Source: Curvibacter sp. PD_MW3
Lineage (GTDB): Bacteria > Pseudomonadota > Gammaproteobacteria > Burkholderiales > Burkholderiaceae_C
Direction of reading: 5' to 3'
NCBI GenBank assembly: GCA_002633085.1
Contig: NSIV01000001.1
Coordinates: forward strand, 496,001 to 560,000
DNA: 64,000 nucleotides
The notes below the pieces were generated by a model. It made no database searches, was not told the DNA's origin, and was given only the letters and a program-made list of their open reading frames with translations. Position numbers and translations under genes: made by a program. Numbering within the stretch: position 1 is the first letter of the stretch; every line of letters starts with the position of its first letter. Shown in pieces: positions 1-64,000 of this stretch.

Positions 1-1
1 C

Positions 2-61
2 GCGACCGCCGCCACCCCCAGCACACCGCCCCAACCTCCCGTACCCCCACATGGAATTTGA
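2..61 (+). CDS. C-terminal end of the gene before lapB (LapA-like?)
   Basis: An open frame enters from the left edge and stops 8 bases inside lapB, giving a 19-residue Pro/Ala-rich tail. In many proteobacteria lapA (a DUF1049 inner-membrane protein) directly precedes lapB, and a short overlap would fit translational coupling. Only the non-conserved tail is visible, so the identity is inferred from gene order alone and the frame choice is uncertain. Confidence 0.3.
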   Translation, partial: ATAATPSTPPQPPVPPHGI

Positions 62-1208
62 TCTGAGCTGGATCCTGCTGGGCCTGCCCCTGGCCTTCGG
101 CCTGGGCTGGCTGGCCTCGCGCTTCGACTTGCGCCAGCTGCGCATTGAAAACCGGCAAACGCCCAAGGCCTATTTCCGCGGCCTGAACTTCCTGCTCAAC
201 GAGCAGCAGGACCAGGCCATCGATGCCTTCATCGAGGCCGTGCAACACGACCCCGACACCTCGGAACTGCACTTCGCCCTGGGCAACCTGTTCCGCCGCC
301 GTGGCGAGTACGAGCGCGCCGTGCGCGTGCACGAGCACCTGCTGTCACGTGGCGACCTCTCCGAGGCCGACCGACAGCGTGCCCAACATGCGCTGGCGCT
401 GGACTTCCTGAAGGCCGGCCTGCTCGACCGGGCGGAAGATGCCCTGCTCAAGCTCGAAGGCACGCCATTTGAAGCGCAGGCGCACTTGGCCCTGCTGGCC
501 AACTACGAGCGTTCGCGCGACTGGCCGCAAGCGGCCAGCATCGCCAGCAAGCTGGACAACTCGGACAGCGGCAGCTTCAGCAGCCGTCTCGCCCACTACC
601 TGTGCGAACAGGCCGCTGCCCATCTGGCTGCCGGTGAGGTCATTCAAGCCCGCCACCTGCTGGAGCAGGCCATGACAACGGCACCCGCCGCACCACGTCC
701 GCGCATCGAGCTGGCCAGCCTGCTCAGCAGCCAGGGGGACCACGCCGCTGCCTGCGCCACCCTGGAAGCAACCCTCCAGGCCGCCCCGGCAGCCACCCCC
801 TTGGTTGCAGCACCGCTGGCCAACGCGGCCATCGCCAGCGGCCGCGTCTCAACCGTGCTGCCACAACTCAAGACCAGCTACGAACAGACCCCCTCGCTTG
901 ATGTGCTGGAGGCCATCGTCGCCTTGGAGGCAACCCAGGGAAGCAGCGGTCACACGGCACGTGACTGGTACGTGCGCCACCTCGAGAACGAGCCGTCACT
1001 GGTGGCCGCCGCCAAGTGGATTGCGGGCGAGAAGCTGGAGCATGAACAATTCCATCCGCAGGTGCAGCGTGCGCTGGACCATGCCGTCAAGCCCTTGACG
1101 CGTTACCGCTGCGCCGCGTGCGGCTTCGAGGCCAAACAGCACTTCTGGCAATGCCCGGGCTGCCAGACCTGGGACAGCTATCCGGCGCGACGGGTTGAGG
1201 AGTTATGA
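51..1208 (+). CDS. lapB: Lipopolysaccharide assembly protein B (YciM)
   Basis: The product has 385 aa, close to the family size. LapB is an inner-membrane-anchored cytoplasmic TPR protein that tunes LPS synthesis by directing FtsH-mediated turnover of LpxC. An N-terminal membrane helix lies at about residues 7-24. A long run of helical TPR repeats follows from about residue 40 to 330. A rubredoxin-like metal knuckle with two CxxC pairs (CAAC and CPGC) sits at about residues 354-371. The two next genes make ADP-heptose for the LPS core, which supports the assignment. The start is the first ATG. Copy 1 of the intergenic repeat follows the stop codon after 2 bases. Confidence 0.93.
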   Translation: MEFDLSWILLGLPLAFGLGWLASRFDLRQLRIENRQTPKAYFRGLNFLLNEQQDQAIDAFIEAVQHDPDTSELHFALGNLFRRRGEYERAVRVHEHLLSRGDLSEADRQRAQHALALDFLKAGLLDRAEDALLKLEGTPFEAQAHLALLANYERSRDWPQAASIASKLDNSDSGSFSSRLAHYLCEQAAAHLAAGEVIQARHLLEQAMTTAPAAPRPRIELASLLSSQGDHAAACATLEATLQAAPAATPLVAAPLANAAIASGRVSTVLPQLKTSYEQTPSLDVLEAIVALEATQGSSGHTARDWYVRHLENEPSLVAAAKWIAGEKLEHEQFHPQVQRALDHAVKPLTRYRCAACGFEAKQHFWQCPGCQTWDSYPARRVEEL

Positions 1209-1210
1209 AA

Positions 1211-1278
1211 CACCCCCAGGCTCCGCTCCCCCGCCATTGGCCCGGCAAAGCCGGTTCCACGGCATCCCGCGGCTGGGA
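1211..1278 (+). repeat. Dispersed GC-rich intergenic repeat, copy 1
   Basis: Starts 2 bases after the lapB stop with CACCCCC. It contains the core GGCCCGGCnnAGCCGGTTCC followed by a CGCGG-type end, with self-complementary blocks that would fold as an RNA hairpin. It shares this order of blocks with copies at 7979-8071 (opposite strand) and 60233-60330. This copy lacks the middle CCCCCT-AGGGGG hairpin and looks like a shortened version. Confidence 0.7.
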
Positions 1279-1332
1279 CACTTCGCTCCACCCATCTCGT
1301 GCAGTCAGCAACACCGCTTACAAGCAAGAAGA

Positions 1333-2268
1333 ATGAATATCTCGAAAGAACAACTGTCCAAGGCCCGCGTGCTCGTGGTCGGCGACGCCATGATCGACCG
1401 TTACTGGTACGGTGCGGTCGACCGCATCAGCCCGGAAGCGCCGGTGCCAGTGGTGCGCATCACACGCGAGGAAGAGCGCATTGGCGGCGCAGCCAACGTG
1501 GCCAGCAATGTGGTGGCGCTGGGTGCACAGGCCTCGCTGCTGACGGTCGTGGGCGAGGACGATGCCAGCCACAAGCTGGAGCAGCTGGTGGCCAAGACCG
1601 GTATCACGCCCCACTTTGACCGTGACGCCCAGCTGCAGACCACCGTCAAGCTGCGCATCATTGGCCGCCAGCAACAGCTGATCCGGCTGGACTTCGAGAA
1701 CACGCCCAAGGGCGAAGTGCTGGCATCGCAGACGGCCACCTTCCGCAACCTGCTGTCCAGCCATGACGCCGTGCTGTTTTCCGACTACGGCAAGGGCGGC
1801 CTGGATCATGTGCACGACATGATCGAACATGCCAAGGCGGCCGGCAAACCAGTACTGATTGACCCCAAGGGCTCCGACTACTCGCGCTACAGCGGCGCCA
1901 CCGTCATCACGCCCAACCGCGCCGAACTGCAACAGGTGGTGGGTGGCTGGCGTGACGAAGACGAGCTGCGCAGCAAGACCCAGAAACTGCGCCAACAGCT
2001 CGGCCTGCAAGCCCTGCTGCTCACACGCAGCGAAGAAGGCATGACGCTGTACGACGACGCTGGCGAGCTCAGCGTCGCCGCACAGGCACGCGAGGTGTTC
2101 GACGTCACCGGTGCTGGCGACACCGTCATTGCCACCATGGCCGCCCTGGTGGCCGCGGGCCTGAGCCTGCGCCAGGCCATGCCGCTGGCCAACCGTGCCG
2201 GTGGCATCGTGGTCGGCAAGTTCGGCACCGCCACCGTCAGCTACGACGAGCTGTTTGCCGCCAACTGA
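1333..2268 (+). CDS. rfaE1: D-glycero-beta-D-manno-heptose-7-phosphate kinase
   Basis: The 311-aa product phosphorylates heptose 7-phosphate at C1 on the way to ADP-L-glycero-D-manno-heptose, the LPS inner-core sugar. It has the PfkB/ribokinase fold: a glycine pair in [11 protein letters not shown] near residue 53 and the C-terminal anion-hole/base motif DVTGAGDT. The cytidylyl (nucleotidyl) transferase half of E. coli HldE is absent, so this is the single-domain form usual in betaproteobacteria. The frame is open back to 1195, but the ATG at 1333 starts the conserved sequence and avoids the repeat copy upstream. hldD follows after 17 bases. Confidence 0.92.
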
Positions 2269-2285
2269 ATCTGAAGGATCAAACC

Positions 2286-3293
2286 ATGACACGCGTTGTA
2301 GTTACGGGAGCTGCGGGTTTTATCGGCAGCAACATCATCAAGGGGCTCAATGCCCGCGGCATCGACGACATCATCGCCGTCGACGACCTGAGCCAGGGCG
2401 ACAAGTTCCGCAACCTGGCCGATCTTAAGATTGCCGACTACGTCGACCTGGACGACTTCTACCCCTTGTTTGACGAAGGGCACTACGGCCAGGTCGAGGC
2501 CGTGTTCCATGAGGGCGCCTGCAGCGACACCATGGAGCAGGACGGTAAGTACATGATGGACAACAACTACACGCTGTCCACCGAACTGTTCCAGGCCTGC
2601 CAGCAGCAGGGAACGCGCCTGCTCTACGCCTCGTCGGCGGCTACCTACGGCGGCTCTGACACCTTTCGCGAGGTGCCTGAGTTCGAGCGCCCGCTCAACG
2701 TCTACGGCTACTCCAAGCTGTTGTTCGACCAGCGCATGCGCCGCGAACTGGGCACCCAGTTCGAGCGCGCCAAGACCCAGGTGGTGGGCTTCCGCTACTT
2801 CAACGTCTACGGCCCGCGCGAACAGCACAAGGGCCGCATGGCCAGCGTGGCCTTCCACCAGTTCAACCAGTTCCGCTCGGAAGGCAAGGTCAAACTGTTC
2901 GGCGAGTATGGCGGCTATGCGCAAGGCGAGCAGATGCGCGACTTCGTGTTTGTGGATGATGTGGTGGCCGTGAACCTCTGGTTCTACGACAACCCGGGCA
3001 AGAACGGCGTGTTCAACCTCGGCTCCGGTCGTGCCCAACCCTTCAACGACGTGGCGGTGGGCGTGGTCAACACCCTGCGCAGCCTCCAGGGTGAGGCGGC
3101 CCTGTCGCTCGCCGACATCGTGGCCAAGGGACTGATCGAGTACATCACCTTCCCCGACGCGCTGCGCGGCAAGTACCAGTGCTACACCCAGGCCGACTTG
3201 GCCAAGCTGCGTGCTGCCGGCTGCGACCATGCCTTTGCCGATGTGCAGACCGGGGTGGCCAAGTACGTGCAGTGGCTGGCCAGCCAAACCTGA
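2286..3293 (+). CDS. hldD: ADP-L-glycero-D-manno-heptose 6-epimerase
   Basis: The 335-aa product converts ADP-D-glycero-D-manno-heptose to the L-glycero form, the last step in making the heptose donor for the LPS core. It is an extended short-chain dehydrogenase with an N-terminal NADP Rossmann motif ([10 protein letters not shown]) and an active-site YGYSK near residue 140 with an upstream SSAATYG serine segment. HldD-type length and motifs are intact. It is in an operon with rfaE1 (17-base gap) and is followed by a strong terminator at 3339. Confidence 0.95.
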
Positions 3294-3338
3294 TCAGGGT
3301 ATTCCCGGGCAACCCGCCACGGTCCCCTGCCGTTACGC

Positions 3339-3373
3339 AAAGGCCGATGGGCAATAGCCCACCGGCCTTTGTT
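3339..3373 (+). terminator. Rho-independent terminator after hldD
   Basis: An 8-bp arm AAAGGCCG and a second 5-bp arm TGGGC pair with GCCCA and CGGCCTTT across an AATA loop, with one A-C mismatch. The stem ends in TTTGTT. It lies 46 bases after hldD and just before comEA. Confidence 0.8.
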
Positions 3374-3390
3374 CATTCAGGGGGATCACG

Positions 3391-3696
3391 ATGCGCCAAT
3401 TCATCCTGGGCCTTGCGGCCCTGCTTTTCTGCGCTGTTTGCCTGGCTGGCGTCGATATCAATACGGCGAGCGAGGCCGAACTCGACGGCATCAAGGGCAT
3501 CGGTCCGTCGCTCTCCGGCAAGATCCTGCAGGCGCGGCAACAGGGGGCGTTCAAGAACTGGGCCGACCTGATGCAACGCGTCAAGGGTATCAAGCCCAAG
3601 ACCGCCCAACAGCTCTCCAACGCCGGGTTGAGTGTCAACGGTAATGGCTACAACGGGGACGGCTATCCCAGGCGGCCGCCCACCAGTTCGCAATAA
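3391..3696 (+). CDS. Helix-hairpin-helix protein, ComEA-like
   Basis: The 101-aa product has a cleavable signal peptide (about residues 1-19, hydrophobic, ending CLAG). One ComEA-type helix-hairpin-helix module follows: DINTAS, then GIKGIGPSLSGKIL, then a second hairpin GIKPKTAQQL. Such small periplasmic HhH proteins bind double-stranded DNA non-specifically and, in some bacteria, help pull DNA in during transformation. Other competence genes are not in view, so a transformation role is inferred. Its last 34 bases overlap the convergent gene ending at 3663. Confidence 0.85.
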   Translation: MRQFILGLAALLFCAVCLAGVDINTASEAELDGIKGIGPSLSGKILQARQQGAFKNWADLMQRVKGIKPKTAQQLSNAGLSVNGNGYNGDGYPRRPPTSSQ

Positions 3697-4277
3697 GCCT
3701 GGCGCGTTTGTGGTGCCACGGCTTCAAGCAATTGGGCGTACTGGGTCTGGTGGCGCGCCAGCATGCGGGCCGAGGCGACGGCCTTCGAGCGGCAGAACCA
3801 GTGGCAGGTGTGCTGCATCAGAAACAGCTCGGCCGACATCGTGTAAGCCTTGTCGCGCAGCGACAGGTTGCGCCGGTTCTCGGCTGCAGCCGCTATGCCC
3901 TGGGCATGGATGGCCAGCGCATGGCGTACATCAAAGCTGGCTTTGGGAAACAACCTGGTCGCATACGGCAGCGCTAGCGGCAGCGTGCTAGCCAGCGTCT
4001 TCTCGCTCCAGACCTTGGCGAACTCCTCGGCGAAGAGCTGGAACTGCGTGCTCAGCTCGGTCTCGGCCGTGCCCAGCATGCTCCATATCTGTGCCCGACG
4101 CTCCGAATCGTCCTCTCCCAGCGCCCGCAGATAGCCCTGAGTCAGGTTTTCCATCAGCTTCTCGATCTGAAAGCGCGCCAGATAGCTGCCGAGCAGGGCA
4201 ATCCGCTGGCGTTGCTCCTGCGCCTTGACGTAGTACACGCCAAACGCGGCCAGTAAAAAGGGGATGAAAAACTCCAT
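3663..4277 (-). CDS. Conserved hypothetical membrane-anchored protein
   Basis: The 204-aa product was not recognised. It opens with one hydrophobic helix (MEFFIPFLLAAFGVYYVKA), so it is probably held in the inner membrane with a cytoplasmic, mostly helical, charged domain. No catalytic motif is apparent. The ATG at 4277 is chosen over the upstream in-frame start at 4373 because that extension runs into the 3' end of the oxoprolinase gene. It is 40 bases downstream of that gene on the same strand and may be co-transcribed. It overlaps the end of the convergent comEA-like gene by 34 bases. Confidence 0.65.
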   Translation of the reverse strand: MEFFIPFLLAAFGVYYVKAQEQRQRIALLGSYLARFQIEKLMENLTQGYLRALGEDDSERRAQIWSMLGTAETELSTQFQLFAEEFAKVWSEKTLASTLPLALPYATRLFPKASFDVRHALAIHAQGIAAAAENRRNLSLRDKAYTMSAELFLMQHTCHWFCRSKAVASARMLARHQTQYAQLLEAVAPQTRQAYCELVGGRLG

Positions 4278-4317
4278 GGCGGAAACACGAACCCGGAAAA
4301 TCAATGAGTGTAGTGTC

Positions 4318-7932
<3,615 letters not shown>

Positions 7933-7978
7933 ACAAGAAACTCCTCAAAGTGCGCGATGCGCAACGAATGCATGGACT

Positions 7979-8071
7979 CCAGGCCAGGGACACCGCGGAA
8001 CCGGCTCCGCCGGGCCGCTGGTGTCGCCCCCTTGAGGGGGAGGCGGCACCAGCCGCCACGGGGGTGTCTCA
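7979..8071 (-). repeat. Dispersed GC-rich intergenic repeat, copy 2
   Basis: Read on the minus strand it starts in the stop codon region of the MarR gene with ACACCCCC. It then has the CCCCCT-AA-GGGGG hairpin, the core GGCCCGGCGGAGCCGGTTCC, and a GCGGTGTCCCTGG end. It is the most complete of three copies. As with the others, it lies directly behind a stop codon and in the same orientation as the gene. Confidence 0.75.
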
Positions 8072-8608
8072 CAGGCTCGCCGCGGACCGCGCCGCCTGGT
8101 CGTACACGCCGGAGAGCACCCGCAGCAGGCGGGCCAACTCGCCGATGTCGCGGTTCAGCCCTTCATCGGCCTTGAGGGCATTGATGAGGCAGCCCTCGCG
8201 AATCTCGCGGTAGCGCTGCACGTAGTTGCGCCCTTCGTCGGTGGCGGCATAGGTCACTTCCTTGCCGTTCTTGCTGGAGGCCACCACGCCCAGCCCCTGC
8301 AACTTCTTCAGCGAGTAGTTGATGAGGTGGGTGTCCTCGACGTTCATGATGAAGCAGATGTCGGCCAGGCGCTTGTCGCGTGCACGGTGCGTCACGTGGT
8401 GCAGCACCAGCACGTCCAGCGGCGTGAGGTCCTTCAGGCCGGCGGCCGACATGCAATGCACGATCCAGCGGTGGAAGGCGTTGCCCGCGACGATCAGGCC
8501 GAATTCGAACTCACTCATCTCGGCGCTGCGCGGCGACACCAGGTGGGCCGACGACACGATGGGCGGACTGGCCGGAGCGGCCCCGGACGCCGTGGACTTT
8601 TTCGCCAT
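8069..8608 (-). CDS. MarR-family winged-helix transcriptional regulator
   Basis: The 179-aa product has a Ser/Ala-rich leader of about 30 residues, then a MarR-type winged helix: a helix-turn-helix at about residues 80-115 (LADICFIMNVEDTHLINYSLKKL) and a wing (GKEVTYAATDEGRNYV). The ATG at 8608 is chosen because AGGAGA lies 7 bases upstream; an in-frame TTG 6 bases earlier is less likely. It is divergent from the TRAP operon at 8777 and probably controls it, and perhaps itself, through the palindrome at 8676. The inducer is unknown. Confidence 0.8.
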   Translation of the reverse strand: MAKKSTASGAAPASPPIVSSAHLVSPRSAEMSEFEFGLIVAGNAFHRWIVHCMSAAGLKDLTPLDVLVLHHVTHRARDKRLADICFIMNVEDTHLINYSLKKLQGLGVVASSKNGKEVTYAATDEGRNYVQRYREIREGCLINALKADEGLNRDIGELARLLRVLSGVYDQAARSAASL

Positions 8609-8675
8609 GAACAACTCTCCTGTGGGGCGGTCTCGCCCCGGTTCGGTGAGCGAATTATAGAAATCAAAAAATCAT

Positions 8676-8687
8676 TTTGTCGACAAA
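8676..8687. promoter_or_regulatory. Candidate operator palindrome between MarR gene and TRAP operon
   Basis: A perfect 12-bp palindrome TTTGTCGACAAA, followed by a half-repeat TTGTCGG, in the only A+T-rich stretch of the divergent intergenic region. MarR proteins commonly bind such palindromes over their own promoter. Assignment is by position and symmetry only. Confidence 0.45.
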
Positions 8688-8776
8688 TTGTCGGCATTTA
8701 GGGAATATACCTATGACGATTTTTCAGTCCGCGATTTACAGTCTGCCCACCCTTCATCAACCTACGTGGAGTGCCC

Positions 8777-9754
8777 ATGCAGCGACGTCATTTTTCCCTT
8801 GCCGGCCTGACGCTGGCCTTTTCCCTGTCTGCCGGCACCGCGCTGGCCCAGACCAAATGGGACCTGGCGGCAGCCTACCCCGCCAGCAATTTCCATTCGG
8901 AAAACCTTGTCCAGTTCGCCAATGACGTGGACAAGGCTACCGGCGGCAAGCTCAAGATCACGGTGCACGCCAACGCCTCGCTGTTCAAGGCGCCTGAAAT
9001 CAAGCGCGCCGTGCAGGGCGGACAAGCCCAGGCCGGCGAAATCATCCTGGCCAACTTCCAGAACGAATGGCAGATCTACGGTGCCGACGGCCTGCCCTTC
9101 CTGGCCGACAGCTACGACGAGGCCATGAAGCTCTACCGCGCGCAGAAACCGATGATCGAGAAGAAGCTGGCCGAGCAAGGCATGGTGATGCTGTACGCCG
9201 TGGCATGGCCGCCGCAGGGCATCTACTCGAAGAAGCCAATCAACAGCGCCGCCGACCTTAAGGGCGTGAAGTGGCGCGCCTACAGCCCGGCTACCGCACG
9301 CATCGCCGACCTGGTGGGCGCCCAGCCCGTCACCGTGCAAGCGGCCGAGTTCTCGCAGGCGCTGGCCACCGGCGTGGTGGACACCACCATGACCTCCGGC
9401 GCCACCGGTGTGGACAGCAAGCTGTACGAGCACCTGAAGTACTACTACGACATGCAGGCCTGGCTGCCCAAGAACATGGTCATCGTGAACAAGCGTGCCT
9501 TCGACGCGCTGGACAAAGCCTCGCAGGAGGCCGTGCTCAAAGCCGCCGCCAGCGCTGAAACGCGCGGCCTGGCCGCCAGCCAGCGCGTCAACGCCGAGTC
9601 GAAGGAAAAACTCAAGGCCAACGGCATGCAGGTGCTGGTCCCCTCGGCCCAGCTCAAGGCCGACATGAAAAAGATTGGCGACACCATGCTGAAAGAGTGG
9701 CTGGAAAAGGCCGGCCCGGATGGCAAGGCCCTGGTCGATGCCTTCCAGCGCTAA
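8777..9754 (+). CDS. dctP: TRAP transporter solute-binding protein, DctP family
   Basis: The 325-aa periplasmic receptor has an N-terminal export signal (about 1-26, with RRHFSLAG before the hydrophobic core and cleavage after ALAQ). The mature part starts KWDLAAAYP and contains the family pattern of a conserved Arg in GVKWRAYSP that usually contacts the ligand carboxylate. It delivers an organic acid to the DctQM permease encoded next. The ATG at 8777 has GGAG upstream; a GTG 6 bases earlier is possible. The substrate is not predictable, though the nearby oxoprolinase makes a cyclic amide or amino-acid-derived acid conceivable. Confidence 0.88.
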   Translation: MQRRHFSLAGLTLAFSLSAGTALAQTKWDLAAAYPASNFHSENLVQFANDVDKATGGKLKITVHANASLFKAPEIKRAVQGGQAQAGEIILANFQNEWQIYGADGLPFLADSYDEAMKLYRAQKPMIEKKLAEQGMVMLYAVAWPPQGIYSKKPINSAADLKGVKWRAYSPATARIADLVGAQPVTVQAAEFSQALATGVVDTTMTSGATGVDSKLYEHLKYYYDMQAWLPKNMVIVNKRAFDALDKASQEAVLKAAASAETRGLAASQRVNAESKEKLKANGMQVLVPSAQLKADMKKIGDTMLKEWLEKAGPDGKALVDAFQR

Positions 9755-9763
9755 CGGTCTGTG

Positions 9764-10333
9764 ATGAGCGACACGCGTCAAGAATCAGGCCCATCCGCAA
9801 TGCGCCGCGTCCTGGAAGGCCTGTACGTCACGGGCGGCGCACTGGCCGCCCTGTGCGTGCTGGCCATCCTGGTGCTGATGATCGGCGCTTCAGTCGGCCG
9901 CTACCTGGACTGGCGCGTGTCGTGGATCAATGATGTGGTGGCCTGGCTATGCGCGGCCGCCGCCTTCCTCGGCATGGCCTACAGCTTTCGCAACGGCGAC
10001 TTCGTGCGCGTCACGCTGCTGCTGGAGGCCGTCTCGCCCGCCGCCCGGCGCTGGTTGGAACTGGCCTCGCTCGCCGTGGCCAGCGTGGCCATCAGCTACC
10101 TGGGTTTCTGGGCCGCACGCTTCACCTGGCAGAGCTGGGACTTCAACGACATCGCCGGCAACATGGTGGCTATCCCGATCTGGATTCCGCAGATGAGCTT
10201 CGTGATCGGCTCAGCCATCCTGGTGATTGCCGTGCTCGACGAATGCGTCTGTGTGCTGCGCGGCGCCAAGCCCAGCTACGTCACGCGCGTCGAAGAGCGC
10301 CATGCGCGCGGTGATTTTTCCGAGGAACTGTGA
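9764..10333 (+). CDS. dctQ: TRAP transporter small permease, DctQ family
   Basis: The 189-aa product has four predicted membrane helices (starting about residues 24, 58, 98 and 143), matching the small TRAP membrane subunit that binds DctM. It starts 9 bases after dctP, and its stop overlaps the dctM start by one base (TGATG). A GTG directly before the ATG is an alternative start. Together with dctP and dctM it forms a sodium- or proton-driven importer. Confidence 0.85.
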   Translation: MSDTRQESGPSAMRRVLEGLYVTGGALAALCVLAILVLMIGASVGRYLDWRVSWINDVVAWLCAAAAFLGMAYSFRNGDFVRVTLLLEAVSPAARRWLELASLAVASVAISYLGFWAARFTWQSWDFNDIAGNMVAIPIWIPQMSFVIGSAILVIAVLDECVCVLRGAKPSYVTRVEERHARGDFSEEL

Positions 10334-11643
10334 TGGGTCTGCTTGAAATCGGGGCCCTGCTGCTCCTGCTGATGCTGCTGATGCTGTCCGGCGGCGTCTG
10401 GATCGCCATGACGCTGGCCATCGTCGGCTGGGTCGGCCAGGCCTTCTTCACCAGCACCCAGCCCGGCATGAACCTGTTCTCCTCGTTCTGGGAAACCACT
10501 GCCAGTTGGGAGCTCGCTGCGCTGCCGCTCTTCATCTGGATGGGCGAGATCCTGTACCGCACCAAGCTGTCGGAGCAGATGTTCGACGGCCTTTCGCCTT
10601 GGCTCTCGCGCGTGCCGGGCCGTCTTATGCACACCACCGTGCTGGGCTGCGGCATCTTCGGCTCGGTGTCGGGCTCGTCGGCCGCCACCTGTGCCACCAT
10701 CGCCAAGGTCGCCATGCCGGAGCTGGAGCGCCGCGGCTACGACAAGAGCCTGGCACTGGGCTCGCTGGCCGCCGCCGGTGGCCTGGGCATCCTGATTCCT
10801 CCCTCCATCACCATGGTGGTCTACGCCGTGGCGGCCGACGCCAGCGTAATCCGCCTCTTCCTCGCCGGCTTCCTGCCGGGCTTCCTGCTGATGGGCCTGT
10901 TCTCTGGCTACATCATCTGGTGGAGCCTGCGCAACCCGGACAAGGTACCGCCCGCCGAGGCGCCCTGCAGCTTCATGGAAAAGCTGCGCCGCTCCGGCAG
11001 CCTGATCCCCTGCGGCCTGCTGATCGTCTTCATCGTCTGGGTGCTGGTGGCCGGCATCGCCACCGCCACCGAATGCGCCGCCTGGGGCGTGCTGGGCTCG
11101 CTGGCCATCGCCGCCGCCAGCCGCACGCTGACCTGGCAGAACTTCTGGCAGGGTCTGGTGGGCGCCACGCGCGTGAGCTGCATGATCATGTTCATCCTGG
11201 CCGGCGCAGCCTTCCTCACCAAGACCATGGCCTTCACCGGTATCCCGCGCGAGCTGGCCGAGTTCGTGCACAGCTTGAATCTGTCCCCCTACGGCCTGAT
11301 CGCCGTGCTGGTGGGCGTCTACTTGGTGCTGGGCACCGCGCTGGACGGCATCTCCATGATCGTGCTCACCAGCGCCGTGGTGTTGCCCATGGTGCAGAAG
11401 GCCGGCTTCGACCTGGTGTGGTTCGGCATCTTCATCATCATGCTGATCGAGATCGCCGAGATCACACCGCCGGTGGGCTTCAACCTGTTCGTGCTGCAGA
11501 ACATGACGGGGGTGGACAGCAACCGCATCGCCCGCATCACCCTGCCCTTCTTCGCCTGCATGATCTTGGCCATCGTGCTGATCACGCTGTTCCCATCCAT
11601 CGTGACCAGCGTGCCGAACTGGCTCATGGGGGTGGAACGCTGA
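10333..11643 (+). CDS. dctM: TRAP transporter large permease, DctM family
   Basis: The 436-aa product has about twelve hydrophobic segments and is the ion-coupled transport subunit of the TRAP system. Family features include GSVSGSSAATCATIAKVAMPE-type loops near residue 115 and LGILIPPSIT near 155. It is translationally coupled to dctQ (TGATG). The last gene of this operon appears to be here; crcB starts 63 bases later and is unrelated in function. Confidence 0.9.
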   Translation: MGLLEIGALLLLLMLLMLSGGVWIAMTLAIVGWVGQAFFTSTQPGMNLFSSFWETTASWELAALPLFIWMGEILYRTKLSEQMFDGLSPWLSRVPGRLMHTTVLGCGIFGSVSGSSAATCATIAKVAMPELERRGYDKSLALGSLAAAGGLGILIPPSITMVVYAVAADASVIRLFLAGFLPGFLLMGLFSGYIIWWSLRNPDKVPPAEAPCSFMEKLRRSGSLIPCGLLIVFIVWVLVAGIATATECAAWGVLGSLAIAAASRTLTWQNFWQGLVGATRVSCMIMFILAGAAFLTKTMAFTGIPRELAEFVHSLNLSPYGLIAVLVGVYLVLGTALDGISMIVLTSAVVLPMVQKAGFDLVWFGIFIIMLIEIAEITPPVGFNLFVLQNMTGVDSNRIARITLPFFACMILAIVLITLFPSIVTSVPNWLMGVER

Positions 11644-11706
11644 AAGGTCCGAGGCACCGGGCTATCTGTTCGCATGTACTGCACGGCAAGCCGCTAAACT
11701 CCTGCC

Positions 11707-12096
11707 ATGCTTTCCGTCTTTGCCATCTGTCTCGGCGCCTGCGCTGGCGCCCTCCTGCGCTGGCGGCTCGGCTTGTGGCTGAGCAGCCCGGGCGGCCTGC
11801 TCCCCTGGGGCACGCTGGCCGCCAACCTGATGGGCGGCTACCTGGTCGGGGTCTGCGTCGCGGTGTTCCAGCAGTTGCCGCAGCTCGACCCGGTCTGGCG
11901 GCTGGCGCTGGTCACCGGCTTCCTCGGGGCCCTGACCACCTTTTCCAGCTTTTCGGCCGAGGTGGTGGCCATGCTGCAGCAGCAACGCTACACGCTGGCA
12001 CTGGGCACCGCCTCGGTGCACCTGTTCGGCTCCTTGCTGCTGACCGTGGCCGGCATCAAGTCTGCTACACTTTTGATAGCTACCCGCGCAATCTAA
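11707..12096 (+). CDS. crcB: Fluoride ion channel CrcB/Fluc
   Basis: The 129-aa product has four membrane helices. Small dual-topology dimers of this family export toxic fluoride. The signature TGFLGALTTFSSFS sits at residues 76-89 and the conserved Asn in the AANLMGGYL helix is present. A fluoride riboswitch was looked for in the 63-base upstream gap and not found. It converges with the bacteriohemerythrin gene with no spacer: the two stop codons are adjacent at 12096/12097. Confidence 0.9.
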   Translation: MLSVFAICLGACAGALLRWRLGLWLSSPGGLLPWGTLAANLMGGYLVGVCVAVFQQLPQLDPVWRLALVTGFLGALTTFSSFSAEVVAMLQQQRYTLALGTASVHLFGSLLLTVAGIKSATLLIATRAI

Positions 12097-12519
12097 TCAA
12101 GGCCTGGAGCCAGATTTCACTTTGGATTTCTGGATGAAGTCGAGCAGCTCCTTGTCAGAGCGGCGGATGTGCAGCGAAAGCCAGTCGCGCAGCACGGTCG
12201 ACAACTGGGCCGCCACCGTGATGCTGCCCGCTTCGTATTTCTGACGCAGATCATTCAAGCTGTCGACAAAATGTTGGTGACCGATCTTGTGCCTAGCCAG
12301 GTTGGGAAAATGCACGGCAGCCATGCGCGCTTCCTCGCGCTGCAGATGGGCTGAGGTGTAGCCAATCAGCTCGTTCAAGATCTTGTTGACCACGTCCCGA
12401 CCGCGCCCCTCGCTGGTGGCGGTGTGCAACTCATTGACCAGGTCGACCAGGTGCCGGTGGTCCGCATCGATCGGGCCATGGTCGATCACCAGATCGTCTG
12501 CCCATTCAAAGTAAGCCAT
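12097..12519 (-). CDS. Bacteriohemerythrin
   Basis: The 140-aa single-domain product is a four-helix bundle that binds O2 at a di-iron site. Iron ligands are visible in order: H14 (IDHGPIDADHRH), H22, H57 with E61 (HLQREEARM), H76/H80 (HKIGHQHF) and a C-terminal H116 in LSLHIRRSDKELL. It is 17 bases downstream of the chemoreceptor gene and very likely co-transcribed, so it may deliver O2 to, or report it for, that receptor. The FNR-like box at 14224 would place both under oxygen control. Confidence 0.88.
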   Translation of the reverse strand: MAYFEWADDLVIDHGPIDADHRHLVDLVNELHTATSEGRGRDVVNKILNELIGYTSAHLQREEARMAAVHFPNLARHKIGHQHFVDSLNDLRQKYEAGSITVAAQLSTVLRDWLSLHIRRSDKELLDFIQKSKVKSGSRP

Positions 12520-12536
12520 GCGGTAACTCCGGTGGG

Positions 12537-14126
12537 TCAGGCGGGTGATGGCAGTGCCATCATGGCGCCGGGCGCGTCATGCCGTCCCAGGCGGAACACG
12601 CTCACCGCATGCACCAGCCCCTGGGCCTGGTGCTCCAGCGATTGCGCCGCCGCAGCCGCCTCTTCCACCAGCGCGGCGTTCTGCTGCGTCACCTGGTCCA
12701 TCTGGCCGACAGCCTGGTTGATCTGGTCGATGCCCGATGCCTGGTCCTGGCTGGCTGTCGTGATTTCGCGCATCAGATCGGCCACACGCCGCACATGGAC
12801 CACGATTTCGTCCATCGTGCTGCCGGCTTGCTCTACCAGCTTGCAGCCGTCATTGACATTGCTGACCGAGGCGCCGATCAGGTTCTTGATCTCCTTCGCC
12901 GCTTCGGCACTGCGGCCGGCCAGGTTGCGCACCTCGGCCGCCACCACGGCAAAGCCGCGCCCCTGTTCACCGGCGCGTGCCGCTTCCACCGCCGCATTGA
13001 GCGCCAGCAGGTTGGTCTGGAAAGCAATGCCGTCAATCACGCCGATGATGTCGGCAATCCGGCTAGACGAGGTATTGATGGCATCCATGGTGTGCACCAC
13101 CTGCGACACCACGTCGCCGCCTTTGACGGCCACACTGGCGGCGGATTCCGCCAACTGGCTGGCATGCTTGCCACTCTCGAAGTTCTGCTTGACGTTAGAG
13201 GCCAGCTCCTGCATGGACGCCGCCGTCTGCTCCAGCGCGCTGGCCTGCTCCTCGGTACGCGAAGACAGATCGATATTGCCAGCGGCAATCTGGCTGGTGG
13301 CCGTGGCCATGGCCTCGGAGCCGCCGCGCACCTGCTGCACGATTTTGACCAGGCTGTCATTCATGTCCTGCAGCGCCTGCAGCAACTGGCCACATTCATC
13401 TTGTGTACGCACCTGGATATGACTGCCGAGATCGCCGGCGGCCACGGTCCTGGCGATCTGCACCGCCTCGCCCATGGGCCGGGTGATGGAACGGGTGATC
13501 AGGATGGAGCACAGAATGCCCGCCACCATACCGACGGCGCCCAGCAGCAGCATCAGGCTGCGCGCGGCGTGGATATCGTCGCGCATCTCGGCGCTGCTGC
13601 GCTCCACCAGCTTCTTCTGCAGGTCGGTCAAGGCATTGATCGGCTCCTGCAGCGCATCGAGCGCCGGCAGCGTCTCGCTGTTCAGGATGCGAATGGCCTC
13701 GTCCTTCTGTCCTTCATCCACCAGCTTGGCCACCTGGCTGAAAGACTTCACATACTTGACCCGCGCCTCCCCCAGGCGTGCCAGCAAGGCCCGGCCTTCA
13801 GGCAGGTAGATCAGCTGGTCCAGTGTCTTCAGCGCTTCATCGATGGTTTTCTTGTTGGCCTCGATCGCCGACTTCACGCGCTTGACCTGCTCCGGGTCGC
13901 TGGCAATCAGCAACTCCATGGTGCGGCGTGCATTGGCCCGGGTGGTGGCATTGATGGTGTGTGCCGCATCCGCCTTGACCCAGTCCTTCTCGATGATGCG
14001 GTTGTTGACTTCGCCCACTTCCGTGAAACGCTGAACACCCACCGTGACGACACACAGCAGCGTGACGATGAGCAGGCCGAAGCCCGCACCCAGGCGGGTG
14101 CCGATTTTGAGGTTGCCGATTTTCAT
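12537..14126 (-). CDS. Methyl-accepting chemotaxis protein
   Basis: The 529-aa inner-membrane chemoreceptor has a first membrane helix at about 10-32. A helical periplasmic four-helix-bundle sensor spans about 33-185, a second membrane helix about 190-212, then HAMP. The cytoplasmic signalling hairpin carries the tip motif [21 protein letters not shown] family-typical [10 protein letters not shown] methylation-helix stretch is present. No CheR-docking pentapeptide is seen at the C terminus. The ATG at 14126 is preceded by AGGGGA with good spacing; upstream in-frame sequence is not receptor-like. It is the first gene of an operon with bacteriohemerythrin. Confidence 0.93.
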
Positions 14127-14223
14127 TTGAGTCCCCTTGCCTGGGCAAGTCGCTGAACAGGTGGCGGCCATTCTCCGGGTTTCCCTGATCGGCGCCAAGC
14201 GAGGCCCTTTCATAAACGCGGCC

Positions 14224-14243
14224 AATTTGATATGTGTCAAATT
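14224..14243. promoter_or_regulatory. FNR/ANR-like box upstream of the chemoreceptor operon
   Basis: AATTTGA-N6-TCAAATT is a perfect 7-bp inverted repeat. Its centre, TTGAT-ATGT-GTCAA, differs from the FNR consensus TTGAT-N4-ATCAA at one base. It lies about 98 bases upstream of the receptor ATG, a usual distance for oxygen-responsive activation. It sits just beyond the stop of the unknown gene at 14260, so it most likely serves the receptor-hemerythrin operon. Confidence 0.5.
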
Positions 14244-14259
14244 TCAGTGACTCACGCCA

Positions 14260-14559
14260 TCAACCGCCACCGCGTTGGGTGTAGAGATCAAAACGCTTCA
14301 TGAACGCAAGGCGCTGCGCATCGTCCAGTTGGCTGAAAGCAAAGTCCAGCCGCAGGCGCGGCAAACGCATGAGGGCAATGACGCGCGGCGGCATCACCTG
14401 CCACGTCAATCGGAGTTCGCCCTCACCGATCGTCACCCGGGCCGACGTGCCGTTGATTTGGTAGGCATGCGGCCCCACCGCGCGCGGCAGCCACTGCAGC
14501 CACTCGGCCTCGGTGCAGGCCATGTCGCGCTCAAAGCGCTCAGGGTAGAAGGATTGCAT
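14260..14559 (-). CDS. Conserved small protein at the end of the aor operon
   Basis: The 99-aa product was not recognised. It is soluble, with a mix of charged and aromatic residues, a central beta-rich stretch (ARVTIGEGELRLTWQV) and a Gly-tail ending RGGG. It follows the MoaD-like gene by 75 bases on the same strand as aorABC, so it may be an accessory factor for the aldehyde oxidoreductase. Codon use and G+C match its neighbours. Confidence 0.7.
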   Translation of the reverse strand: MQSFYPERFERDMACTEAEWLQWLPRAVGPHAYQINGTSARVTIGEGELRLTWQVMPPRVIALMRLPRLRLDFAFSQLDDAQRLAFMKRFDLYTQRGGG

Positions 14560-14634
14560 CGCTGGCTTATTCCAGGGCTTCGGCAGGCTCAGCTTGAACC
14601 GGCCAGCAAGGCAGGCATGACTTGAAGAGTCCGC

Positions 14635-14889
14635 TCAGCCACCCGCAATCGGCGGCCAGATCGCCAGCACGTCGCCTTCGGCCAGCGTGCGGCTCAGGCG
14701 CTGCTCCGGGGTGATGTAGTGGCCGTTCACCAGCACCAGGTGCACCAGCTTGGGTGGCAGGCCGAAAGGTTCAATGATCTGGCTGATGCTGGCTTCGGGC
14801 GCCACCTCCAGTTCGATCCGGTTATCGCCGCGCGCTGCAGGCGGCAGGTAGTCGGTCAACGACGCAAACAGCTTGAAAGTAATCTTCAT
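14635..14889 (-). CDS. MoaD/ThiS-family sulfur carrier (AorD-like)
   Basis: The 84-aa product has the beta-grasp fold pattern and the essential C-terminal Gly-Gly (PPIAGG), where sulfur is carried as thiocarboxylate. Standard MoaD supplies the dithiolene sulfur of molybdopterin. This one lies 34 bases after the FAD subunit in the aldehyde oxidoreductase operon, as does the MoaD-like gene in the tungsten enzyme operon of Aromatoleum. It is therefore probably dedicated to tungstopterin for that enzyme. No moaE partner is adjacent. Confidence 0.82.
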   Translation of the reverse strand: MKITFKLFASLTDYLPPAARGDNRIELEVAPEASISQIIEPFGLPPKLVHLVLVNGHYITPEQRLSRTLAEGDVLAIWPPIAGG

Positions 14890-14923
14890 CGACGCTCATT
14901 CATTCCGGCACACACTTCCCTAT

Positions 14924-16207
14924 TCATCGCCGCCGCGCATCCAACGCACCGCTCCAATGCCCTTGCGCCTGCGCGCTGGCCAGGTAGGCCGGCACCAGTT
15001 GCGTCGGGTCCTTCAGCAGCACATCCTTCCAGGCGCCCAAGCTGATCTGCCCTTCCACCAGGCCGCGCATCACGCCCACGTGCTCGGTCCAGCCCACGCT
15101 GTTGCAGCCCACCAGCACGTCGCCGTTGAACTGCAGGCTCAGATGCCGGCCCTCGGCCAGGTCGGTCAGCTCGGCATGTTCACCACCGGGTACGCCCTGC
15201 CAATTGCCGAAGCTGGTCGAGATCAGACCCAGGGTGTCGAGCACGTTGATCTGTGTGACGCCTTTGAGTTCGGTGCTCTGCCCCGCCATGTTGAGCGCCG
15301 CCACGCGCGCCTGCTCGGCCGCATTGGGCTGGATGGCGCTGACCACCGTGGTGCCGCTGACCTTGTCAAAGGCTTCGGCACAGTCGCCGGCCGCATAGAT
15401 GCCGGGCACATTGGTCTGCATGTGTTCGTCGGTCAGAACGCCCTGCAGGCAGCGCACACCCGAGTTCTCCAGAAAGCCGATAGATGGCTTGACGCCGGTG
15501 GCGCTGATGACCAGATCCACGTTGAGCGTCTTGCCGTTCGACAGCCTGACGTCCAGCGTGTTGTCCTTGCCCTGCGCAATCGCCTCCACCCGCGTGCCGG
15601 TGAACACCTGCACACCCTTGGCCTCGCACCACTGGCGAATCATGCCACCGGCCACCGGGCCCATCATGCGTGGCACCATGCGGTCGCCCATCTCCACCAC
15701 GCTCAAGGCCACCCCGCGCGCAGCCAACGCTTCCATGATGATGCAGCCGATGAAACCGGCACCCATCTGCAGCACGCGCGCGCCCTGGGTGGCACGTGCC
15801 TGGATGGCCCGTGCATCGGCCAGCGTCCAGCAGCTGTGCACGCCAGGCAGGTCGATGCCGGGAATCGGCGCGCGTGCCGGGTTGGAACCGGTGGCAATCA
15901 AGAGTGTGTCGAAGGCCAGCGTCTGTCCGTTGTCCAACGTCAGCCGGCGCGTCGCCGTGTCCACTTGGGTGGCACGCGCCTGCAACAGCTCAATGCCGAG
16001 GCCCTGGTAATGCGTGTCGCCCTTGCGCAGCCAGGTACCGCGCTCGTCGATGTTGCCCATCAGCAGGTAGGGGATCGCCATGCGCGAGTACGGCGTCTCG
16101 CGCTCCTCCCCCACCAGCGTGACGCGGTCGCCCGGCGCATGCTTGCGCAGGGTTTCAGCCGCAATCACGCCGGCCGGGCCGGCGCCCAGAATCACATGGT
16201 GCGCCAT
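14924..16207 (-). CDS. aorC: FAD-dependent NAD(P) oxidoreductase subunit of aldehyde oxidoreductase
   Basis: The 427-aa pyridine-nucleotide-disulfide-reductase-type flavoprotein has an N-terminal FAD loop (ILGAGPAGVIAAETL), a central NAD-binding loop (GAGFIGCIIMEALAARG, about residue 150) and the C-terminal FAD motif YAAGDCAEAFD. It lies 3 bases after aorB. In the Aromatoleum-type enzyme the equivalent subunit passes electrons between the iron-sulfur subunit and NAD. The symbol is by analogy of gene order and domain content. Confidence 0.8.
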   Translation of the reverse strand: MAHHVILGAGPAGVIAAETLRKHAPGDRVTLVGEERETPYSRMAIPYLLMGNIDERGTWLRKGDTHYQGLGIELLQARATQVDTATRRLTLDNGQTLAFDTLLIATGSNPARAPIPGIDLPGVHSCWTLADARAIQARATQGARVLQMGAGFIGCIIMEALAARGVALSVVEMGDRMVPRMMGPVAGGMIRQWCEAKGVQVFTGTRVEAIAQGKDNTLDVRLSNGKTLNVDLVISATGVKPSIGFLENSGVRCLQGVLTDEHMQTNVPGIYAAGDCAEAFDKVSGTTVVSAIQPNAAEQARVAALNMAGQSTELKGVTQINVLDTLGLISTSFGNWQGVPGGEHAELTDLAEGRHLSLQFNGDVLVGCNSVGWTEHVGVMRGLVEGQISLGAWKDVLLKDPTQLVPAYLASAQAQGHWSGALDARRR

Positions 16208-16210
16208 CGC

Positions 16211-18058
16211 CTACAGTCCCAGGCGCTTCTTGGTTTCTGCCGTCGGCCGGCCTTCGGTGTCCCAACCGCGCACCGCGTAGTACTTGGGCAGCATCTTGGC
16301 CAGCTCGTTGACCTTGCCCTTGGCCGGGCCCGTCTTGGCGGCTTCGGTCAGCAGGCGTTTCGGCAAAGAGTCATCTGCCTTGGTGAGGCCAGCGCGGTTG
16401 TTGAACTCGCGCTCCATGTTCCAGATGCGCTCACCGATCTTCTCCAGCTCTTCAGTGGTGTACTGCTCGCCGATGGCGCCCTGCAGTTGCGGCGCCAGGT
16501 CGGCCAGGCCCCAGGCAAAGGTGGTGAACACGCACAGCCCCGACGAATCAAAAGCGGCGGTGGCGTCCTGGAAAGCCTTCACCAGTTCGGGTTTGCCCTC
16601 GTGTTCCAGCGGATCGGTCTTGACCGGAATGCCCAGCACCTCGGAGGCGATGGTGTAACCACGCAGGTGGCAGCCGCCGCGGTTGCTGGTGGCATAGGCC
16701 AGGCCGATGCCCTGGATGCCGCGTCCGTCGTAGGCCGGAAACTCCTGCCCCTTGGAGGTCATGGACAGTTCGGGGTGGCCGTACTTGGCCGTCAGGCGCT
16801 TGGAGCCCTGGCCAATCTCCTTGCCGAAGCCGCGGCCGTGCACCGTTTCGTCCACCAGGAAAGCCAGCGCCTTGGCGGAACCGAACGGCGCCTCAATGCC
16901 GATCTGCTCCTTGGTCAGAACGCCTTTTTCATACAGCTCCATCACCGCGCCCACGGTGGCACCGAAGCTGATGGGGTCGATGCCTTCCTCGTTGCAGATC
17001 ATGGTGGCGTACTGCAGGCATTCGAGGTCGTTCACGCCATTGGCCGCGCCCAGTGCCCAGGCCGCCTCGTACTCCAGGCCGCCGGAGGCGCCCCAGTACT
17101 GCGGCTTGTTGGCCACGGTGAAATGGCTCTCGTCCATCTTGCTGATGCGCCCGCAGGCGATGGTGCAGCCGAAGCAGGCTTGGTTGGTCACCAGCTGCTT
17201 CTTGCCGTCGGTCTTGCGCGGTGTGGCCATGGCCTCGGCCGAAATGTCCTTGGCACCTTCAAACTGCACGTCCTGGTGGTTGCGCGTGGGCAGCGCGCCC
17301 ACCTCGTTGATGACGTTCATCAGCACCTGGGTGCCGTAGGCCGGCAGGCCCTGGCCCGTGACGGCGTTCTCGGCCAAAATCTTTTTCTTCTCGGCCACGG
17401 CCTTCATGAAGGCCTTGGGGTCGCGGATGTTGCCCACGCCCTTGGTGCCACGCACTGCGATCGCCTTCAGATTCTTGCTGCCCATCACCGTGCCCACGCC
17501 GGAGCGGCCGGCGGCGCGGTGCAGGTCGTTCACCACGGCGGCGAACAGCACGCCGTTCTCACCCGCCTTGCCGATGCTCGAGACACGCACCAGCGGGTCC
17601 TGCAGGCCCTTCTTCAGCAGTTCCTCGGTCTGCCACACGCTCTGGCCCCACAGGTGGCTGGCGTCGCGCAGTTCGGCCACGTCGTCATTCACGTACAGGT
17701 ACACCGGCTTCGGGCTCTTGCCCTCGAAGATCACCATGTCCCAGCCCGCCATCTTGAACTCGGCGCCCCAATAACCGCCCGAGTTGGAGCAGGCAATGGC
17801 ACCGGTCAACGGGCTCTTGGTGATGACGGTGTAACGCCCGCCGGTGGAGGCCATGGTGCCGGTCAGCGGGCCGGTGGCCCAGATGATCTTGTTGTCCGGC
17901 GAGAGCGGATCGACCTTGGCGTCAACCTCTTCCACCAGGTATTTGGAGCCCAGCCCACGCGAGCCGAGGTAGGCCTGCGCCCAATCCATGTTGAGGGGTT
18001 CGGACTTCACGGTGCCCGCAGTCAAGTTGACGCGGAGAATTTTTCCTGCCCAAGACAT
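16211..18058 (-). CDS. aorB: Aldehyde:ferredoxin oxidoreductase, tungsten-type catalytic subunit
   Basis: The 615-aa product is full length for the AOR family, which holds a tungsten-bispterin centre plus one [4Fe-4S] cluster and oxidises aldehydes to acids, or reduces acids when run backwards. N-terminal AOR domain: ILRVNLTAGTV to the pterin-binding loop near residue 180 (AAGRSGVGTVMGSKNLKAIA). Cluster cysteines are ACFGCTIAC near 300 and a distant C in DSSGLCVFTTF. The ATG at 18058 has AAGGAGAAC upstream; earlier in-frame sequence runs through aorA in another frame. Co-transcribed with aorA (11-base gap). Confidence 0.92.
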   Translation of the reverse strand: MSWAGKILRVNLTAGTVKSEPLNMDWAQAYLGSRGLGSKYLVEEVDAKVDPLSPDNKIIWATGPLTGTMASTGGRYTVITKSPLTGAIACSNSGGYWGAEFKMAGWDMVIFEGKSPKPVYLYVNDDVAELRDASHLWGQSVWQTEELLKKGLQDPLVRVSSIGKAGENGVLFAAVVNDLHRAAGRSGVGTVMGSKNLKAIAVRGTKGVGNIRDPKAFMKAVAEKKKILAENAVTGQGLPAYGTQVLMNVINEVGALPTRNHQDVQFEGAKDISAEAMATPRKTDGKKQLVTNQACFGCTIACGRISKMDESHFTVANKPQYWGASGGLEYEAAWALGAANGVNDLECLQYATMICNEEGIDPISFGATVGAVMELYEKGVLTKEQIGIEAPFGSAKALAFLVDETVHGRGFGKEIGQGSKRLTAKYGHPELSMTSKGQEFPAYDGRGIQGIGLAYATSNRGGCHLRGYTIASEVLGIPVKTDPLEHEGKPELVKAFQDATAAFDSSGLCVFTTFAWGLADLAPQLQGAIGEQYTTEELEKIGERIWNMEREFNNRAGLTKADDSLPKRLLTEAAKTGPAKGKVNELAKMLPKYYAVRGWDTEGRPTAETKKRLGL

Positions 18059-18069
18059 AGTCGTTCTCC

Positions 18070-18546
18070 TTAAGCGGCCGAAGGTTGATTGCCGAGCTTG
18101 TTGGCCCACTGTTCCATCCGGCCCAGGCCGGTCCAGTTGGCGTCGATGAAGGTGATGGCGCCGGTCGGGCAGGCCGTGGCGCAAGCCGGATCGCCGCCGC
18201 ACAGGTCGCACTTCTGCACCTTGCCGGTTTCCTGCACGTAGTTGATGGTGCCGAACGGGCAGGCGATGGTGCAGACCTTGCAGCCCACACAGGTGCTGTC
18301 GTTCACCACCTTGGCGCCGGTGGCCTTGTCCACCGTGATGGCCTCCACCGGGCAGGCGTGCAAGCACCAGGCCTCATCGCACTGGGTGCAGGTGTAGGGC
18401 ACTTTCTTGCCGGTGTGATGGAAGTCGAACACCTTGATGCGACTCTTGGCGGTGGCGAAGATGCCGTAGTTCTCGAAGGAACAGGCCATTTCGCACTGCA
18501 GACAGCCGGTGCACTTGTCTGCGTTGATGTGCAACACCTTTTGCAT
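18070..18546 (-). CDS. aorA: Four-cluster ferredoxin subunit of aldehyde oxidoreductase
   Basis: The 158-aa polyferredoxin has sixteen Cys in four groups: CTGCLQCEMAC, CTQCDEAWCLHAC, CVGCKVCTIAC and CDLCGGDPACATAC. This matches four [4Fe-4S] clusters of the HycB/DmsB type. It is the electron wire between the tungsten subunit and the flavin subunit. The start at 18546 has GAGGAG upstream and skips an 11-residue in-frame leader. It is the first gene of the five-gene operon, whose promoter region (18547-18745) is shared with the divergent regulator. Confidence 0.9.
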   Translation of the reverse strand: MQKVLHINADKCTGCLQCEMACSFENYGIFATAKSRIKVFDFHHTGKKVPYTCTQCDEAWCLHACPVEAITVDKATGAKVVNDSTCVGCKVCTIACPFGTINYVQETGKVQKCDLCGGDPACATACPTGAITFIDANWTGLGRMEQWANKLGNQPSAA

Positions 18547-18582
18547 GGAGGTCTCCTCTGGGTAGTCGTGCGGCGGCACTTG

Positions 18583-18604
18583 CCTATGAAATGAAATGCA
18601 TAGG
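18583..18604. promoter_or_regulatory. Inverted repeat near the aorA start
   Basis: CCTATG-N10-CATAGG, 37 bases upstream of the aorA ATG, in the shared regulatory region. It is a perfect 6-bp inverted repeat with no recognised owner. It could be a repressor or activator site, or chance. Confidence 0.3.
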
Positions 18605-18629
18605 AATTGTTGAAGCAGACCGCGGGCAA

Positions 18630-18656
18630 ATCCCTAGGGAGAACCCTAGTCGGGAT
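18630..18656. promoter_or_regulatory. Nested inverted repeats, candidate activator site for the aor operon
   Basis: A perfect 10-bp palindrome TCCCTAGGGA overlaps a second repeat TAGGG-AGAA-CCCTA, with an outer ATCCC and GGGAT pair. It lies midway between aorA (84 bases) and the divergent AcoR-like gene (90 bases), where an upstream activator site would be. No convincing GG-N10-GC sigma-54 core promoter was found on the aorA side. Confidence 0.5.
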
Positions 18657-18745
18657 AGGTCGAATCCGGCAAAATTCTCAAAATGCAACACCACCCCAGG
18701 TGGCGACAGGCATCATCGCCAACCTGAACACCAGCGCACCATCCC

Positions 18746-19885
18746 ATGTCCGTGTCCTCGTCCACACTGCCCGCCTCGCGCCTGAGCCGCATCGCCCAGG
18801 CACGGCAACTGGCCTTGCACGACGCCGCGCCCTTACCCGGTGGGTTGGTCGAGCCGTGGATCGTGCGCTCGTGGCAGCGTTGCCTGGCACAAGGCCAACG
18901 CCCGGGTGAGCGCGTGGCCTTCGAGTCCGTGTCGGCCCAGGCCATGCGCCAGACGTCGGAAGCCAACCACACGCTGGTGCAGGCGGCGCGCCCCATCCTC
19001 AAGCAGCTCGGCCACACGCTGGCCGACACGCGCTACTTCGCCGTCCTCACCAACCACGACGGCGTGGTGGTGGACGTGGACGGCCCGATCGACCGCAACG
19101 ACCAGCGGGCCACGGCCATCACGCGCGTCGGGGTCGATCTGTCGGAGCGCAGCGTAGGCACCACCGCCATTGGTGCTGCCCTGCGTGAACTGCAGCCGGT
19201 GTGGCTGCATCGCGGCGAACACTTCTACAACGACACCTCGGTCTACAGCTGTGCCGGCACGCCACTGTTCGGCCCGGACGGCCGCTGCATCGGCATGCTG
19301 GACCTCACCGGCATCGAGGCACCGGAGCGCCCGGAACTCAGTCACCTGGCCCTGCACTCGGCGTACGCCATTGAAAACGCGCTGGTGCTGCAACGCCCGC
19401 ACCAGCTGCTGCTGCGGCTCAACTGGTCCGGCCGACCACTGGGCGAGGACGCCGACGGCCTGCTCACGCTGGATGCCGACGGCCGCGTGACAGCGGCCAA
19501 CCGCACCGCACGCCAACTTTTGCCCCAGCTCGGCCTGGCCGGTCACGATGATCTGCACAGCCGCGACCTCTTTGCCCTGCCGTTTGAAATGCTGTTTGAC
19601 GCCGCGCGCCATGGCAACAGTGCCATCGAGGTGCCGCTGTGGTCCGGCCTTCGTTTGCAGGTGCAGGCCAGCCTCAACGCGCGCGGCATGCCGCCCGTGC
19701 CAAGGATGTCCATGCACATGGCATCCGCCGCGACCATGCGCCCGCTCAAGGAAGTCGAGTCCGACCTGATCCGCAAGGCGGTGGAAGAAGCGCGCGGCAA
19801 CGTGGCCCAGGCGGCACGTGCCCTGGGCATCAGCCGCGCCACCGTTTACCGCAAGCTCGGTAACGGTAACGGCAAGCGGGGGTAA
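18746..19885 (+). CDS. AcoR-like GAF/PAS-Fis regulator lacking the AAA+ domain
   Basis: The 379-aa product resembles AcoR-type activators at both ends. The N-terminal 170 residues are GAF-like (IVRSWQRCLAQG, then LTNHDGVVVDVDGP). A PAS-like part (LLTLDADGRVTAANR, about 245-290) follows, and it ends in a Fis-type helix-turn-helix (VAQAARALGISRATVYRKL). The sigma-54 AAA+ ATPase core, with its GAFTGA loop and Walker motifs, is absent between about 300 and 330. It therefore cannot itself open a sigma-54 promoter and probably acts at a sigma-70 promoter or with a partner. It is divergent from aorA and is the obvious candidate regulator of that operon. Confidence 0.82.
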   Translation: MSVSSSTLPASRLSRIAQARQLALHDAAPLPGGLVEPWIVRSWQRCLAQGQRPGERVAFESVSAQAMRQTSEANHTLVQAARPILKQLGHTLADTRYFAVLTNHDGVVVDVDGPIDRNDQRATAITRVGVDLSERSVGTTAIGAALRELQPVWLHRGEHFYNDTSVYSCAGTPLFGPDGRCIGMLDLTGIEAPERPELSHLALHSAYAIENALVLQRPHQLLLRLNWSGRPLGEDADGLLTLDADGRVTAANRTARQLLPQLGLAGHDDLHSRDLFALPFEMLFDAARHGNSAIEVPLWSGLRLQVQASLNARGMPPVPRMSMHMASAATMRPLKEVESDLIRKAVEEARGNVAQAARALGISRATVYRKLGNGNGKRG

Positions 19886-19890
19886 CAACA

Positions 19891-19917
19891 AGCGGGGCGG
19901 AGGCGCCCCGCTTTTTT
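19891..19917 (+). terminator. Rho-independent terminator after the AcoR-like gene
   Basis: A 9-bp stem AGCGGGGCG / CGCCCCGCT with a GAGG loop, followed by a T run. It starts 5 bases after the stop. It also sits 12 bases from the convergent GST stop, so may serve both directions. Confidence 0.88.
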
Positions 19918-19928
19918 CTTAAACGTTC

Positions 19929-20534
19929 TTATGCCAGACCTTCGGCCTTGAGTGCCGCCTGCACCGCCGGGCGCGCGGCCACGCGGGCCAGGTAGGCCGT
20001 GAGGTGGGTCAAAGTGCTGATGTCGATCTTCACCACCTTGGTCCAGCCCACCACGGTGAACAGGTAGGCATCGGCCACGGTGAAGTCCGCACCCATCAGG
20101 TAGTCGCGGCCAGCCAGTTGTGCGTTCACCCAGGTCAGACGGCGCTCAATGTTGGCGCGCGCAGCGTCCTTCCAGTCCTGTGAAGCGGCGGGGTTGAACT
20201 GCGGGGTGAAGCTGCGGTGCAGCTCCATGCCGACAAAGGTCAGCCAGCTCTGCAACTGGTAACGCGCCAGCGTGCCGTTGGCCGGCGCCAGTTTCTTCTC
20301 GGGCTTGAGGTCGGCCAGGTACTGCACGATGGCCGGGCCTTCGGTCAACAGCGTGCCATCGTCCAGCAGCAGCGCTGGCACATAGCCTTTGGAATTGATG
20401 GCCAGGTAGTCGGCTCCCGAAGCCGTCTTTTTGCTCTTGAAGTCCACTGTCTCGGTCTCGTAGGGCAGGCCCAGTTCTTCGAGCACGATGTGGGGAGACA
20501 AGGAACAGGCGCCGGGCTTGATGAAGAGTTTCAT
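19929..20534 (-). CDS. gstA: Glutathione S-transferase
   Basis: The 201-aa product is of bacterial beta-class size. The N-terminal thioredoxin-like domain starts MKLFIKPGACSLSPHIVLEE, with Cys at position 10, the mixed-disulfide residue of beta-class GSTs. It also has the cis-Pro motif YVPALLLDDGTLLTEGPAI, and a helical C-terminal domain follows. Likely roles are conjugation or reduction of electrophiles using glutathione. It is 120 bases after fdsD on the same strand, with nothing clear between, so it may be read from its own promoter. Confidence 0.88.
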   Translation of the reverse strand: MKLFIKPGACSLSPHIVLEELGLPYETETVDFKSKKTASGADYLAINSKGYVPALLLDDGTLLTEGPAIVQYLADLKPEKKLAPANGTLARYQLQSWLTFVGMELHRSFTPQFNPAASQDWKDAARANIERRLTWVNAQLAGRDYLMGADFTVADAYLFTVVGWTKVVKIDISTLTHLTAYLARVAARPAVQAALKAEGLA

Positions 20535-20654
20535 GGTGTGTCAGTCGATGAGGGTTGATGCTCCCGCGCGCATTCCAACGCGCGGCTCCAGAGCCCCATC
20601 AGTGTAGGCAATCCGCGCCCGCCTTGCTGAGCGCCGGGCCATGGCCCCGCCCGC

Positions 20655-20876
20655 TCAGGCCACCAGCGTGCGGTGTTTGTCCAGCGCCTCGCGCACGATG
20701 GGGTGCACACCCTCACCGTCTTCCTCCAGCAACTGCAGAAACTCATGCCGCATGCGCGGGTCCCAGAACTTCTTGAGGTGGGTGGCAATGCCTTCCAGCG
20801 CCTCGGTGCGGTCGGGCATGGATTCGAAGAAGGTGCCAATCTGGTTGGCCATGCGGATCAGGTGTTCGCGGTTCAT
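20655..20876 (-). CDS. fdsD: NAD-dependent formate dehydrogenase delta subunit
   Basis: The 73-aa product is the small delta subunit that closes fds operons. Recognisable features are the start with MANQIGTFF and the HLKKFWDPRMR segment, plus a C-terminal ALDKHR. Its precise role (assembly or stability of the complex) is not settled for the family. It follows fdhD after 5 bases. Confidence 0.88.
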   Translation of the reverse strand: MNREHLIRMANQIGTFFESMPDRTEALEGIATHLKKFWDPRMRHEFLQLLEEDGEGVHPIVREALDKHRTLVA

Positions 20877-20881
20877 GGTGT

Positions 20882-21739
20882 TCAGTGTTCGAGGTTACGG
20901 ACTTCAAGGTGGATGCGGTCGGCATGGCTGTAGACCGACAGGTCCTGTCCGCGCGCGAAACCCAGCAGCGTCACGCCGCAGCCCTGCGCGGTGTCGATGG
21001 CCAGCCCCGTCACGCCCGAGACCGCCGCCAGCAGGCTGACGCCGGCGCTGGCCGTCTTCTGCACCATCTCGTAGCTGGCGCGGCTGGTCACGGCAACAAA
21101 GCCTTCCCCCAGCGACATATTCGCGGGCAGGCCGGCACGCACGGCGGCACCCAGCAGCTTGTCGAGCGCGTTGTGGCGGCCCACGTCCTCGCGCAGCAGC
21201 GTTATCTCGCCGTCCGCCGTGCACCAAGCCGCTGCGTGCGACGCACCGGTCACGCCCAGCAGCAACTGGCGTTCACGCATGCGGGCCAGTGCCCGCGACA
21301 CGGCGGCCGCCTCGAAGCACTGCATGGTCGTCAGCGGTGTCGGGCTACGTACCGCCTGCGCCAGGCTATCGGTACCGCACAGGCCGCAGCCGGTGCGCCC
21401 AGCCAGGCTGCGCCGCCGGTCCTTCAAGCGCACGAAGCAGGACGACGCCACGTCCAGCGCCAGCGTGATGCCTTGCGCCGTTTCGCTCAACTCGATGTCG
21501 TAGATCTGCGCCGGACTGTCCACAATGCCTTCGCTGCAACTGAAGCCCACGGCAAAGTCTTCCAGGTCGGAGGGCGAGGCCAGCATCACCGCGTGCGAGA
21601 CGCCGTTGTAAACCAACGCCACCGGCACCTCTTCGGCCACCCAGTCGGTGGTCTCGAACACAGCACCGCCGCGCAGGCCGCTGACCGCGGTGGCGCGGGC
21701 ACCGGCCACCGGCAGGTAAGGCAACTCATACATCTGCAT
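20882..21739 (-). CDS. fdhD: Formate dehydrogenase accessory sulfurtransferase FdhD (FdsC)
   Basis: The 285-aa product transfers sulfur from the IscS desulfurase to the molybdenum or tungsten bis-MGD cofactor, which is needed for formate dehydrogenase activity. The two mobile-loop cysteines are in GRTGCGLCG near residue 108. The DVGRHNALDKLLG cofactor-binding motif and the SRASYEMVQK motif are present. The start at 21739 has AGGAG 5 bases upstream. It lies inside the fds operon at the position called fdsC in Cupriavidus, 10 bases after fdsA. Confidence 0.93.
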   Translation of the reverse strand: MQMYELPYLPVAGARATAVSGLRGGAVFETTDWVAEEVPVALVYNGVSHAVMLASPSDLEDFAVGFSCSEGIVDSPAQIYDIELSETAQGITLALDVASSCFVRLKDRRRSLAGRTGCGLCGTDSLAQAVRSPTPLTTMQCFEAAAVSRALARMRERQLLLGVTGASHAAAWCTADGEITLLREDVGRHNALDKLLGAAVRAGLPANMSLGEGFVAVTSRASYEMVQKTASAGVSLLAAVSGVTGLAIDTAQGCGVTLLGFARGQDLSVYSHADRIHLEVRNLEH

Positions 21740-21749
21740 GGTGTGCTCC

Positions 21750-24635
21750 TTATTTGCCCACCACCGCCGTGGATTCGGCAGGGTGCGCCGCCTGCAGCAG
21801 GTGCTGCTGTTCGTCGTTGAAGCGCTGGTAGTCCTTCTGCCACTCGCTCGGCTGCGCCACCGGCATCACCTGCACCGCCGTCACCTTGTACTCGGGGCAG
21901 TTGGTGGCCCAGTCGGAGTTGTCGGTGGTGATGACGTTGGCGCCCGACTCGGGGAAGTGGAAGGTGGTGTAGACCACGCCGGGCTGCACGCGCTCGGTCA
22001 CCGTGGCGCGCAGCACGGTTTCGCCGGCCCGGCTCTGGATGCCGACCCAGTCGCCGTCCTTCACGCCGCGCTCCTCGGCGTCGTGCGGATGCATCTCCAG
22101 CCGGTCCTCGCTGTGCCACATCACGTTGTCGGTGCGCCGCGTCTGCGCCCCCACGTTGTACTGCGACAGGATGCGCCCGGTGGTCAGGATCAGCGGAAAC
22201 TTGCGCGTCACCTTCTCGTCGGTCGCCACGTACTGCGTGATGATGAAGCGCCCCTTGCCGCGCACGAACTTGTCGATGTGCATGGTCTCGGTGCCCAGCT
22301 CGGCAGTGCTCTCGTTGCAGGGCCATTGCACGCTCCCAAACTGCTCGATCTTCTCGTACGTCACGCCGCGGAAGGTGGGCGTGAGCGCCGCAATCTCGGC
22401 CATGATCTCGCGTGGGTGGCTGTAGGCCATGGGGTAACCCAGGGCATTGGCCAGCTTCTGCGTGATTTCCCAGTCGGCATAACCGGCCTGGGGTGGCATG
22501 ACCTTGCGCACGCGCGAGATGCGGCGTTCGGCGTTGGTGAAGGTGCCGTCCTTTTCCAGGAAGGACGAACCCGGCAGGAACACATGCGCGTACTTGGCGG
22601 TCTCGTTCAGGAACAGGTCCTGCACCACGATGCACTCCATCGCCTCCAGCGCAGCAGCCACGTGCTGCGTATCGGGGTCGGACTGCACGATGTCCTCGCC
22701 CTCGCAGTACAGTCCCATGAAGCTGCCGGCGTGCGCCGCGTCCAGCATGTTGGGAATGCGCAGGCCCGGTTCAGGGTTGAGCGACACGCCCCAGGCGCTT
22801 TCGAACTCGCTGCGCACCGTGCTGTCGGAAATATGGCGGTAGCCCGGCAGCTCGTGCGGGAAGGAGCCCATGTCGCAGGCACCCTGCACATTGTTCTGGC
22901 CGCGCAGCGGGTTCACGCCCACGCCTTCGCGCCCCACGTTGCCGGTGGCCATGGCCAGGTTGGCAATGCCCATCACCATGGTGGAGCCCTGCGCGTGCTC
23001 GGTCACACCCAGGCCATAGTAGATCGCCGCATTGCCACCGGTGGCATAAAGCCGTGCCGCCGCGCGGATGTCCGCCGCCGGCACGCCGGTGACGGTGGCC
23101 ATGGCCTCGGGTGAATTGGCCGACCGGGCCACGAACTCGCGCCATTCATGGAAGGACTTGTCGTCGCAACGCTCGGTGATGTAGTCCGCCGCCAGCAGGC
23201 CTTCGGTCACCACCACGTGGGCGAGTGCGGTGATCAGCGCCACGTTGGTACCGGGCTTGAGCTGCAGGTGGTAGTCGGCCTTCACGTGCGGGCTCTTCAC
23301 CAGGTCGATGCGGCGCGGGTCCACCACAATCAGCCTGGCCCCGGCGCGCAGGCGCTTTTTCATGCGCGAGCCGAACACCGGGTGGCCATCGGTCGGGTTG
23401 GCGCCGATCACCATGATCACGTCGGCCTGCTCCACCGACTTGAAGGTCTGCGTGCCGGCCGAGGTGCCGTAGGTCTGGCCCAGGCCGTAACCGGTGGGCG
23501 AGTGGCAGACGCGGGCACAGGTGTCGACGTTGTTGTTGCCGAAAGCCGCGCGCACCAGCTTCTGCACCAGGTAGGTTTCTTCATTGGTGCAGCGGCTGGA
23601 GGTGATGCCGCCCACCGCGTCGCGCCCGTGCTTGGCCTGGATGCGTTTGAACTCGCTGGCGGCGTAGTGGATGGCCTCGTCCCAGCTCACTTCCTGCCAC
23701 GGGTCGTGAATGCTCTTGCGGATCATCGGTGTGGTGATGCGGTCCTTGTGCGTGGCGTAACCCCAGGCAAAACGGCCCTTCACGCAGGCGTGGCCCTCGT
23801 TGGCCTTGCCGTCTTTCCACGGCACCATGCGCACCACCTCGTTGCCTTTCATCTCGGCCTTGAAGCCGCAGCCCACGCCGCAGTAGGCGCAGGTGGTAAT
23901 CGTGCTGTGCTCCGGCTGGCCGAGCCAGATCACGCTCTTTTCCTGCAGCGTGGCCGTGGGGCAGGCTTCCACGCAAGCGCCGCAGCTCACGCATTCGCTT
24001 TCCATGAAAGGCTGGCTCTGCCCCGGCGACACGCGGCTGTCGAAGCCGCGGCCCGAGATGGTGAGCGCAAACGTGCCCTGCGTTTCCTCGCAGGCACGCA
24101 CGCAGCGGTTGCACACGATGCACTTGGAGGCGTCGTAGCTGAAGTACGGGTTTGAGGTATCAATCGGGGCTTTGGCGCCGTCCCTGAAGTGGGAGGCGCT
24201 ATCAATACCATAGCGCACCTCGCGCAGACCAGTCACCCCCGCCATGTCCTGCAGCTCGCAGTTGCCGTTGGCGGAGCAGGTCAGGCAGTCCAGCGGGTGG
24301 TCGGAGATGTAGAGCTCCATCACGTTCTTGCGCAGCTCCTGCAGCTTGCTGGTCTGGGTGCGCACCTTCATGCCGGCTTCGGCCGGCGTGGTGCAGCTGG
24401 CCGGGAAACCCTTGCGCCCTTCCACTTCCACCAGGCACAGGCGGCAGGAACCGAAAGGCTCCAGGCTGTCGGTGGCGCAGAGCTTGGGCACCTTCACGCC
24501 GGCGTCCACCGCCGCGCGCATGAGCGAGGTGCCTTCCGGCACGGTGACGCTCTGGCCGTCGATCTCCAGCGTCACCTCCTTGGTGGATTCGCGTTTGGGT
24601 GTGCCGTAGTCGGTCGTCTTCAAATGTTCGAGCAT
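21750..24635 (-). CDS. fdsA: NAD-dependent formate dehydrogenase alpha (catalytic) subunit
   Basis: The 961-aa cytoplasmic catalytic subunit oxidises formate to CO2. N-terminal [2Fe-2S] domain, then HPLDCLTCSANGNCELQ (His-ligated cluster), then two ferredoxin pairs (CIVCNRCVRAC and CVSCGACVEACPT), then the catalytic-domain cluster CAYCGVGCGFK near 255. The metal ligand is a Cys in DTCARVCHSPT near 380, so this is the cysteine rather than the selenocysteine form. The C terminus has the MGD-binding cap domain. Molybdenum is usual in fds enzymes; tungsten is possible given the tup genes nearby. Confidence 0.96.
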   Translation of the reverse strand: MLEHLKTTDYGTPKRESTKEVTLEIDGQSVTVPEGTSLMRAAVDAGVKVPKLCATDSLEPFGSCRLCLVEVEGRKGFPASCTTPAEAGMKVRTQTSKLQELRKNVMELYISDHPLDCLTCSANGNCELQDMAGVTGLREVRYGIDSASHFRDGAKAPIDTSNPYFSYDASKCIVCNRCVRACEETQGTFALTISGRGFDSRVSPGQSQPFMESECVSCGACVEACPTATLQEKSVIWLGQPEHSTITTCAYCGVGCGFKAEMKGNEVVRMVPWKDGKANEGHACVKGRFAWGYATHKDRITTPMIRKSIHDPWQEVSWDEAIHYAASEFKRIQAKHGRDAVGGITSSRCTNEETYLVQKLVRAAFGNNNVDTCARVCHSPTGYGLGQTYGTSAGTQTFKSVEQADVIMVIGANPTDGHPVFGSRMKKRLRAGARLIVVDPRRIDLVKSPHVKADYHLQLKPGTNVALITALAHVVVTEGLLAADYITERCDDKSFHEWREFVARSANSPEAMATVTGVPAADIRAAARLYATGGNAAIYYGLGVTEHAQGSTMVMGIANLAMATGNVGREGVGVNPLRGQNNVQGACDMGSFPHELPGYRHISDSTVRSEFESAWGVSLNPEPGLRIPNMLDAAHAGSFMGLYCEGEDIVQSDPDTQHVAAALEAMECIVVQDLFLNETAKYAHVFLPGSSFLEKDGTFTNAERRISRVRKVMPPQAGYADWEITQKLANALGYPMAYSHPREIMAEIAALTPTFRGVTYEKIEQFGSVQWPCNESTAELGTETMHIDKFVRGKGRFIITQYVATDEKVTRKFPLILTTGRILSQYNVGAQTRRTDNVMWHSEDRLEMHPHDAEERGVKDGDWVGIQSRAGETVLRATVTERVQPGVVYTTFHFPESGANVITTDNSDWATNCPEYKVTAVQVMPVAQPSEWQKDYQRFNDEQQHLLQAAHPAESTAVVGK

Positions 24636-24648
24636 GGCAATAACTCCC

Positions 24649-26214
24649 TTAAGCGGCCTTGCGGTCCGGGTTGGACAGGCCGAAGTCCTGCGGGTAATGG
24701 TTGAGGGCCGACAGCACCGGGAACGGCGTCATGCCGCCCATGGCGCAGAGCGAGCCGTTGACCATGGTGTCGCACAGGTCGCGCAGCAGCTTGACCTGCT
24801 GCGGCCTCTGCTGCGCATCACCCGTGGTGATGCGGTCGATCACCTCCACGCCACGGGTGGAGCCGATGCGGCAGGGTGTGCACTTGCCGCAGCTCTCCAC
24901 CGCGCAGAAGTCCATGGCATAACGTGCCAATTTCGACATATCGGCCGTGTCGTCATGCACCACGATGCCGCCGTGGCCCACGGTGGCGCCCACCGCGGCC
25001 CAGGCTTCGTAGTCCATCGGCAAGTCCCACTGCGCTTCTGGCACGTAGGCACCCAGCGGGCCGCCCACCTGCACCGCCTTGATGGGCCGGCCGCTGGCCG
25101 TACCACCGCCGTAGTCGTACAGCAGCTCGCGCAGCGTGACGCCAAAAGCCTTCTCCACCAGACCGCCGTACTTGATGTTGCCGGCCAGTTGAATGGGCAG
25201 CGTGCCCTTGGAGCGGCCCACGCCGTAGTTGGCGTAGAAGGCGGCACCGCGCGCCAGGATGATGGGCACCGAGGCGAAGGTGATGACGTTGTTGATCACC
25301 GTGGGCTGGCCGAACAGGCCCTTGAGCGCGGGAATGGGCGGCTTGGCGCGCACCACGCCGCGTTTGCCCTCGATGCTCTCCAGCATGGCGGTTTCTTCGC
25401 CGCACACATAACTGCCCGCGCCCTTGCGCACCTCCAGATGGAAGACGCGGCCCGAGCCCAGAACACTGTTGCCCAGGAAGCCGGCCGCCGTGGCCTTGGC
25501 AATCGCTTCGTTCAGCGTGGTTATCGCGTGCGGGTACTCGCTGCGCACATAGATGTACCCCTGCGTGGCGCCGGTGGCCAGCGCGGCAATCGTCATGCCT
25601 TCGATCAGCACGAAGGGGTCGCCCTCCATGGTCATGCGGTCGGAGAAGGTGCCGGAGTCGCCCTCGTCCGCATTGCACACCACGTACTTCTGTGCCGCTT
25701 GCGCCGCAGCCACCGTCTTCCATTTGATGCCGGCCGGAAAGGCTGCGCCGCCGCGTCCGCGTAGGCCGGAGTCCAGAACCTGCTGCACCACTTCACCCGG
25801 CTGCAGTTGCAGTGCGCGGCGCAGGCCGGCGTAGCCCTCATGCGCCTGGTAGTCGGCCAGCGACACCGGGTCGGTGATGCCCATGCGCGCAAAGGTCAGC
25901 CGCTCTTGCTTGCGCAAGAAGTCAATGTCTGCCGTGCGCCCCTGGCTCAGCGGGTGCTGGCCGCCGGCGTGAAAACCGGCCTCGAACAGGCTGGCCACAT
26001 CTTCTGGCGCCACCGGCCCGTAGGCCATGCGGCCGGCCGGGGTTTCCACTTCCACCAGCGGCTCCAGCCAGAGCAGGCCGCGCGAGCCGTTGCGCACCAG
26101 CTCGACGCTCAGGCCACGCTGGTGTGCCTGCAACGCCATCACCGCAGCCACCTCGTCGGCGCCCAGCGCCAGGGCCGCGGAGTCGCGTGGCACGTAGATC
26201 TTGATAGGGCTCAT
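24649..26214 (-). CDS. fdsB: NAD-dependent formate dehydrogenase beta (FMN/NAD) subunit
   Basis: The 521-aa NuoF-like product hands electrons from the alpha subunit to NAD. An N-terminal thioredoxin-like part is followed by the NADH/FMN site (GLRGRGGAAFPAGIKW, then CNADEGDSGTFSDR) and a C-terminal [4Fe-4S] motif (ESCGKCTPCRIG). The ATG at 26214 overlaps the fdsG stop by four bases (ATGA), which decides the start over longer in-frame options. Confidence 0.95.
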   Translation of the reverse strand: MSPIKIYVPRDSAALALGADEVAAVMALQAHQRGLSVELVRNGSRGLLWLEPLVEVETPAGRMAYGPVAPEDVASLFEAGFHAGGQHPLSQGRTADIDFLRKQERLTFARMGITDPVSLADYQAHEGYAGLRRALQLQPGEVVQQVLDSGLRGRGGAAFPAGIKWKTVAAAQAAQKYVVCNADEGDSGTFSDRMTMEGDPFVLIEGMTIAALATGATQGYIYVRSEYPHAITTLNEAIAKATAAGFLGNSVLGSGRVFHLEVRKGAGSYVCGEETAMLESIEGKRGVVRAKPPIPALKGLFGQPTVINNVITFASVPIILARGAAFYANYGVGRSKGTLPIQLAGNIKYGGLVEKAFGVTLRELLYDYGGGTASGRPIKAVQVGGPLGAYVPEAQWDLPMDYEAWAAVGATVGHGGIVVHDDTADMSKLARYAMDFCAVESCGKCTPCRIGSTRGVEVIDRITTGDAQQRPQQVKLLRDLCDTMVNGSLCAMGGMTPFPVLSALNHYPQDFGLSNPDRKAA

Positions 26215-26666
26215 GCGGCCTCCTTCAACTGCGCCAGCAGATGGTCGAACTTGTTGGGGCTCACACGCGCATAAGGCTTGTCGTTGATGCTCATGGACGG
26301 CGCCGTGGCGCACAGGCCCAGGCAATAGACCGGCTCCAGCGTCACGTCGGCGTTCTTGGCCCTTTGGCTGGCGTGTTCCCACAGCGCATCGGAGCCGCAG
26401 GCCTGGCAGGCCTCGGCGCGGCAGACCTGCACCACGGCGCCCTTGGCCGGTTCGGAACGGAAGTGGTGGTAGTAGGTGATGACGCCATGCACCTCGGCAC
26501 GCGAGAGGTTCAACGCCTCGGCAATGTCGGCCACGGCGTGGGCCGGCACATGGCCCAGCTCGTCCTGGATGGCGTGGAGGATGGGGAGCAGCGCCCCCGG
26601 CATGTGGCGCTTGTCGTTCAGCACCCGGCGGATGGTGTGCTGGGCCAGGCCCGTGGTGGTTGTCAT
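26211..26666 (-). CDS. fdsG: NAD-dependent formate dehydrogenase gamma subunit
   Basis: The 151-aa NuoE-like [2Fe-2S] protein has cluster ligands CRAEACQACG and, later, CLGLCATAPS. It starts an operon of five genes (G, B, A, fdhD, D) that makes the soluble NAD-linked formate dehydrogenase complex. The region upstream (26667-26842) contains two tandem operator-like repeats and then the end of the low-G+C island, so the insertion lies within 180 bases of this promoter. Confidence 0.94.
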   Translation of the reverse strand: MTTTTGLAQHTIRRVLNDKRHMPGALLPILHAIQDELGHVPAHAVADIAEALNLSRAEVHGVITYYHHFRSEPAKGAVVQVCRAEACQACGSDALWEHASQRAKNADVTLEPVYCLGLCATAPSMSINDKPYARVSPNKFDHLLAQLKEAA

Positions 26667-26787
26667 GTCTGCCTCGCTGGTTCAGCGACGCGCTCAAGGC
26701 GAACGCGTCATGCGAGGCGGAGTTTCAGTCTCGGATCAAGGTTGGGTCAAATTGATTCGAGACATAGGTTGATTCGGTTTGCGAATG

Positions 26788-26828
26788 TATGCAATGGGGT
26801 GCATAGATGGTGTGCAAGGACGTGCATA
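26788..26828. promoter_or_regulatory. Two tandem inverted-repeat sites upstream of the fds operon
   Basis: TATGCA-N6-TGCATA (26788-26805) and TGTGCA-N6-TGCATA (26811-26828), with centres 23 bases apart, about two helical turns. They lie 122-162 bases upstream of the fdsG ATG. Size, symmetry and tandem placement fit LysR-type regulator binding. The fds operon of Cupriavidus is under a LysR-type regulator, and a possible counterpart is at 44384-45328. The rest of 26667-26842 shows nothing else clear. Confidence 0.5.
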
Positions 26829-26842
26829 GAAAGCAGTTAGAT

Positions 26843-27523
26843 CTACGCAATCTTGCGAGGAAGCTCATTCTCAACAAGCTCGAGCAAGTGCGGCTGAAGG
26901 TTCCCACCGATCTTCACTACACCTGACATAGAGAAAGCAACCTGTCCTCTTTCCCTCCTATACACGACCTCATACAGGGCGTAGTCGACGGAATATTCCA
27001 TGCCGCGAAGAAACTCCATGCGACCCAAGTCCAGACCTTCTTTACCGGCAACTTCAATCCGTGCGATCGCCTTTTGCGATGTAACAGATCCGACTCCCTT
27101 AAAGCTAACCAAGCGACATTCATCGACACTTCGAAGAAGTGCTGCATACACCGACTGCGTGAAAACAACGACTTCAGCGTAAAAGCCAAGCCCAACAGCC
27201 GCCTCCAATGCATCTAATAAGTCTTTCACCGAGCGAGGTGGATCAACCACACGAAGCCATGACACACCGAACTTTGAGAACAGCGCGAACTCACAGAGAC
27301 TGACTGTGGAGACGGACTGCCTTACTGAATTTCCATCCAAATCGAGAGTCGTGATAACGATGTTAGATCGCCAGGCAAAACGGAAAGCGTGTGCTCCAGA
27401 AGCCGACACACCTGGCACAAATCCTCTCGCCTTATCCGCCGTGAAAACATCCGCCCGCAATCGCTTCAATAGGGAATCCAAGCCATTGGGAAGTCCAATC
27501 CTGTACCACTTGTAGCGAGTCAT
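26843..27523 (-). CDS. Unknown protein, third gene of the low-G+C operon
   Basis: The 226-aa product was not recognised. It appears soluble with alternating beta strands and helices, no membrane segment and no obvious catalytic motif. Notable patches are MTRYKWYRIGLPNGLD at the start and an aromatic/basic stretch YALYEVVYRRERGQVAF near the end. Its ATG overlaps the stop of the preceding gene (ATGA), so it is translated together with it. Lower G+C and A/T-ending codons separate it from the fds genes. Most likely an accessory or regulatory subunit of the nuclease operon. Confidence 0.8.
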   Translation of the reverse strand: MTRYKWYRIGLPNGLDSLLKRLRADVFTADKARGFVPGVSASGAHAFRFAWRSNIVITTLDLDGNSVRQSVSTVSLCEFALFSKFGVSWLRVVDPPRSVKDLLDALEAAVGLGFYAEVVVFTQSVYAALLRSVDECRLVSFKGVGSVTSQKAIARIEVAGKEGLDLGRMEFLRGMEYSVDYALYEVVYRRERGQVAFSMSGVVKIGGNLQPHLLELVENELPRKIA

Positions 27524-28632
27524 TTCGTTCCCCCAGTCTTCGGGGTGGGTGTTATTGAGCTCTTATTCAGCCTTTCGACCAACTCCTTGGCTTTGTCTTC
27601 TATAGCCCGCGAGACGGTATCGATCTCGCTCTTAGTTGGAGGTCTACGTTTTTTGCTCAGTTTCCCGTTGTCTTCGAGTTCATAGACGCCGCGCAGCAAA
27701 TACGAAAAACCCGTGCATTCCTTTGGATCGGAGAACATCACCTCGACATCAAAAGCGAACCCCTTACCAAGCTGCTCAGTTGCGATCCATTCAACGCGAG
27801 AAATGTAGTAGTTCTGAACCTGAATAAGGTCACTCAGCAATTTTGACTGAGTGACTCCATTACCTTTCATCAGAACTTTTTCAACATGGGTATCAACCTC
27901 AGCCGCCTCTTCATCGGAGTCATCAGCAGCCGGGTTCGGTCGAGGCTTGTAAACGTAGACATCAGTGACATCACGTCTTACGTACCCTGGCAACTCACTC
28001 ATCAGGTCATAAAAGAACTGACTTCTCGCGCTATTCGATTTAATTCCTGAGAGATTGACACTAACCCGCTCAATCGGCTTGCTGGTCTCTTTCTCCAACT
28101 GCCTTGCAAAGGCATCGCGAATCTGATCGACATAGTCACTATGCGTGCTTCGCAGCACATAGTCATTGCCCACCTTAATCAGCTCCAGGTGCCCATCCTT
28201 CTGCTGCAGTTGACTAAACTCCGACCGCTTGTAGTCGATAGTCGAGTAATGCACGTTCATGATGATGCTACCGCCCTCTTCTGAGACGTGGACAACATCA
28301 CCCTCGCTCTGCAACTCCTCTCGGATTTTGTGAATTGCCCGAGTTACATCGTCTTTCTTAATGTCACCCCTGAGGTCTACTGAGGTGATTCTTTCGCGAC
28401 GCGAAATCACCCCCAAGCGAAGCGATATCTCTTTGTGATCAAGATAGTCATGTGTCAGTCGGCTAAAGAAGCGAGAAAGCTCCTCCCGCGGAGTGCGCTT
28501 GGAACAAACAATGTTTCTTCTGGAAAACAGCCCCTGGACCGTGTCGTTATCAACTCGAGACTGGTTAAGTGCATCGTAGATGTTCTTATCCGATGCATAG
28601 TAAAGCGATGGACCTTGTTGTGGTTTCTTCAC
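27520..28632 (-). CDS. Unknown protein, second gene of the low-G+C operon
   Basis: The 370-aa product was not recognised. It seems to have three parts. An N-terminal half (about 1-165) holds a helix pattern DDVTRAIHKIREELQ followed by a beta hairpin, reminiscent of a winged helix. A middle domain (about 175-240) is followed by an acidic linker (DDSDEEAAEVD, about 238-250). A C-terminal alpha/beta part (about 255-370) ends in a helical tail. Start is GTG at 28632, overlapping the nuclease stop by four bases (GTGA). Its stop overlaps the next gene. It may be the DNA-sensing or gating partner of the nuclease; that is inference. Confidence 0.8.
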   Translation of the reverse strand: MKKPQQGPSLYYASDKNIYDALNQSRVDNDTVQGLFSRRNIVCSKRTPREELSRFFSRLTHDYLDHKEISLRLGVISRRERITSVDLRGDIKKDDVTRAIHKIREELQSEGDVVHVSEEGGSIIMNVHYSTIDYKRSEFSQLQQKDGHLELIKVGNDYVLRSTHSDYVDQIRDAFARQLEKETSKPIERVSVNLSGIKSNSARSQFFYDLMSELPGYVRRDVTDVYVYKPRPNPAADDSDEEAAEVDTHVEKVLMKGNGVTQSKLLSDLIQVQNYYISRVEWIATEQLGKGFAFDVEVMFSDPKECTGFSYLLRGVYELEDNGKLSKKRRPPTKSEIDTVSRAIEDKAKELVERLNKSSITPTPKTGGTK

Positions 28633-29633
28633 TTTGGAGCCCTCCAGCCGATGTATGGCGCCGAATATGTAGTCGCGACAGCCGTGACAGGCTTTACGTC
28701 AATCGCCTCCAGAACTTCTATCCGCTTGGGGTCAAAACCCCATGCTCGAGCGTATTTTTCTGTAGCCGCCTTGAAATTGCTGAGGAAGTTGGGGTGCGGA
28801 TCAACATGAACAATTCGAACTCGAATGAACTCCTCATGAACAAGCATTTGATATCTTGAGAGGCTATCCAAAAAGTATTCAAATTCTTCAGGCGTTTCAC
28901 CTCTGCGGTTGTAGTAGATCAAGTATCCAGATTGGATCTTCTCGCGTGCCGGGTACTTGATCATGAAGTACGGAGCGGTCAGCGCCTCGATCGTTGCCGC
29001 CTGACCCCAAACATCGCCCTGCCTCCGCCACATGACCAGATCAGGGTAATAGAAAGAGTAGTTATCGGGAAGAAGCTTCTCGTATTGCAACCGAATGATG
29101 TCGTTCGCAATGGTGAACAGCCGGGAAACGTCAGCAGGTCCGAGGAAATGGATGTAAATGTGCGGGGCGATTGGAATGCTGGAAAGATCAGTGGCCTCGA
29201 CCGCCTTCTGGAAGTTACCTTCATACCCTTTGTCATGGTTATGGACAAACAGGAGCCCGCGGATGTCGAACTGATCTTCAGTTGTTGCCGAATAGATTTG
29301 CCGCCACTGTGCAGAGCCCTTGGCGCACTCAACACTCATAGCTAGCGACTCAATAGCTGCTCGAAGCTTCACTGTTCCGATTGAGTCTTTTCCGTAGCTT
29401 TTGAGATCGGTATGTAGATAAACTCGCCTTCCAAGGTACGGATCCTCATAGTAGAAGATCACATCGGCTGGGTGAGTGTCTTTCTGCTTAGGCTTGTTGC
29501 CGCCTGTGAGGTGCTCTGGATTGTTGCATTTGAAGTTCTCGTCTCTTCTCGGGTGAGTTTTCCAGAGAAAGAACTTGAAGATGTCCTCGGACAACCTATT
29601 TGCGATCTCACCAATATTGACTGTCTCAGCCAC
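28629..29633 (-). CDS. Predicted PD-(D/E)xK-type nuclease, first gene of the low-G+C operon
   Basis: The 334-aa product has an N-terminal signature of the restriction-endonuclease fold. E16 lies on the first helix (RLSEDIFKFFLW), D57 in PADVIFYY and D76-L77-K78 in YLHTDLKSYGK, the E...D...DxK order of a metal-dependent phosphodiesterase. The remaining 200 residues are aromatic-rich and not recognised (IYIHFLGPADVSRLF near 160). Start is GTG with GGGAGG about 6 bases upstream. G+C of sampled lines across the operon is about 47-55%, against about 68% in fdsA. Likely a phage- or plasmid-restricting module; homology was not established. Confidence 0.72.
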   Translation of the reverse strand: MAETVNIGEIANRLSEDIFKFFLWKTHPRRDENFKCNNPEHLTGGNKPKQKDTHPADVIFYYEDPYLGRRVYLHTDLKSYGKDSIGTVKLRAAIESLAMSVECAKGSAQWRQIYSATTEDQFDIRGLLFVHNHDKGYEGNFQKAVEATDLSSIPIAPHIYIHFLGPADVSRLFTIANDIIRLQYEKLLPDNYSFYYPDLVMWRRQGDVWGQAATIEALTAPYFMIKYPAREKIQSGYLIYYNRRGETPEEFEYFLDSLSRYQMLVHEEFIRVRIVHVDPHPNFLSNFKAATEKYARAWGFDPKRIEVLEAIDVKPVTAVATTYSAPYIGWRAPK

Positions 29634-29661
29634 GCGCGCCTCCCTCTGTATTCTTCGCAGA

Positions 29662-29667
29662 ATATTA
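29662..29667 (-). promoter_or_regulatory. Possible -10 element for the nuclease operon
   Basis: TAATAT on the minus strand, ending 29 bases before the GTG start. It lies in A+T-rich DNA with a poor -35 (TTCGAC, 20-base spacing). A weak call based on composition and position. Confidence 0.3.
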
Positions 29668-29895
29668 CCGGAGGATTGCAGGTTTCAGTCGAAAATTTGA
29701 TGCAGCTACATAGCGACGTCTATCCGCCTGACCAAACTCCAAATTACCCCTCACCGGAGAGCTTTACCCCCAGGGCCACGACCATGCGGAGATGTTCTAC
29801 AACAGCGTAAACATCAGAGCCCACTTCGGCCGCGCGCCTGAGCGCAGCCCCCTGTAGTATCCTGCCCCTATCCTTTCCTGCATCAAGATGCAGCA

Positions 29896-30009
29896 ATGCC
29901 ACGCATCGTCATCTGCGGCGCCGCGGGTCGTGACCTCCACAACTTCAACACGGTCTATTGCAACGATGCGGCCGTGCGCGTGGTGACCTTCACGTTCCCC
30001 TTTTCATGA
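29896..30009 (+). pseudogene. Truncated start of a cyclic-2,3-diphosphoglycerate-synthetase-like GTPase gene
   Basis: A 37-codon frame begins MPRIVICGAAGRDLHNFNTV, the characteristic N-terminus (nucleotide-binding loop plus GRDxHNFN) of a bacterial GTPase family named after archaeal cyclic 2,3-diphosphoglycerate synthetase. Such proteins usually exceed 400 aa. Here the match ends after about 32 residues (VVTFTF) and a stop follows at once. The rest of the gene is not in the window, so this is a fragment left by a deletion or rearrangement. Confidence 0.65.
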
Positions 30010-30122
30010 TGACGCTTCCGCTCCCCGGCCCTCTCAGCATCGACTGCGGCGCCTCCAACTCCGCCATGGCCTCGGTCCTGGCATACGGCGGCCAGCATTA
30101 ACAGCCCCAAGGCAAGCCCACC

Positions 30123-30188
30123 ATGGCGCAAGAACAAGCCCTGCTGCTCAAAGAACGACTGAACGCCAAGGCGCTGAACCGCAACTGA
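30123..30188 (+). pseudogene. Fragment of an AlkC-like DNA alkylation repair gene
   Basis: A 21-codon frame starts MAQEQALLLKERLNAKAL and stops. It closely matches the N-terminus of the intact gene at 35180 (MAQDK...LLKELLNAKAL) in both protein and DNA. It is therefore the stub of a second copy or a related gene, cut off after the first 18 conserved residues. The stop lies 8 bases before the convergent rsgA stop. The stretch 29668-30195 holds only this stub and the one at 29896; no other gene is seen in it. Confidence 0.6.
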
Positions 30189-30195
30189 CCGACGC

Positions 30196-31251
30196 TCAGT
30201 CCCTCTGCTTCTTGTAGTTGTGCAGAAAGCGGCCAAACGCCCGGTCCTTCTTGCGCCGTTCCTGCTGCGACAGGTCGTGAAACTCTGATTCCTTGCGCAG
30301 CTTCTCGTAGTTGCGCAGGTGCGCCTCGCTGAGTTCCTGGCGCTCGATGGCGGCACGCACCGCGCAACCCGGCTCGCTGCCATGGGTGCAGTCGGGGTAG
30401 CGGCACTGGGCGGCCAGGGCGTGGATGTCGGCAAAGGTGTCGGTGATGCCTTCACCGGCGCCCAGCAGGCCCAGCTCGCGCATGCCCGGCATGTCGATGA
30501 GCATGGCGCCGTGGGGGAGCACGATGAGCTGGCGCCGGGTGGTGGTGTGGCGCCCCTCGCCCGTGTGACTGACTTCCCCCGTGGCCAGCGCATCGCCACC
30601 GAGCAGGCGGTTGATGAGCGTGGTCTTGCCCACGCCGGATGAGCCGAGCAGGCAGCAGGTCTTGCCGGGGGCCAGGTGATGGCGTACTTCATCCACGCCG
30701 GTACCGGTGACGTTGCTGAGGCAGACAATGGGGGCGTCCACACCGATGCCGTGGATGCGCTCGATCAGGCCCTGCAACTCTGGCGGGCTGACCAGATCGG
30801 TCTTGGTGAGCAGCACCACGGGGGCTATGCCGCCGTCGCGCACCATCACCAGATAGCGCTCCAGTCGCGGGAGGTTGAAGTCGAAGTGGCAAGACTGCAC
30901 GATGAAGGCCACGTCGATGTTGGCCGCGATCATCTGGAACTCCACGTCGCGACCGGCGGCCTTGCGGCGCAGGAAGGTGCGGCGCGGCAGCACGTGGTGG
31001 ATGCTGGCTTGCGTGCCACCGTCGCGGACCTGCACGCATACCCAGTCGCCCACGCAGGGCAGCTCGGCAGACGATTCAGCGAGGTGGAGGAACTTGCCGG
31101 TCAGCTCAGCCGGGATCTCGCCGTCTTCGCCACGCACCAGATAACGACCACGGTCCACCGCGGTGACGCGGGCCGGGGCTAGGTCCGTGCCACAAAGTGC
31201 CGCGGCCTGCTGCGCCAACTCGCTGTCCAAGCCCAGTTCTTCAAGCTTCAT
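30196..31251 (-). CDS. rsgA: Ribosome small-subunit-dependent GTPase RsgA
   Basis: The 351-aa circularly permuted GTPase helps late 30S subunit maturation. An N-terminal OB-fold (about 30-100) is followed by the permuted G motifs: G4 LLTKTDL, then the P-loop GSSGVGKTTLINRLLG near 210, then DMPGMRELG. The C-terminal zinc knuckle is CRYPDCTHGSEPGC near 290. The start at 31251 is chosen because the 20-residue in-frame extension lacks family similarity. Confidence 0.93.
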   Translation of the reverse strand: MKLEELGLDSELAQQAAALCGTDLAPARVTAVDRGRYLVRGEDGEIPAELTGKFLHLAESSAELPCVGDWVCVQVRDGGTQASIHHVLPRRTFLRRKAAGRDVEFQMIAANIDVAFIVQSCHFDFNLPRLERYLVMVRDGGIAPVVLLTKTDLVSPPELQGLIERIHGIGVDAPIVCLSNVTGTGVDEVRHHLAPGKTCCLLGSSGVGKTTLINRLLGGDALATGEVSHTGEGRHTTTRRQLIVLPHGAMLIDMPGMRELGLLGAGEGITDTFADIHALAAQCRYPDCTHGSEPGCAVRAAIERQELSEAHLRNYEKLRKESEFHDLSQQERRKKDRAFGRFLHNYKKQRD

Positions 31252-31416
31252 GGCGTGAGTGTGGCACAGTCGCCGACGGTCACGGGGCCAAGTCCTGCAC
31301 CACCGCCCCATGGCGTTGGCACGCGCATACAGTGTGAATTTTTCTCACGCGAAAGCCTGATCCACGGATTACCCCTTGCCCAGCACAGGCCAAGTTGCCG
31401 GGCGAGAATGCAGTCC

Positions 31417-32337
31417 ATGAAAACCCTCATCCTCGGCGCCGGCGGTATCGGCGGCTATTTCGGTGCGCGGCTCATCCAGGCCGGCGCGGACGTGACCTTT
31501 CTGCTGCGCGAGAAGCGCAAGCAGCTCATCGACAGCGCGGGCCTGCAGATTGAAACGCCGCAGGGCAATTTCAGCGTGCAGCCGCGCACGGTGACGGCGG
31601 CCACCGTCAAGCCCGAGTACGACCTGATCGTGCTCGCGCCCAAGGCCTACGACCTGGACGATGCGCTGGCTTCGCTGGCCGGGGCCGACAGCCGTGGCGT
31701 GCTGCTGCCCTTCCTGAATGGCCTGGACCACCTGCGCGTGCTGGATGCGCGCTATGGCCGCGCGCGCGTGATGGGCGGCGTGGCGCACATTGCCGCCACC
31801 ATCACGCCCACGGGCGCGGTGAAGCAGCTTAACGACCTGCATCGCCTGACGGTGGGCGCGCGCGATGCAGCGCACGCCGCGCTGGCGCGCGACTTTGCCG
31901 CCTTGGGCACGGGGGCCGGATTTGACAGCGTGCACAGCGATCACATCGAGCAGACGCTGTGGAACAAGTGGGTGTTCCTGGCCACCCTGGCGGGCATGAC
32001 CACGGTGTGCCAGGGTTCGGTGGGCGAGATCCTGGCCACCTCGGAAGGCGACGCGCTCACGCGCCAGATGTTTGCTGAATGCTGCGCCGTGGCACAGGCC
32101 AGCGGCTTCCCGATCAACGCCGAAGAGCAAGGCAAGGCGCTGGCCATGCTGACGCAAAAGGGCTCGGCCTTCACGGCCTCCATGCTGCGCGACCTGCAAG
32201 GTGGGCAGCGCACGGAGCACGAGCACATTCTGGGTGACATGGTGCGCCGCGGCCAGAAGGCCGGCCTGCCCATGGACCTGCTGCGCCTGGCCTACACGCA
32301 CATGGCCGTGCGCTCGGCTCAGGCCAGCAAAAGCTGA
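31417..32337 (+). CDS. panE: 2-dehydropantoate 2-reductase family protein
   Basis: The 306-aa product has the NADP-binding loop at its start (MKTLILGAGGIGGYFGARL) and the family motif in the C-terminal helical domain (LWNKWVFLATLAGMTT; the Lys is catalytic in PanE). The C-terminal KGSAFTASMLRDLQGG-type segment also fits. PanE reduces ketopantoate to pantoate in coenzyme A synthesis. Paralogues of this family act on other 2-keto acids, so the exact role is likely but not fixed. ATG 31417 is used; ATG 31408 is an alternative three codons earlier. Confidence 0.82.
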   Translation: MKTLILGAGGIGGYFGARLIQAGADVTFLLREKRKQLIDSAGLQIETPQGNFSVQPRTVTAATVKPEYDLIVLAPKAYDLDDALASLAGADSRGVLLPFLNGLDHLRVLDARYGRARVMGGVAHIAATITPTGAVKQLNDLHRLTVGARDAAHAALARDFAALGTGAGFDSVHSDHIEQTLWNKWVFLATLAGMTTVCQGSVGEILATSEGDALTRQMFAECCAVAQASGFPINAEEQGKALAMLTQKGSAFTASMLRDLQGGQRTEHEHILGDMVRRGQKAGLPMDLLRLAYTHMAVRSAQASKS

Positions 32338-32382
32338 GCGCCACGCGCTGCGCTGGCCGCCGGCACAGCGCAAGCGTGAAGC

Positions 32383-33696
32383 TCAGCCCTGCTTGGCCTT
32401 TGCCCCCGCCGTTATGGTGGGCGGCGCCGCATTCAACGCCTCGATGGCAAACCCCGCCGCCTGCTTGTAGCGCGCCATGAACTCGTCGCGCTCGGCCTTG
32501 GGGATGACGTCGTCGATGTTGTCGAAGACGCCGCCGCAGCGTTCGTCCACCAAGCCCAGGATGGCAAAGGGGCCGGCACCACGGTTGCGCAGCACCAGGG
32601 CCGAGATGTCTTTGCACAACTTCTGGTCGTAGGCCTGCAGCGCCTGCGCGTTCACACCGTGCTGCACCATGGCCGCGCCCAGCACGCGCGTGTCCACAAT
32701 GGCCTGGCTGGCGCCGGCCGAACCCACGGGGTACATCACGTGCGCGGCGTCGCCCAGCAGGGCCACGCGGCCGTCCACCCAGGTGAGCACGGGGTCGCGG
32801 TCGATCATGGGGTACTCGAACACTTCCTTGGCGCCGCGCAGCATGGCGGGCACGTCCAGCCAGTCGTAGTTCCAGCCCTCGAAGTGGTGGATGAAGTCCT
32901 CCACCTTCACGCGGCGGTTCCAGTCGCCCTGCGGCCAGCCGCCTGAGTTGTCCACGGTGATCTCGGCGATCCAGTTCAGGATGGACAGACCCGTGGCCGG
33001 GTCTGGCGGGGTGAGCGGGTACACCACCACGCGGTGTTTGAGCGAGCCCAGGCCGACGAAGGAAGAACCGGTGCGGCTGGCCACACCCGGCGTGGTGCCG
33101 CGCCACATGATGGCGCCGCCCCATTGGATGGGCGGCTGCGTGGGGTGCATCTGCGCGCGCACGGCGGAGTGCAGGCCGTCGGCTGCAATGAGCAGCCGAC
33201 CTTGCACTTCGCGTTGCGCGCCGTTGCCCGTTTCAAGGATGGCGGTGACGCCCTGTGCCTCGTTGCGGTAGCCCGCCACGCGGTTGCCCAGTTGCACGGC
33301 GTCTGGCCCCAGGCGGCGTTTGACCTCATCCAACAACAGCATCTGCAGCTTGCCGCGGTACACCGCATATTGCGGCCACTTGTAGCCGGCCAGCAGGCCG
33401 CGCGGCTCGGCATAGACGTCGTTGCCGTTGCGGCCCACCAGGGCCCATTCCTTGGCCTGGATGCCGATGGCGTCGAGCAGGTCGGCACCGATGCCCAGGT
33501 CATACAGCTCGCGCACGGCGTTGGGTTGCAGGTTGATGCCCACGCCCAGCGGCTGCAACTCGGGCACGGCTTCAAACACCTGGCAGGGCACGCCGATCTG
33601 GTGCAGGGTGAGGGCCAGCGTCAGGCCACCGATACCGCCGCCGGCGATGAGGACGGGGTCTTGTTTGTTGTTCTGAAAAGTCATGGGAAAGTTCAT
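32383..33696 (-). CDS. FAD-dependent monooxygenase, PhzS-like
   Basis: The 437-aa class A flavin monooxygenase has an FAD loop LIAGGGIGGLTLALTLHQIG near the start, the AADGLHSAVR motif near 175 and GDAAHVMYPVGSAGASQ near 310. Order and spacing resemble PhzS and other small-aromatic hydroxylases: GVGINLQPNAVREL, then PQYAVYRGKLQMLLL. The substrate is unknown; no phenazine genes are present, so it probably hydroxylates some aromatic acid. Starts at 33696 and 33684 are both possible, neither with a strong ribosome site. It converges with panE and diverges from the hemerythrin-HD-GYP gene. Confidence 0.82.
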   Translation of the reverse strand: MNFPMTFQNNKQDPVLIAGGGIGGLTLALTLHQIGVPCQVFEAVPELQPLGVGINLQPNAVRELYDLGIGADLLDAIGIQAKEWALVGRNGNDVYAEPRGLLAGYKWPQYAVYRGKLQMLLLDEVKRRLGPDAVQLGNRVAGYRNEAQGVTAILETGNGAQREVQGRLLIAADGLHSAVRAQMHPTQPPIQWGGAIMWRGTTPGVASRTGSSFVGLGSLKHRVVVYPLTPPDPATGLSILNWIAEITVDNSGGWPQGDWNRRVKVEDFIHHFEGWNYDWLDVPAMLRGAKEVFEYPMIDRDPVLTWVDGRVALLGDAAHVMYPVGSAGASQAIVDTRVLGAAMVQHGVNAQALQAYDQKLCKDISALVLRNRGAGPFAILGLVDERCGGVFDNIDDVIPKAERDEFMARYKQAAGFAIEALNAAPPTITAGAKAKQG

Positions 33697-33860
33697 GGGT
33701 TCATTGACGCCAGGCCACGGTCTGGAAAACGGCGTCCCGGGAAATGTAAGGCATCTGCAAACCGCTTCCTTTTGGCATGCGAAACCCCACGCCCTTGCGC
33801 CCTCCCCTGCCAAGGCACCTCTTGCGTAGAATGAATTGGAAACGCTTGCGGGCGTAAGGA

Positions 33861-35105
33861 ATGACCGTGTCAAACGACTCACCAGAAAATTTGGCTCAGG
33901 CCGAGAAATACCAGTTCGAGGTATTTCCGTGGAACGAAAATTTTGCGACTGGTATTGCGCTGATTGACGAGCAGCACCAGCAACTGGTGCACCTGATCAA
34001 CAAGCTGGCCTCGCATCTGTCGCGCGGCTCCAGCAATATCCAGATGGCCGAGGTGTTTGGGGAACTGGTGGCGTATGCGGACTACCACTTCAAGGCGGAA
34101 GAGCAGATCTGGCAGCCACGCTTTGATAACGACCCCTGGTACACGGCGCACAAGCGCGCCCATGACTCTTTTTTGCCCAAGGCACAAGAGATCCAGAACA
34201 AGCTGCAAGGCGCCTCTTACGAAAAGGTGCTGGAAGAGACGCTGAAGTTTCTGGTGAACTGGCTGGTGTTCCACATTCTCGACAACGACCGGCGCATGGC
34301 CAAGACCCTGCGCGCCCTGGACGAGGGGCTCGGCCTGCAGGCCGCCAAGGCACGCGCCGACGAGGAGATGACCGGGATCATGCAGACCTTCGTCGAGACG
34401 GTTCTGAACATGTACGAGAACCTGACGTCACGCAGCCTGGAACTGATTCGCGAAAAGAATGAACGGCTGAAGACGGAACGGGCGCTGGTGGTCAGCCAGA
34501 TGCAGAAGCAGTCGATGGACAAGCTGCTGCAAAGCATGACGAAGACCATCGAGGCGATGGCCTCCACCGTGGAGATTCGCGCGCCCTACACCGCCGGGCA
34601 TCAACGGCGCGTGGCGCAACTGGCCGAGGCCATTGCGCAGGAGCTGGGGCTGCCGGAGGACGAGACGCAAGGCGTGTACCTGGCCGCCACGGTGCACGAC
34701 ATCGGCGACATCCAGATTCCCGCTGAAATACTGACGCGACCGGGCAGCCTGAACAGCATCGAGCGGGAGATTGTGCAGAACCACCCGCAGGCCGGCTACG
34801 ACATCCTCAAGAACATCGACTTCCCCTGGCCGATTGCAGAGATGGTCTACCAGCATCACGAGCGACTGGATGGCTCGGGCTACCCCAAGGGTCTCAAGGG
34901 CGATCAGATCCTTCTGGGGGCCAAGGTGATTGCGGTGGCGGATGTGGTGGAAGCGATGTCATCGCACCGGCCGTACCGGGCCTCGCTCGGCATCGATGCG
35001 GCCTTGGCAGAACTCGAAGCGCATCAAGGCCAGCTGTACGAGCCCACCATTGTGGCCGCCTGCATCAAGCTGATTCGGGAAAAGAAGTTCGTCTTTCAGG
35101 CCTGA
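33861..35105 (+). CDS. Bacteriohemerythrin-HD-GYP fusion, O2-sensing c-di-GMP phosphodiesterase
   Basis: The 414-aa product joins two domains. Residues about 20-155 are a hemerythrin (DEQHQQLVHLINKL, then DYHFKAEEQ, then HKRAHDSF and WLVFHILDNDRRMA), with di-iron ligands in place. A linker helix (about 170-230) follows. The HD-GYP domain (about 240-410) has H-D in TVHDIGDIQIP and HHERLDGSGYPKGL with GYP. The position after HDIG is D instead of the usual K, although the metal-binding HD and later His are kept. It would hydrolyse c-di-GMP in response to O2 or redox state; activity is inferred. No signal peptide, so cytoplasmic. Confidence 0.88.
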   Translation: MTVSNDSPENLAQAEKYQFEVFPWNENFATGIALIDEQHQQLVHLINKLASHLSRGSSNIQMAEVFGELVAYADYHFKAEEQIWQPRFDNDPWYTAHKRAHDSFLPKAQEIQNKLQGASYEKVLEETLKFLVNWLVFHILDNDRRMAKTLRALDEGLGLQAAKARADEEMTGIMQTFVETVLNMYENLTSRSLELIREKNERLKTERALVVSQMQKQSMDKLLQSMTKTIEAMASTVEIRAPYTAGHQRRVAQLAEAIAQELGLPEDETQGVYLAATVHDIGDIQIPAEILTRPGSLNSIEREIVQNHPQAGYDILKNIDFPWPIAEMVYQHHERLDGSGYPKGLKGDQILLGAKVIAVADVVEAMSSHRPYRASLGIDAALAELEAHQGQLYEPTIVAACIKLIREKKFVFQA

Positions 35106-35179
35106 GACGCCGGGCCAGAAGCCCGAGGCCTCGGGTCTGTCTACAGCAACAAGAATTCAAAGCGCTACGCCTGGACACC

Positions 35180-36292
35180 ATGGCACAAGACAAAGAGTCC
35201 TCCCCACTGCTGAAAGAACTGCTGAATGCCAAGGCGCTGGCCCACATCGGCCGCGTGGCGGCACAGGTGCACCCGGCGTTTGACCAACGGGCCTATCTGG
35301 CCATGGCACGCGAGGGGCTGGAAGACTTGTCCATCATGCAGCGCATGAGCCGCGCGGCGGACAGCTTGCGCGCGCACCTGCCGGCCGATTACCCCCGCGC
35401 GCTCCAGGCCGTGCGCCGCATGGCGCCGCTGCTGCCCGGCGGTTTTGCCGACATGGTGTTGCCCGAGTTCGTGGGTCGGCACGGGCTGGATCACTTCGAA
35501 CTCTCGCTGGAGGCGCTGCGCGAGCTCACGCCCTACAGCAGCGCCGAGTTCGCCATCCGCCCCTACATTGCGCACGACCCCGATGCGGTGCTGGCCGTGG
35601 CTGCCTGCTGGGCCGAAGACGCCAACGAGCACGTGCGCCGCCTGGCCAGCGAAGGCACACGCCCCCGCCTGCCCTGGGCCCGACGCCTGCCCTTGCTGGT
35701 GGCCGAGCCGCAGCGCACACGGCCCATCCTGGAAAAACTCAAGGCAGACCCGAGCGACTACGTGCGCCGCTCGGTGGCCAACCACCTCAATGACATCAGC
35801 AAGGACCACCCCGACTGGGTTCTGGACCTGCTGGAGGGCTGGCCCACGCAGCAGACCGAGACGAAGTGGATCGCCAAACACGCGCTGCGCAACCTCATCA
35901 AGGCCGGCCACCCGCGTGCGCTGCAGCTCGTGGGGGCGACGCTGGGTGCCAAGGTGCGGCGGGGTTCTTTTGAGGTGTCCCCCACCGCCTTGCGCCTGGG
36001 ACAGGCGCTGCAGTTGAACGCGACACTCGTGTCCACAGCGCGCCAGCCGCAGCGGCTGGTAGTGGACTACGCCATCCACTACGTGAAGAAAAACGGCGAC
36101 AGCAGCCGCAAGGTCTTCAAGCTGCGCACGCTGGAACTGGACGGCCGGGCGGAAGTGACGCTCAACAAGCGCCAGACCATCGCAGACTTCACGACCCGCA
36201 CCCACTACGCGGGACGGCACCAGGTTGAGTTGCTGGTCAACGGCCTCACGGTGGCGCAAGGCCACTTCGACCTGAAGAAGCCTGCGGCCTAG
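35180..36292 (+). CDS. AlkC-like DNA alkylation repair protein
   Basis: The 370-aa helical product resembles the AlkC branch of ALK/HEAT-repeat DNA glycosylases, which remove 3-methyl-type alkylated bases. HEAT-like repeats lie at about 100-260 (LPEFVGRHGLDHFELSLEALRELT, then SAEFAIRPYI, then VRRLASEGTRPRLPW, then VRRSVANHLNDISK). An Ig-like beta part at the C-terminal 110 residues (NATLVSTARQPQRLVVDYAIHYV) is typical of the longer AlkC members. A stub of a related gene is at 30123-30188. No operon partner. Confidence 0.85.
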   Translation: MAQDKESSPLLKELLNAKALAHIGRVAAQVHPAFDQRAYLAMAREGLEDLSIMQRMSRAADSLRAHLPADYPRALQAVRRMAPLLPGGFADMVLPEFVGRHGLDHFELSLEALRELTPYSSAEFAIRPYIAHDPDAVLAVAACWAEDANEHVRRLASEGTRPRLPWARRLPLLVAEPQRTRPILEKLKADPSDYVRRSVANHLNDISKDHPDWVLDLLEGWPTQQTETKWIAKHALRNLIKAGHPRALQLVGATLGAKVRRGSFEVSPTALRLGQALQLNATLVSTARQPQRLVVDYAIHYVKKNGDSSRKVFKLRTLELDGRAEVTLNKRQTIADFTTRTHYAGRHQVELLVNGLTVAQGHFDLKKPAA

Positions 36293-36354
36293 GTATCAGG
36301 TCTGTGCGGCCTTGGCGGGCATTGCCCCACGCCCGGGGCTGCCGGCCGCGCATG

Positions 36355-36388
36355 AAAAAAGCCACGCTTGAAAACAAGCGTGGCTTTT
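36355..36388. terminator. Bidirectional terminator between alkC-like and Bug genes
   Basis: A perfect 10-bp stem GCCACGCTTG / CAAGCGTGGC with an AAAA loop, flanked by an A run on one side and TTTT on the other. It separates two convergent genes, so it can end both transcripts. Confidence 0.9.
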
Positions 36389-36443
36389 CTGTTTCTGCAC
36401 GGCTTACGCCGTGCTGCTCATGTGCCAAAGCACATCCGCAAGA

Positions 36444-37415
36444 TCAATCGAGCGAAATCTTCTGGTCCTTGATCAGCTTGTGCCAGCGCACGACTTCGCT
36501 GCGCAGCAGATCCGCGTACTGCTGCGGTGTGTTGCCGACGGGCTCCACACCGAAGTCCACCAGGCGCTGCTTCACGGCGGGCTGGCTGATGGCCGTGGCC
36601 ACCTGCTTTTGCAGTGCATTCACGACACTGGGTGCCGTACCGGCGGGTGCCACGATGCCAACCAGGGCAGCGGCCTCGACGCTCTTGTAACCCAGCTCGG
36701 CGAAGGTCGGCACGTCGGGCAACTGGGCCAGGCGCGTGGCGTTGGCCACGGCGAGGGGCCGGATCTTGCCGGACTTGATGAAGGCCGCGCCGGCTGCCAT
36801 GTCGACCATCATGGCCGGAATCTGGCCGCCAGCCAGATCGGCCAATGCAGGTGCCGCGCCACGGTAGGGAATGTGGACCATGTGCAGGCCGGCGGTAACT
36901 TTCAGGAGTTCCATGGCCAGGTGGTGCGGGCTGCCTGCGCCGGCAGAACCGAAGCTCACCTTGCCGGGGTTGGCCTTGGCCTTGGCGATGAAGTCCTTGG
37001 CGTCCTTGGCGTCGGAATCCGGACCGACCACCAGGATCATGGGGAAGCGGCCCATCAGGGTCACGGGGGTGAGGTCTTTTTCCGGGCTGTAGGACAGCTT
37101 GGAGTACAGGGCGGAGTTGAAGACCATGGTGCCGTTGTCGGCAGACAGGATCGTGTAGCCATCGGGGGCGGAGCGGGCCGTCTCGGAGGCAGCGATGGCG
37201 GTGTTGCCACCCGGCTTGTTGTCGATCAGAACGGGCTGGCCGACTTGGGTCGACAGCTGCTGGCCGATGGTGCGCGCCAGGAAGTCAGAACCGCCACCGG
37301 CCGGGTAAGGCACCAGCCAACGGATGGGCTTGGCGGGGTAGGACTGTGCGTGGGCAACGGACGCCCCCACCAACAGAGGCAATGCCATCAGGCAGGCAGC
37401 AAGTCGAAATTTCAA
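36444..37415 (-). CDS. Bug-family tripartite tricarboxylate transporter binding protein
   Basis: The 323-aa periplasmic receptor of the TctC/Bug type has a signal peptide of about 24 residues ending AHAQS. The mature start YPAKPIRWLVPYPAGGGSDFLAR is a Bug hallmark, and MRALPDVPTFAE-like and AGTAPSVVNALQ stretches sit in the second lobe. Start is TTG at 37415, chosen because AGAGGAG lies 6 bases upstream; the later ATG would cut the signal peptide short. No permease is nearby, as is common for Bug receptors. Divergent from the IclR gene and probably regulated by it. Confidence 0.86.
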   Translation of the reverse strand: MKFRLAACLMALPLLVGASVAHAQSYPAKPIRWLVPYPAGGGSDFLARTIGQQLSTQVGQPVLIDNKPGGNTAIAASETARSAPDGYTILSADNGTMVFNSALYSKLSYSPEKDLTPVTLMGRFPMILVVGPDSDAKDAKDFIAKAKANPGKVSFGSAGAGSPHHLAMELLKVTAGLHMVHIPYRGAAPALADLAGGQIPAMMVDMAAGAAFIKSGKIRPLAVANATRLAQLPDVPTFAELGYKSVEAAALVGIVAPAGTAPSVVNALQKQVATAISQPAVKQRLVDFGVEPVGNTPQQYADLLRSEVVRWHKLIKDQKISLD

Positions 37416-37536
37416 GTTGAACTCCTCTATCAAGAAACGATTTATCAAAAGCCAAGGTCTGCGGCAGGTCAAAAAGCCAACCATTTCGACACCCGAAAAA
37501 GCCAAGCTTTGCGCAAGATCAATGAAAATAACTTTT

Positions 37537-37568
37537 GCGTAATATAGCTGCGCAAAGCGTAATACGAA
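37537..37568. promoter_or_regulatory. Candidate IclR operator, Bug/IclR intergenic region
   Basis: GCGTAATA occurs at 37537 and again at 37557, exactly 20 bases apart, the second copy extending to GCGTAATACGAAC. Between them lies GCTGCGCAAAGC. The inverse motif ATTACGCA is repeated with the same 20-base period at 38721 and 38741 upstream of the P450 operon, and both regions share AATACGAA. This suggests one regulator binds both. Confidence 0.55.
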
Positions 37569-37677
37569 CCAAGGGTATTCACTGAGAGCTGTCGCACTCA
37601 GCCCTTGCGCAGGCCGCTTGCGCCTCAAGACAGTGATCTCGCGTGCTATCGTTCGCGCCATTGGAGAAAGCCGGAAA

Positions 37678-38484
37678 GTGACCAAGGGAAAAACCACCAA
37701 ACCGCCGCTGGAACGCCGACAGCGGGTTCAATCCGCAGAGATGGGCATGGGCATCCTGAAGGCCCTGAGCCGCCTGGGAGGCACTGCCAGCCTGACGCTC
37801 GTTGCCTCAGAGGTGGGTGAGAGCACCGCCAAAGTGCACCGCTACATGGCCAGCCTGATCCAGGAAGGCGTGGTGGAGCAGGACCCGACAACGCAGCGTT
37901 ATTTCCTCGGCCGCGAGGCGATCCAGATCGGGTTGGCGGCCATCCGGCAATGCGACCCGATTCGCCTGGGGGAGTCGGCCCTGGTGCGCTTGCGCGAACA
38001 ACTGGAAGTGACTTGTTTTCTCGCCATCATGGGCAACAAGGGCCCGACGGTGCTGCGTTTTGAAGAGCCCGGCTTGCCCATCACCATCAACGTGCGTGCG
38101 GGCTCCACCTTGCCCTTGCTCTGGTCAGCCACGGGGCAGGTATTTCTGAGCTACCTGGACGATGCCAATGTGCGCCGCCAGGCCGACGAGGAATACAGCC
38201 GGGCAACCAAGGAGCAGCGGGCGTCGCTCTCCACCAAGCAACCGATCGACCATCTGCGCAAGACGGTTCGCACCCATGGCTGCGCCGTGGTGCATGACAC
38301 CCTGCTGCGAGGCATCAGCGCGGTGGCCGCACCGGTGTTCGACTACACGGGACGCACCAGCGCCGTGCTCACGGCCCTGGGGGCAACGGGCGGTTTTGAC
38401 GCCCGCGCCGATGGTGTGATTGCCAAACAGGTCATGCGCGAGGCCGCAGCCATCAGTGCCGCACTGGGCTTTGACGGCCGCTGA
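37678..38484 (+). CDS. IclR-family transcriptional regulator
   Basis: The 268-aa product has a winged helix at about 20-90 (SLTLVASEVGESTAKVHRYMASLIQEGVV) and a C-terminal IclR effector domain (about 100-265). The GTG at 37678 has GGAGAA upstream; a TTG 60 bases earlier would add a non-conserved basic leader. It is divergent from the Bug receptor and upstream of the P450 operon; paired operators point to control of both. The effector is probably an aromatic acid handled by that cluster. Confidence 0.86.
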   Translation: MTKGKTTKPPLERRQRVQSAEMGMGILKALSRLGGTASLTLVASEVGESTAKVHRYMASLIQEGVVEQDPTTQRYFLGREAIQIGLAAIRQCDPIRLGESALVRLREQLEVTCFLAIMGNKGPTVLRFEEPGLPITINVRAGSTLPLLWSATGQVFLSYLDDANVRRQADEEYSRATKEQRASLSTKQPIDHLRKTVRTHGCAVVHDTLLRGISAVAAPVFDYTGRTSAVLTALGATGGFDARADGVIAKQVMREAAAISAALGFDGR

Positions 38485-38720
38485 GCCATTGGCCTGACGA
38501 ACGTGCCACGCCGGTCAATACGGCTGGCATGACCGCTTCGATTTCTTCAGGTGAACTCACCCACGCTGGGTGAGGCCACGTCTGCACCAGTGACCACCGT
38601 CACCTCTTCCTCTTCAATTGCTGTTCAGCTGCTGGCTTTCACGCTGATGCAGCAGGATGCTGCGTACCCGTCGCTGCCCTCCTCACAGCCGTGAATCTAG
38701 GGATAACCCCAATCACCCAT

Positions 38721-38755
38721 ATTACGCATTGCGTATCATAATTACGCAATACGAA
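38721..38755. promoter_or_regulatory. Candidate IclR operator upstream of the P450 operon
   Basis: ATTACGCA is repeated at 38721 and 38741 (20-base period) with an embedded palindrome ACGCATTGCGT and a following GCAATACGAA. It overlaps a possible -10 (TATCAT at 38734), which would suit repression. The rest of the 325-base gap 38485-38809 holds only a small 8-bp hairpin (38556-38574, CTCACCCA / TGGGTGAG) and no gene. Confidence 0.55.
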
Positions 38756-38809
38756 GTTTGACCCAACTCAGAGAATCTGGGGCGCGGTCATGCCACAACG
38801 AGGTAAACC

Positions 38810-41158
38810 ATGAACTCTTCCAGTGCCGCGGCCGTCAAGTCGGGCTGCCCCATTGACCACAAGGCCTTGGCCGGCTTGCAAGCGCCCAATGGCTGCCCCA
38901 TCAGCCAGCGCGCGGCTGAATTCGACCCCTTCGAAGACGCCTACCAGCAGGACCCGCCCGAGTACGTGCGCTGGGCGCGGGAGCAGGAACCAATCTTCTA
39001 CAGCCCCAAGCTGGGCTACTGGGTCGTGACGCGCTATGAAGACATCAAGGCGATCTTCCGCGACAACATCACGTTCAGCCCCTCGATCGCGCTGGAAAAG
39101 ATCACCCCCACCAGCCAGGAGGCCAACGACGTTCTCGCGTCCTACAACTACGCGATGAACCGCACGCTGGTGAACGAAGACGAGCCAGCCCACATGGCCA
39201 GGCGCCGCGTGCTCATGGAGCCGTTCACCCCCGAAGCGCTCAAGCACCATGAGCCCATGGTGCGCCAGGTGACGCGGGAATACGTCGACCGCTTCATCAA
39301 CGACGGCAAGGCCGACCTGGTCGACCAGATGCTGTGGGAGGTGCCGCTCACCATCGCCCTGCACTTCCTGGGCGTGCCCGAGGAAGACATGGACACGCTG
39401 CGGCAGTATTCGATTGCGCACACCGTCAACACCTGGGGCCGGCCGAGGCCGGAGGAGCAGATCAAGGTGGCACACGCGGTCGGCAACTTCTGGCAGCTGG
39501 CTGGCAAGATCCTCGACAAGATGCGCAAAGACCCCAGCGGCCCGGGCTGGATGCGCTATGGCATCCGCAAGCAGGCCGAGTACCCGGATGTCGTCACGGA
39601 CTCGTACCTGCATTCGATGATGATGGCCGGCATCGTGGCCGCGCACGAGACCACGGCCAACGCAACGGCCAATGCCGTCAAGCTGCTGTTGCAGCACCCG
39701 AGCGCCTGGCGGGAACTCTGCGAAGACCCGGGCCTGATTCCCAATGCGGTGGAGGAGTGCATCCGCTACAACGGCTCCGTTGCCGCCTGGCGACGGATAG
39801 CCACCAAGGACACGCGGATTGGCGACATCGACATCAGCGCCGGCAGCCGGCTGCTGATCGTGATGTCGTCCGCCAACCATGATGAACGGCACTTCGAAGA
39901 CCCGGACCTCTTCGACATCCGCCGCGACAACTCGAGCGAGCACCTGACCTTTGGCTACGGCTCGCACCAGTGCATGGGCAAGAACCTGGCGCGCATGGAG
40001 CTGCAGATCTTTCTGGAGGAGCTCACCAAGCGCCTGCCGCACATGCGCCTGACGGAACAGAAGTTCACCTATGTGCCCAACACCTCCTTCAGGGGCCCCG
40101 AACACCTTTGGGTGGAATGGAACCCGAAGCTGAACCCGGAGCGCGTGCAGCCCGGCATCCTGGCGCAGAATGCCGCCGTTCGCATTGGCGAGCCGTCCCG
40201 GCATGCGATCAGCCGGACCGTTGTGGTGGACGAGGTGCGCCAGGTGGCGGCTGACATCCTGCACCTGCGTCTGAAGTCGCCCGACGGCAGCGCCATGCCG
40301 CGCTGGACGCCGGGCTCGCACATCGACATCGAGTGCGGCACACCCGATCTGTCGCGCCAGTACTCGCTGTGCGGCGACCCGGCTGACAGCAGCGTGCTGG
40401 AAATCGCCGTGCTCAAGGACCCGGACAGCCGGGGCGGCTCGCGCTGGCTGCACGAGAACATCCAGCGCGGCGACAAGCTCAAGATCCGCGGCCCGCGCAA
40501 CCATTTCCGGTTTGATGAAAGCACGAAGAAGGCCATCTTCATTGCGGGCGGCATCGGCATCACCCCGGTCGCCACGATGGCGCGCAGAGCCAAGGAACTC
40601 GGCATCGACTACGAACTGCACTACAGCGGACGTTCGCGCGACACCATGGCTTTTCTGGATGAACTGGCCCAGTTGCATGGCGCGCGGCTGCATGTCTACA
40701 CCAAGGATGAAGGCCAGCGCAATGACTTCGGCCAGTTGCTGGGCCAGCCGCAGGACGGAACGCAGGTCTATGCCTGCGGTCCGGTACGGATGCTGGAGGC
40801 ACTGGAGGCCTGCTGCGAGAAGTGGCCGGAAGATGCATTGCGGGTTGAACACTTCCAGTCCACACGCGGCTCCCTCGACCCTGAGAAAGAACACGCGTTT
40901 GAGGTCGAGCTCAAAGACTCGGGCCTGGTCGTCAAGGTGCCGGCGGGCCAAACCTTGCTGACTGCCTTGCGCTCTGCCAACATCGACATCCAGAGCGATT
41001 GCGGCGAAGGCCTGTGCGGCTCTTGCGAGGTCAAGGTGCTATCCGGCAAGGTGGACCACCGCGACGTGGTGCTGACCCGCTCCGAACGCGACGCCAACAA
41101 CAAGATGATGGCCTGCTGCTCCAGGGCGGCGGGCATGAAGCTGATCCTTGAGCTCTGA
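38810..41158 (+). CDS. Self-sufficient cytochrome P450, CYP116B-type (P450-reductase fusion)
   Basis: The 782-aa product combines a P450 with its own electron chain. P450 part (about 30-440): I-helix AAHETT, ExxR in EECIRYN, haem loop FGYGSHQCMGKN with the Cys ligand near residue 392. Reductase part (about 465-680): FMN motif RQYSLCGDP and NAD motif IFIAGGIGITP. C-terminal plant-type ferredoxin: CGEGLCGSCEVKV and a final Cys in MMACCSRA. This order (haem-FMN-[2Fe-2S]) is that of CYP116B enzymes, which hydroxylate or O-dealkylate small aromatics using NAD(P)H. The natural substrate is unknown; the genes that follow suggest an aromatic acid. Confidence 0.93.
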   Translation: MNSSSAAAVKSGCPIDHKALAGLQAPNGCPISQRAAEFDPFEDAYQQDPPEYVRWAREQEPIFYSPKLGYWVVTRYEDIKAIFRDNITFSPSIALEKITPTSQEANDVLASYNYAMNRTLVNEDEPAHMARRRVLMEPFTPEALKHHEPMVRQVTREYVDRFINDGKADLVDQMLWEVPLTIALHFLGVPEEDMDTLRQYSIAHTVNTWGRPRPEEQIKVAHAVGNFWQLAGKILDKMRKDPSGPGWMRYGIRKQAEYPDVVTDSYLHSMMMAGIVAAHETTANATANAVKLLLQHPSAWRELCEDPGLIPNAVEECIRYNGSVAAWRRIATKDTRIGDIDISAGSRLLIVMSSANHDERHFEDPDLFDIRRDNSSEHLTFGYGSHQCMGKNLARMELQIFLEELTKRLPHMRLTEQKFTYVPNTSFRGPEHLWVEWNPKLNPERVQPGILAQNAAVRIGEPSRHAISRTVVVDEVRQVAADILHLRLKSPDGSAMPRWTPGSHIDIECGTPDLSRQYSLCGDPADSSVLEIAVLKDPDSRGGSRWLHENIQRGDKLKIRGPRNHFRFDESTKKAIFIAGGIGITPVATMARRAKELGIDYELHYSGRSRDTMAFLDELAQLHGARLHVYTKDEGQRNDFGQLLGQPQDGTQVYACGPVRMLEALEACCEKWPEDALRVEHFQSTRGSLDPEKEHAFEVELKDSGLVVKVPAGQTLLTALRSANIDIQSDCGEGLCGSCEVKVLSGKVDHRDVVLTRSERDANNKMMACCSRAAGMKLILEL

Positions 41159-41203
41159 GCGGTAACGTTCCGCAAGCTCCCCACAACCCCTCAGGAGAAA
41201 AAC

Positions 41204-41749
41204 ATGAAGATTAAAAAGATTCACCACGTGGCCTACCGCTGCAAGGACGCCAAGCAAACCGTCGAGTGGTACGGCAAGTACCTCGACATGGACTTCCAAC
41301 TGGCTTTTGCCGAAGACCTGGTGCCATCGACCAAGGCGCATGACCCCTACATGCATATCTTCCTGGACGCCGGCGCCGGCAATGTGCTGGCCTTCTTCGA
41401 ACTCCCCCTGCAACCCGAGATGGGCCGCGACACCAACACGCCGGACTGGGTGCAGCACATTGCGTTCGAGGTCGAGTCGCTGGATGTGCTGGAGCAGGTC
41501 AAGGCGCGGCTGCAGGCCGATGGCATTGCGGTGGTGGGCATCACCGACCACACGCTGTTCAAGTCGATCTATTTCTTCGACCCCAACGGCCACCGCCTGG
41601 AGCTGGCCGTGGACACCAGCACGCCCGAGCTCGTGGCCCGCGCTGCCGCCGTGAAGTGGGACATGCTCAACGAATGGAGCCAGACCAAACGTGCGCCGAA
41701 GCACGCGGCCTGGATGCACTCGCTGGAGTTCGAGGACGGCAAGGCATGA
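41204..41749 (+). CDS. VOC-family (glyoxalase/extradiol-dioxygenase fold) protein
   Basis: The 181-aa product has paired beta-alpha-beta-beta-beta modules with the metal-ligand pattern H8 (KKIHHVAYRC), H74-type (WVQHIAFEV) and a late Glu (NGHRLELAVD). It is encoded between the P450 and a fumarylacetoacetase and overlaps the latter by four bases (ATGA). It may cleave, isomerise or otherwise process the ring-hydroxylated product. It is not a homogentisate 1,2-dioxygenase homologue, which has a cupin fold. Start has AGGAG upstream. Confidence 0.82.
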   Translation: MKIKKIHHVAYRCKDAKQTVEWYGKYLDMDFQLAFAEDLVPSTKAHDPYMHIFLDAGAGNVLAFFELPLQPEMGRDTNTPDWVQHIAFEVESLDVLEQVKARLQADGIAVVGITDHTLFKSIYFFDPNGHRLELAVDTSTPELVARAAAVKWDMLNEWSQTKRAPKHAAWMHSLEFEDGKA

Positions 41750-43053
41750 TCAACGAGACGCACAAGCCGGCCCTGCGCAGCTGGGTCGCCTCGGCCAATG
41801 AGGCAGCCAGCGACTTCCCGGTCCAGAACCTGCCTTTTGCCATCTTCCGGCGCCAGGGCAACCAGGAAGCGTTTCGGGTCGGCATAGCGATTGGCGACCA
41901 GGTGCTGGACCTGGGCCAGCCTGCGGTGTGCGCGGCCCTGGGGCTGGACGCCAACGTCACGGCCGCCCTGGCGCAGCCGGCCCTGAACGGGCTGATGGCC
42001 CAGGGCCCGGCCGTCTGGTCTGCCCTGCGTCTGGCGCTGTCGCGCGCGTTGCGCGAAGGCTCATCCTTGCAAGCCACCTTGCAGGCTGCGCTGCTGCCGC
42101 AAGCGCAGGTGGAATACACCTTGCCGGCACGCATTGGCGACTACACCGACTTCTACACCTCGGTCTATCACGCCACCAACGTCGGCAAGCTGTTCCGCCC
42201 CGACAACCCGCTGCTGCCCAACTACAAGTGGGTGCCCATTGGCTACCACGGCCGCAGTTCCAGCATCGGCGTGTCGGGCCAGGCGTTTCACCGGCCCAAG
42301 GGGCAACTGATGGCACCCGGCGCCACGGCCCCGGTACTGGCGCCCAGCCAGCGCATGGACATCGAGCTGGAGCTGGGCATCTTCATCGGCCAGGGCAATG
42401 CACTGGGCGAGCCCATTCCCATGACGCAGGCCGAAGACCATGTGTTCGGCCTGTGCCTGCTCAACGACTGGTCGGCGCGCGACATCCAGGCCTGGGAATA
42501 CCAGCCGCTGGGGCCGTTTCTGGCGAAGAACTTCGCCACCACCCTCTCACCCTGGGTGGTGACGCTCGAAGCGCTGGCACCGTACCGCACCGCGCCGTGC
42601 CGTCCGGCCGAAGACCCGCAGCCCCTGCCTTACCTGGACACACCGGCCAACCGCAGCAGCGGTGCGCTGGACATCCAGCTCGAGGTGCTGATCCAGACTG
42701 CCAAGATGAAGCAGGCTGGCCTGGCGCCGCACCCCCTGGTGCAGACCAGCTACCGCCACGCCTACTGGACCATCGCCCAACTGGTAACGCACCACACCGT
42801 CAACGGTTGTAACCTGCAGCCAGGCGATCTGTTTGGCAGCGGCACGCTCTCGGGCCCGACGCTGGATCAGGCCGGCGCCCTGCTGGAGCTGACCACCGGC
42901 GGCAAACATCCCATCAGCCTGCCCAATGGCGAGACGCGCACCTTCTTGCAGGACGGCGACACCGTGCAGCTGCGCGGTCACTGCAGCCAGGTCGGGGCTG
43001 CGCGCATCGGCTTTGGGGTGTGCGAAGGCACGCTGCTGCCGGCACGCGACTGA
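41746..43053 (+). CDS. fahA: Fumarylacetoacetase
   Basis: The 435-aa product is full length for fumarylacetoacetase, which splits fumarylacetoacetate into fumarate and acetoacetate, the last step of the homogentisate route. An N-terminal SH3-like domain (LPFAIFRRQGNQEAFRVG) precedes the catalytic FAH domain with DYTDFYTSVYHATNVGKLFRP, then PIGYHGRSSSIGVSG and DIELELGIFIG metal ligands, then NDWSARDIQAWEYQPLGPF. Homogentisate dioxygenase and maleylacetoacetate isomerase are not in the window. Start by ATGA overlap with the VOC gene. Confidence 0.92.
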   Translation: MINETHKPALRSWVASANEAASDFPVQNLPFAIFRRQGNQEAFRVGIAIGDQVLDLGQPAVCAALGLDANVTAALAQPALNGLMAQGPAVWSALRLALSRALREGSSLQATLQAALLPQAQVEYTLPARIGDYTDFYTSVYHATNVGKLFRPDNPLLPNYKWVPIGYHGRSSSIGVSGQAFHRPKGQLMAPGATAPVLAPSQRMDIELELGIFIGQGNALGEPIPMTQAEDHVFGLCLLNDWSARDIQAWEYQPLGPFLAKNFATTLSPWVVTLEALAPYRTAPCRPAEDPQPLPYLDTPANRSSGALDIQLEVLIQTAKMKQAGLAPHPLVQTSYRHAYWTIAQLVTHHTVNGCNLQPGDLFGSGTLSGPTLDQAGALLELTTGGKHPISLPNGETRTFLQDGDTVQLRGHCSQVGAARIGFGVCEGTLLPARD

Positions 43054-43170
43054 AGGCCTGCGGCGAGCGAGAAGACCGACGTCACAAACCGGTCTCTCGT
43101 CTCAAGGTGCTCAGTCCTGAAGCAGCTCGCGGGTGCCCTTGCGACAGGGCATGGGGACTGCAGCGTGATG

Positions 43171-44310
43171 TCAGACTTCGGGTGTCGACATCACCCGATT
43201 GCGCCCCGCGGCCTTCGCTTCGTACAAGGCCTTGTCGGCCCGTGACACCATGTCGGCCACGAGAGCAGAAGGCTCCTCGGCCGCCGCAGTTGTGTCCAGC
43301 ATCGAAACGCCGAGGGAGACCGTCACACGGATGGCCTCTTGCGTCTTGGCCGGCACGCTTTGCGCCGCCACGATGCGCCGGATGCGTTCTGCCGTATCCA
43401 GCCCCGCCTGCAACGGTGTTGCAGGGAGCAGCACCACAAACTCCTCACCGCCGTAGCGCGCCACCACATCGCTGCCGCGCAGTTGTGCCTTGATCAGCCG
43501 GGCCACGTAGCCGAGCACTTCGTCACCGGCTTGATGCCCCAGCGTGTCATTGAGCTTCTTGAAGTGGTCCACGTCCAGGAACATGCAGACCAGCGGTGCG
43601 CCGCTGCGGCGCGCCGCCACCACTTCTTCCAGGCAACGCGACTCAAAATAGCGCCGGTTGTGCACACCGGTGAGGGCATCGGTCAGCCCCGCGAGCTTGA
43701 GGCGCTCGGTGGCCAAGGCACTGTCCAGGCACACGGCCACCAGCGCGGCCAGCCGCTCCAGAAAGTCGGTGCTGCTGCCTGACAGAAAACGTTGGCGGTC
43801 CTTGCTGCCCAGATTCAGGCTGCCGATGAAGCGGCCGTGGTGCACCAGGGGCAACAAGGCGAGCGAGACCACCCCCGGCACCTCGGTCTCGAAGAGGAAG
43901 GCATGGGCTTGCCCGTAGGGGGTCAGGATGGGCCGCCCCGCGTGGGCATACAGCGTCTGCAAGGGTTGATCACTGTCCAGAAAGATCAGTCCGTCCTCCG
44001 GCATGCCGGCCGCCTGGCTGGCCAGGATCTGGGCCACCTCGTATTGCGGGTCCACCAGCACGAGGGAGACCGTGTCGAGTTCGAACAGCGTCTTGTAATC
44101 CTGCAACAGCGTCCGGATCAGTTCAGCCAGACTGGCCGCACCAATCACCTTGCGCTCGAGCTGGTCGAAGCGCCGCATCTTCTCCTGGTTCAGGCGTGCT
44201 TCGTTCAGCATCGCCTCCAGCCGGGTGCGCAAGCGCTGGTTTTCCGCCTGCAGCACGGCCAGCGACAGGCGCTCACCGGATCGGCTTGAGCCCGAAGATG
44301 CCTCAGTCAA
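43171..44310 (-). CDS. Diguanylate cyclase with N-terminal GAF-like (DUF484) domain
   Basis: The 379-aa cytoplasmic product starts with a coiled helix (about 12-60). A GAF-like DUF484 sensor spans about 60-215 (TLFELDTVSLVLVD, then LLPLVHHGRFIGSLNLGSKD). The GGDEF domain (about 220-375) has an intact active site (YGGEEF) and an upstream RGSD, which matches the RxxD product-inhibition site. It makes c-di-GMP, the opposite of the HD-GYP protein at 33861. The TTG start at 44310 is supported by GGGAG 8 bases upstream. Confidence 0.88.
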   Translation of the reverse strand: MTEASSGSSRSGERLSLAVLQAENQRLRTRLEAMLNEARLNQEKMRRFDQLERKVIGAASLAELIRTLLQDYKTLFELDTVSLVLVDPQYEVAQILASQAAGMPEDGLIFLDSDQPLQTLYAHAGRPILTPYGQAHAFLFETEVPGVVSLALLPLVHHGRFIGSLNLGSKDRQRFLSGSSTDFLERLAALVAVCLDSALATERLKLAGLTDALTGVHNRRYFESRCLEEVVAARRSGAPLVCMFLDVDHFKKLNDTLGHQAGDEVLGYVARLIKAQLRGSDVVARYGGEEFVVLLPATPLQAGLDTAERIRRIVAAQSVPAKTQEAIRVTVSLGVSMLDTTAAAEEPSALVADMVSRADKALYEAKAAGRNRVMSTPEV

Positions 44311-44383
44311 GATTCCACTCCCGCTCGCACTCTTTGGTGTTCATCACCGAATGGTACCGTGGCCGTGTGACGGCTGGGTAATC

Positions 44384-45328
44384 TCACGCTCCCAGCAGGC
44401 CGCTGTGGGCTGACGCATGCTGGAGCCAAGTCGGGTCCTGGGCCAGCTCCAGCGCCGCATTCAGTGCCCGCGACGGCCGGTTCATGTCGAGCACCATGAA
44501 GCCGATCGGCGTGGTGACCGTGGGGCTGAACAGCGGCAACGCTTCCAGTTCGCCGAAGCTGCGGATGGCGCCGACCAGCGCGCCGGGCAGGATGCTGCAG
44601 ACCTGACCGTCCAGCACGCTCAGGGCCAGGGCCAGCACCGAATCGGTCTCCATGGCAGGCACCACTTGCGCGCCAGCTTCGGTCAGAGCCGCATCGACGA
44701 TGGTGCGGTTGTGCATCTCGGGTGTCAGCAGGCACAGGGGCAGCCGCGCCGCCTCGGCCCAGCTCAATTCATTCCCCATCTGCATGCTCGCCTGGGCCGC
44801 GCCGATGGCACGGCGCAGCAGGAAGTAGTGCTCGGTGTACTGCGGGATGGTCTTGAACGGCATGTTGCGCCGGCTCAGGCGCTCCATGTAACCCAGCCCC
44901 ATGTCGAGCGCGAGGTTCTCCAGCCCGGTCTCGATGTCGGGTGAACTCATTGAACGAACGATCGGCAGGATGCCGGGATAACGCGCCTGCAGCATGGCCG
45001 CAAAGCGCGCTGCGATCGGCATCACCGAAGGCACGGCCCCAATGCGCAATTGCCCTTGCGGATGTCCGTCCGTGCTCTTGAGCTCCTGCTTCAGCAACTC
45101 ATGCTCGTGCAGGATGCGCTGCGCCGCCTGAAAGATCAGTTCACCTTCCGGCGTGAAGCCTTCAAACGCCCTCCCGCGCTTGACGATGGCGGTGCCGAAC
45201 TCCGCTTCCAGCGCACGCAGCGCGTTGGACAGCGCCGGCTGCGAGATGTGGCAGGCCAGCGCCGCACGGCCGAAATGCCGGTGCTCGTGCAAGGCCACCA
45301 CATAACGCAGCGAGGTGAACAGGTTCAT
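44384..45328 (-). CDS. LysR-family transcriptional regulator, possibly FdsR-like
   Basis: The 314-aa product has an N-terminal winged helix (FGRAALACHISQPALSNALRALEAEFG) and a periplasmic-binding-protein-like effector domain (about 90-300). It lies 53 bases after tupA on the same strand, so it may be read through from the tungstate transporter. Its general pattern (LHEHRHFGRAALACHI, and a LSMSS-type segment) reminds me of the LysR regulator of formate dehydrogenase in betaproteobacteria. That is recollection, not a comparison. The tandem sites upstream of fdsG would be its natural target. Confidence 0.82.
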   Translation of the reverse strand: MNLFTSLRYVVALHEHRHFGRAALACHISQPALSNALRALEAEFGTAIVKRGRAFEGFTPEGELIFQAAQRILHEHELLKQELKSTDGHPQGQLRIGAVPSVMPIAARFAAMLQARYPGILPIVRSMSSPDIETGLENLALDMGLGYMERLSRRNMPFKTIPQYTEHYFLLRRAIGAAQASMQMGNELSWAEAARLPLCLLTPEMHNRTIVDAALTEAGAQVVPAMETDSVLALALSVLDGQVCSILPGALVGAIRSFGELEALPLFSPTVTTPIGFMVLDMNRPSRALNAALELAQDPTWLQHASAHSGLLGA

Positions 45329-45381
45329 GCCTCAAGCATCCCCTCTGTCACCCGCGCTTGTCGCCAGGGCTGCACGCCGGC

Positions 45382-46218
45382 TCACTTGCCGGCGTTGGGG
45401 AAGAACAGCTGCTCGCCGCCGATCTTGTAGGCGGCAATGGCGTTCTGGCCGGCGGGCGAAACCACCCAATCGACGAACTTCTGCGCGTCAGCCAGCTTGA
45501 CTTGCGGGTGCTTGGCCGGATTGACCACCATCACGCCGTACTGGTTGAACAGGCGGTTGTCGCCTTCCACCAGCACCGTCAGATCCGCGCGGTTCTTGAA
45601 GTTGAGCCAGGTGCCGCGGTCGGCCAGCACATAGGCGCCGCTGCTGGCGGCAATGTTGAGCGCCGGGCCCATGCCGCAACCGCATTCCTTGTAGCCGCTG
45701 CCTTTTTTGTCGGCCAGCTCGGCCATCTTCCAGAAGCGCAGCTCAGCGGCGTGGGTACCGCTCTTGTCGCCGCGCGAAACAAACGAGGCATTGGCAGCGC
45801 CGATCTTCTTCAGGGCCGCCACGATGTCTTTGCCTTTGGTGCCCACGGGGTCAGCCTTCGGGCCAATGAGCACGAAGTCGTTGTACATGACGGGCAGGCG
45901 CTTGAGGCCAAAGCCATCGGCGACGAACTTCTCTTCGGCCACCTGGTCGTGCACGAACACCACGTCGGCGTCGCCGCGGCGCGCCATGTCCAGCGCCTGG
46001 CCGGTGCCCAGGGCCACGACCTTGATGTCGATGCCACTGGCCTTTTTGAATTCGGGCAGCAGGTAGGTGAAAAGGCCCGACTGCTCGGTGGAGGTGGTCG
46101 ATGACATGACGATGGTCTGTGCCGACGCCGCCAGAGATGCTATCGAAATCGTAGCTGCCAGCGCATATTTGACGAGCGCGGGAGCCCTGAAAGACCATGA
46201 AGATTTGAAAGCGTTCAT
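45382..46218 (-). CDS. tupA: Tungstate ABC transporter substrate-binding protein
   Basis: The 278-aa periplasmic receptor has a signal peptide to about residue 33 (ASLAASAQT). The mature N-terminus has the oxyanion-binding SSTTSTEQSGLFTYLLPEF motif; the TTS with SG is the TupA signature as opposed to ModA. A later DKSGTHAAELRFW and GMGPALNIAAS supply further backbone amides. Start codon overlaps the tupC stop (ATGA). Together with tupBC it imports tungstate with high affinity, which fits the tungsten-type enzyme at 16211. Confidence 0.92.
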   Translation of the reverse strand: MNAFKSSWSFRAPALVKYALAATISIASLAASAQTIVMSSTTSTEQSGLFTYLLPEFKKASGIDIKVVALGTGQALDMARRGDADVVFVHDQVAEEKFVADGFGLKRLPVMYNDFVLIGPKADPVGTKGKDIVAALKKIGAANASFVSRGDKSGTHAAELRFWKMAELADKKGSGYKECGCGMGPALNIAASSGAYVLADRGTWLNFKNRADLTVLVEGDNRLFNQYGVMVVNPAKHPQVKLADAQKFVDWVVSPAGQNAIAAYKIGGEQLFFPNAGK

Positions 46219-46937
46219 ACCTGTTCTCCTTTGACGAATAAATGGGCGGTTGACGACACGGCACGCAGCCGCTCGATATCGAAAAATTCCTGCACTGGCA
46301 GATCGGCCTGTACCCGCCCCTGCTCCAGGTAGATGACCCGGGTGGCCAGGCGCTTGACCTGGCCCAGGTTGTGGCTGGCGAAGATCACCGTCACCGGGCG
46401 GCCATCCTGGCGCTGGGCGCCGCTGGCGAACTCCGCCATCAACTGCTCCACCTCGCGCTTGGCATGCGGGTCGAGGCTGGCGGTGGGTTCGTCGAGCATC
46501 AGCACATCGGGCTGCAAGGCCCAGGCCCGCGCCATGGCCAGGCGCTGCTGTTGGCCGCCGGACAGCGTGCGCGCCGGTCGGCCCGCCTTGTCGCTCAGTT
46601 CAACACGCTCGAGCGCCACCAGCGCCTGTTCCTTGGCGGCCTGCCAGGGCGTGCCGCGCAGCCACAAGGCCAGCGCCACGTTGTTGCGCGCCGAGGTGCG
46701 CAGCATGAAGGGGCGCTGGAACAGCATGGCCTGCCGCGCTGCCGCGTTGCAGGCACACTGGCCGGCCGTGGGCCGCTGAAGGCCGTGCAGCAGGCGCAGC
46801 AGCGTGCTCTTGCCACTGCCGTTGGCGCCTACCAGCGCCACCGACTCACCGTGCCCGATGCGCAGTGTCACGTCCGTCAGCGCATGCACCGGGCCGAACG
46901 AAACGCCGGCCGATTGCAAATCAAAGATGGAGGTCAT
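46215..46937 (-). CDS. tupC: Tungstate ABC transporter ATP-binding protein
   Basis: The 240-aa ABC ATPase has Walker A GANGSGKST, the Q-loop region MLFQRPFML, the signature LSGGQQQR, Walker B VLMLDEP and the switch His in FASHNLGQ. Overlaps of four bases with both neighbours (tupB before, tupA after) show one translation unit. In-frame sequence upstream of 46937 is the tupB gene in another frame and is excluded. Confidence 0.93.
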   Translation of the reverse strand: MTSIFDLQSAGVSFGPVHALTDVTLRIGHGESVALVGANGSGKSTLLRLLHGLQRPTAGQCACNAAARQAMLFQRPFMLRTSARNNVALALWLRGTPWQAAKEQALVALERVELSDKAGRPARTLSGGQQQRLAMARAWALQPDVLMLDEPTASLDPHAKREVEQLMAEFASGAQRQDGRPVTVIFASHNLGQVKRLATRVIYLEQGRVQADLPVQEFFDIERLRAVSSTAHLFVKGEQV

Positions 46938-47677
46938 GCCAACGCCTCCACCCGGGCCTTGATGCCATTGGCATGACCTTCGACACGTTCGCGCCAGCGC
47001 CGCACCAGGGAAATCAGGGTGTTGAGCACCAGCACCACCCCCAGCAACAAGAGACCCAGCGCCAGCGCCAGCGGCAGGTCGCCTTTGCTGGTTTCCAGCG
47101 CAATGGCGGTGGTCATGACACGGGTGAAGCCATCGATGTTGCCGCCGACGATCATGACGGCACCGACTTCCGAAATGGCACGGCCGAAGGAGGCCATCAG
47201 CATGGTCAGCAGCGCGTAGCGCTCGTCCCAGGCCAGCAGCAGGCTGCGCAGCAAGGAGCCAGCCCCGAGCGAACGCAGTTGCTCGCCATGCTGGTTTTCC
47301 GCATCCTCGATGACCTGACGCGTCAAGGCGGTGGCCATCGGCAGCACCAGCACGGCCTGCGCCAGCACCATGGCCTGGAAGTTGAACAACCAGCCCAGAT
47401 GGCCCAGCGGCCCGGAACGCGACAGCAGCAGATAGACCACCAGGCCAACCACCACCGAGGGAATGGCCAGCAGGGTGTTGAGCAAGGTCAGGATGGCATT
47501 GCGCCCGGCAAAGCGGGCCACCCCGAGCCAGGCGCCCAGCACCAGGCCCGCGCCGCAAGCCAGCACGCAGGCCGTGGCGCTGACGGCAAGCGAGCGACCG
47601 ACGATGGCCAACAGGACGGAATCAAGGGAGACGATGAGTTGCAGCGCTGTGACCGCGCTTTCGGTAAATGTCGACAT
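46934..47677 (-). CDS. tupB: Tungstate ABC transporter permease
   Basis: The 247-aa product has about five to six membrane helices and the cytoplasmic coupling loop (FGRAISEVGAVMIVGGNIDG) of binding-protein-dependent permeases. TupB differs from ModB in this loop and length. First gene of tupBCA; its promoter lies in the 49-base gap shared with the divergent ModE-like regulator, where the candidate operator is found. Confidence 0.9.
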   Translation of the reverse strand: MSTFTESAVTALQLIVSLDSVLLAIVGRSLAVSATACVLACGAGLVLGAWLGVARFAGRNAILTLLNTLLAIPSVVVGLVVYLLLSRSGPLGHLGWLFNFQAMVLAQAVLVLPMATALTRQVIEDAENQHGEQLRSLGAGSLLRSLLLAWDERYALLTMLMASFGRAISEVGAVMIVGGNIDGFTRVMTTAIALETSKGDLPLALALGLLLLGVVLVLNTLISLVRRWRERVEGHANGIKARVEALA

Positions 47678-47685
47678 GGCTGGGT

Positions 47686-47717
47686 TATCGTACGGATTCG
47701 ATCAATTCCCCACGATA
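47686..47717. promoter_or_regulatory. Inverted repeat in the tupB / regulator intergenic region
   Basis: TATCGT and ACGATA form a 6-bp inverted repeat 20 bases apart in the 49-base gap between divergent start codons. It is the best candidate for binding by the ModE-type helix-turn-helix protein encoded on the right. It differs from the E. coli ModE consensus. Confidence 0.4.
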
Positions 47718-47726
47718 TGAACCACC

Positions 47727-48911
47727 GTGCATAGGTTGCAGTTTCACTACACATTCGGCTCCCAGCCGCAGGACCGTGCGGGATTGATCCGCAACCCGCT
47801 GTTCGATCTGCTGTACGCCGTGCAGGAGTCCGGTTCGATCTCAGGCGCCGCGCGCACGCTGCAACTGTCCTACCGTCACGTCTGGGGTGAACTCAAGCGC
47901 TGGGAGAGCGAGCTCGGGCATGAGCTGATCGTGTGGGAAAAAGGCCAGTCGGCACGGCTGACCGAATTCGGCAACAAGCTGCTGTGGGCCGAACGCCAGG
48001 CCCAAGCGCGGCTGTCGCCGCAGATCGAAGCCTTGCGTGCCGACCTGGAGCGCGCCTTTGCGGTCGCCTTCGACGACTCGGTGCACGTGGTGACGCTCTA
48101 CGCCAGCCACGACGATGCCTTGAGCGCCCTGCGCATGCATGCGGCCAGCCAGCACCAGCTGCATCTGGATGTGCGTTTCACCGGCAGCGTGGACGCGATT
48201 CGCGCGCTCAACGAAGGCCGCTGCGTGATGGCGGGCTTTCACACCCTGCACCAGCCGGGCCCGGGCTCGCTGGCAGAACAGACCTACAAACCTCTGCTCA
48301 AACCCGGCCTGCACAAGATCATCGGCTTCGCGAAGCGCAGCCAGGGCCTGATGGTGGCCAAAGGCAACCCGCTCGGCTTGCAGTCGTTGCACGACCTGGC
48401 GCGCAGCGGGGCGCGTTTCGTGAACCGGGCGCTGGGCACAGGCACGCGCGTGCTGTTCGACGAGCTGCTGGCCCAGGCCAGCATCAGCGCCAACAAAATC
48501 AAGGGCTACGAGCTGACCGAGCCCTCGCACACGGCCGTGGCCCAGGCCGTGGCGGCCGGCCAAGTCGACGCCGGACTCGGCATTGAAGCCGCGGCACGGG
48601 CACGCGGCCTGGATTTCGTGCCGCTGGTGGAGGAGGACTATCACCTGGTCTGCCTCAAGTCGGCGCTGGATGAACCGGCGGTGCAGGCCCTGTGCAACGT
48701 GCTGCAAAGCCAGGGCTGGCAGGAGGTGCTGCACCAGTTGCCGGGCTACCAACTCGCCGACCAGGCCGGCCAGGTGCTGTCGCTGCGACGCACGCTACCG
48801 TGGTGGAACTACCGGACCGAGAAGTCACCGTCCGGCGCCAGACCGAAGCCGGCCTCTCAGAGGGCGCAGGAGCGGAAACCGCAAAAGATGTCGTCGCGCC
48901 CTGGCAAGTAG
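47727..48911 (+). CDS. ModE-type helix-turn-helix regulator with oxyanion-binding-protein-like domain
   Basis: The 394-aa product has a ModE/LysR winged helix in the first 110 residues (LFDLLYAVQESGSISGAARTLQLSYRHVWGELKRWESELG). A periplasmic-binding-protein type 2 domain lies at about 120-345, without a signal peptide, so it probably senses the ion or the cofactor in the cytoplasm. A basic tail follows. Start is GTG at 47727 (an ATG 10 bases earlier is in another frame and stops). Divergent from tupBCA, it is the likely tungstate/molybdate-responsive regulator. Its 3' end overlaps the convergent oxide-synthase gene by 55 bases. Confidence 0.85.
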   Translation: MHRLQFHYTFGSQPQDRAGLIRNPLFDLLYAVQESGSISGAARTLQLSYRHVWGELKRWESELGHELIVWEKGQSARLTEFGNKLLWAERQAQARLSPQIEALRADLERAFAVAFDDSVHVVTLYASHDDALSALRMHAASQHQLHLDVRFTGSVDAIRALNEGRCVMAGFHTLHQPGPGSLAEQTYKPLLKPGLHKIIGFAKRSQGLMVAKGNPLGLQSLHDLARSGARFVNRALGTGTRVLFDELLAQASISANKIKGYELTEPSHTAVAQAVAAGQVDAGLGIEAAARARGLDFVPLVEEDYHLVCLKSALDEPAVQALCNVLQSQGWQEVLHQLPGYQLADQAGQVLSLRRTLPWWNYRTEKSPSGARPKPASQRAQERKPQKMSSRPGK

Positions 48912-50125
48912 AAGTTGCGGTACTTCGGCGACTTCAACCGGGCACGCGTTGCAAACGACGCCCCGCGCAGCACCTTGTGCGTGCCGAACCAGGGTTCGGA
49001 ATAGTCGCGGTAAGGGTCTGCGGCAAAGTCGGAGTAACCGAAGAAGCTGCTGGCGGTCCACTCCCACACCATACCCCAGCGAAAACCGAGCCGCGCCGCA
49101 CTGTGGGCGGCCAGCTCCCACTCCACCTCGGTCGGCAAGCGTCGGCCAGCCCAGCGGCACCAGGCATCGGCCTCCCACCAGCTCAGGTGCATGGCCGGCT
49201 GGTCACCAGCACGGCGCTGGGTCTGACCGAACAGGGTCTGCAGTACCGCGCCCTGGCCGCCGTCGCGCGCCACCCCGATCTGCTCCACATGGCGCGGCGC
49301 ACGCCGGCCCTCGCGTAGCGCTTTGTCCTGCAACCAGTCCCAGCCCGCCGGCTGCCAGAATTCCGGCCGGTCGTAGCCGCCATCGGCCACGAATTCGACG
49401 TACTGCATCCAGCTGACAGGCTGGGCGTCAATCTCGAATTCCGGCACTGCCACCTCATGTGCCGACCGCTCGTTGTCAAAGGTGAAGCCGTTGCCCGCAT
49501 CGAGCCCGAGGCGCCAGCGCGTGGCCGGCACCCACAAGGGCTCGCGCGACACGCCCGGCGCCGGCAAGGTCAACGCCAGCGGCAAGCCCAGCGTCTGCGC
49601 CATGTAGATGAAGGCCTCGCCATGCATGTCCTCATGGAACAGGGCCAGGCGGTAGAAATACAGGGCATCGTCCTCGTCCGGCGTCTTGGCCAGCAGATCG
49701 AGTGTGGACTCCAGCGTTGCCAGCAGGTAGGCCTTGGTGTCAGCCAGTGAGGGCAGACTCAGCGTCCAGCGGCTGTCGTGCGGCACCCGGCTGGAGTCCC
49801 ACCACAGGTCGGCATAGGGCATGAGCGAGGCCAGCTGGGTGGCCTGCGGATCACAGCGCGGCCCCTGGTGCCGCTGCAGGTTGCGGCCGATCCAGCGCTC
49901 CTGGAACCAGCCAATGTGACCGAGCTCCCACAGCGGCGGGTTGAGTTCAGGCAGCAGGGGCACGGCCAAGTGGTCGGCCGCCAGCGCCTCCTCATAGTGC
50001 GAGATCAGATGCAGCGTATGGTTGCGTGCGTCCATCAAGGCCAGGGACAGCAGGTCGCGCCCGGCCTGGCGCAGATCTGCACCGTCCAGGGTAGAAAACG
50101 AGGGAACCGGCAACTCGTAGGACAT
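48857..50125 (-). CDS. EgtB/SenA-like sulfoxide or selenoxide synthase
   Basis: The 422-aa product has a DinB-like helical domain followed by a formylglycine-generating-enzyme-type domain. Iron ligands fit the three-His pattern: H in WELGHIGWF near residue 69 and HEDMH near 163-167. The C-terminal part includes SWWEADAWCRWAGRRLPTE and GMVWEWTASSF. EgtB joins sulfur to trimethylhistidine for ergothioneine; SenA does the selenium equivalent in selenoneine synthesis. Neither EgtD nor SenB/SenC genes are in the window, so the choice between the two cannot be made. Confidence 0.8.
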   Translation of the reverse strand: MSYELPVPSFSTLDGADLRQAGRDLLSLALMDARNHTLHLISHYEEALAADHLAVPLLPELNPPLWELGHIGWFQERWIGRNLQRHQGPRCDPQATQLASLMPYADLWWDSSRVPHDSRWTLSLPSLADTKAYLLATLESTLDLLAKTPDEDDALYFYRLALFHEDMHGEAFIYMAQTLGLPLALTLPAPGVSREPLWVPATRWRLGLDAGNGFTFDNERSAHEVAVPEFEIDAQPVSWMQYVEFVADGGYDRPEFWQPAGWDWLQDKALREGRRAPRHVEQIGVARDGGQGAVLQTLFGQTQRRAGDQPAMHLSWWEADAWCRWAGRRLPTEVEWELAAHSAARLGFRWGMVWEWTASSFFGYSDFAADPYRDYSEPWFGTHKVLRGASFATRARLKSPKYRNFYLPGRDDIFCGFRSCAL

Positions 50126-50309
50126 GGGCCATTATTCCGCCAGGCGCGCCAGCTGTCGACCCGTTCAAACAGGCCTACGTGTTAACACGGGGAGGCGCCC
50201 GTCTTGACTCCTTTAAAATTAGAGGATTTGCCAGTTCGCGCCGACATTTGCGCACAACCCGTGCTGTTGACGGATTGGCAAACACCGGATCACCCTTCCT
50301 GGAGAGAGC

Positions 50310-50849
50310 ATGAATGCCCTTCTAAAATTCACCAGCCTTGTGGACTGGATCAGCGACAGGCTCAGCAAACTGGCGGCCTACGCCTCACTGGCCGCGGCGC
50401 TTATCTCTGCGAGCAACGCCTTCATTCGCTACGGACTGGACATCAGCTCCAACTCCTGGCTTGAGATTCAGTGGTACCTCTTTGCGGCCACCGTGATGCT
50501 GGGTGCCCCCATCGTACTGAAGCACAACGAGCACGTGCGCGTCGACATCATTTACGGCAAGCTCAAGGGCAATGGACCGGTCTATGTGGACCTGTTCGGC
50601 TTGACGTTCTTCCTGCTGCCGGTGATGGGCCTGCTCACCTGGCTGACCTGGCCGTTCTTCTGGAACATGTACCAGACCGGCGAGATGTCGGGCAACATCG
50701 GCGGCCTGGTCCGCTGGCCGGTCGGACTCCTGCTGCCGCTCGGTTTTGCGGCCATGTTCCTGCAAGGTGTGACCGAGATCATCCGGCGCATTGCCTATCT
50801 CAAAGGTCTCATCGAGATGGATACGCATTACGAAAAGCCGCTCCAATGA
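50310..50849 (+). CDS. TRAP transporter small permease (DctQ/TakQ type)
   Basis: The 179-aa product has four predicted membrane helices, with the family motif LFAATVMLGAPIVLKHNEHVRVD near residue 55. It starts a two-gene operon with the large permease (56-base gap), and the receptor gene lies convergently at 53010. GGAGAG precedes the start. The 184-base region upstream contains an A+T-rich patch at about 50208 that may be the promoter. Confidence 0.85.
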   Translation: MNALLKFTSLVDWISDRLSKLAAYASLAAALISASNAFIRYGLDISSNSWLEIQWYLFAATVMLGAPIVLKHNEHVRVDIIYGKLKGNGPVYVDLFGLTFFLLPVMGLLTWLTWPFFWNMYQTGEMSGNIGGLVRWPVGLLLPLGFAAMFLQGVTEIIRRIAYLKGLIEMDTHYEKPLQ

Positions 50850-50905
50850 GCCGCTTGACAACGCAGCCCTCCGCCCCCGTCATCGCACCAACCGCAGGAT
50901 AAAAA

Positions 50906-52414
50906 ATGCAGATGGAAAATTTCGCCCCGATCATGTTTGCGGGGCTTGTCGTGATCATGCTGATCGGCTTCCCGGTCGCCTTTTCCCTGGCCGCCCTGGG
51001 GCTGTTCTCGGGCTTCTTCGCCATCGAGATGGGCTGGTTCCCCGCCGGCTTCATGGCCAACCTGCCGCTCAACGTCTTCGGCATCCTGTCGAACGAAACC
51101 TTGCTCGCCATTCCGTTCTTCACGCTCATGGGCGCGATCCTCGAGAAATGCGGGCTGGCCGAAGACATGCTGGATTCCATGGGCCAGCTGTTCGGCCCGG
51201 TGCGCGGCGGCCTGGGTTACTCGGTCATCATCGTCGGTTTCATCCTCGGCGCCATCACCGGCACCGTGGCCGGCCAGGTGATTGCCATGGCCATGATCTC
51301 GCTGCCGATCATGATGCGCTATGGCTACAACATGCGCTATTCGACCGGCGTGCTGGCGGCTGCCGGCACCATCACGCAGCTGGTGCCACCGTCGCTGGTG
51401 CTGATTGTCATGGCCGATCAGCTGGGCACCGACGTGGGGCAGATGTACAAGGGCGCGTGGGGCCCCTCCATCCTGCAGGTCGTGATTTTCGCGGTCTACA
51501 CCTTCCTGCTCAGTCGCTTCCGGCCTGACTACGTGCCCGGCCTGCCGGCCAGTTCACGCACGCTGGACGGCTGGGCGCTGTGGGGCAAATGCCTGCGCGG
51601 CATCATCCCCTCGGCCATCCTGATCTTTGCCGTGCTGGGCTCCATGGGCGGCCTGCCCTTCATGGACCATGCCATCGCCACCCCGACAGAAGCCGGCGCC
51701 ATGGGCGTGGTCGGCTCCTTGATTCTGGCGGCCATCCACCGCCGGCTGAGCTGGGCACTGCTGCGCGATGCCATGGAAGGCACCATGCGCCTGACCGCCA
51801 TGGTGATCTTCATCCTGATCGGTTCACGCGTGTTTTCGCTGGTGTTCCAGGGCGTCGATGGCGCCAAATGGGTCGAGCACCTGCTGTCGAACCTGCCGGG
51901 TGGCCAGCTGGGCTTCCTGATCGCCGTCAACGTGTTTGTCTTCTTCCTGGCCTTCTTCCTGGATTTCTTCGAGATCGCCTTCATCATCTTGCCGTTGCTC
52001 GGTCCCGTGGCCGCCAAGCTCGGCATCGACATGGTGTGGTTTGGCGTGCTCTTGTGCGTGAACATGCAGACGTCGTTCATGCACCCGCCGTTCGGCTTTG
52101 CGCTGTTCTACCTGCGCGGCATTGCCGACACGCTGTTCAAGAACGGCGCCCTACCCAAGAAGGTCGAATCGCGCGACATCTACCTCGGCGCCATTCCCTG
52201 GGTGGGCATGCAACTGCTGCTGGTCGCCATCGTGATTGCTTTCCCGCAGACCGTCACCGTGTTCCTGGACAAGGCCGTGGTCGTGGACGTGGACAAGGTG
52301 CAGCTCGAAATGCCGGTCGACAGCGAATCGCCCCTGCCGGAGAACGAAATCGACATGGACAACCCGTTCGGCAACCAGCCCGCATCGGCCGACGACGGCA
52401 AAGCCAAGCCCTGA
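50906..52414 (+). CDS. TRAP transporter large permease (DctM/TakM type)
   Basis: The 502-aa ion-coupled transporter has about twelve membrane helices, with loops GAITGTVAGQVIAMAMISLP near 120 and LVPPSLVLIVMAD near 160 and a conserved acidic helix (FFLDFFEIAFIILPLLGP) near 350. An acidic, Pro/Asp-rich tail follows the last helix. It forms the translocation pathway for the acid bound by the TakP-like receptor at 53010. Confidence 0.9.
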   Translation: MQMENFAPIMFAGLVVIMLIGFPVAFSLAALGLFSGFFAIEMGWFPAGFMANLPLNVFGILSNETLLAIPFFTLMGAILEKCGLAEDMLDSMGQLFGPVRGGLGYSVIIVGFILGAITGTVAGQVIAMAMISLPIMMRYGYNMRYSTGVLAAAGTITQLVPPSLVLIVMADQLGTDVGQMYKGAWGPSILQVVIFAVYTFLLSRFRPDYVPGLPASSRTLDGWALWGKCLRGIIPSAILIFAVLGSMGGLPFMDHAIATPTEAGAMGVVGSLILAAIHRRLSWALLRDAMEGTMRLTAMVIFILIGSRVFSLVFQGVDGAKWVEHLLSNLPGGQLGFLIAVNVFVFFLAFFLDFFEIAFIILPLLGPVAAKLGIDMVWFGVLLCVNMQTSFMHPPFGFALFYLRGIADTLFKNGALPKKVESRDIYLGAIPWVGMQLLLVAIVIAFPQTVTVFLDKAVVVDVDKVQLEMPVDSESPLPENEIDMDNPFGNQPASADDGKAKP

Positions 52415-52432
52415 CGGGTCTGGCACGCACCG

Positions 52433-52912
52433 ATGTCGAACGAAACCGATTCAGGGGCACACGCCGGCAACGTGCTCGAAAGTGCGGCCTACCCGCCCTT
52501 GCTGAGGGTGGCGACCGTGGTCGTGCTGATCGATCTGGTGGCTTTCGCCATCTGGAGCCTGCCTGCCTTGCGCGCCACAAGCTGGTCCACCGGCAGTCTG
52601 GTGCTGTTCGGGCTGGCTGGGCTCATGACGCTCTGGGTCGGCGGGTGGATCGTCTACAGCCGCACGCGGCTGGAAGGCGATCAGCTGACGCAGACCTGGC
52701 TTTGGAACAAACGGGTCCGCGTCCATGAAGTGACACAACTCAAACTGGTGCATTGGCGCTGGCTGGATCGCGTGATGGCGCCGCGCCTGCTGGTGCGCCG
52801 ACGCAATGGCGCCGTCACATGGTTCCATGCGGCCGATGCACGGCTGCTGACCACCTTTGCCGAACGCGTGGCGCAGCAAATGCTGCCGCCTACATCGTCC
52901 GCACGGAACTGA
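52433..52912 (+). CDS. Conserved hypothetical two-helix membrane protein
   Basis: The 159-aa product has two membrane helices (about 25-45 and 58-78) and then a beta-rich cytoplasmic stretch (LEGDQLTQTWLWNKRVRVHEVTQLKLV), suggestive of a pleckstrin-like bacterial PH domain. It follows the large TRAP permease by 18 bases and may be cotranscribed. No specific function is recognised. Confidence 0.6.
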   Translation: MSNETDSGAHAGNVLESAAYPPLLRVATVVVLIDLVAFAIWSLPALRATSWSTGSLVLFGLAGLMTLWVGGWIVYSRTRLEGDQLTQTWLWNKRVRVHEVTQLKLVHWRWLDRVMAPRLLVRRRNGAVTWFHAADARLLTTFAERVAQQMLPPTSSARN

Positions 52913-52950
52913 CCATCACCTCGTCCTGTGCCGAGACGTCGGCACCAAGT

Positions 52951-52988
52951 AAAAAGCCCTACCGGACTCACATCCGGCAGGGCTTTTT
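52951..52988. terminator. Bidirectional terminator between TRAP operon and receptor gene
   Basis: GCCCT-A-CCGGA pairs with TCCGG-C-AGGGC around a CTCACA loop (one A-C mismatch). The stem is flanked by an A run and TTTTT. It separates convergent transcripts ending at 52912 and 53010. Confidence 0.88.
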
Positions 52989-53009
52989 CTTGTGACGCGC
53001 TGCGACGTC

Positions 53010-54089
53010 TTACAGTTTTTGCGACTGCATGAAGCGGTCGTACGTACCTTCCGTGTAGCGGAACCAGGCGTTGACGCTGGCCAGGAACTTGGAATAGTCG
53101 CCGTACATCTTCTTCCACTCGGGGTTGGTGTCGCTCAGTTCGGCAAAAATCTTCTGGGCCGACTTGAACGCCGCCGTCATCACATCCTGCGGGAAGGGAC
53201 GCAGCTTGGTGCCCGAACCGACGAGTTGCTTCAAGGCGATCGGGTTGCGAGCGTCGTACTTGGCCAGCATGGACGTATTGGCATAGGCGGACGCGGCCTG
53301 CACGATGGCCTTGTACTCGGCCGGCAATGCGTTCCAGGCCTTGTCGTTGATGTAGAAGTGCAGCTGCGGGCCGCCTTCCCACCAGCCGGGGTAGTAGTAG
53401 AAGGGCGCGACCTTGTTGAAGCCGAGCTTCTGGTCGTCGTAAGGACCCACCCACTCGAGCGCGTCGATCGTGCCCTTTTCGAGGGCCGGGTACAGGTCAG
53501 CACCCGGGATCGATTGCGGCACCACGCCGAAGGGCTCCAGCACCTTGCCGGCAAAGGGGTTGGTGCGGAACTTCAGGCCCTTGAGGTCGGCCACCGATTT
53601 GATTTCCTTGCGGAACCAGCCACCCATCTGGGCGCCAGTGTTGCCGCCGGCGAAATGCACGATGTTGTACTTGGCATAGAACTCGCGCAACAGCTTGAAG
53701 CCGTTGCCTTCGTTGGTCCAGGCGTCCATCTGGCGCGCGTTCATGCCGAACGGCACAGCGCAACCCAGGCTGAAGGTCGGGTCCTTGCCATAGAAGTAGT
53801 ACGGTGCGGTATGGGCCATTTCGACCGACGCGTTTTGCACACCATCGACCACGCCGAAGGCGGGCATCAGCTCACCACCAGCATGCACGGAAATCTGGAA
53901 TTTGCCGCCCGTCATGTCGCTGACTTGCTTGGCGAATACCTCGGCCGTACCAAAGATGGTGTCCAGCGCCTTCGGGAAGCTGGACGCCAGGCGCCAGCGG
54001 ATGGCGGCCTGGGCATGCACAGCCGGGGCTGCACCTGCAGCCAAGATGCCGGCAATACCGGCCTGCTTGATGATGGAACGACGATCCAT
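53010..54089 (-). CDS. takP: TRAP receptor of the alpha-keto-acid type (TakP-like)
   Basis: The 359-aa receptor closely follows TakP, the 2-oxoacid receptor of Rhodobacter. Signal with twin Arg (MDRRSIIKQAG) to about residue 27, then IRWRLASSFPKALDTIFG. Ligand-site signature GGNTGAQMGGWFRKEI near 150, KFRTNPFAGKV near 175, and ALEWVGPYDDQKLGF and YYYPGWWEGGP near 225. TakP binds keto acids with a sodium ion. It is encoded convergently with the permease pair at 50310-52414 but is clearly the missing receptor for it. Confidence 0.9.
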   Translation of the reverse strand: MDRRSIIKQAGIAGILAAGAAPAVHAQAAIRWRLASSFPKALDTIFGTAEVFAKQVSDMTGGKFQISVHAGGELMPAFGVVDGVQNASVEMAHTAPYYFYGKDPTFSLGCAVPFGMNARQMDAWTNEGNGFKLLREFYAKYNIVHFAGGNTGAQMGGWFRKEIKSVADLKGLKFRTNPFAGKVLEPFGVVPQSIPGADLYPALEKGTIDALEWVGPYDDQKLGFNKVAPFYYYPGWWEGGPQLHFYINDKAWNALPAEYKAIVQAASAYANTSMLAKYDARNPIALKQLVGSGTKLRPFPQDVMTAAFKSAQKIFAELSDTNPEWKKMYGDYSKFLASVNAWFRYTEGTYDRFMQSQKL

Positions 54090-54210
54090 GGGGCGATCTC
54101 CAGATTTTGGGTTGAAAACTGACCATGCGCCTCATGAACGCATGGAGTACAGGCTGCGAAGTCTAAACCGAAACAGGTCTGTTCAGACGAATGGACGGCA
54201 ATGGTTATCC

Positions 54211-56109
54211 CTAGGCCACGACCTTGAGCGCAGGCCGCGTCTGCGCGGCCAGTTCAGGGAAACGTTGTTCGATGCTGGCCTGAATCCCGGCGGCATCCAG
54301 TCCCTGCAGGCTCAGCAGCTTGCCCGGGTCGCCATGCTCGATGAAGACATCCGGCAGGCCCAGTTGCAGCAGTGGCTTGAGTACCCCTGCAGCCTGCAGG
54401 GCCTCACCCACTGCGCTGCCGGCGCCCCCCATGACGGCGCCCTCTTCCACGGTGACCAGCGCCTCGTGCTCGGCCGCCACCTGGAGCAGCAACTCGGTAT
54501 CGAGCGGCTTGACCCAGCGCATGTTGACCACGGTGGCCCCCAGTTTTTCTGCGGCCGCCAATGCCGGGTAGAGCAAGGTGCCGAAGGCCAGAATGGCAAT
54601 GCCTTTGCCCTGGCGGCGCACCTCGCCTTTGCCGTAGGGCAGGCCTTGCAGCCCGGCTTCGGTGGCGACGCCGGCACCCGCACCGCGCGGGTAGCGCACG
54701 GCCACCGGGTGGTTCTGCTCGAACGCGGTGGAGAGCAACTGGCGGCACTCGCGCTCATCGGCCGGACAGGCCACGCTGACATTCGGAATGCAGCGCAGGT
54801 AGGCAATGTCGTAGGCCCCGGCGTGGGTGGCCCCGTCAGCACCGACCAGGCCCGCGCGGTCCAGCGCAAACACCACCGGCAGGTTCTGCAGCGCCACGTC
54901 GTGGATCAACTGGTCGTAGGCGCGCTGCAGGAAGGTGGAGTAGATCGCCACCACCGGCTTGAGCCCTTCGCAGGCGAGACCAGCGGCGAACGTCACCGCA
55001 TGCTGCTCGGCAATGCCGACGTCGTAGTAACGCTCCGGGAAGCGCTGGTGGAACTCCACCATGCCGGAGCCTTCGCGCATGGCCGGCGTGATGCCGACCA
55101 GGCGTGGGTCTTTCTCGGCCATGTCGCACAGCCAGTGGCCGAACACCTGGGTGAAGGTCTGCTTCGGCGGCGTGGCCGGCTTTTGCAGGCCGACCGCCGG
55201 GTCGAACTTGCCCGGGCCGTGGTAGGCCACCGGGTCGGCCTCGGCCAGCTTGTAACCCTGGCCCTTCTTGGTGACCACGTGCAGGAACTGCGGCCCCTTG
55301 AGGTGCTTGATGTTCTCCAGCGTCGGGATCAACGATTCGAGGTCGTGGCCGTCGATCGGCCCGATGTAGTTGAAGCCGAACTTCTCGAACAGGGTCGCTG
55401 GCACCACCATGCCCTTGGCATGCTCTTCGATGCGCTTGGCCAGCTCGAACAGCGGCGGCGCGCCCTTGAGCACCGTCTTGCCGACGTTCTTGGCCGCGGC
55501 ATAGAACTGGCCGCTCATGAGTTGCGCCAGGTAGCGGTTGAGCGCGCCCACCGGCGGGCTGATGCTCATGTCGTTGTCGTTCAGGATGACCAGTAAGCGG
55601 CAATCTTCCACACCGCCATGATTCAGCGCCTCGAAGGCCATGCCGGCCGTCATGGCACCGTCGCCGATGATGGCAATCGCATGGCGGTCCTCGCCCTTTT
55701 GCCGTGCTGCCAGCGCCATGCCCAAGGCGGCGGAGATCGAGGTACTGGAGTGCGCAGTACCGAAGGCGTCGTACTCGCTCTCGGTACGCTGCGGGAAACC
55801 CGACAGGCCACCGAGCTGGCGTAGCGTGGACATGCGTTCGCGCCGGCCGGTCAGGATCTTGTGCGGGTAGGTCTGGTGGCCCACGTCCCACACCAGGCGG
55901 TCGTGCGGCGTGTTGAAGACATAGTGCAGCGCCACGGTGAGCTCCACCGTGCCGAGGTTGGAACTGAGGTGACCACCGGTCTTGGCCACGCTCTCCAGCA
56001 GGTAGGCACGCAATTCATCGGCCAGGGTGCGCAACTGGTGGCGGGAGAGCTTGCGCAGATCCGCCGGATCGTTGACGGTCTGCAGCAAAGGGTAAGTGGT
56101 GTTCGACAT
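54211..56109 (-). CDS. dxs: 1-deoxy-D-xylulose-5-phosphate synthase
   Basis: The 632-aa thiamine-diphosphate enzyme condenses pyruvate with glyceraldehyde 3-phosphate, the first step of the MEP isoprenoid pathway. N-terminal [13 protein letters not shown], ThDP motif [15 protein letters not shown] near 155, transketolase-like centre ([16 protein letters not shown] near 370) and a C-terminal domain. Full length. Lies 61 bases after ispA, likely one unit with xseB-ispA. Confidence 0.97.
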
Positions 56110-56170
56110 ACGCTATGTTTTTGATAGCTTATTGCGCTTGATTGACAAGGCCTGAAGGCTATTTCTTCCC

Positions 56171-57082
56171 TTAATTGACTCGGTTGACCACCATGTCGGC
56201 CAAGGAACGCAGGGCACGCGTGTCGACCAGACCGCTGGCATCAAGCGCCGCCAGCGCTTGCGCCAGCAGTTCCTGCGCGTAAACGTGCGAGCGCTCCAGC
56301 CCGAGGATGGACACATAGGTCGGCTTGTCCTGCTCGGCATCCTTGCCTGCTGTCTTGCCCAGCGTGGCGGAGTCGGCCGTGACGTCAAGGATGTCGTCCA
56401 CCACCTGGAAGGCCAGGCCGATGGCGGCACCGTAGACCGACAGGGCTTCACGCTCTGCCGCCGTCAACGCGCCGCAGCTCGCCCCCATCAGCACGCTGCC
56501 CTGCAGCAACGCGCCGGTCTTCAGGCGGTGCATCTCGCGCAGCTGCGCTTCATTCAGTTTCACGCCGACACTGGCCAGGTCAATGGCCTGGCCGCCAGCC
56601 ATGCCGGCGCTGCCGGCCGCACGCGCCAGCAGCCGGCACAACACCGCCTGCATGGCCTCGGGCACGCTGCCGTCGTCGGGTGTGAGCAATTCGAACGCCA
56701 AGGCCTGCAAGGCGTCACCCGCCAGCAAGGCACGGGCTTCGCCGTACTGCACGTGCACGGTGGGCTTGCCACGGCGCAGCACGTCGTTGTCCATGCAGGG
56801 CATGTCGTCGTGCACCAGGGAATAGGCATGGATCAGTTCCACCGCACAGGCCGCGCGCAGGGCCGCCTGCCTATTGCCGCCCACCGCCTCGGCGGCAGCC
56901 AGCACGAGCAAGGGGCGCAGGCGCTTGCCGCCATCGAGCACGGCATAACGCATGGCATCCCCCAGGCCAGCCGGGGCATCGGGCGCCACCCAGGTCGAGA
57001 GCGCCTGTTCAACGCGGTCCAGCCGCTCGGCGCTCCAGGCGCGCAGATCCAATTCAGCCAGCTGAGTCACTCGGGTGTCCAT
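56171..57082 (-). CDS. ispA: Farnesyl diphosphate synthase (polyprenyl synthetase)
   Basis: The 303-aa all-helical prenyltransferase has the first aspartate-rich motif DDMPCMDND near residue 92 and the second DDILDVTAD near 230. [15 protein letters not shown] contributes the substrate-binding Arg/Lys. It makes farnesyl diphosphate from IPP and geranyl diphosphate. The start overlaps xseB by 16 bases. Confidence 0.95.
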
Positions 57083-57309
57083 GTCTTGAGCGTGCCTTCA
57101 TCCAGCACCTTGATTTGAGCCTCCACCGCTTCGAGCTTGTCGCGGCAGTACTTGAGCAATTCCGCCCCGCGTTGGTAACCCGACAGCAACTGCTCCAGCG
57201 GCATGTCGCCGGATTCGAGCCGGCTGACCAGTTGTTCGAGTTCTGCGAGTGCGGCCTCGTAACTGGCGGGCAGGCTGGATGCGGACGAGGAAGAGAGAGC
57301 CTTGGGCAT
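57067..57309 (-). CDS. xseB: Exodeoxyribonuclease VII small subunit
   Basis: The 80-aa helical product has the family core [32 protein letters not shown]. Small subunits bundle around XseA to make the exonuclease that degrades single-stranded DNA. The ATG at 57309 gives the usual length; 23 codons of upstream frame are excluded. The xseB-ispA-dxs order is widespread in proteobacteria. Confidence 0.93.
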
Positions 57310-57551
57310 GGAAGCGTGCGAGGTGAAAACCTGCAATTTTAGGCTGCGCCCTGCCCTCCCGGGCCACCGGGCCTGCAAAAGTCCTCGAAATCCGGTAACA
57401 CGTACACGGAATCAGCCCTTCGGCGCGGCATGCAACGGCCCCGGGGTACAATCCCAGGTCCTCCTCCGGCCTGCCGCATCGGCAAGGCTATTTCCGTTTT
57501 CCACGCCCGAGGGCGTACCTCCCTGTGGGGAGTCTTTAGGTCAGGTCCCCC

Positions 57552-58673
57552 ATGTCTGATTTAAGTCTTCAACTGCAGCAGGCTCACAGCCAACTACCAG
57601 TTTCGAGCTACTTTGACGAGGCGCTGTTCCAGCGCGAGATGGCGCAGATTTTTCAGCGCGGGCCCCGCTATGTGGGGCACGCCGTCAGTGTTCCCGAGGT
57701 GGGCGACTACTACGCCCTGCCGCAGGAGAACGAGGGCCGCGCCCTGGTGCGCACGCCCGCCGGTGTGGAATTGATCTCCAACGTCTGCCGGCATCGCCAG
57801 GCGGTGATGCTCAAGGGCCGCGGTTCGCTCAACCATACCCAGCCGGGCAGTGCCGGCGGCAACATCGTGTGCCCGCTGCACCGCTGGACCTACTCGGCCC
57901 AGGGGCAGCTCATCGGTGCGCCGCACTTTGCGCACGACCCCTGCCTGAACCTGAACAACTACCAGCTGCGCGAGTGGAACGGCCTGCTGTTTGAAGACAA
58001 CGGCCGTGACATCGAAGCCGACCTGGCCGGCATGGGCCCGCGCGCCGAGCTCGACTTTGCCGGCTTCACGCTGGACCGCGTTGAACTGCACGAGTGCAAC
58101 TACAACTGGAAGACCTTCATCGAGGTCTATCTGGAGGACTACCACGTCGGCCCCTTCCACCCGGGCCTGGGCCACTTCGTGACCTGCGACGACCTGAACT
58201 GGGAATTCAAGGACAACTACTCGGTGCAGACCGTGGGCGTGTCCAGTGCCTTCGGTCGCCCCGGCTCCAAGGTCTACCAGCGTTGGCATGACGCGCTGCT
58301 GAAATACCGCGAAGGCAAGCTGCCCGAGCGCGGCGCCATCTGGCTGACCTACTACCCGCACATCATGGTGGAGTGGTACCCGCATGTGTTGACCGTCTCC
58401 ACGCTGCACCCGCTCAGCACCAGCAAGACGCTCAACATGGTGGAGTTCTACTACCCGGAAGACATCACCGCCTTCGAGCGTGAGTTCGTCGAAGCCCAGC
58501 AGGCCGCCTACATGGAAACCTGCATCGAGGATGACGAGATCGGCGAGCGCATGGACGCCGGCCGCCGCGCGCTGTTCGACCGTGGTGACAACGAGGTCGG
58601 CCCCTACCAGAGCCCGATGGAAGATGGCATGCAGCACTTCCACGAGTGGTACCGGCGGCAAATGGGGATGTGA
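57552..58673 (+). CDS. Rieske non-haem iron oxygenase alpha subunit
   Basis: The 373-aa product has a Rieske [2Fe-2S] domain (CRHR near residue 78 and CPLHRW near 108) and a catalytic domain with mononuclear iron ligands in NWKTFIEVYLEDYHVGPFHPGLGH (about 190-213). No reductase or ferredoxin gene is adjacent. The substrate is unknown. It is divergent from xseB-ispA-dxs with a 242-base gap that contains TACAAT at 57447 (possible -10) and a GC-rich hairpin (CTCCC/GGGAG) just before the start. A long structured leader is possible. Confidence 0.85.
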   Translation: MSDLSLQLQQAHSQLPVSSYFDEALFQREMAQIFQRGPRYVGHAVSVPEVGDYYALPQENEGRALVRTPAGVELISNVCRHRQAVMLKGRGSLNHTQPGSAGGNIVCPLHRWTYSAQGQLIGAPHFAHDPCLNLNNYQLREWNGLLFEDNGRDIEADLAGMGPRAELDFAGFTLDRVELHECNYNWKTFIEVYLEDYHVGPFHPGLGHFVTCDDLNWEFKDNYSVQTVGVSSAFGRPGSKVYQRWHDALLKYREGKLPERGAIWLTYYPHIMVEWYPHVLTVSTLHPLSTSKTLNMVEFYYPEDITAFEREFVEAQQAAYMETCIEDDEIGERMDAGRRALFDRGDNEVGPYQSPMEDGMQHFHEWYRRQMGM

Positions 58674-58696
58674 GTTCGTCAACGCGAGCACCCGGC

Positions 58697-59242
58697 ATGA
58701 ACGTGCTCGCCTTGTGCGGCAGCCTGCGGCAACAGTCAAGAAGCCTGGCTCTGCTCCAGGCAATACGTGCCCTGGCCCCGGGCAGCATGGACGTCACCCT
58801 CTTCGCCGGCCTGGGTGATCTGCCGCTGTTCAACCCCGATCTTGAGCCCTGTGCCCCCAAACCCGTGCAAGCCCTGTGGGACGCGGTCGCCCAGGCGGAT
58901 GCGTTGGTGATCGCCAGTCCGGAATACGCCCACGGCGTCACCGGCACGATCAAGAATGCGCTCGACTGGCTGGTCGGCCTCGTCCCGTTCACCCAAAAAC
59001 CCGTTGCCGTGCTCAATCCGTCGCACCGCGCCCAGCACGCCGACGACGCCCTGCGGGAAATCCTGTGCACGATGAACGCACAGCTCATCCCTGAGGCCTG
59101 CCTGCGCATTCCGGTCACGGCATGCGACCTGAACGCCGAAGCACTGGCCAGCGACCCGACCTTGTCGACCCTGATCCGGTCGGCTCTGGCCGCGCTCGAT
59201 GCATTTCACGCCAACGGCCTGCCCCGGCCCGGTGAATCCTAA
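58697..59242 (+). CDS. NADPH-dependent FMN reductase family protein
   Basis: The 181-aa flavodoxin-like product has the FMN phosphate loop GSLRQQSRS at residues 7-15 and SPEYAHGVTGTIKNALDWLV near 75. Members reduce FMN, quinones, azo dyes or chromate. It starts 23 bases after the Rieske oxygenase and may be co-transcribed; it could supply reduced flavin, though it is not the usual reductase type for Rieske systems. Confidence 0.85.
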   Translation: MNVLALCGSLRQQSRSLALLQAIRALAPGSMDVTLFAGLGDLPLFNPDLEPCAPKPVQALWDAVAQADALVIASPEYAHGVTGTIKNALDWLVGLVPFTQKPVAVLNPSHRAQHADDALREILCTMNAQLIPEACLRIPVTACDLNAEALASDPTLSTLIRSALAALDAFHANGLPRPGES

Positions 59243-59340
59243 AATGGTGGCCGTACTGACGCCTTACACGTCAAGCAACCGCCACCGTGCGGCTGATCCA
59301 CAACACGGGTGACTCCCACCCGCTTCTTCAAGATTGAGTC

Positions 59341-60228
59341 ATGCAAGCACTCTGGATGGTCCTCGGCGCCTTTTTCTTTGCCACCATGGGCGTGGGCGTG
59401 AAGCTGGCCTCGGCCTCCTTCAACACCTTCGAACTGGTGTTCTACCGCGGCCTCATCAGCATTGCCTTCATGGCGGTGGTGCTGCGCACCGGCGGCGTCT
59501 CCCTGCGCACCCCGGTGCCTTTCATGCATGCCTGGCGCACCCTGGTCGGCGGCGCAGCCTTGACAGCCTGGTTCTACGCCATCGCCCACCTGCCACTGGC
59601 CACGGCCATGACGCTGAACTACATGAGCGGCATCTGGGTAGCAGCCTTCATCATCGGCGGCGCCCTGCTCTACGGCAAGGCCGAGCGCCAGGGTCCTCTG
59701 CTGGCCACGGTGCTGCTGGGCTTTGCCGGCGTGGTGCTGACACTGCGACCTACCATCGACCAGAACCAGCTCTTTGCCGGCCTGATCGGCCTGCTCTCGG
59801 GCATGAGCGCGGCGCTGGCCTACATGCAGGTCACGGCACTGGGCCGCGTGGGCGAACCGGTCGGGCGCACAGTGTTCTATTTCGCCATTGGCACCACGGT
59901 GGCCGGTGGTGTGGGCATTCTCTTCGCCGGCTTCACGCCTTGGCAGCAGATCACGTGGCAGTCGGCCGTCTCGCTGATCCCGATCGGCGTGCTGGCCTCG
60001 CTCGGCCAGTGGTGCATGACCCGCGCTTATGCGCACGGCCACACCCTGGTGGTGGCCAGCCTGCAGTATTCGGGCATCGTGTTTGCGGCGCTCTACAGCC
60101 TGCTGCTGTTCGGCGACCAGATTCCGCTCTCGGGCTGGCTGGGCATCGGCCTGATTGTCACCAGCGGCGTGGCTGCGACCTTCCTGCGTGAACGCGCCAT
60201 TCCTGATACGCCTGCGGAAGAACACTAG
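59341..60228 (+). CDS. DMT-superfamily (EamA) transporter
   Basis: The 295-aa product has ten membrane helices arranged as two EamA repeats (about 1-135 and 150-290). The family exports metabolites or amino acids; the substrate is not predictable. The repeat copy 3 follows its stop by 4 bases. Confidence 0.85.
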   Translation: MQALWMVLGAFFFATMGVGVKLASASFNTFELVFYRGLISIAFMAVVLRTGGVSLRTPVPFMHAWRTLVGGAALTAWFYAIAHLPLATAMTLNYMSGIWVAAFIIGGALLYGKAERQGPLLATVLLGFAGVVLTLRPTIDQNQLFAGLIGLLSGMSAALAYMQVTALGRVGEPVGRTVFYFAIGTTVAGGVGILFAGFTPWQQITWQSAVSLIPIGVLASLGQWCMTRAYAHGHTLVVASLQYSGIVFAALYSLLLFGDQIPLSGWLGIGLIVTSGVAATFLRERAIPDTPAEEH

Positions 60229-60232
60229 AGAA

Positions 60233-60330
60233 GCACCCCCGACTCTCGCCCACTGCGTGTGGCTCGCATCCCCCCTCGAGGGGGCGCACCCAGTGGCCCG
60301 GCGGAGCCGGTTCCACGGGGGCCCAGGGTT
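60233..60330 (+). repeat. Dispersed GC-rich intergenic repeat, copy 3
   Basis: Begins 4 bases after the transporter stop with CACCCCC. It then has a CCCCCTCGAGGGGG hairpin, GGCCCGGCGGAGCCGGTTCC and a CACGGGGGCCCAGGG end. Block order matches copies 1 and 2. Repeat orientation equals the preceding gene, as in the other two. Confidence 0.75.
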
Positions 60331-60396
60331 GAGTCACGGGCACATCGAGATGATCGACCGTGCGCAGTACCATTTGGCATCGAACAAGGACTCGTC

Positions 60397-61254
60397 ATGT
60401 ACACCACCCTCATCACCGCCGAGCAACTTCAGCAACTGGTAGACGACCGCCAGCCGCTTATGGTGTTCGACTGCAGCTTCGAGCTGATGCAGCCCGCCGA
60501 GGGAGAACAGCAGTACCTGCGGGCGCACATCGCTGGCGCGCAGCGTGCCGACCTGGACCGCCACCTCAGCGCCAAGCATCCTGCTGACGCAGTCAATGGC
60601 GGCCGCCATCCGCTGCCCACGCGCGAAGCGTTCGCCGCCTGGCTGGCCAGCCTCGGCTTCACGGCCGACATGCAGGCCGTCGTGTATGACCGCCAGGGCG
60701 CCAACTACTGCGGCCGGCTGTGGTGGATGCTCAAGTGGGTCGGCCATGAGGCGGTAGCCGTGCTCGACGGCGGCCTGCAAGCGTGGGAAGCGGCCGGTGG
60801 TGCCGTCGAGACCGGTGTAGCTGCCTCGCGTACCGCATCGGCCTTCGCGGCCAGCACCCCCAAGGCCCAGCTCGCCACCACCGACACGGTGTTGCAGCAG
60901 CTCGGCCGCCTCAGCCAGACCCTGGTCGACGCCCGCGGCACGCCGCGCTTTCGCGGCGAGGTGGAACCGCTCGACCCGGTAGCCGGCCACATCCCGGGGG
61001 CGTTGAACCGCCCGTTCAACCTCAATCTCGGCCCGGATGGCAAGTTCAAGCCGGCCGCCGAGCTGCGGGCCGAATTCACCGAACTGCTGGCCGGGCGCGA
61101 CCCGGCGAGCGTGGTGCACCACTGCGGCAGCGGTGTCAGTGCCGTGCCCAACCTGCTGGCGATGGAAATTGCCGGCCTCGGCCGTGGTGCCCTGTATGCC
61201 GGCAGCTGGAGCGAGTGGTGCAGCGATCCGGCCCGGCCGATGGCCCAGGGCTGA
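60397..61254 (+). CDS. sseA: Sulfurtransferase (rhodanese/3-mercaptopyruvate type)
   Basis: The 285-aa two-domain rhodanese has an active-site loop in the C-terminal domain, HHCGSGVSAVPN, with Cys near residue 246. CGSGV[ST]A is the pattern seen in 3-mercaptopyruvate sulfurtransferases. N-terminal rhodanese domain has no catalytic Cys (DRQGANYCGRLWW), as usual. ATG 60397 is chosen; the upstream frame runs through repeat copy 3. Confidence 0.88.
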   Translation: MYTTLITAEQLQQLVDDRQPLMVFDCSFELMQPAEGEQQYLRAHIAGAQRADLDRHLSAKHPADAVNGGRHPLPTREAFAAWLASLGFTADMQAVVYDRQGANYCGRLWWMLKWVGHEAVAVLDGGLQAWEAAGGAVETGVAASRTASAFAASTPKAQLATTDTVLQQLGRLSQTLVDARGTPRFRGEVEPLDPVAGHIPGALNRPFNLNLGPDGKFKPAAELRAEFTELLAGRDPASVVHHCGSGVSAVPNLLAMEIAGLGRGALYAGSWSEWCSDPARPMAQG

Positions 61255-61269
61255 TTCGAAAGCCTGGCC

Positions 61270-61695
61270 ATGCAGCCTCGCATCAGCGTCATCACCCTCG
61301 GCGTCGACGATCTGGCGCGCGCACTGCGTTTTTACCGCGACGGCCTGGGCCTGCCGACCGAAGGCATCATCGGCACCGAGTTCGAACAGGGCGCCGTGGT
61401 CTTCATCGATCTGCAGCTGGGCCTGAAGCTGGCGCTCTGGCCGCGCAAGAGCCTGGCGCAGGATACCGGTCTGCCTTTGGGTGCGGCCAGCCCGACCGAA
61501 CTCAGCCTCGGGCACAACGTCACCTCCCAGGCTGAGGTCGATACCGTCATGGCGCAGGCGCAGTCGGCGGGGGCCGTCATCATCAAGCCGGCGCAGGCCA
61601 CCTTCTGGGGTGGTTATGCTGGCTACTTCCAGGACCCCGACGGCCATATCTGGGAGGTGGTCTTTAATCCCCAGTGGCTCGCGCAAGACGCATGA
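61270..61695 (+). CDS. VOC-family protein (glyoxalase/bleomycin-resistance fold)
   Basis: The 141-aa product has one tandem VOC fold: ISVITLGVDDLARALRFYRDGLGL at the start and a late metal-ligand-like Glu in FQDPDGHIWEVVFNP. It lies 15 bases after the sulfurtransferase and is probably co-transcribed. Function cannot be predicted. Confidence 0.85.
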   Translation: MQPRISVITLGVDDLARALRFYRDGLGLPTEGIIGTEFEQGAVVFIDLQLGLKLALWPRKSLAQDTGLPLGAASPTELSLGHNVTSQAEVDTVMAQAQSAGAVIIKPAQATFWGGYAGYFQDPDGHIWEVVFNPQWLAQDA

Positions 61696-61776
61696 TCCCA
61701 AGTTTCTTCGCCGCTAGCGACCCGACCGCCTGTGTGAACGCATCGCCCTTTTGATTTTTTGATTCCCCTCTTCACC

Positions 61777-62529
61777 ATGTTCCGCACCTTTTCCCGTTGC
61801 CGCCTGCTGGGCACGCTCTTGAGCGCCTTGGCCAGTTGCCTGGCACTGCCCACCCTGGCCGCCCCGCCTGCGTTTGAAGACACGATCGCCCAACGCACCC
61901 TGGCCTGCACGGCTTGCCACGGTGCCCAGGGCCGTGCCGCACCCGATGGCTACTACCCCCGTATCGCAGGCAAGCCGGCGGGTTATCTGTACAACCAGCT
62001 GCTGCATTTCCGCGACGGCCGGCGCAGCTACCGCCTGATGACGCACATGGTGGAACCCTTGAGCGACAGCTACCTGCACGAAATGGCCGAGCACTTTGCA
62101 GCGCTGGACCTGCCCTACTCCGCGCCCAGCCCGGTCGCTGCCACGGCGCAAGAGCTTCAACGCGGCAAGCAACTGGCATTGCGAGGCGATGCCACCCGCC
62201 AGGTGCCGGCCTGCGTGCAATGCCACGGCACGGCCTTGACCGGCGTGCAGCCCGGCACTCCCGGCTTGCTGGGCCTGCCGCGCGACTACCTGAATTCGCA
62301 GCTGGGCGCCTGGCGCAGCGGCCAGCGTCGCGCCCATGCGCCCGACTGCATGGCCAGCATCGCCCAGCGCCTGAACGACAGCGATGTGTCGGCCGTGAGC
62401 GGCTGGCTGGCCAGCCAGCCGCTGCCGGCCAACCCGAAACCGGCCCGGGCGCTGCCTGCGCCCTTGCCCATGGAATGCGGCAGCGCTGACGCGCCATCGT
62501 CTTCCGCGGCAAAAGGGGGCCGGCCATGA
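61777..62529 (+). CDS. Periplasmic di-haem cytochrome c (c4/c553-like)
   Basis: The 250-aa product has a signal peptide to about residue 29 (TLAAPPAF). Two covalent haem sites follow: CTACH near 43 and CVQCH near 145, each in a c4-type half. ATG 61777 is used; a TTG 18 bases upstream is less likely. The next cytochrome gene overlaps by four bases (ATGA). Both probably pass electrons from a periplasmic dehydrogenase. Confidence 0.85.
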   Translation: MFRTFSRCRLLGTLLSALASCLALPTLAAPPAFEDTIAQRTLACTACHGAQGRAAPDGYYPRIAGKPAGYLYNQLLHFRDGRRSYRLMTHMVEPLSDSYLHEMAEHFAALDLPYSAPSPVAATAQELQRGKQLALRGDATRQVPACVQCHGTALTGVQPGTPGLLGLPRDYLNSQLGAWRSGQRRAHAPDCMASIAQRLNDSDVSAVSGWLASQPLPANPKPARALPAPLPMECGSADAPSSSAAKGGRP

Positions 62530-63854
62530 ACGCCCGCATGAACCGCGCCTGGCGCCAAGCACACCGGGGCCGACTGCTGCCGGTGCTGGCCTTGCTCCTG
62601 CTGTTGGGTGGCGTGCTCGCCTGGCTGAATTGGCCGTCAGCACCGATTGCCGTGAGGGCCTCGGCCACCCCGCCGGCGACCGACAGCACCACGGTTGAGC
62701 GCGGGCGCTACTTGGCCACGCTGGGCAACTGCCAGCTCTGCCACACCCCGCGCGGCGGCGTGCCTTACGCCGGCGGACGCGGCATTGCCACCCCGTTCGG
62801 CACCATTTTCAGCAGCAACCTCACGCCCAGCCCCGCCGGCCTGGGCGCTTGGAGCGCGGACGATTTCTGGCGTGCGCTGCACCACGGCCAGTCGCGCGAC
62901 GGGCGCTGGCTGTACCCGGCTTTCCCCTACAACAACACCACCCACATCACGCGCCCCGACAGCGACGCGCTGTACGCCTACCTGCGCAGCCTGCCGCCGC
63001 AGGCCACGCCCACGCCCGCCCATCAGCTCGACTGGCCGTACAGCACCCAGGTCGCGCTCAAGGTCTGGCGTGCCCTGTATTTCGAGGAAGGTAGCACCAC
63101 ACCGACCGCTGAGCGCGACGGCGACCTGGAAGTGCAACGCGGCGCCTACCTGGTGCGCGGTCTCGGGCACTGCAGCGCCTGCCATGCGCCGCGCAATGCG
63201 CTGGGCGCCAGCAGCAACATGCTGGACCTTGCAGGCGGCCTGATCCCGGTGCAGAACTGGTATGCGCCCTCGCTGACCAACCCGGCCGAAGCCGGGGTGC
63301 AGGACTGGACGCTGGACGACATCGTGGCACTGTTCCAGAGCGGCCGTGCCGGCAACGCCCTGGTGACCGGCCCCATGGCCGAAGTGGTGCAACACAGCAC
63401 GCAGCACTGGAGCGCCGCCGACCTGCGCGCCATGGCGCTGTACCTGAAGCAACTGCCGCGTACCGATACGCCGGTGGCCAGCACCACAACAGCAAGTGCG
63501 CGCCTGAAGGGAGCGGGCGAGCAGCTTTATGACAAGCGCTGTGCGCAATGCCACGGCGAGCAAGGCGAAGGCCGCCGTGGCACCGATGGCCGCTTGGCCT
63601 ACCCGCCGCTGGCGGGCAACCGTGCAGTCACCATGGCCTCACCCGCCAACCTGGTGCAGATCGTGTTGAACGGCGGCTTTGCGCCGGCCACCCCGGGGCA
63701 CCCGCGCCCCTTCGGCATGCCGCCCTTCGTGCTCAACCTCAGTGATGGCGATGTGGCCACCCTGCTGACCTATATCCGCACGCAATGGGGCAACCAGGCG
63801 GCACCGGTGAGTACGCTGGACGTGCAGCAACTGCGCGGCACGTCGGCACGCTGA
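62526..63854 (+). CDS. Membrane-anchored tri-haem cytochrome c
   Basis: The 442-aa product has an N-terminal membrane helix (about 16-37) and three haem sites: CQLCH near 73, CSACH near 218 and CAQCH near 340. The pattern matches cytochrome subunits that take electrons from alcohol, aldehyde or gluconate dehydrogenases. Neither a PQQ nor a molybdenum dehydrogenase subunit is encoded next to it in the window. Start overlaps the previous stop. Confidence 0.87.
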   Translation: MNARMNRAWRQAHRGRLLPVLALLLLLGGVLAWLNWPSAPIAVRASATPPATDSTTVERGRYLATLGNCQLCHTPRGGVPYAGGRGIATPFGTIFSSNLTPSPAGLGAWSADDFWRALHHGQSRDGRWLYPAFPYNNTTHITRPDSDALYAYLRSLPPQATPTPAHQLDWPYSTQVALKVWRALYFEEGSTTPTAERDGDLEVQRGAYLVRGLGHCSACHAPRNALGASSNMLDLAGGLIPVQNWYAPSLTNPAEAGVQDWTLDDIVALFQSGRAGNALVTGPMAEVVQHSTQHWSAADLRAMALYLKQLPRTDTPVASTTTASARLKGAGEQLYDKRCAQCHGEQGEGRRGTDGRLAYPPLAGNRAVTMASPANLVQIVLNGGFAPATPGHPRPFGMPPFVLNLSDGDVATLLTYIRTQWGNQAAPVSTLDVQQLRGTSAR

Positions 63855-63883
63855 GGTCAATAGCCCCGACGCTGCGGCGCGGC

Positions 63884-64000
63884 TCAGTGGTCGAGCCGGC
63901 CCGGCGAGTCGGGCGCGGAAGGCACTTGCCGGGACGCCACATCGATCACCTCTGCGTCATCGGCGCGCGCCGCGCTGCCCGGGCGATAAAAACGCGCCCA
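63884..64000 (-). CDS. Clipped 3' end of an unidentified gene
   Basis: Open frame running in from the right edge on the minus strand, 38 residues to a TGA. It contains RFYRPGSAARADDAEVIDVA and a Pro/Asp-rich tail. It converges with the tri-haem cytochrome gene (29-base gap). Only the C terminus is visible and it is not recognised. Confidence 0.4.
   Translation of the reverse strand, partial: WARFYRPGSAARADDAEVIDVASRQVPSAPDSPGRLDH

Follow-up and report, generated by a model that had tools for sequence, protein, structure and literature searches.

Three-gene 3HP (Rst_3HP) systems have been listed in defence catalogues since 2022, with their genes described as lacking clear domains. 3HP is very likely the three-gene system of a P2-phage hotspot that is reported to have no recognised domains and to protect E. 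coli against phage P1 (PMC9122126). The published protection is against one of eight phages in one host, and the system concerned is a distant relative of the operon studied here (PMC9122126). The family is reported to be carried mostly by prophages (PMC9090908), in Salmonella too (PMC11305592).

The fold common to RdgC, RexA and the kinetochore proteins Iml3-Chl4 (CENP-L/CENP-N) is used elsewhere to embrace DNA. Lambda RexA has a membrane partner; we know of no nuclease in the RexA-RexB exclusion system and, to our knowledge, RdgC has no nuclease partner. RdgC is reported to be a homodimer that lowers RecA strand exchange, and RexA, a homodimer of the same fold, belongs to the RexA-RexB exclusion system, in which exclusion did not strictly require DNA binding (PMC11077077). 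CENP-N consists of a five-helix domain followed by a CLN domain that begins at residue 78.

Results

A divergent 3HP operon

The operon lies on the reverse strand of the window, which is the whole stretch of 64,000 nucleotides that was analysed. It comprises Hp1 (28629..29633, 334 aa), Hp2 (27520..28632, 370 aa) and Hp3 (26843..27523, 226 aa), which are adjacent and in the 3HP order. A sequence-only reading of this DNA had reported these three genes, the four bases common to each pair and a drop in G+C, all of which we recovered: the start-stop overlaps are GTGA at 28629..28632 and ATGA at 27520..27523 (both reverse strand), and G+C is ~50% in the operon vs ~65% in its surroundings (the three 1-kb steps that cover the operon have values of 0.50, 0.49 and 0.525; the remaining 61 steps of the window range from 0.589 to 0.710). 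Neither a promoter and terminator scan of positions 29600-30250 nor an Rfam scan of positions 26600-30250 returned a match.

All three proteins fit a single consecutive PADLOC set, with E values of 8e-68 for Hp1 (PDLC03004), 3e-43 for Hp2 (PDLC03005) and 1.1e-6 for Hp3. The assignment of the operon to the 3HP/Rst_3HP anti-phage family, as a divergent member, is secure. Its gene content and gene order are those of the E. coli set, with genes of similar size, and the three profile models of that system all match the window proteins; identity to the E. coli set is only ~38% for Hp1 and 29% for Hp2, however, and Hp3 is barely recognisable by its model (E ~1e-6). The sequence-only reading had proposed an undescribed defence system, headed by a predicted nuclease, whose partners were unrecognised and which had no link to a named system. 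A defence operon headed by a predicted nuclease is supported, but the trio matches a described system, 3HP, an outcome that the reading itself had named as refuting its proposal; protection by the P2-hotspot form against P1 was already published, and each of the supposedly unrecognised partners has its own consecutive PADLOC model.

Chromosomal site

A blastn comparison of the window with a second locus (L190) gave alignment edges at window positions 26807 and 29842. These delimit a low-G+C cassette (26808..29841) that is replaced as a block and lies between what we take, by eye, to be rsgA and the formate dehydrogenase (fds) genes. Exact direct or inverted 10-base repeats shared by positions 26781-26900 and 29601-29900 were absent. 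The same site in a genome of the same genus holds, instead of the operon, an ApeA homologue (E 5.6e-92) and a YfbU-domain gene (E 7e-16); ApeA is a defence gene. Relatives also occur in the genomes of P2-like phages, Vibrio phages and filamentous phages. In contrast to the P2-hotspot form, the window copy is chromosomal, and no prophage genes were seen by eye among the window ORFs on either side of it.

Linkage of the three genes

Across 134 related loci surveyed, the three genes show strict linkage and co-inheritance. A third gene follows Hp2 in every locus long enough to include one (125/125), always in the order Hp1-Hp2-Hp3. At L136 and L138-L141, which belong to the window's own family, Hp1 and Hp2 are present and the sequence ends before a whole Hp3; these loci stand outside the 125. 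A protein search with Hp3 yielded only 2 relatives among 816 candidates, and the Hp3 family was therefore collected via gene neighbourhood. Conservation is highest in Hp1, with a mean column identity of 34%, against 25% for Hp2 and 24% for Hp3. The view of the 226-aa protein as a mere accessory is not supported, given its presence in all 125 loci that reach that far and a predicted fold of the same kind as that of Hp2.

Hp1, a predicted nuclease

Hp1 is predicted to be a metal-dependent nuclease of the PD-(D/E)xK type. The D...(D/E)xK signature is conserved throughout the family: among 121 aligned Hp1 sequences, D57 (codon at 29463..29465) and both D76 and K78 of the D76-L77-K78 motif (29400..29408), residues that the sequence-only reading had picked out, are invariant, and L77 is retained in 120 (all codons on the reverse strand). 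That reading had chosen E16 as the catalytic glutamate, a position occupied by E in only 8/121 sequences. The conserved N-terminal acidic residue, and our candidate for the motif-I glutamate, is E3 (29625..29627, reverse strand; E in 120/121, the remaining row being gapped). Searches of PDB sequences with Hp1 alone and with its profile gave no convincing match, and a search of the Pfam library with Hp1 matched no nuclease family. Relatives of Hp1 carry the Pfam label PF26115.

Relation to GAPS4

The comparison with GAPS4 made from the sequence proved apt. At E up to 0.01, the NCBIfam GapS4a model matches 46/75 Hp1 relatives (best E 8e-18) and the GapS4b model matches 16/92 Hp2 relatives (best E 2e-9). 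The window proteins themselves fall short of the model cut-offs: Hp1 scores 39.5 bits against GapS4a (E 3.8e-10; cut-off 270) and Hp2 scores 17 bits against GapS4b (cut-off 300). Profile alignment with hhalign paired Hp1 with GapS4a (E 1.2e-7, probability 94%) and Hp2, collinear across 331 columns, with GapS4b (E 2.2e-5, probability 77%), and the crossed controls gave probabilities <1%. These profile comparisons suggest distant homology of Hp1 to GapS4a and of Hp2 to GapS4b, two subunits that lie side by side in GAPS4 as Hp1 and Hp2 do here. Only the NCBIfam models and hhalign show the link; GapS4a and GapS4b were found neither by our own Hp1 and Hp2 profiles (E up to 10) nor by the PADLOC Hp1 and Hp2 models (E up to 0.01).

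When 398 genomes sampled from the phylum were searched for GapS4a, there was no match at E 1e-8; the controls gave no match either. In the genus to which a Vibrio genome belongs, 196 genomes yielded two GapS4a loci above the cut-off (L156 and L157), and two of the weaker matches are 3HP trios (L158 and L159). The GAPS4 loci differ from 3HP in having two genes only: the next ORF of at least 100 aa is one of 133 aa at L156 and lies on the opposite strand at L157. No ORF of at least 80 aa at these loci matched the Hp3 profile, a weak test because Hp1 and Hp2 profiles of the same kind missed GapS4a and GapS4b.

Predicted folds of Hp2 and Hp3

Structure prediction, which the sequence-only reading had suggested as a check, gave confident models for Hp2 (pLDDT 92.3) and for Hp3. 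In both, the two-domain clamp fold covers the full domain length, and the two proteins are predicted to share the RdgC / RexA / Iml3-Chl4 (CENP-L/CENP-N) fold. In the Hp2 model, four predicted helices (residues 1-78; 28399..28632) precede a predicted RdgC-like clamp domain (residues 79-354; 27571..28398), and the structural-match rows listed for Hp2 begin at about residue 79; none of the VIA rows listed falls within residues 1-78 alone, which carries no information about the helices. In the Hp3 model, a predicted RdgC/Iml3(CENP-L)-like clamp domain takes up the whole length (26843..27523; all three features on the reverse strand).

The best Foldseek rows for the two models have query TM-scores of only 0.15-0.45 and rmsd values of 8.6-18.6. 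The top row is Iml3 for Hp3 and inner-kinetochore chains N for Hp2, a mild preference, given that Hp3 has a chain N in third place and Hp2 has Iml3 in eighth; these kinetochore chains are identified by letter, except for 4it3 (Iml3) and 6c0w (CENP-N). RdgC does not figure among the top 50 PDB rows that Foldseek gave for Hp2 or for Hp3 and turns up in the VIA comparison and the viral library. With Hp2, some single-domain structures from other families score within ~2 Z units of RdgC (KA1, 8.7; a phosphopentomutase, 8.5), and the third Foldseek row is YwmB (2fpn), which looks unrelated. With hhalign, Hp2 against Hp3 and each against RdgC gave probabilities of at most 1.9% (0.4% and 1.9% for Hp2 and Hp3 against the RdgC profile). 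Because no sequence-profile similarity was found, the likeness of both proteins to RdgC rests on the predicted models. Neither protein matched the RdgC family PF04381 (Pfam, E up to 1), PDB sequence searches with Hp2 alone and with the Hp2 and Hp3 profiles gave nothing convincing, and sequence searches revealed no similarity of either protein to Iml3-Chl4 / CENP-L-CENP-N. Hp2 has a pI of 6.7 and is not basic overall.

Other assignments were considered and set aside. A weak NCBIfam match of Hp3 to 2H RNA 2',3'-cyclic phosphodiesterases (E 0.087) was rejected, as no histidines are conserved and the Hp3 model is RdgC-like; the only near-invariant Hp3 residues are G34 and G64. Similarly, a match of Hp2 to a CARF sensor (PADLOC CARF3, E 0.011) was rejected in favour of a model that fits RdgC and CENP-N. 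Weak Pfam matches scattered over a few members of the Hp1, Hp2 and Hp3 families were taken as chance, among the families listed (25 of 32 and 25 of 49 in two of the lists).

Discussion

In this report, we present confident models of Hp2 and Hp3 that are predicted to adopt the RdgC / RexA / Iml3-Chl4 fold, which is the new element for the 3HP family. The predicted folds give 3HP a testable mechanism, namely a heterodimeric DNA clamp that feeds a nuclease. Fold likeness does not by itself prove the function of Hp2 or Hp3. We propose, with a probability of roughly one half, that phage DNA is clamped by an Hp2-Hp3 pair, which positions or switches on Hp1, the predicted metal-dependent nuclease. 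Hp2 and Hp3 would pair with each other and encircle or clamp phage DNA, and the clamp would then position or activate Hp1, which would be the effector and would cut phage rather than host DNA. Because the operon includes no methyltransferase, we favour recognition of the state of the DNA (its ends, its topology, or an intermediate of replication or recombination) over that of a sequence mark.

The absence of any modification gene among the three that would mark self DNA also fits abortive infection, a distinct though lesser possibility. Here, the clamp would sense an infection-specific DNA state and free Hp1 to act on host and phage DNA alike, such that the cell dies before phage release. Altruistic defence is common in prophages. 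The mostly prophage-borne distribution of the family (PMC9090908; in Salmonella, PMC11305592) is in keeping with this idea, but the published section on the three-gene system states no abortive outcome (PMC9122126).

We consider it quite unlikely that the clamp is itself the effector, with Hp2-Hp3 behaving towards phage DNA as RdgC does and blocking its recombination, its circularisation or the restart of replication, while Hp1 would do no more than trim or resolve the trapped DNA. P1 can circularise by recombination. The protection reported against P1 (PMC9122126), the lowering of RecA strand exchange by RdgC and the place of RexA, of the same fold, in an exclusion system (PMC11077077) would all suit such an arrangement. 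It fits poorly with Hp1, in which D57, D76 and K78 are kept in all aligned sequences and which is the best conserved member of the trio.

The occurrence of relatives in phage genomes might also suggest a prophage-maintenance or DNA-metabolism cassette, stranded in the chromosome, with no part in defence. We judge this very improbable in view of the P1 protection conferred on E. coli by the P2-hotspot relative (PMC9122126), the lack of visible prophage genes beside the window copy, and the ApeA homologue that occupies this site in the same-genus genome. Finally, a new two-part nuclease and sensor system with an optional third gene, as the sequence-only reading had it, is scarcely credible: GAPS4, the closest two-gene system, has no third gene of the Hp3 kind at the two loci read, but the third 3HP gene is present at all 125 loci, and PADLOC and phage annotation already include the set, which counts against a new system.

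Viewed as a clamp that feeds a nuclease, 3HP may be placed among known systems. The predicted folds point to a single superfamily with GAPS4, having two-gene and three-gene forms and sharing its fold with the RexA exclusion protein. RdgC, a homodimer with no nuclease partner that we know of, differs from 3HP, in which two clamp-like proteins accompany a predicted nuclease. The host genome carries its own rdgC elsewhere. A search of part of the open-access literature found no tie of 3HP or GAPS4 to RdgC or CENP-L/N.

The kinetochore proteins Iml3-Chl4 / CENP-L-CENP-N are eukaryotic and act at centromeres. Hp2 resembles CENP-N in order, with helices up to residue 73 and a clamp domain from residue 79, a likeness drawn from positions; four helices are modelled in Hp2 vs five in CENP-N. 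It is conceivable, if on balance unlikely, that 3HP is a DNA-clamp nuclease with the bacterial counterparts of CENP-N (a helical N-terminus and a clamp) and CENP-L (a clamp alone) as its two clamp subunits, and that the kinetochore heterodimer descends from a phage and anti-phage clamp lineage comprising RdgC, RexA, GapS4b and Hp2-Hp3. The predicted folds make it testable whether the eukaryotic heterodimer on centromeric DNA and a clamp of phage defence have a common ancestry.

Identity and Organization of the Operon

The three minus-strand genes of the operon encode Hp1 (28629-29633, 334 aa), Hp2 (27520-28632, 370 aa) and Hp3 (26843-27523, 226 aa), with start-stop overlaps of GTGA between Hp1 and Hp2 and ATGA between Hp2 and Hp3; when the ORFs were re-read in the window, the coordinates, lengths and overlaps from the sequence-only reading proved correct. 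The G+C content per kilobase is 0.49-0.53 across these genes, versus 0.589-0.710 in the window's other 61 steps. That reading also put the operon forward as a candidate undescribed system. It is not one: all three proteins match the PADLOC models Hp1-Hp3 (E values of 8e-68, 3e-43 and 1.1e-6, respectively) of 3HP, an anti-phage family that has already been described. These models are covered end to end by the proteins of an E. coli record that also contains P2-like genes and in which the same trio is sited between portal and replication genes, and a Vibrio phage record carries its own trio annotated Rst_3HP__Hp1, 2 and 3. Rousset et al. cloned a trio from the P2-like phage hotspot that is reported to protect E. 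coli against phage P1 (PMC9122126). We equate it with Hp1-3 by context and references rather than by accession: its hotspot, number of genes and naming all agree, as do the references given by DefenseFinder (PMC9090908). In DefenseFinder's account, the majority of Rst_3HP systems reside on prophages (PMC9090908). A 3HP-like trio also occupies one end of the 13-kb genome of Pseudomonas phage 54-4 (OR621021; L144:485-3252), a filamentous phage, from which a defence system would not usually be expected.

Linkage of the Three Genes

We surveyed 134 related loci: all 54 relatives from the viral collection and, of the 114 from the genome collection, the best 80. Hp2 is present in 129/134 and Hp3 in 125/134; in each of the nine loci without Hp3, the contig or retrieved stretch is too short for a whole copy, and in one of them (L063) even Hp1 is truncated, to 150 aa, immediately ahead of the contig end. 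Within the surveyed loci, the third gene is obligatory. An iterated profile seeded with the window's Hp3 recovered 125/125 third genes among the 6,719 sequences searched, in which it found no further match beyond the window copy and its piece in locus L001. Distance matrices for Hp1, Hp2 and Hp3 from 110 paired sets are correlated at 0.955, 0.873 and 0.844; no permutation reached 0.08. Hp1 occurs in 6 of 200 genomes from the family to which the window belongs, the window's own genome being one of them; the other five loci have Hp1 and Hp2 and are too short for Hp3. In one Pseudomonas locus (L005), Hp1 and Hp3 are present but Hp2 appears broken, its ORF being incomplete, which may reflect decay of the copy or a misassembly.

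A Putative Clamp and Nuclease

The loci and the window, minus truncated or identical sequences, yielded alignments of 121 Hp1, 118 Hp2 and 116 Hp3 rows. D57, D76 and K78 of Hp1 are present in 121/121 sequences. E16, earlier proposed as the catalytic glutamate, is E in only 8/121 rows; E3 is E in 120, the remaining row having a gap. These motif residues, together with homology, identify Hp1 as a predicted nuclease. C36, H54, C103 and H133 are each invariant (121/121) and could form a structural metal site. By eye, two GapS4a sequences have apparent counterparts of C36, H54 and C103.

The models of Hp2 and Hp3 have the predicted clamp fold of RdgC, RexA and Iml3-Chl4 (CENP-L/CENP-N). In Foldseek comparisons, Hp2 prefers the kinetochore chains N and Hp3 prefers Iml3/chain L, a mild preference given that a chain N is also in third place for Hp3 and Iml3 ranks eighth among the matches of Hp2. 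CENP-N is described as having a five-helix PYRIN-like domain and a second domain starting at residue 78 (PMC5777823). In the Hp2 model, four helices extend to residue 73, and the clamp domain begins at 79. The parallel, drawn from the number of helices and the domain boundaries, is only suggestive. The host also has an ordinary chromosomal RdgC (G000:C8:501112-501990), placing predicted 3HP clamp subunits alongside a housekeeping ring protein.

With the genes linked, the nuclease motif conserved and clamp folds predicted, we favor a clamp-plus-nuclease machine. Hp2 and Hp3 would pair to form a clamp of the RdgC type on phage DNA, which would bring or activate Hp1; the pairing, DNA binding, activation and choice of target are what we infer. 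In the main rival reading, the same machine would act abortively, on host DNA.

Chromosomal Site

In the window, 3HP lies between rsgA and the fds formate dehydrogenase genes (neighbours named by eye). Among four same-genus regions, only L190 aligns closely on both sides (86-91%), the shared flanks stopping at window positions 26807 and 29842. There, a low-G+C block (L190:1493-4165) replaces 3HP between rsgA and fds; it contains a YfbU-domain gene (E = 7e-16) followed by a homologue of ApeA (PADLOC E = 5.6e-92), possibly a two-gene ApeA variant. ApeA is a published defence gene; on the strength of this one relative, the rsgA-fds interval is therefore a landing place for defence genes. The flanks of L192 align on both sides at 71-81%, with different genes in between; those of L189 and L191 align only at the rsgA side and beyond.

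Relation to GAPS4

Among two-gene systems, the closest is GAPS4. At E values up to 0.01, the NCBIfam GapS4a model matched 46/75 Hp1 relatives (best 8e-18) and the GapS4b model 16/92 Hp2 relatives (best 2.4e-9); the window's proteins score far under the curated cut-offs, and two loci, L156 and L157, lie above that for GapS4a. For these two, profile comparison paired Hp1 with GapS4a (E = 1.2e-7, probability 94%) and, collinearly, Hp2 with GapS4b (E = 2.2e-5, 77%), whereas the crossed control comparisons gave probabilities below 1%. Neither GapS4 protein was found by our Hp1 and Hp2 profiles at E values up to 10 or by the PADLOC Hp1 and Hp2 models at up to 0.01, and the homology is therefore distant. 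Hp2 residues of about 29-60 (window 28453-28548), seemingly its stretch most similar to GapS4b, resemble by eye the helix-extension-helix of a SAP DNA-binding motif; SAP is not among the Pfam families listed (25 of 49).

The systems differ in the third gene. No hp3-like gene follows gapS4b at either locus: L156 has a 133-aa ORF, and in L157 the following ORFs are on the opposite strand. The Hp3 profile matched neither locus, a weak test, as the kindred Hp1 and Hp2 profiles missed GapS4a and GapS4b. We read 3HP and GAPS4 as three-gene and two-gene forms of one theme.
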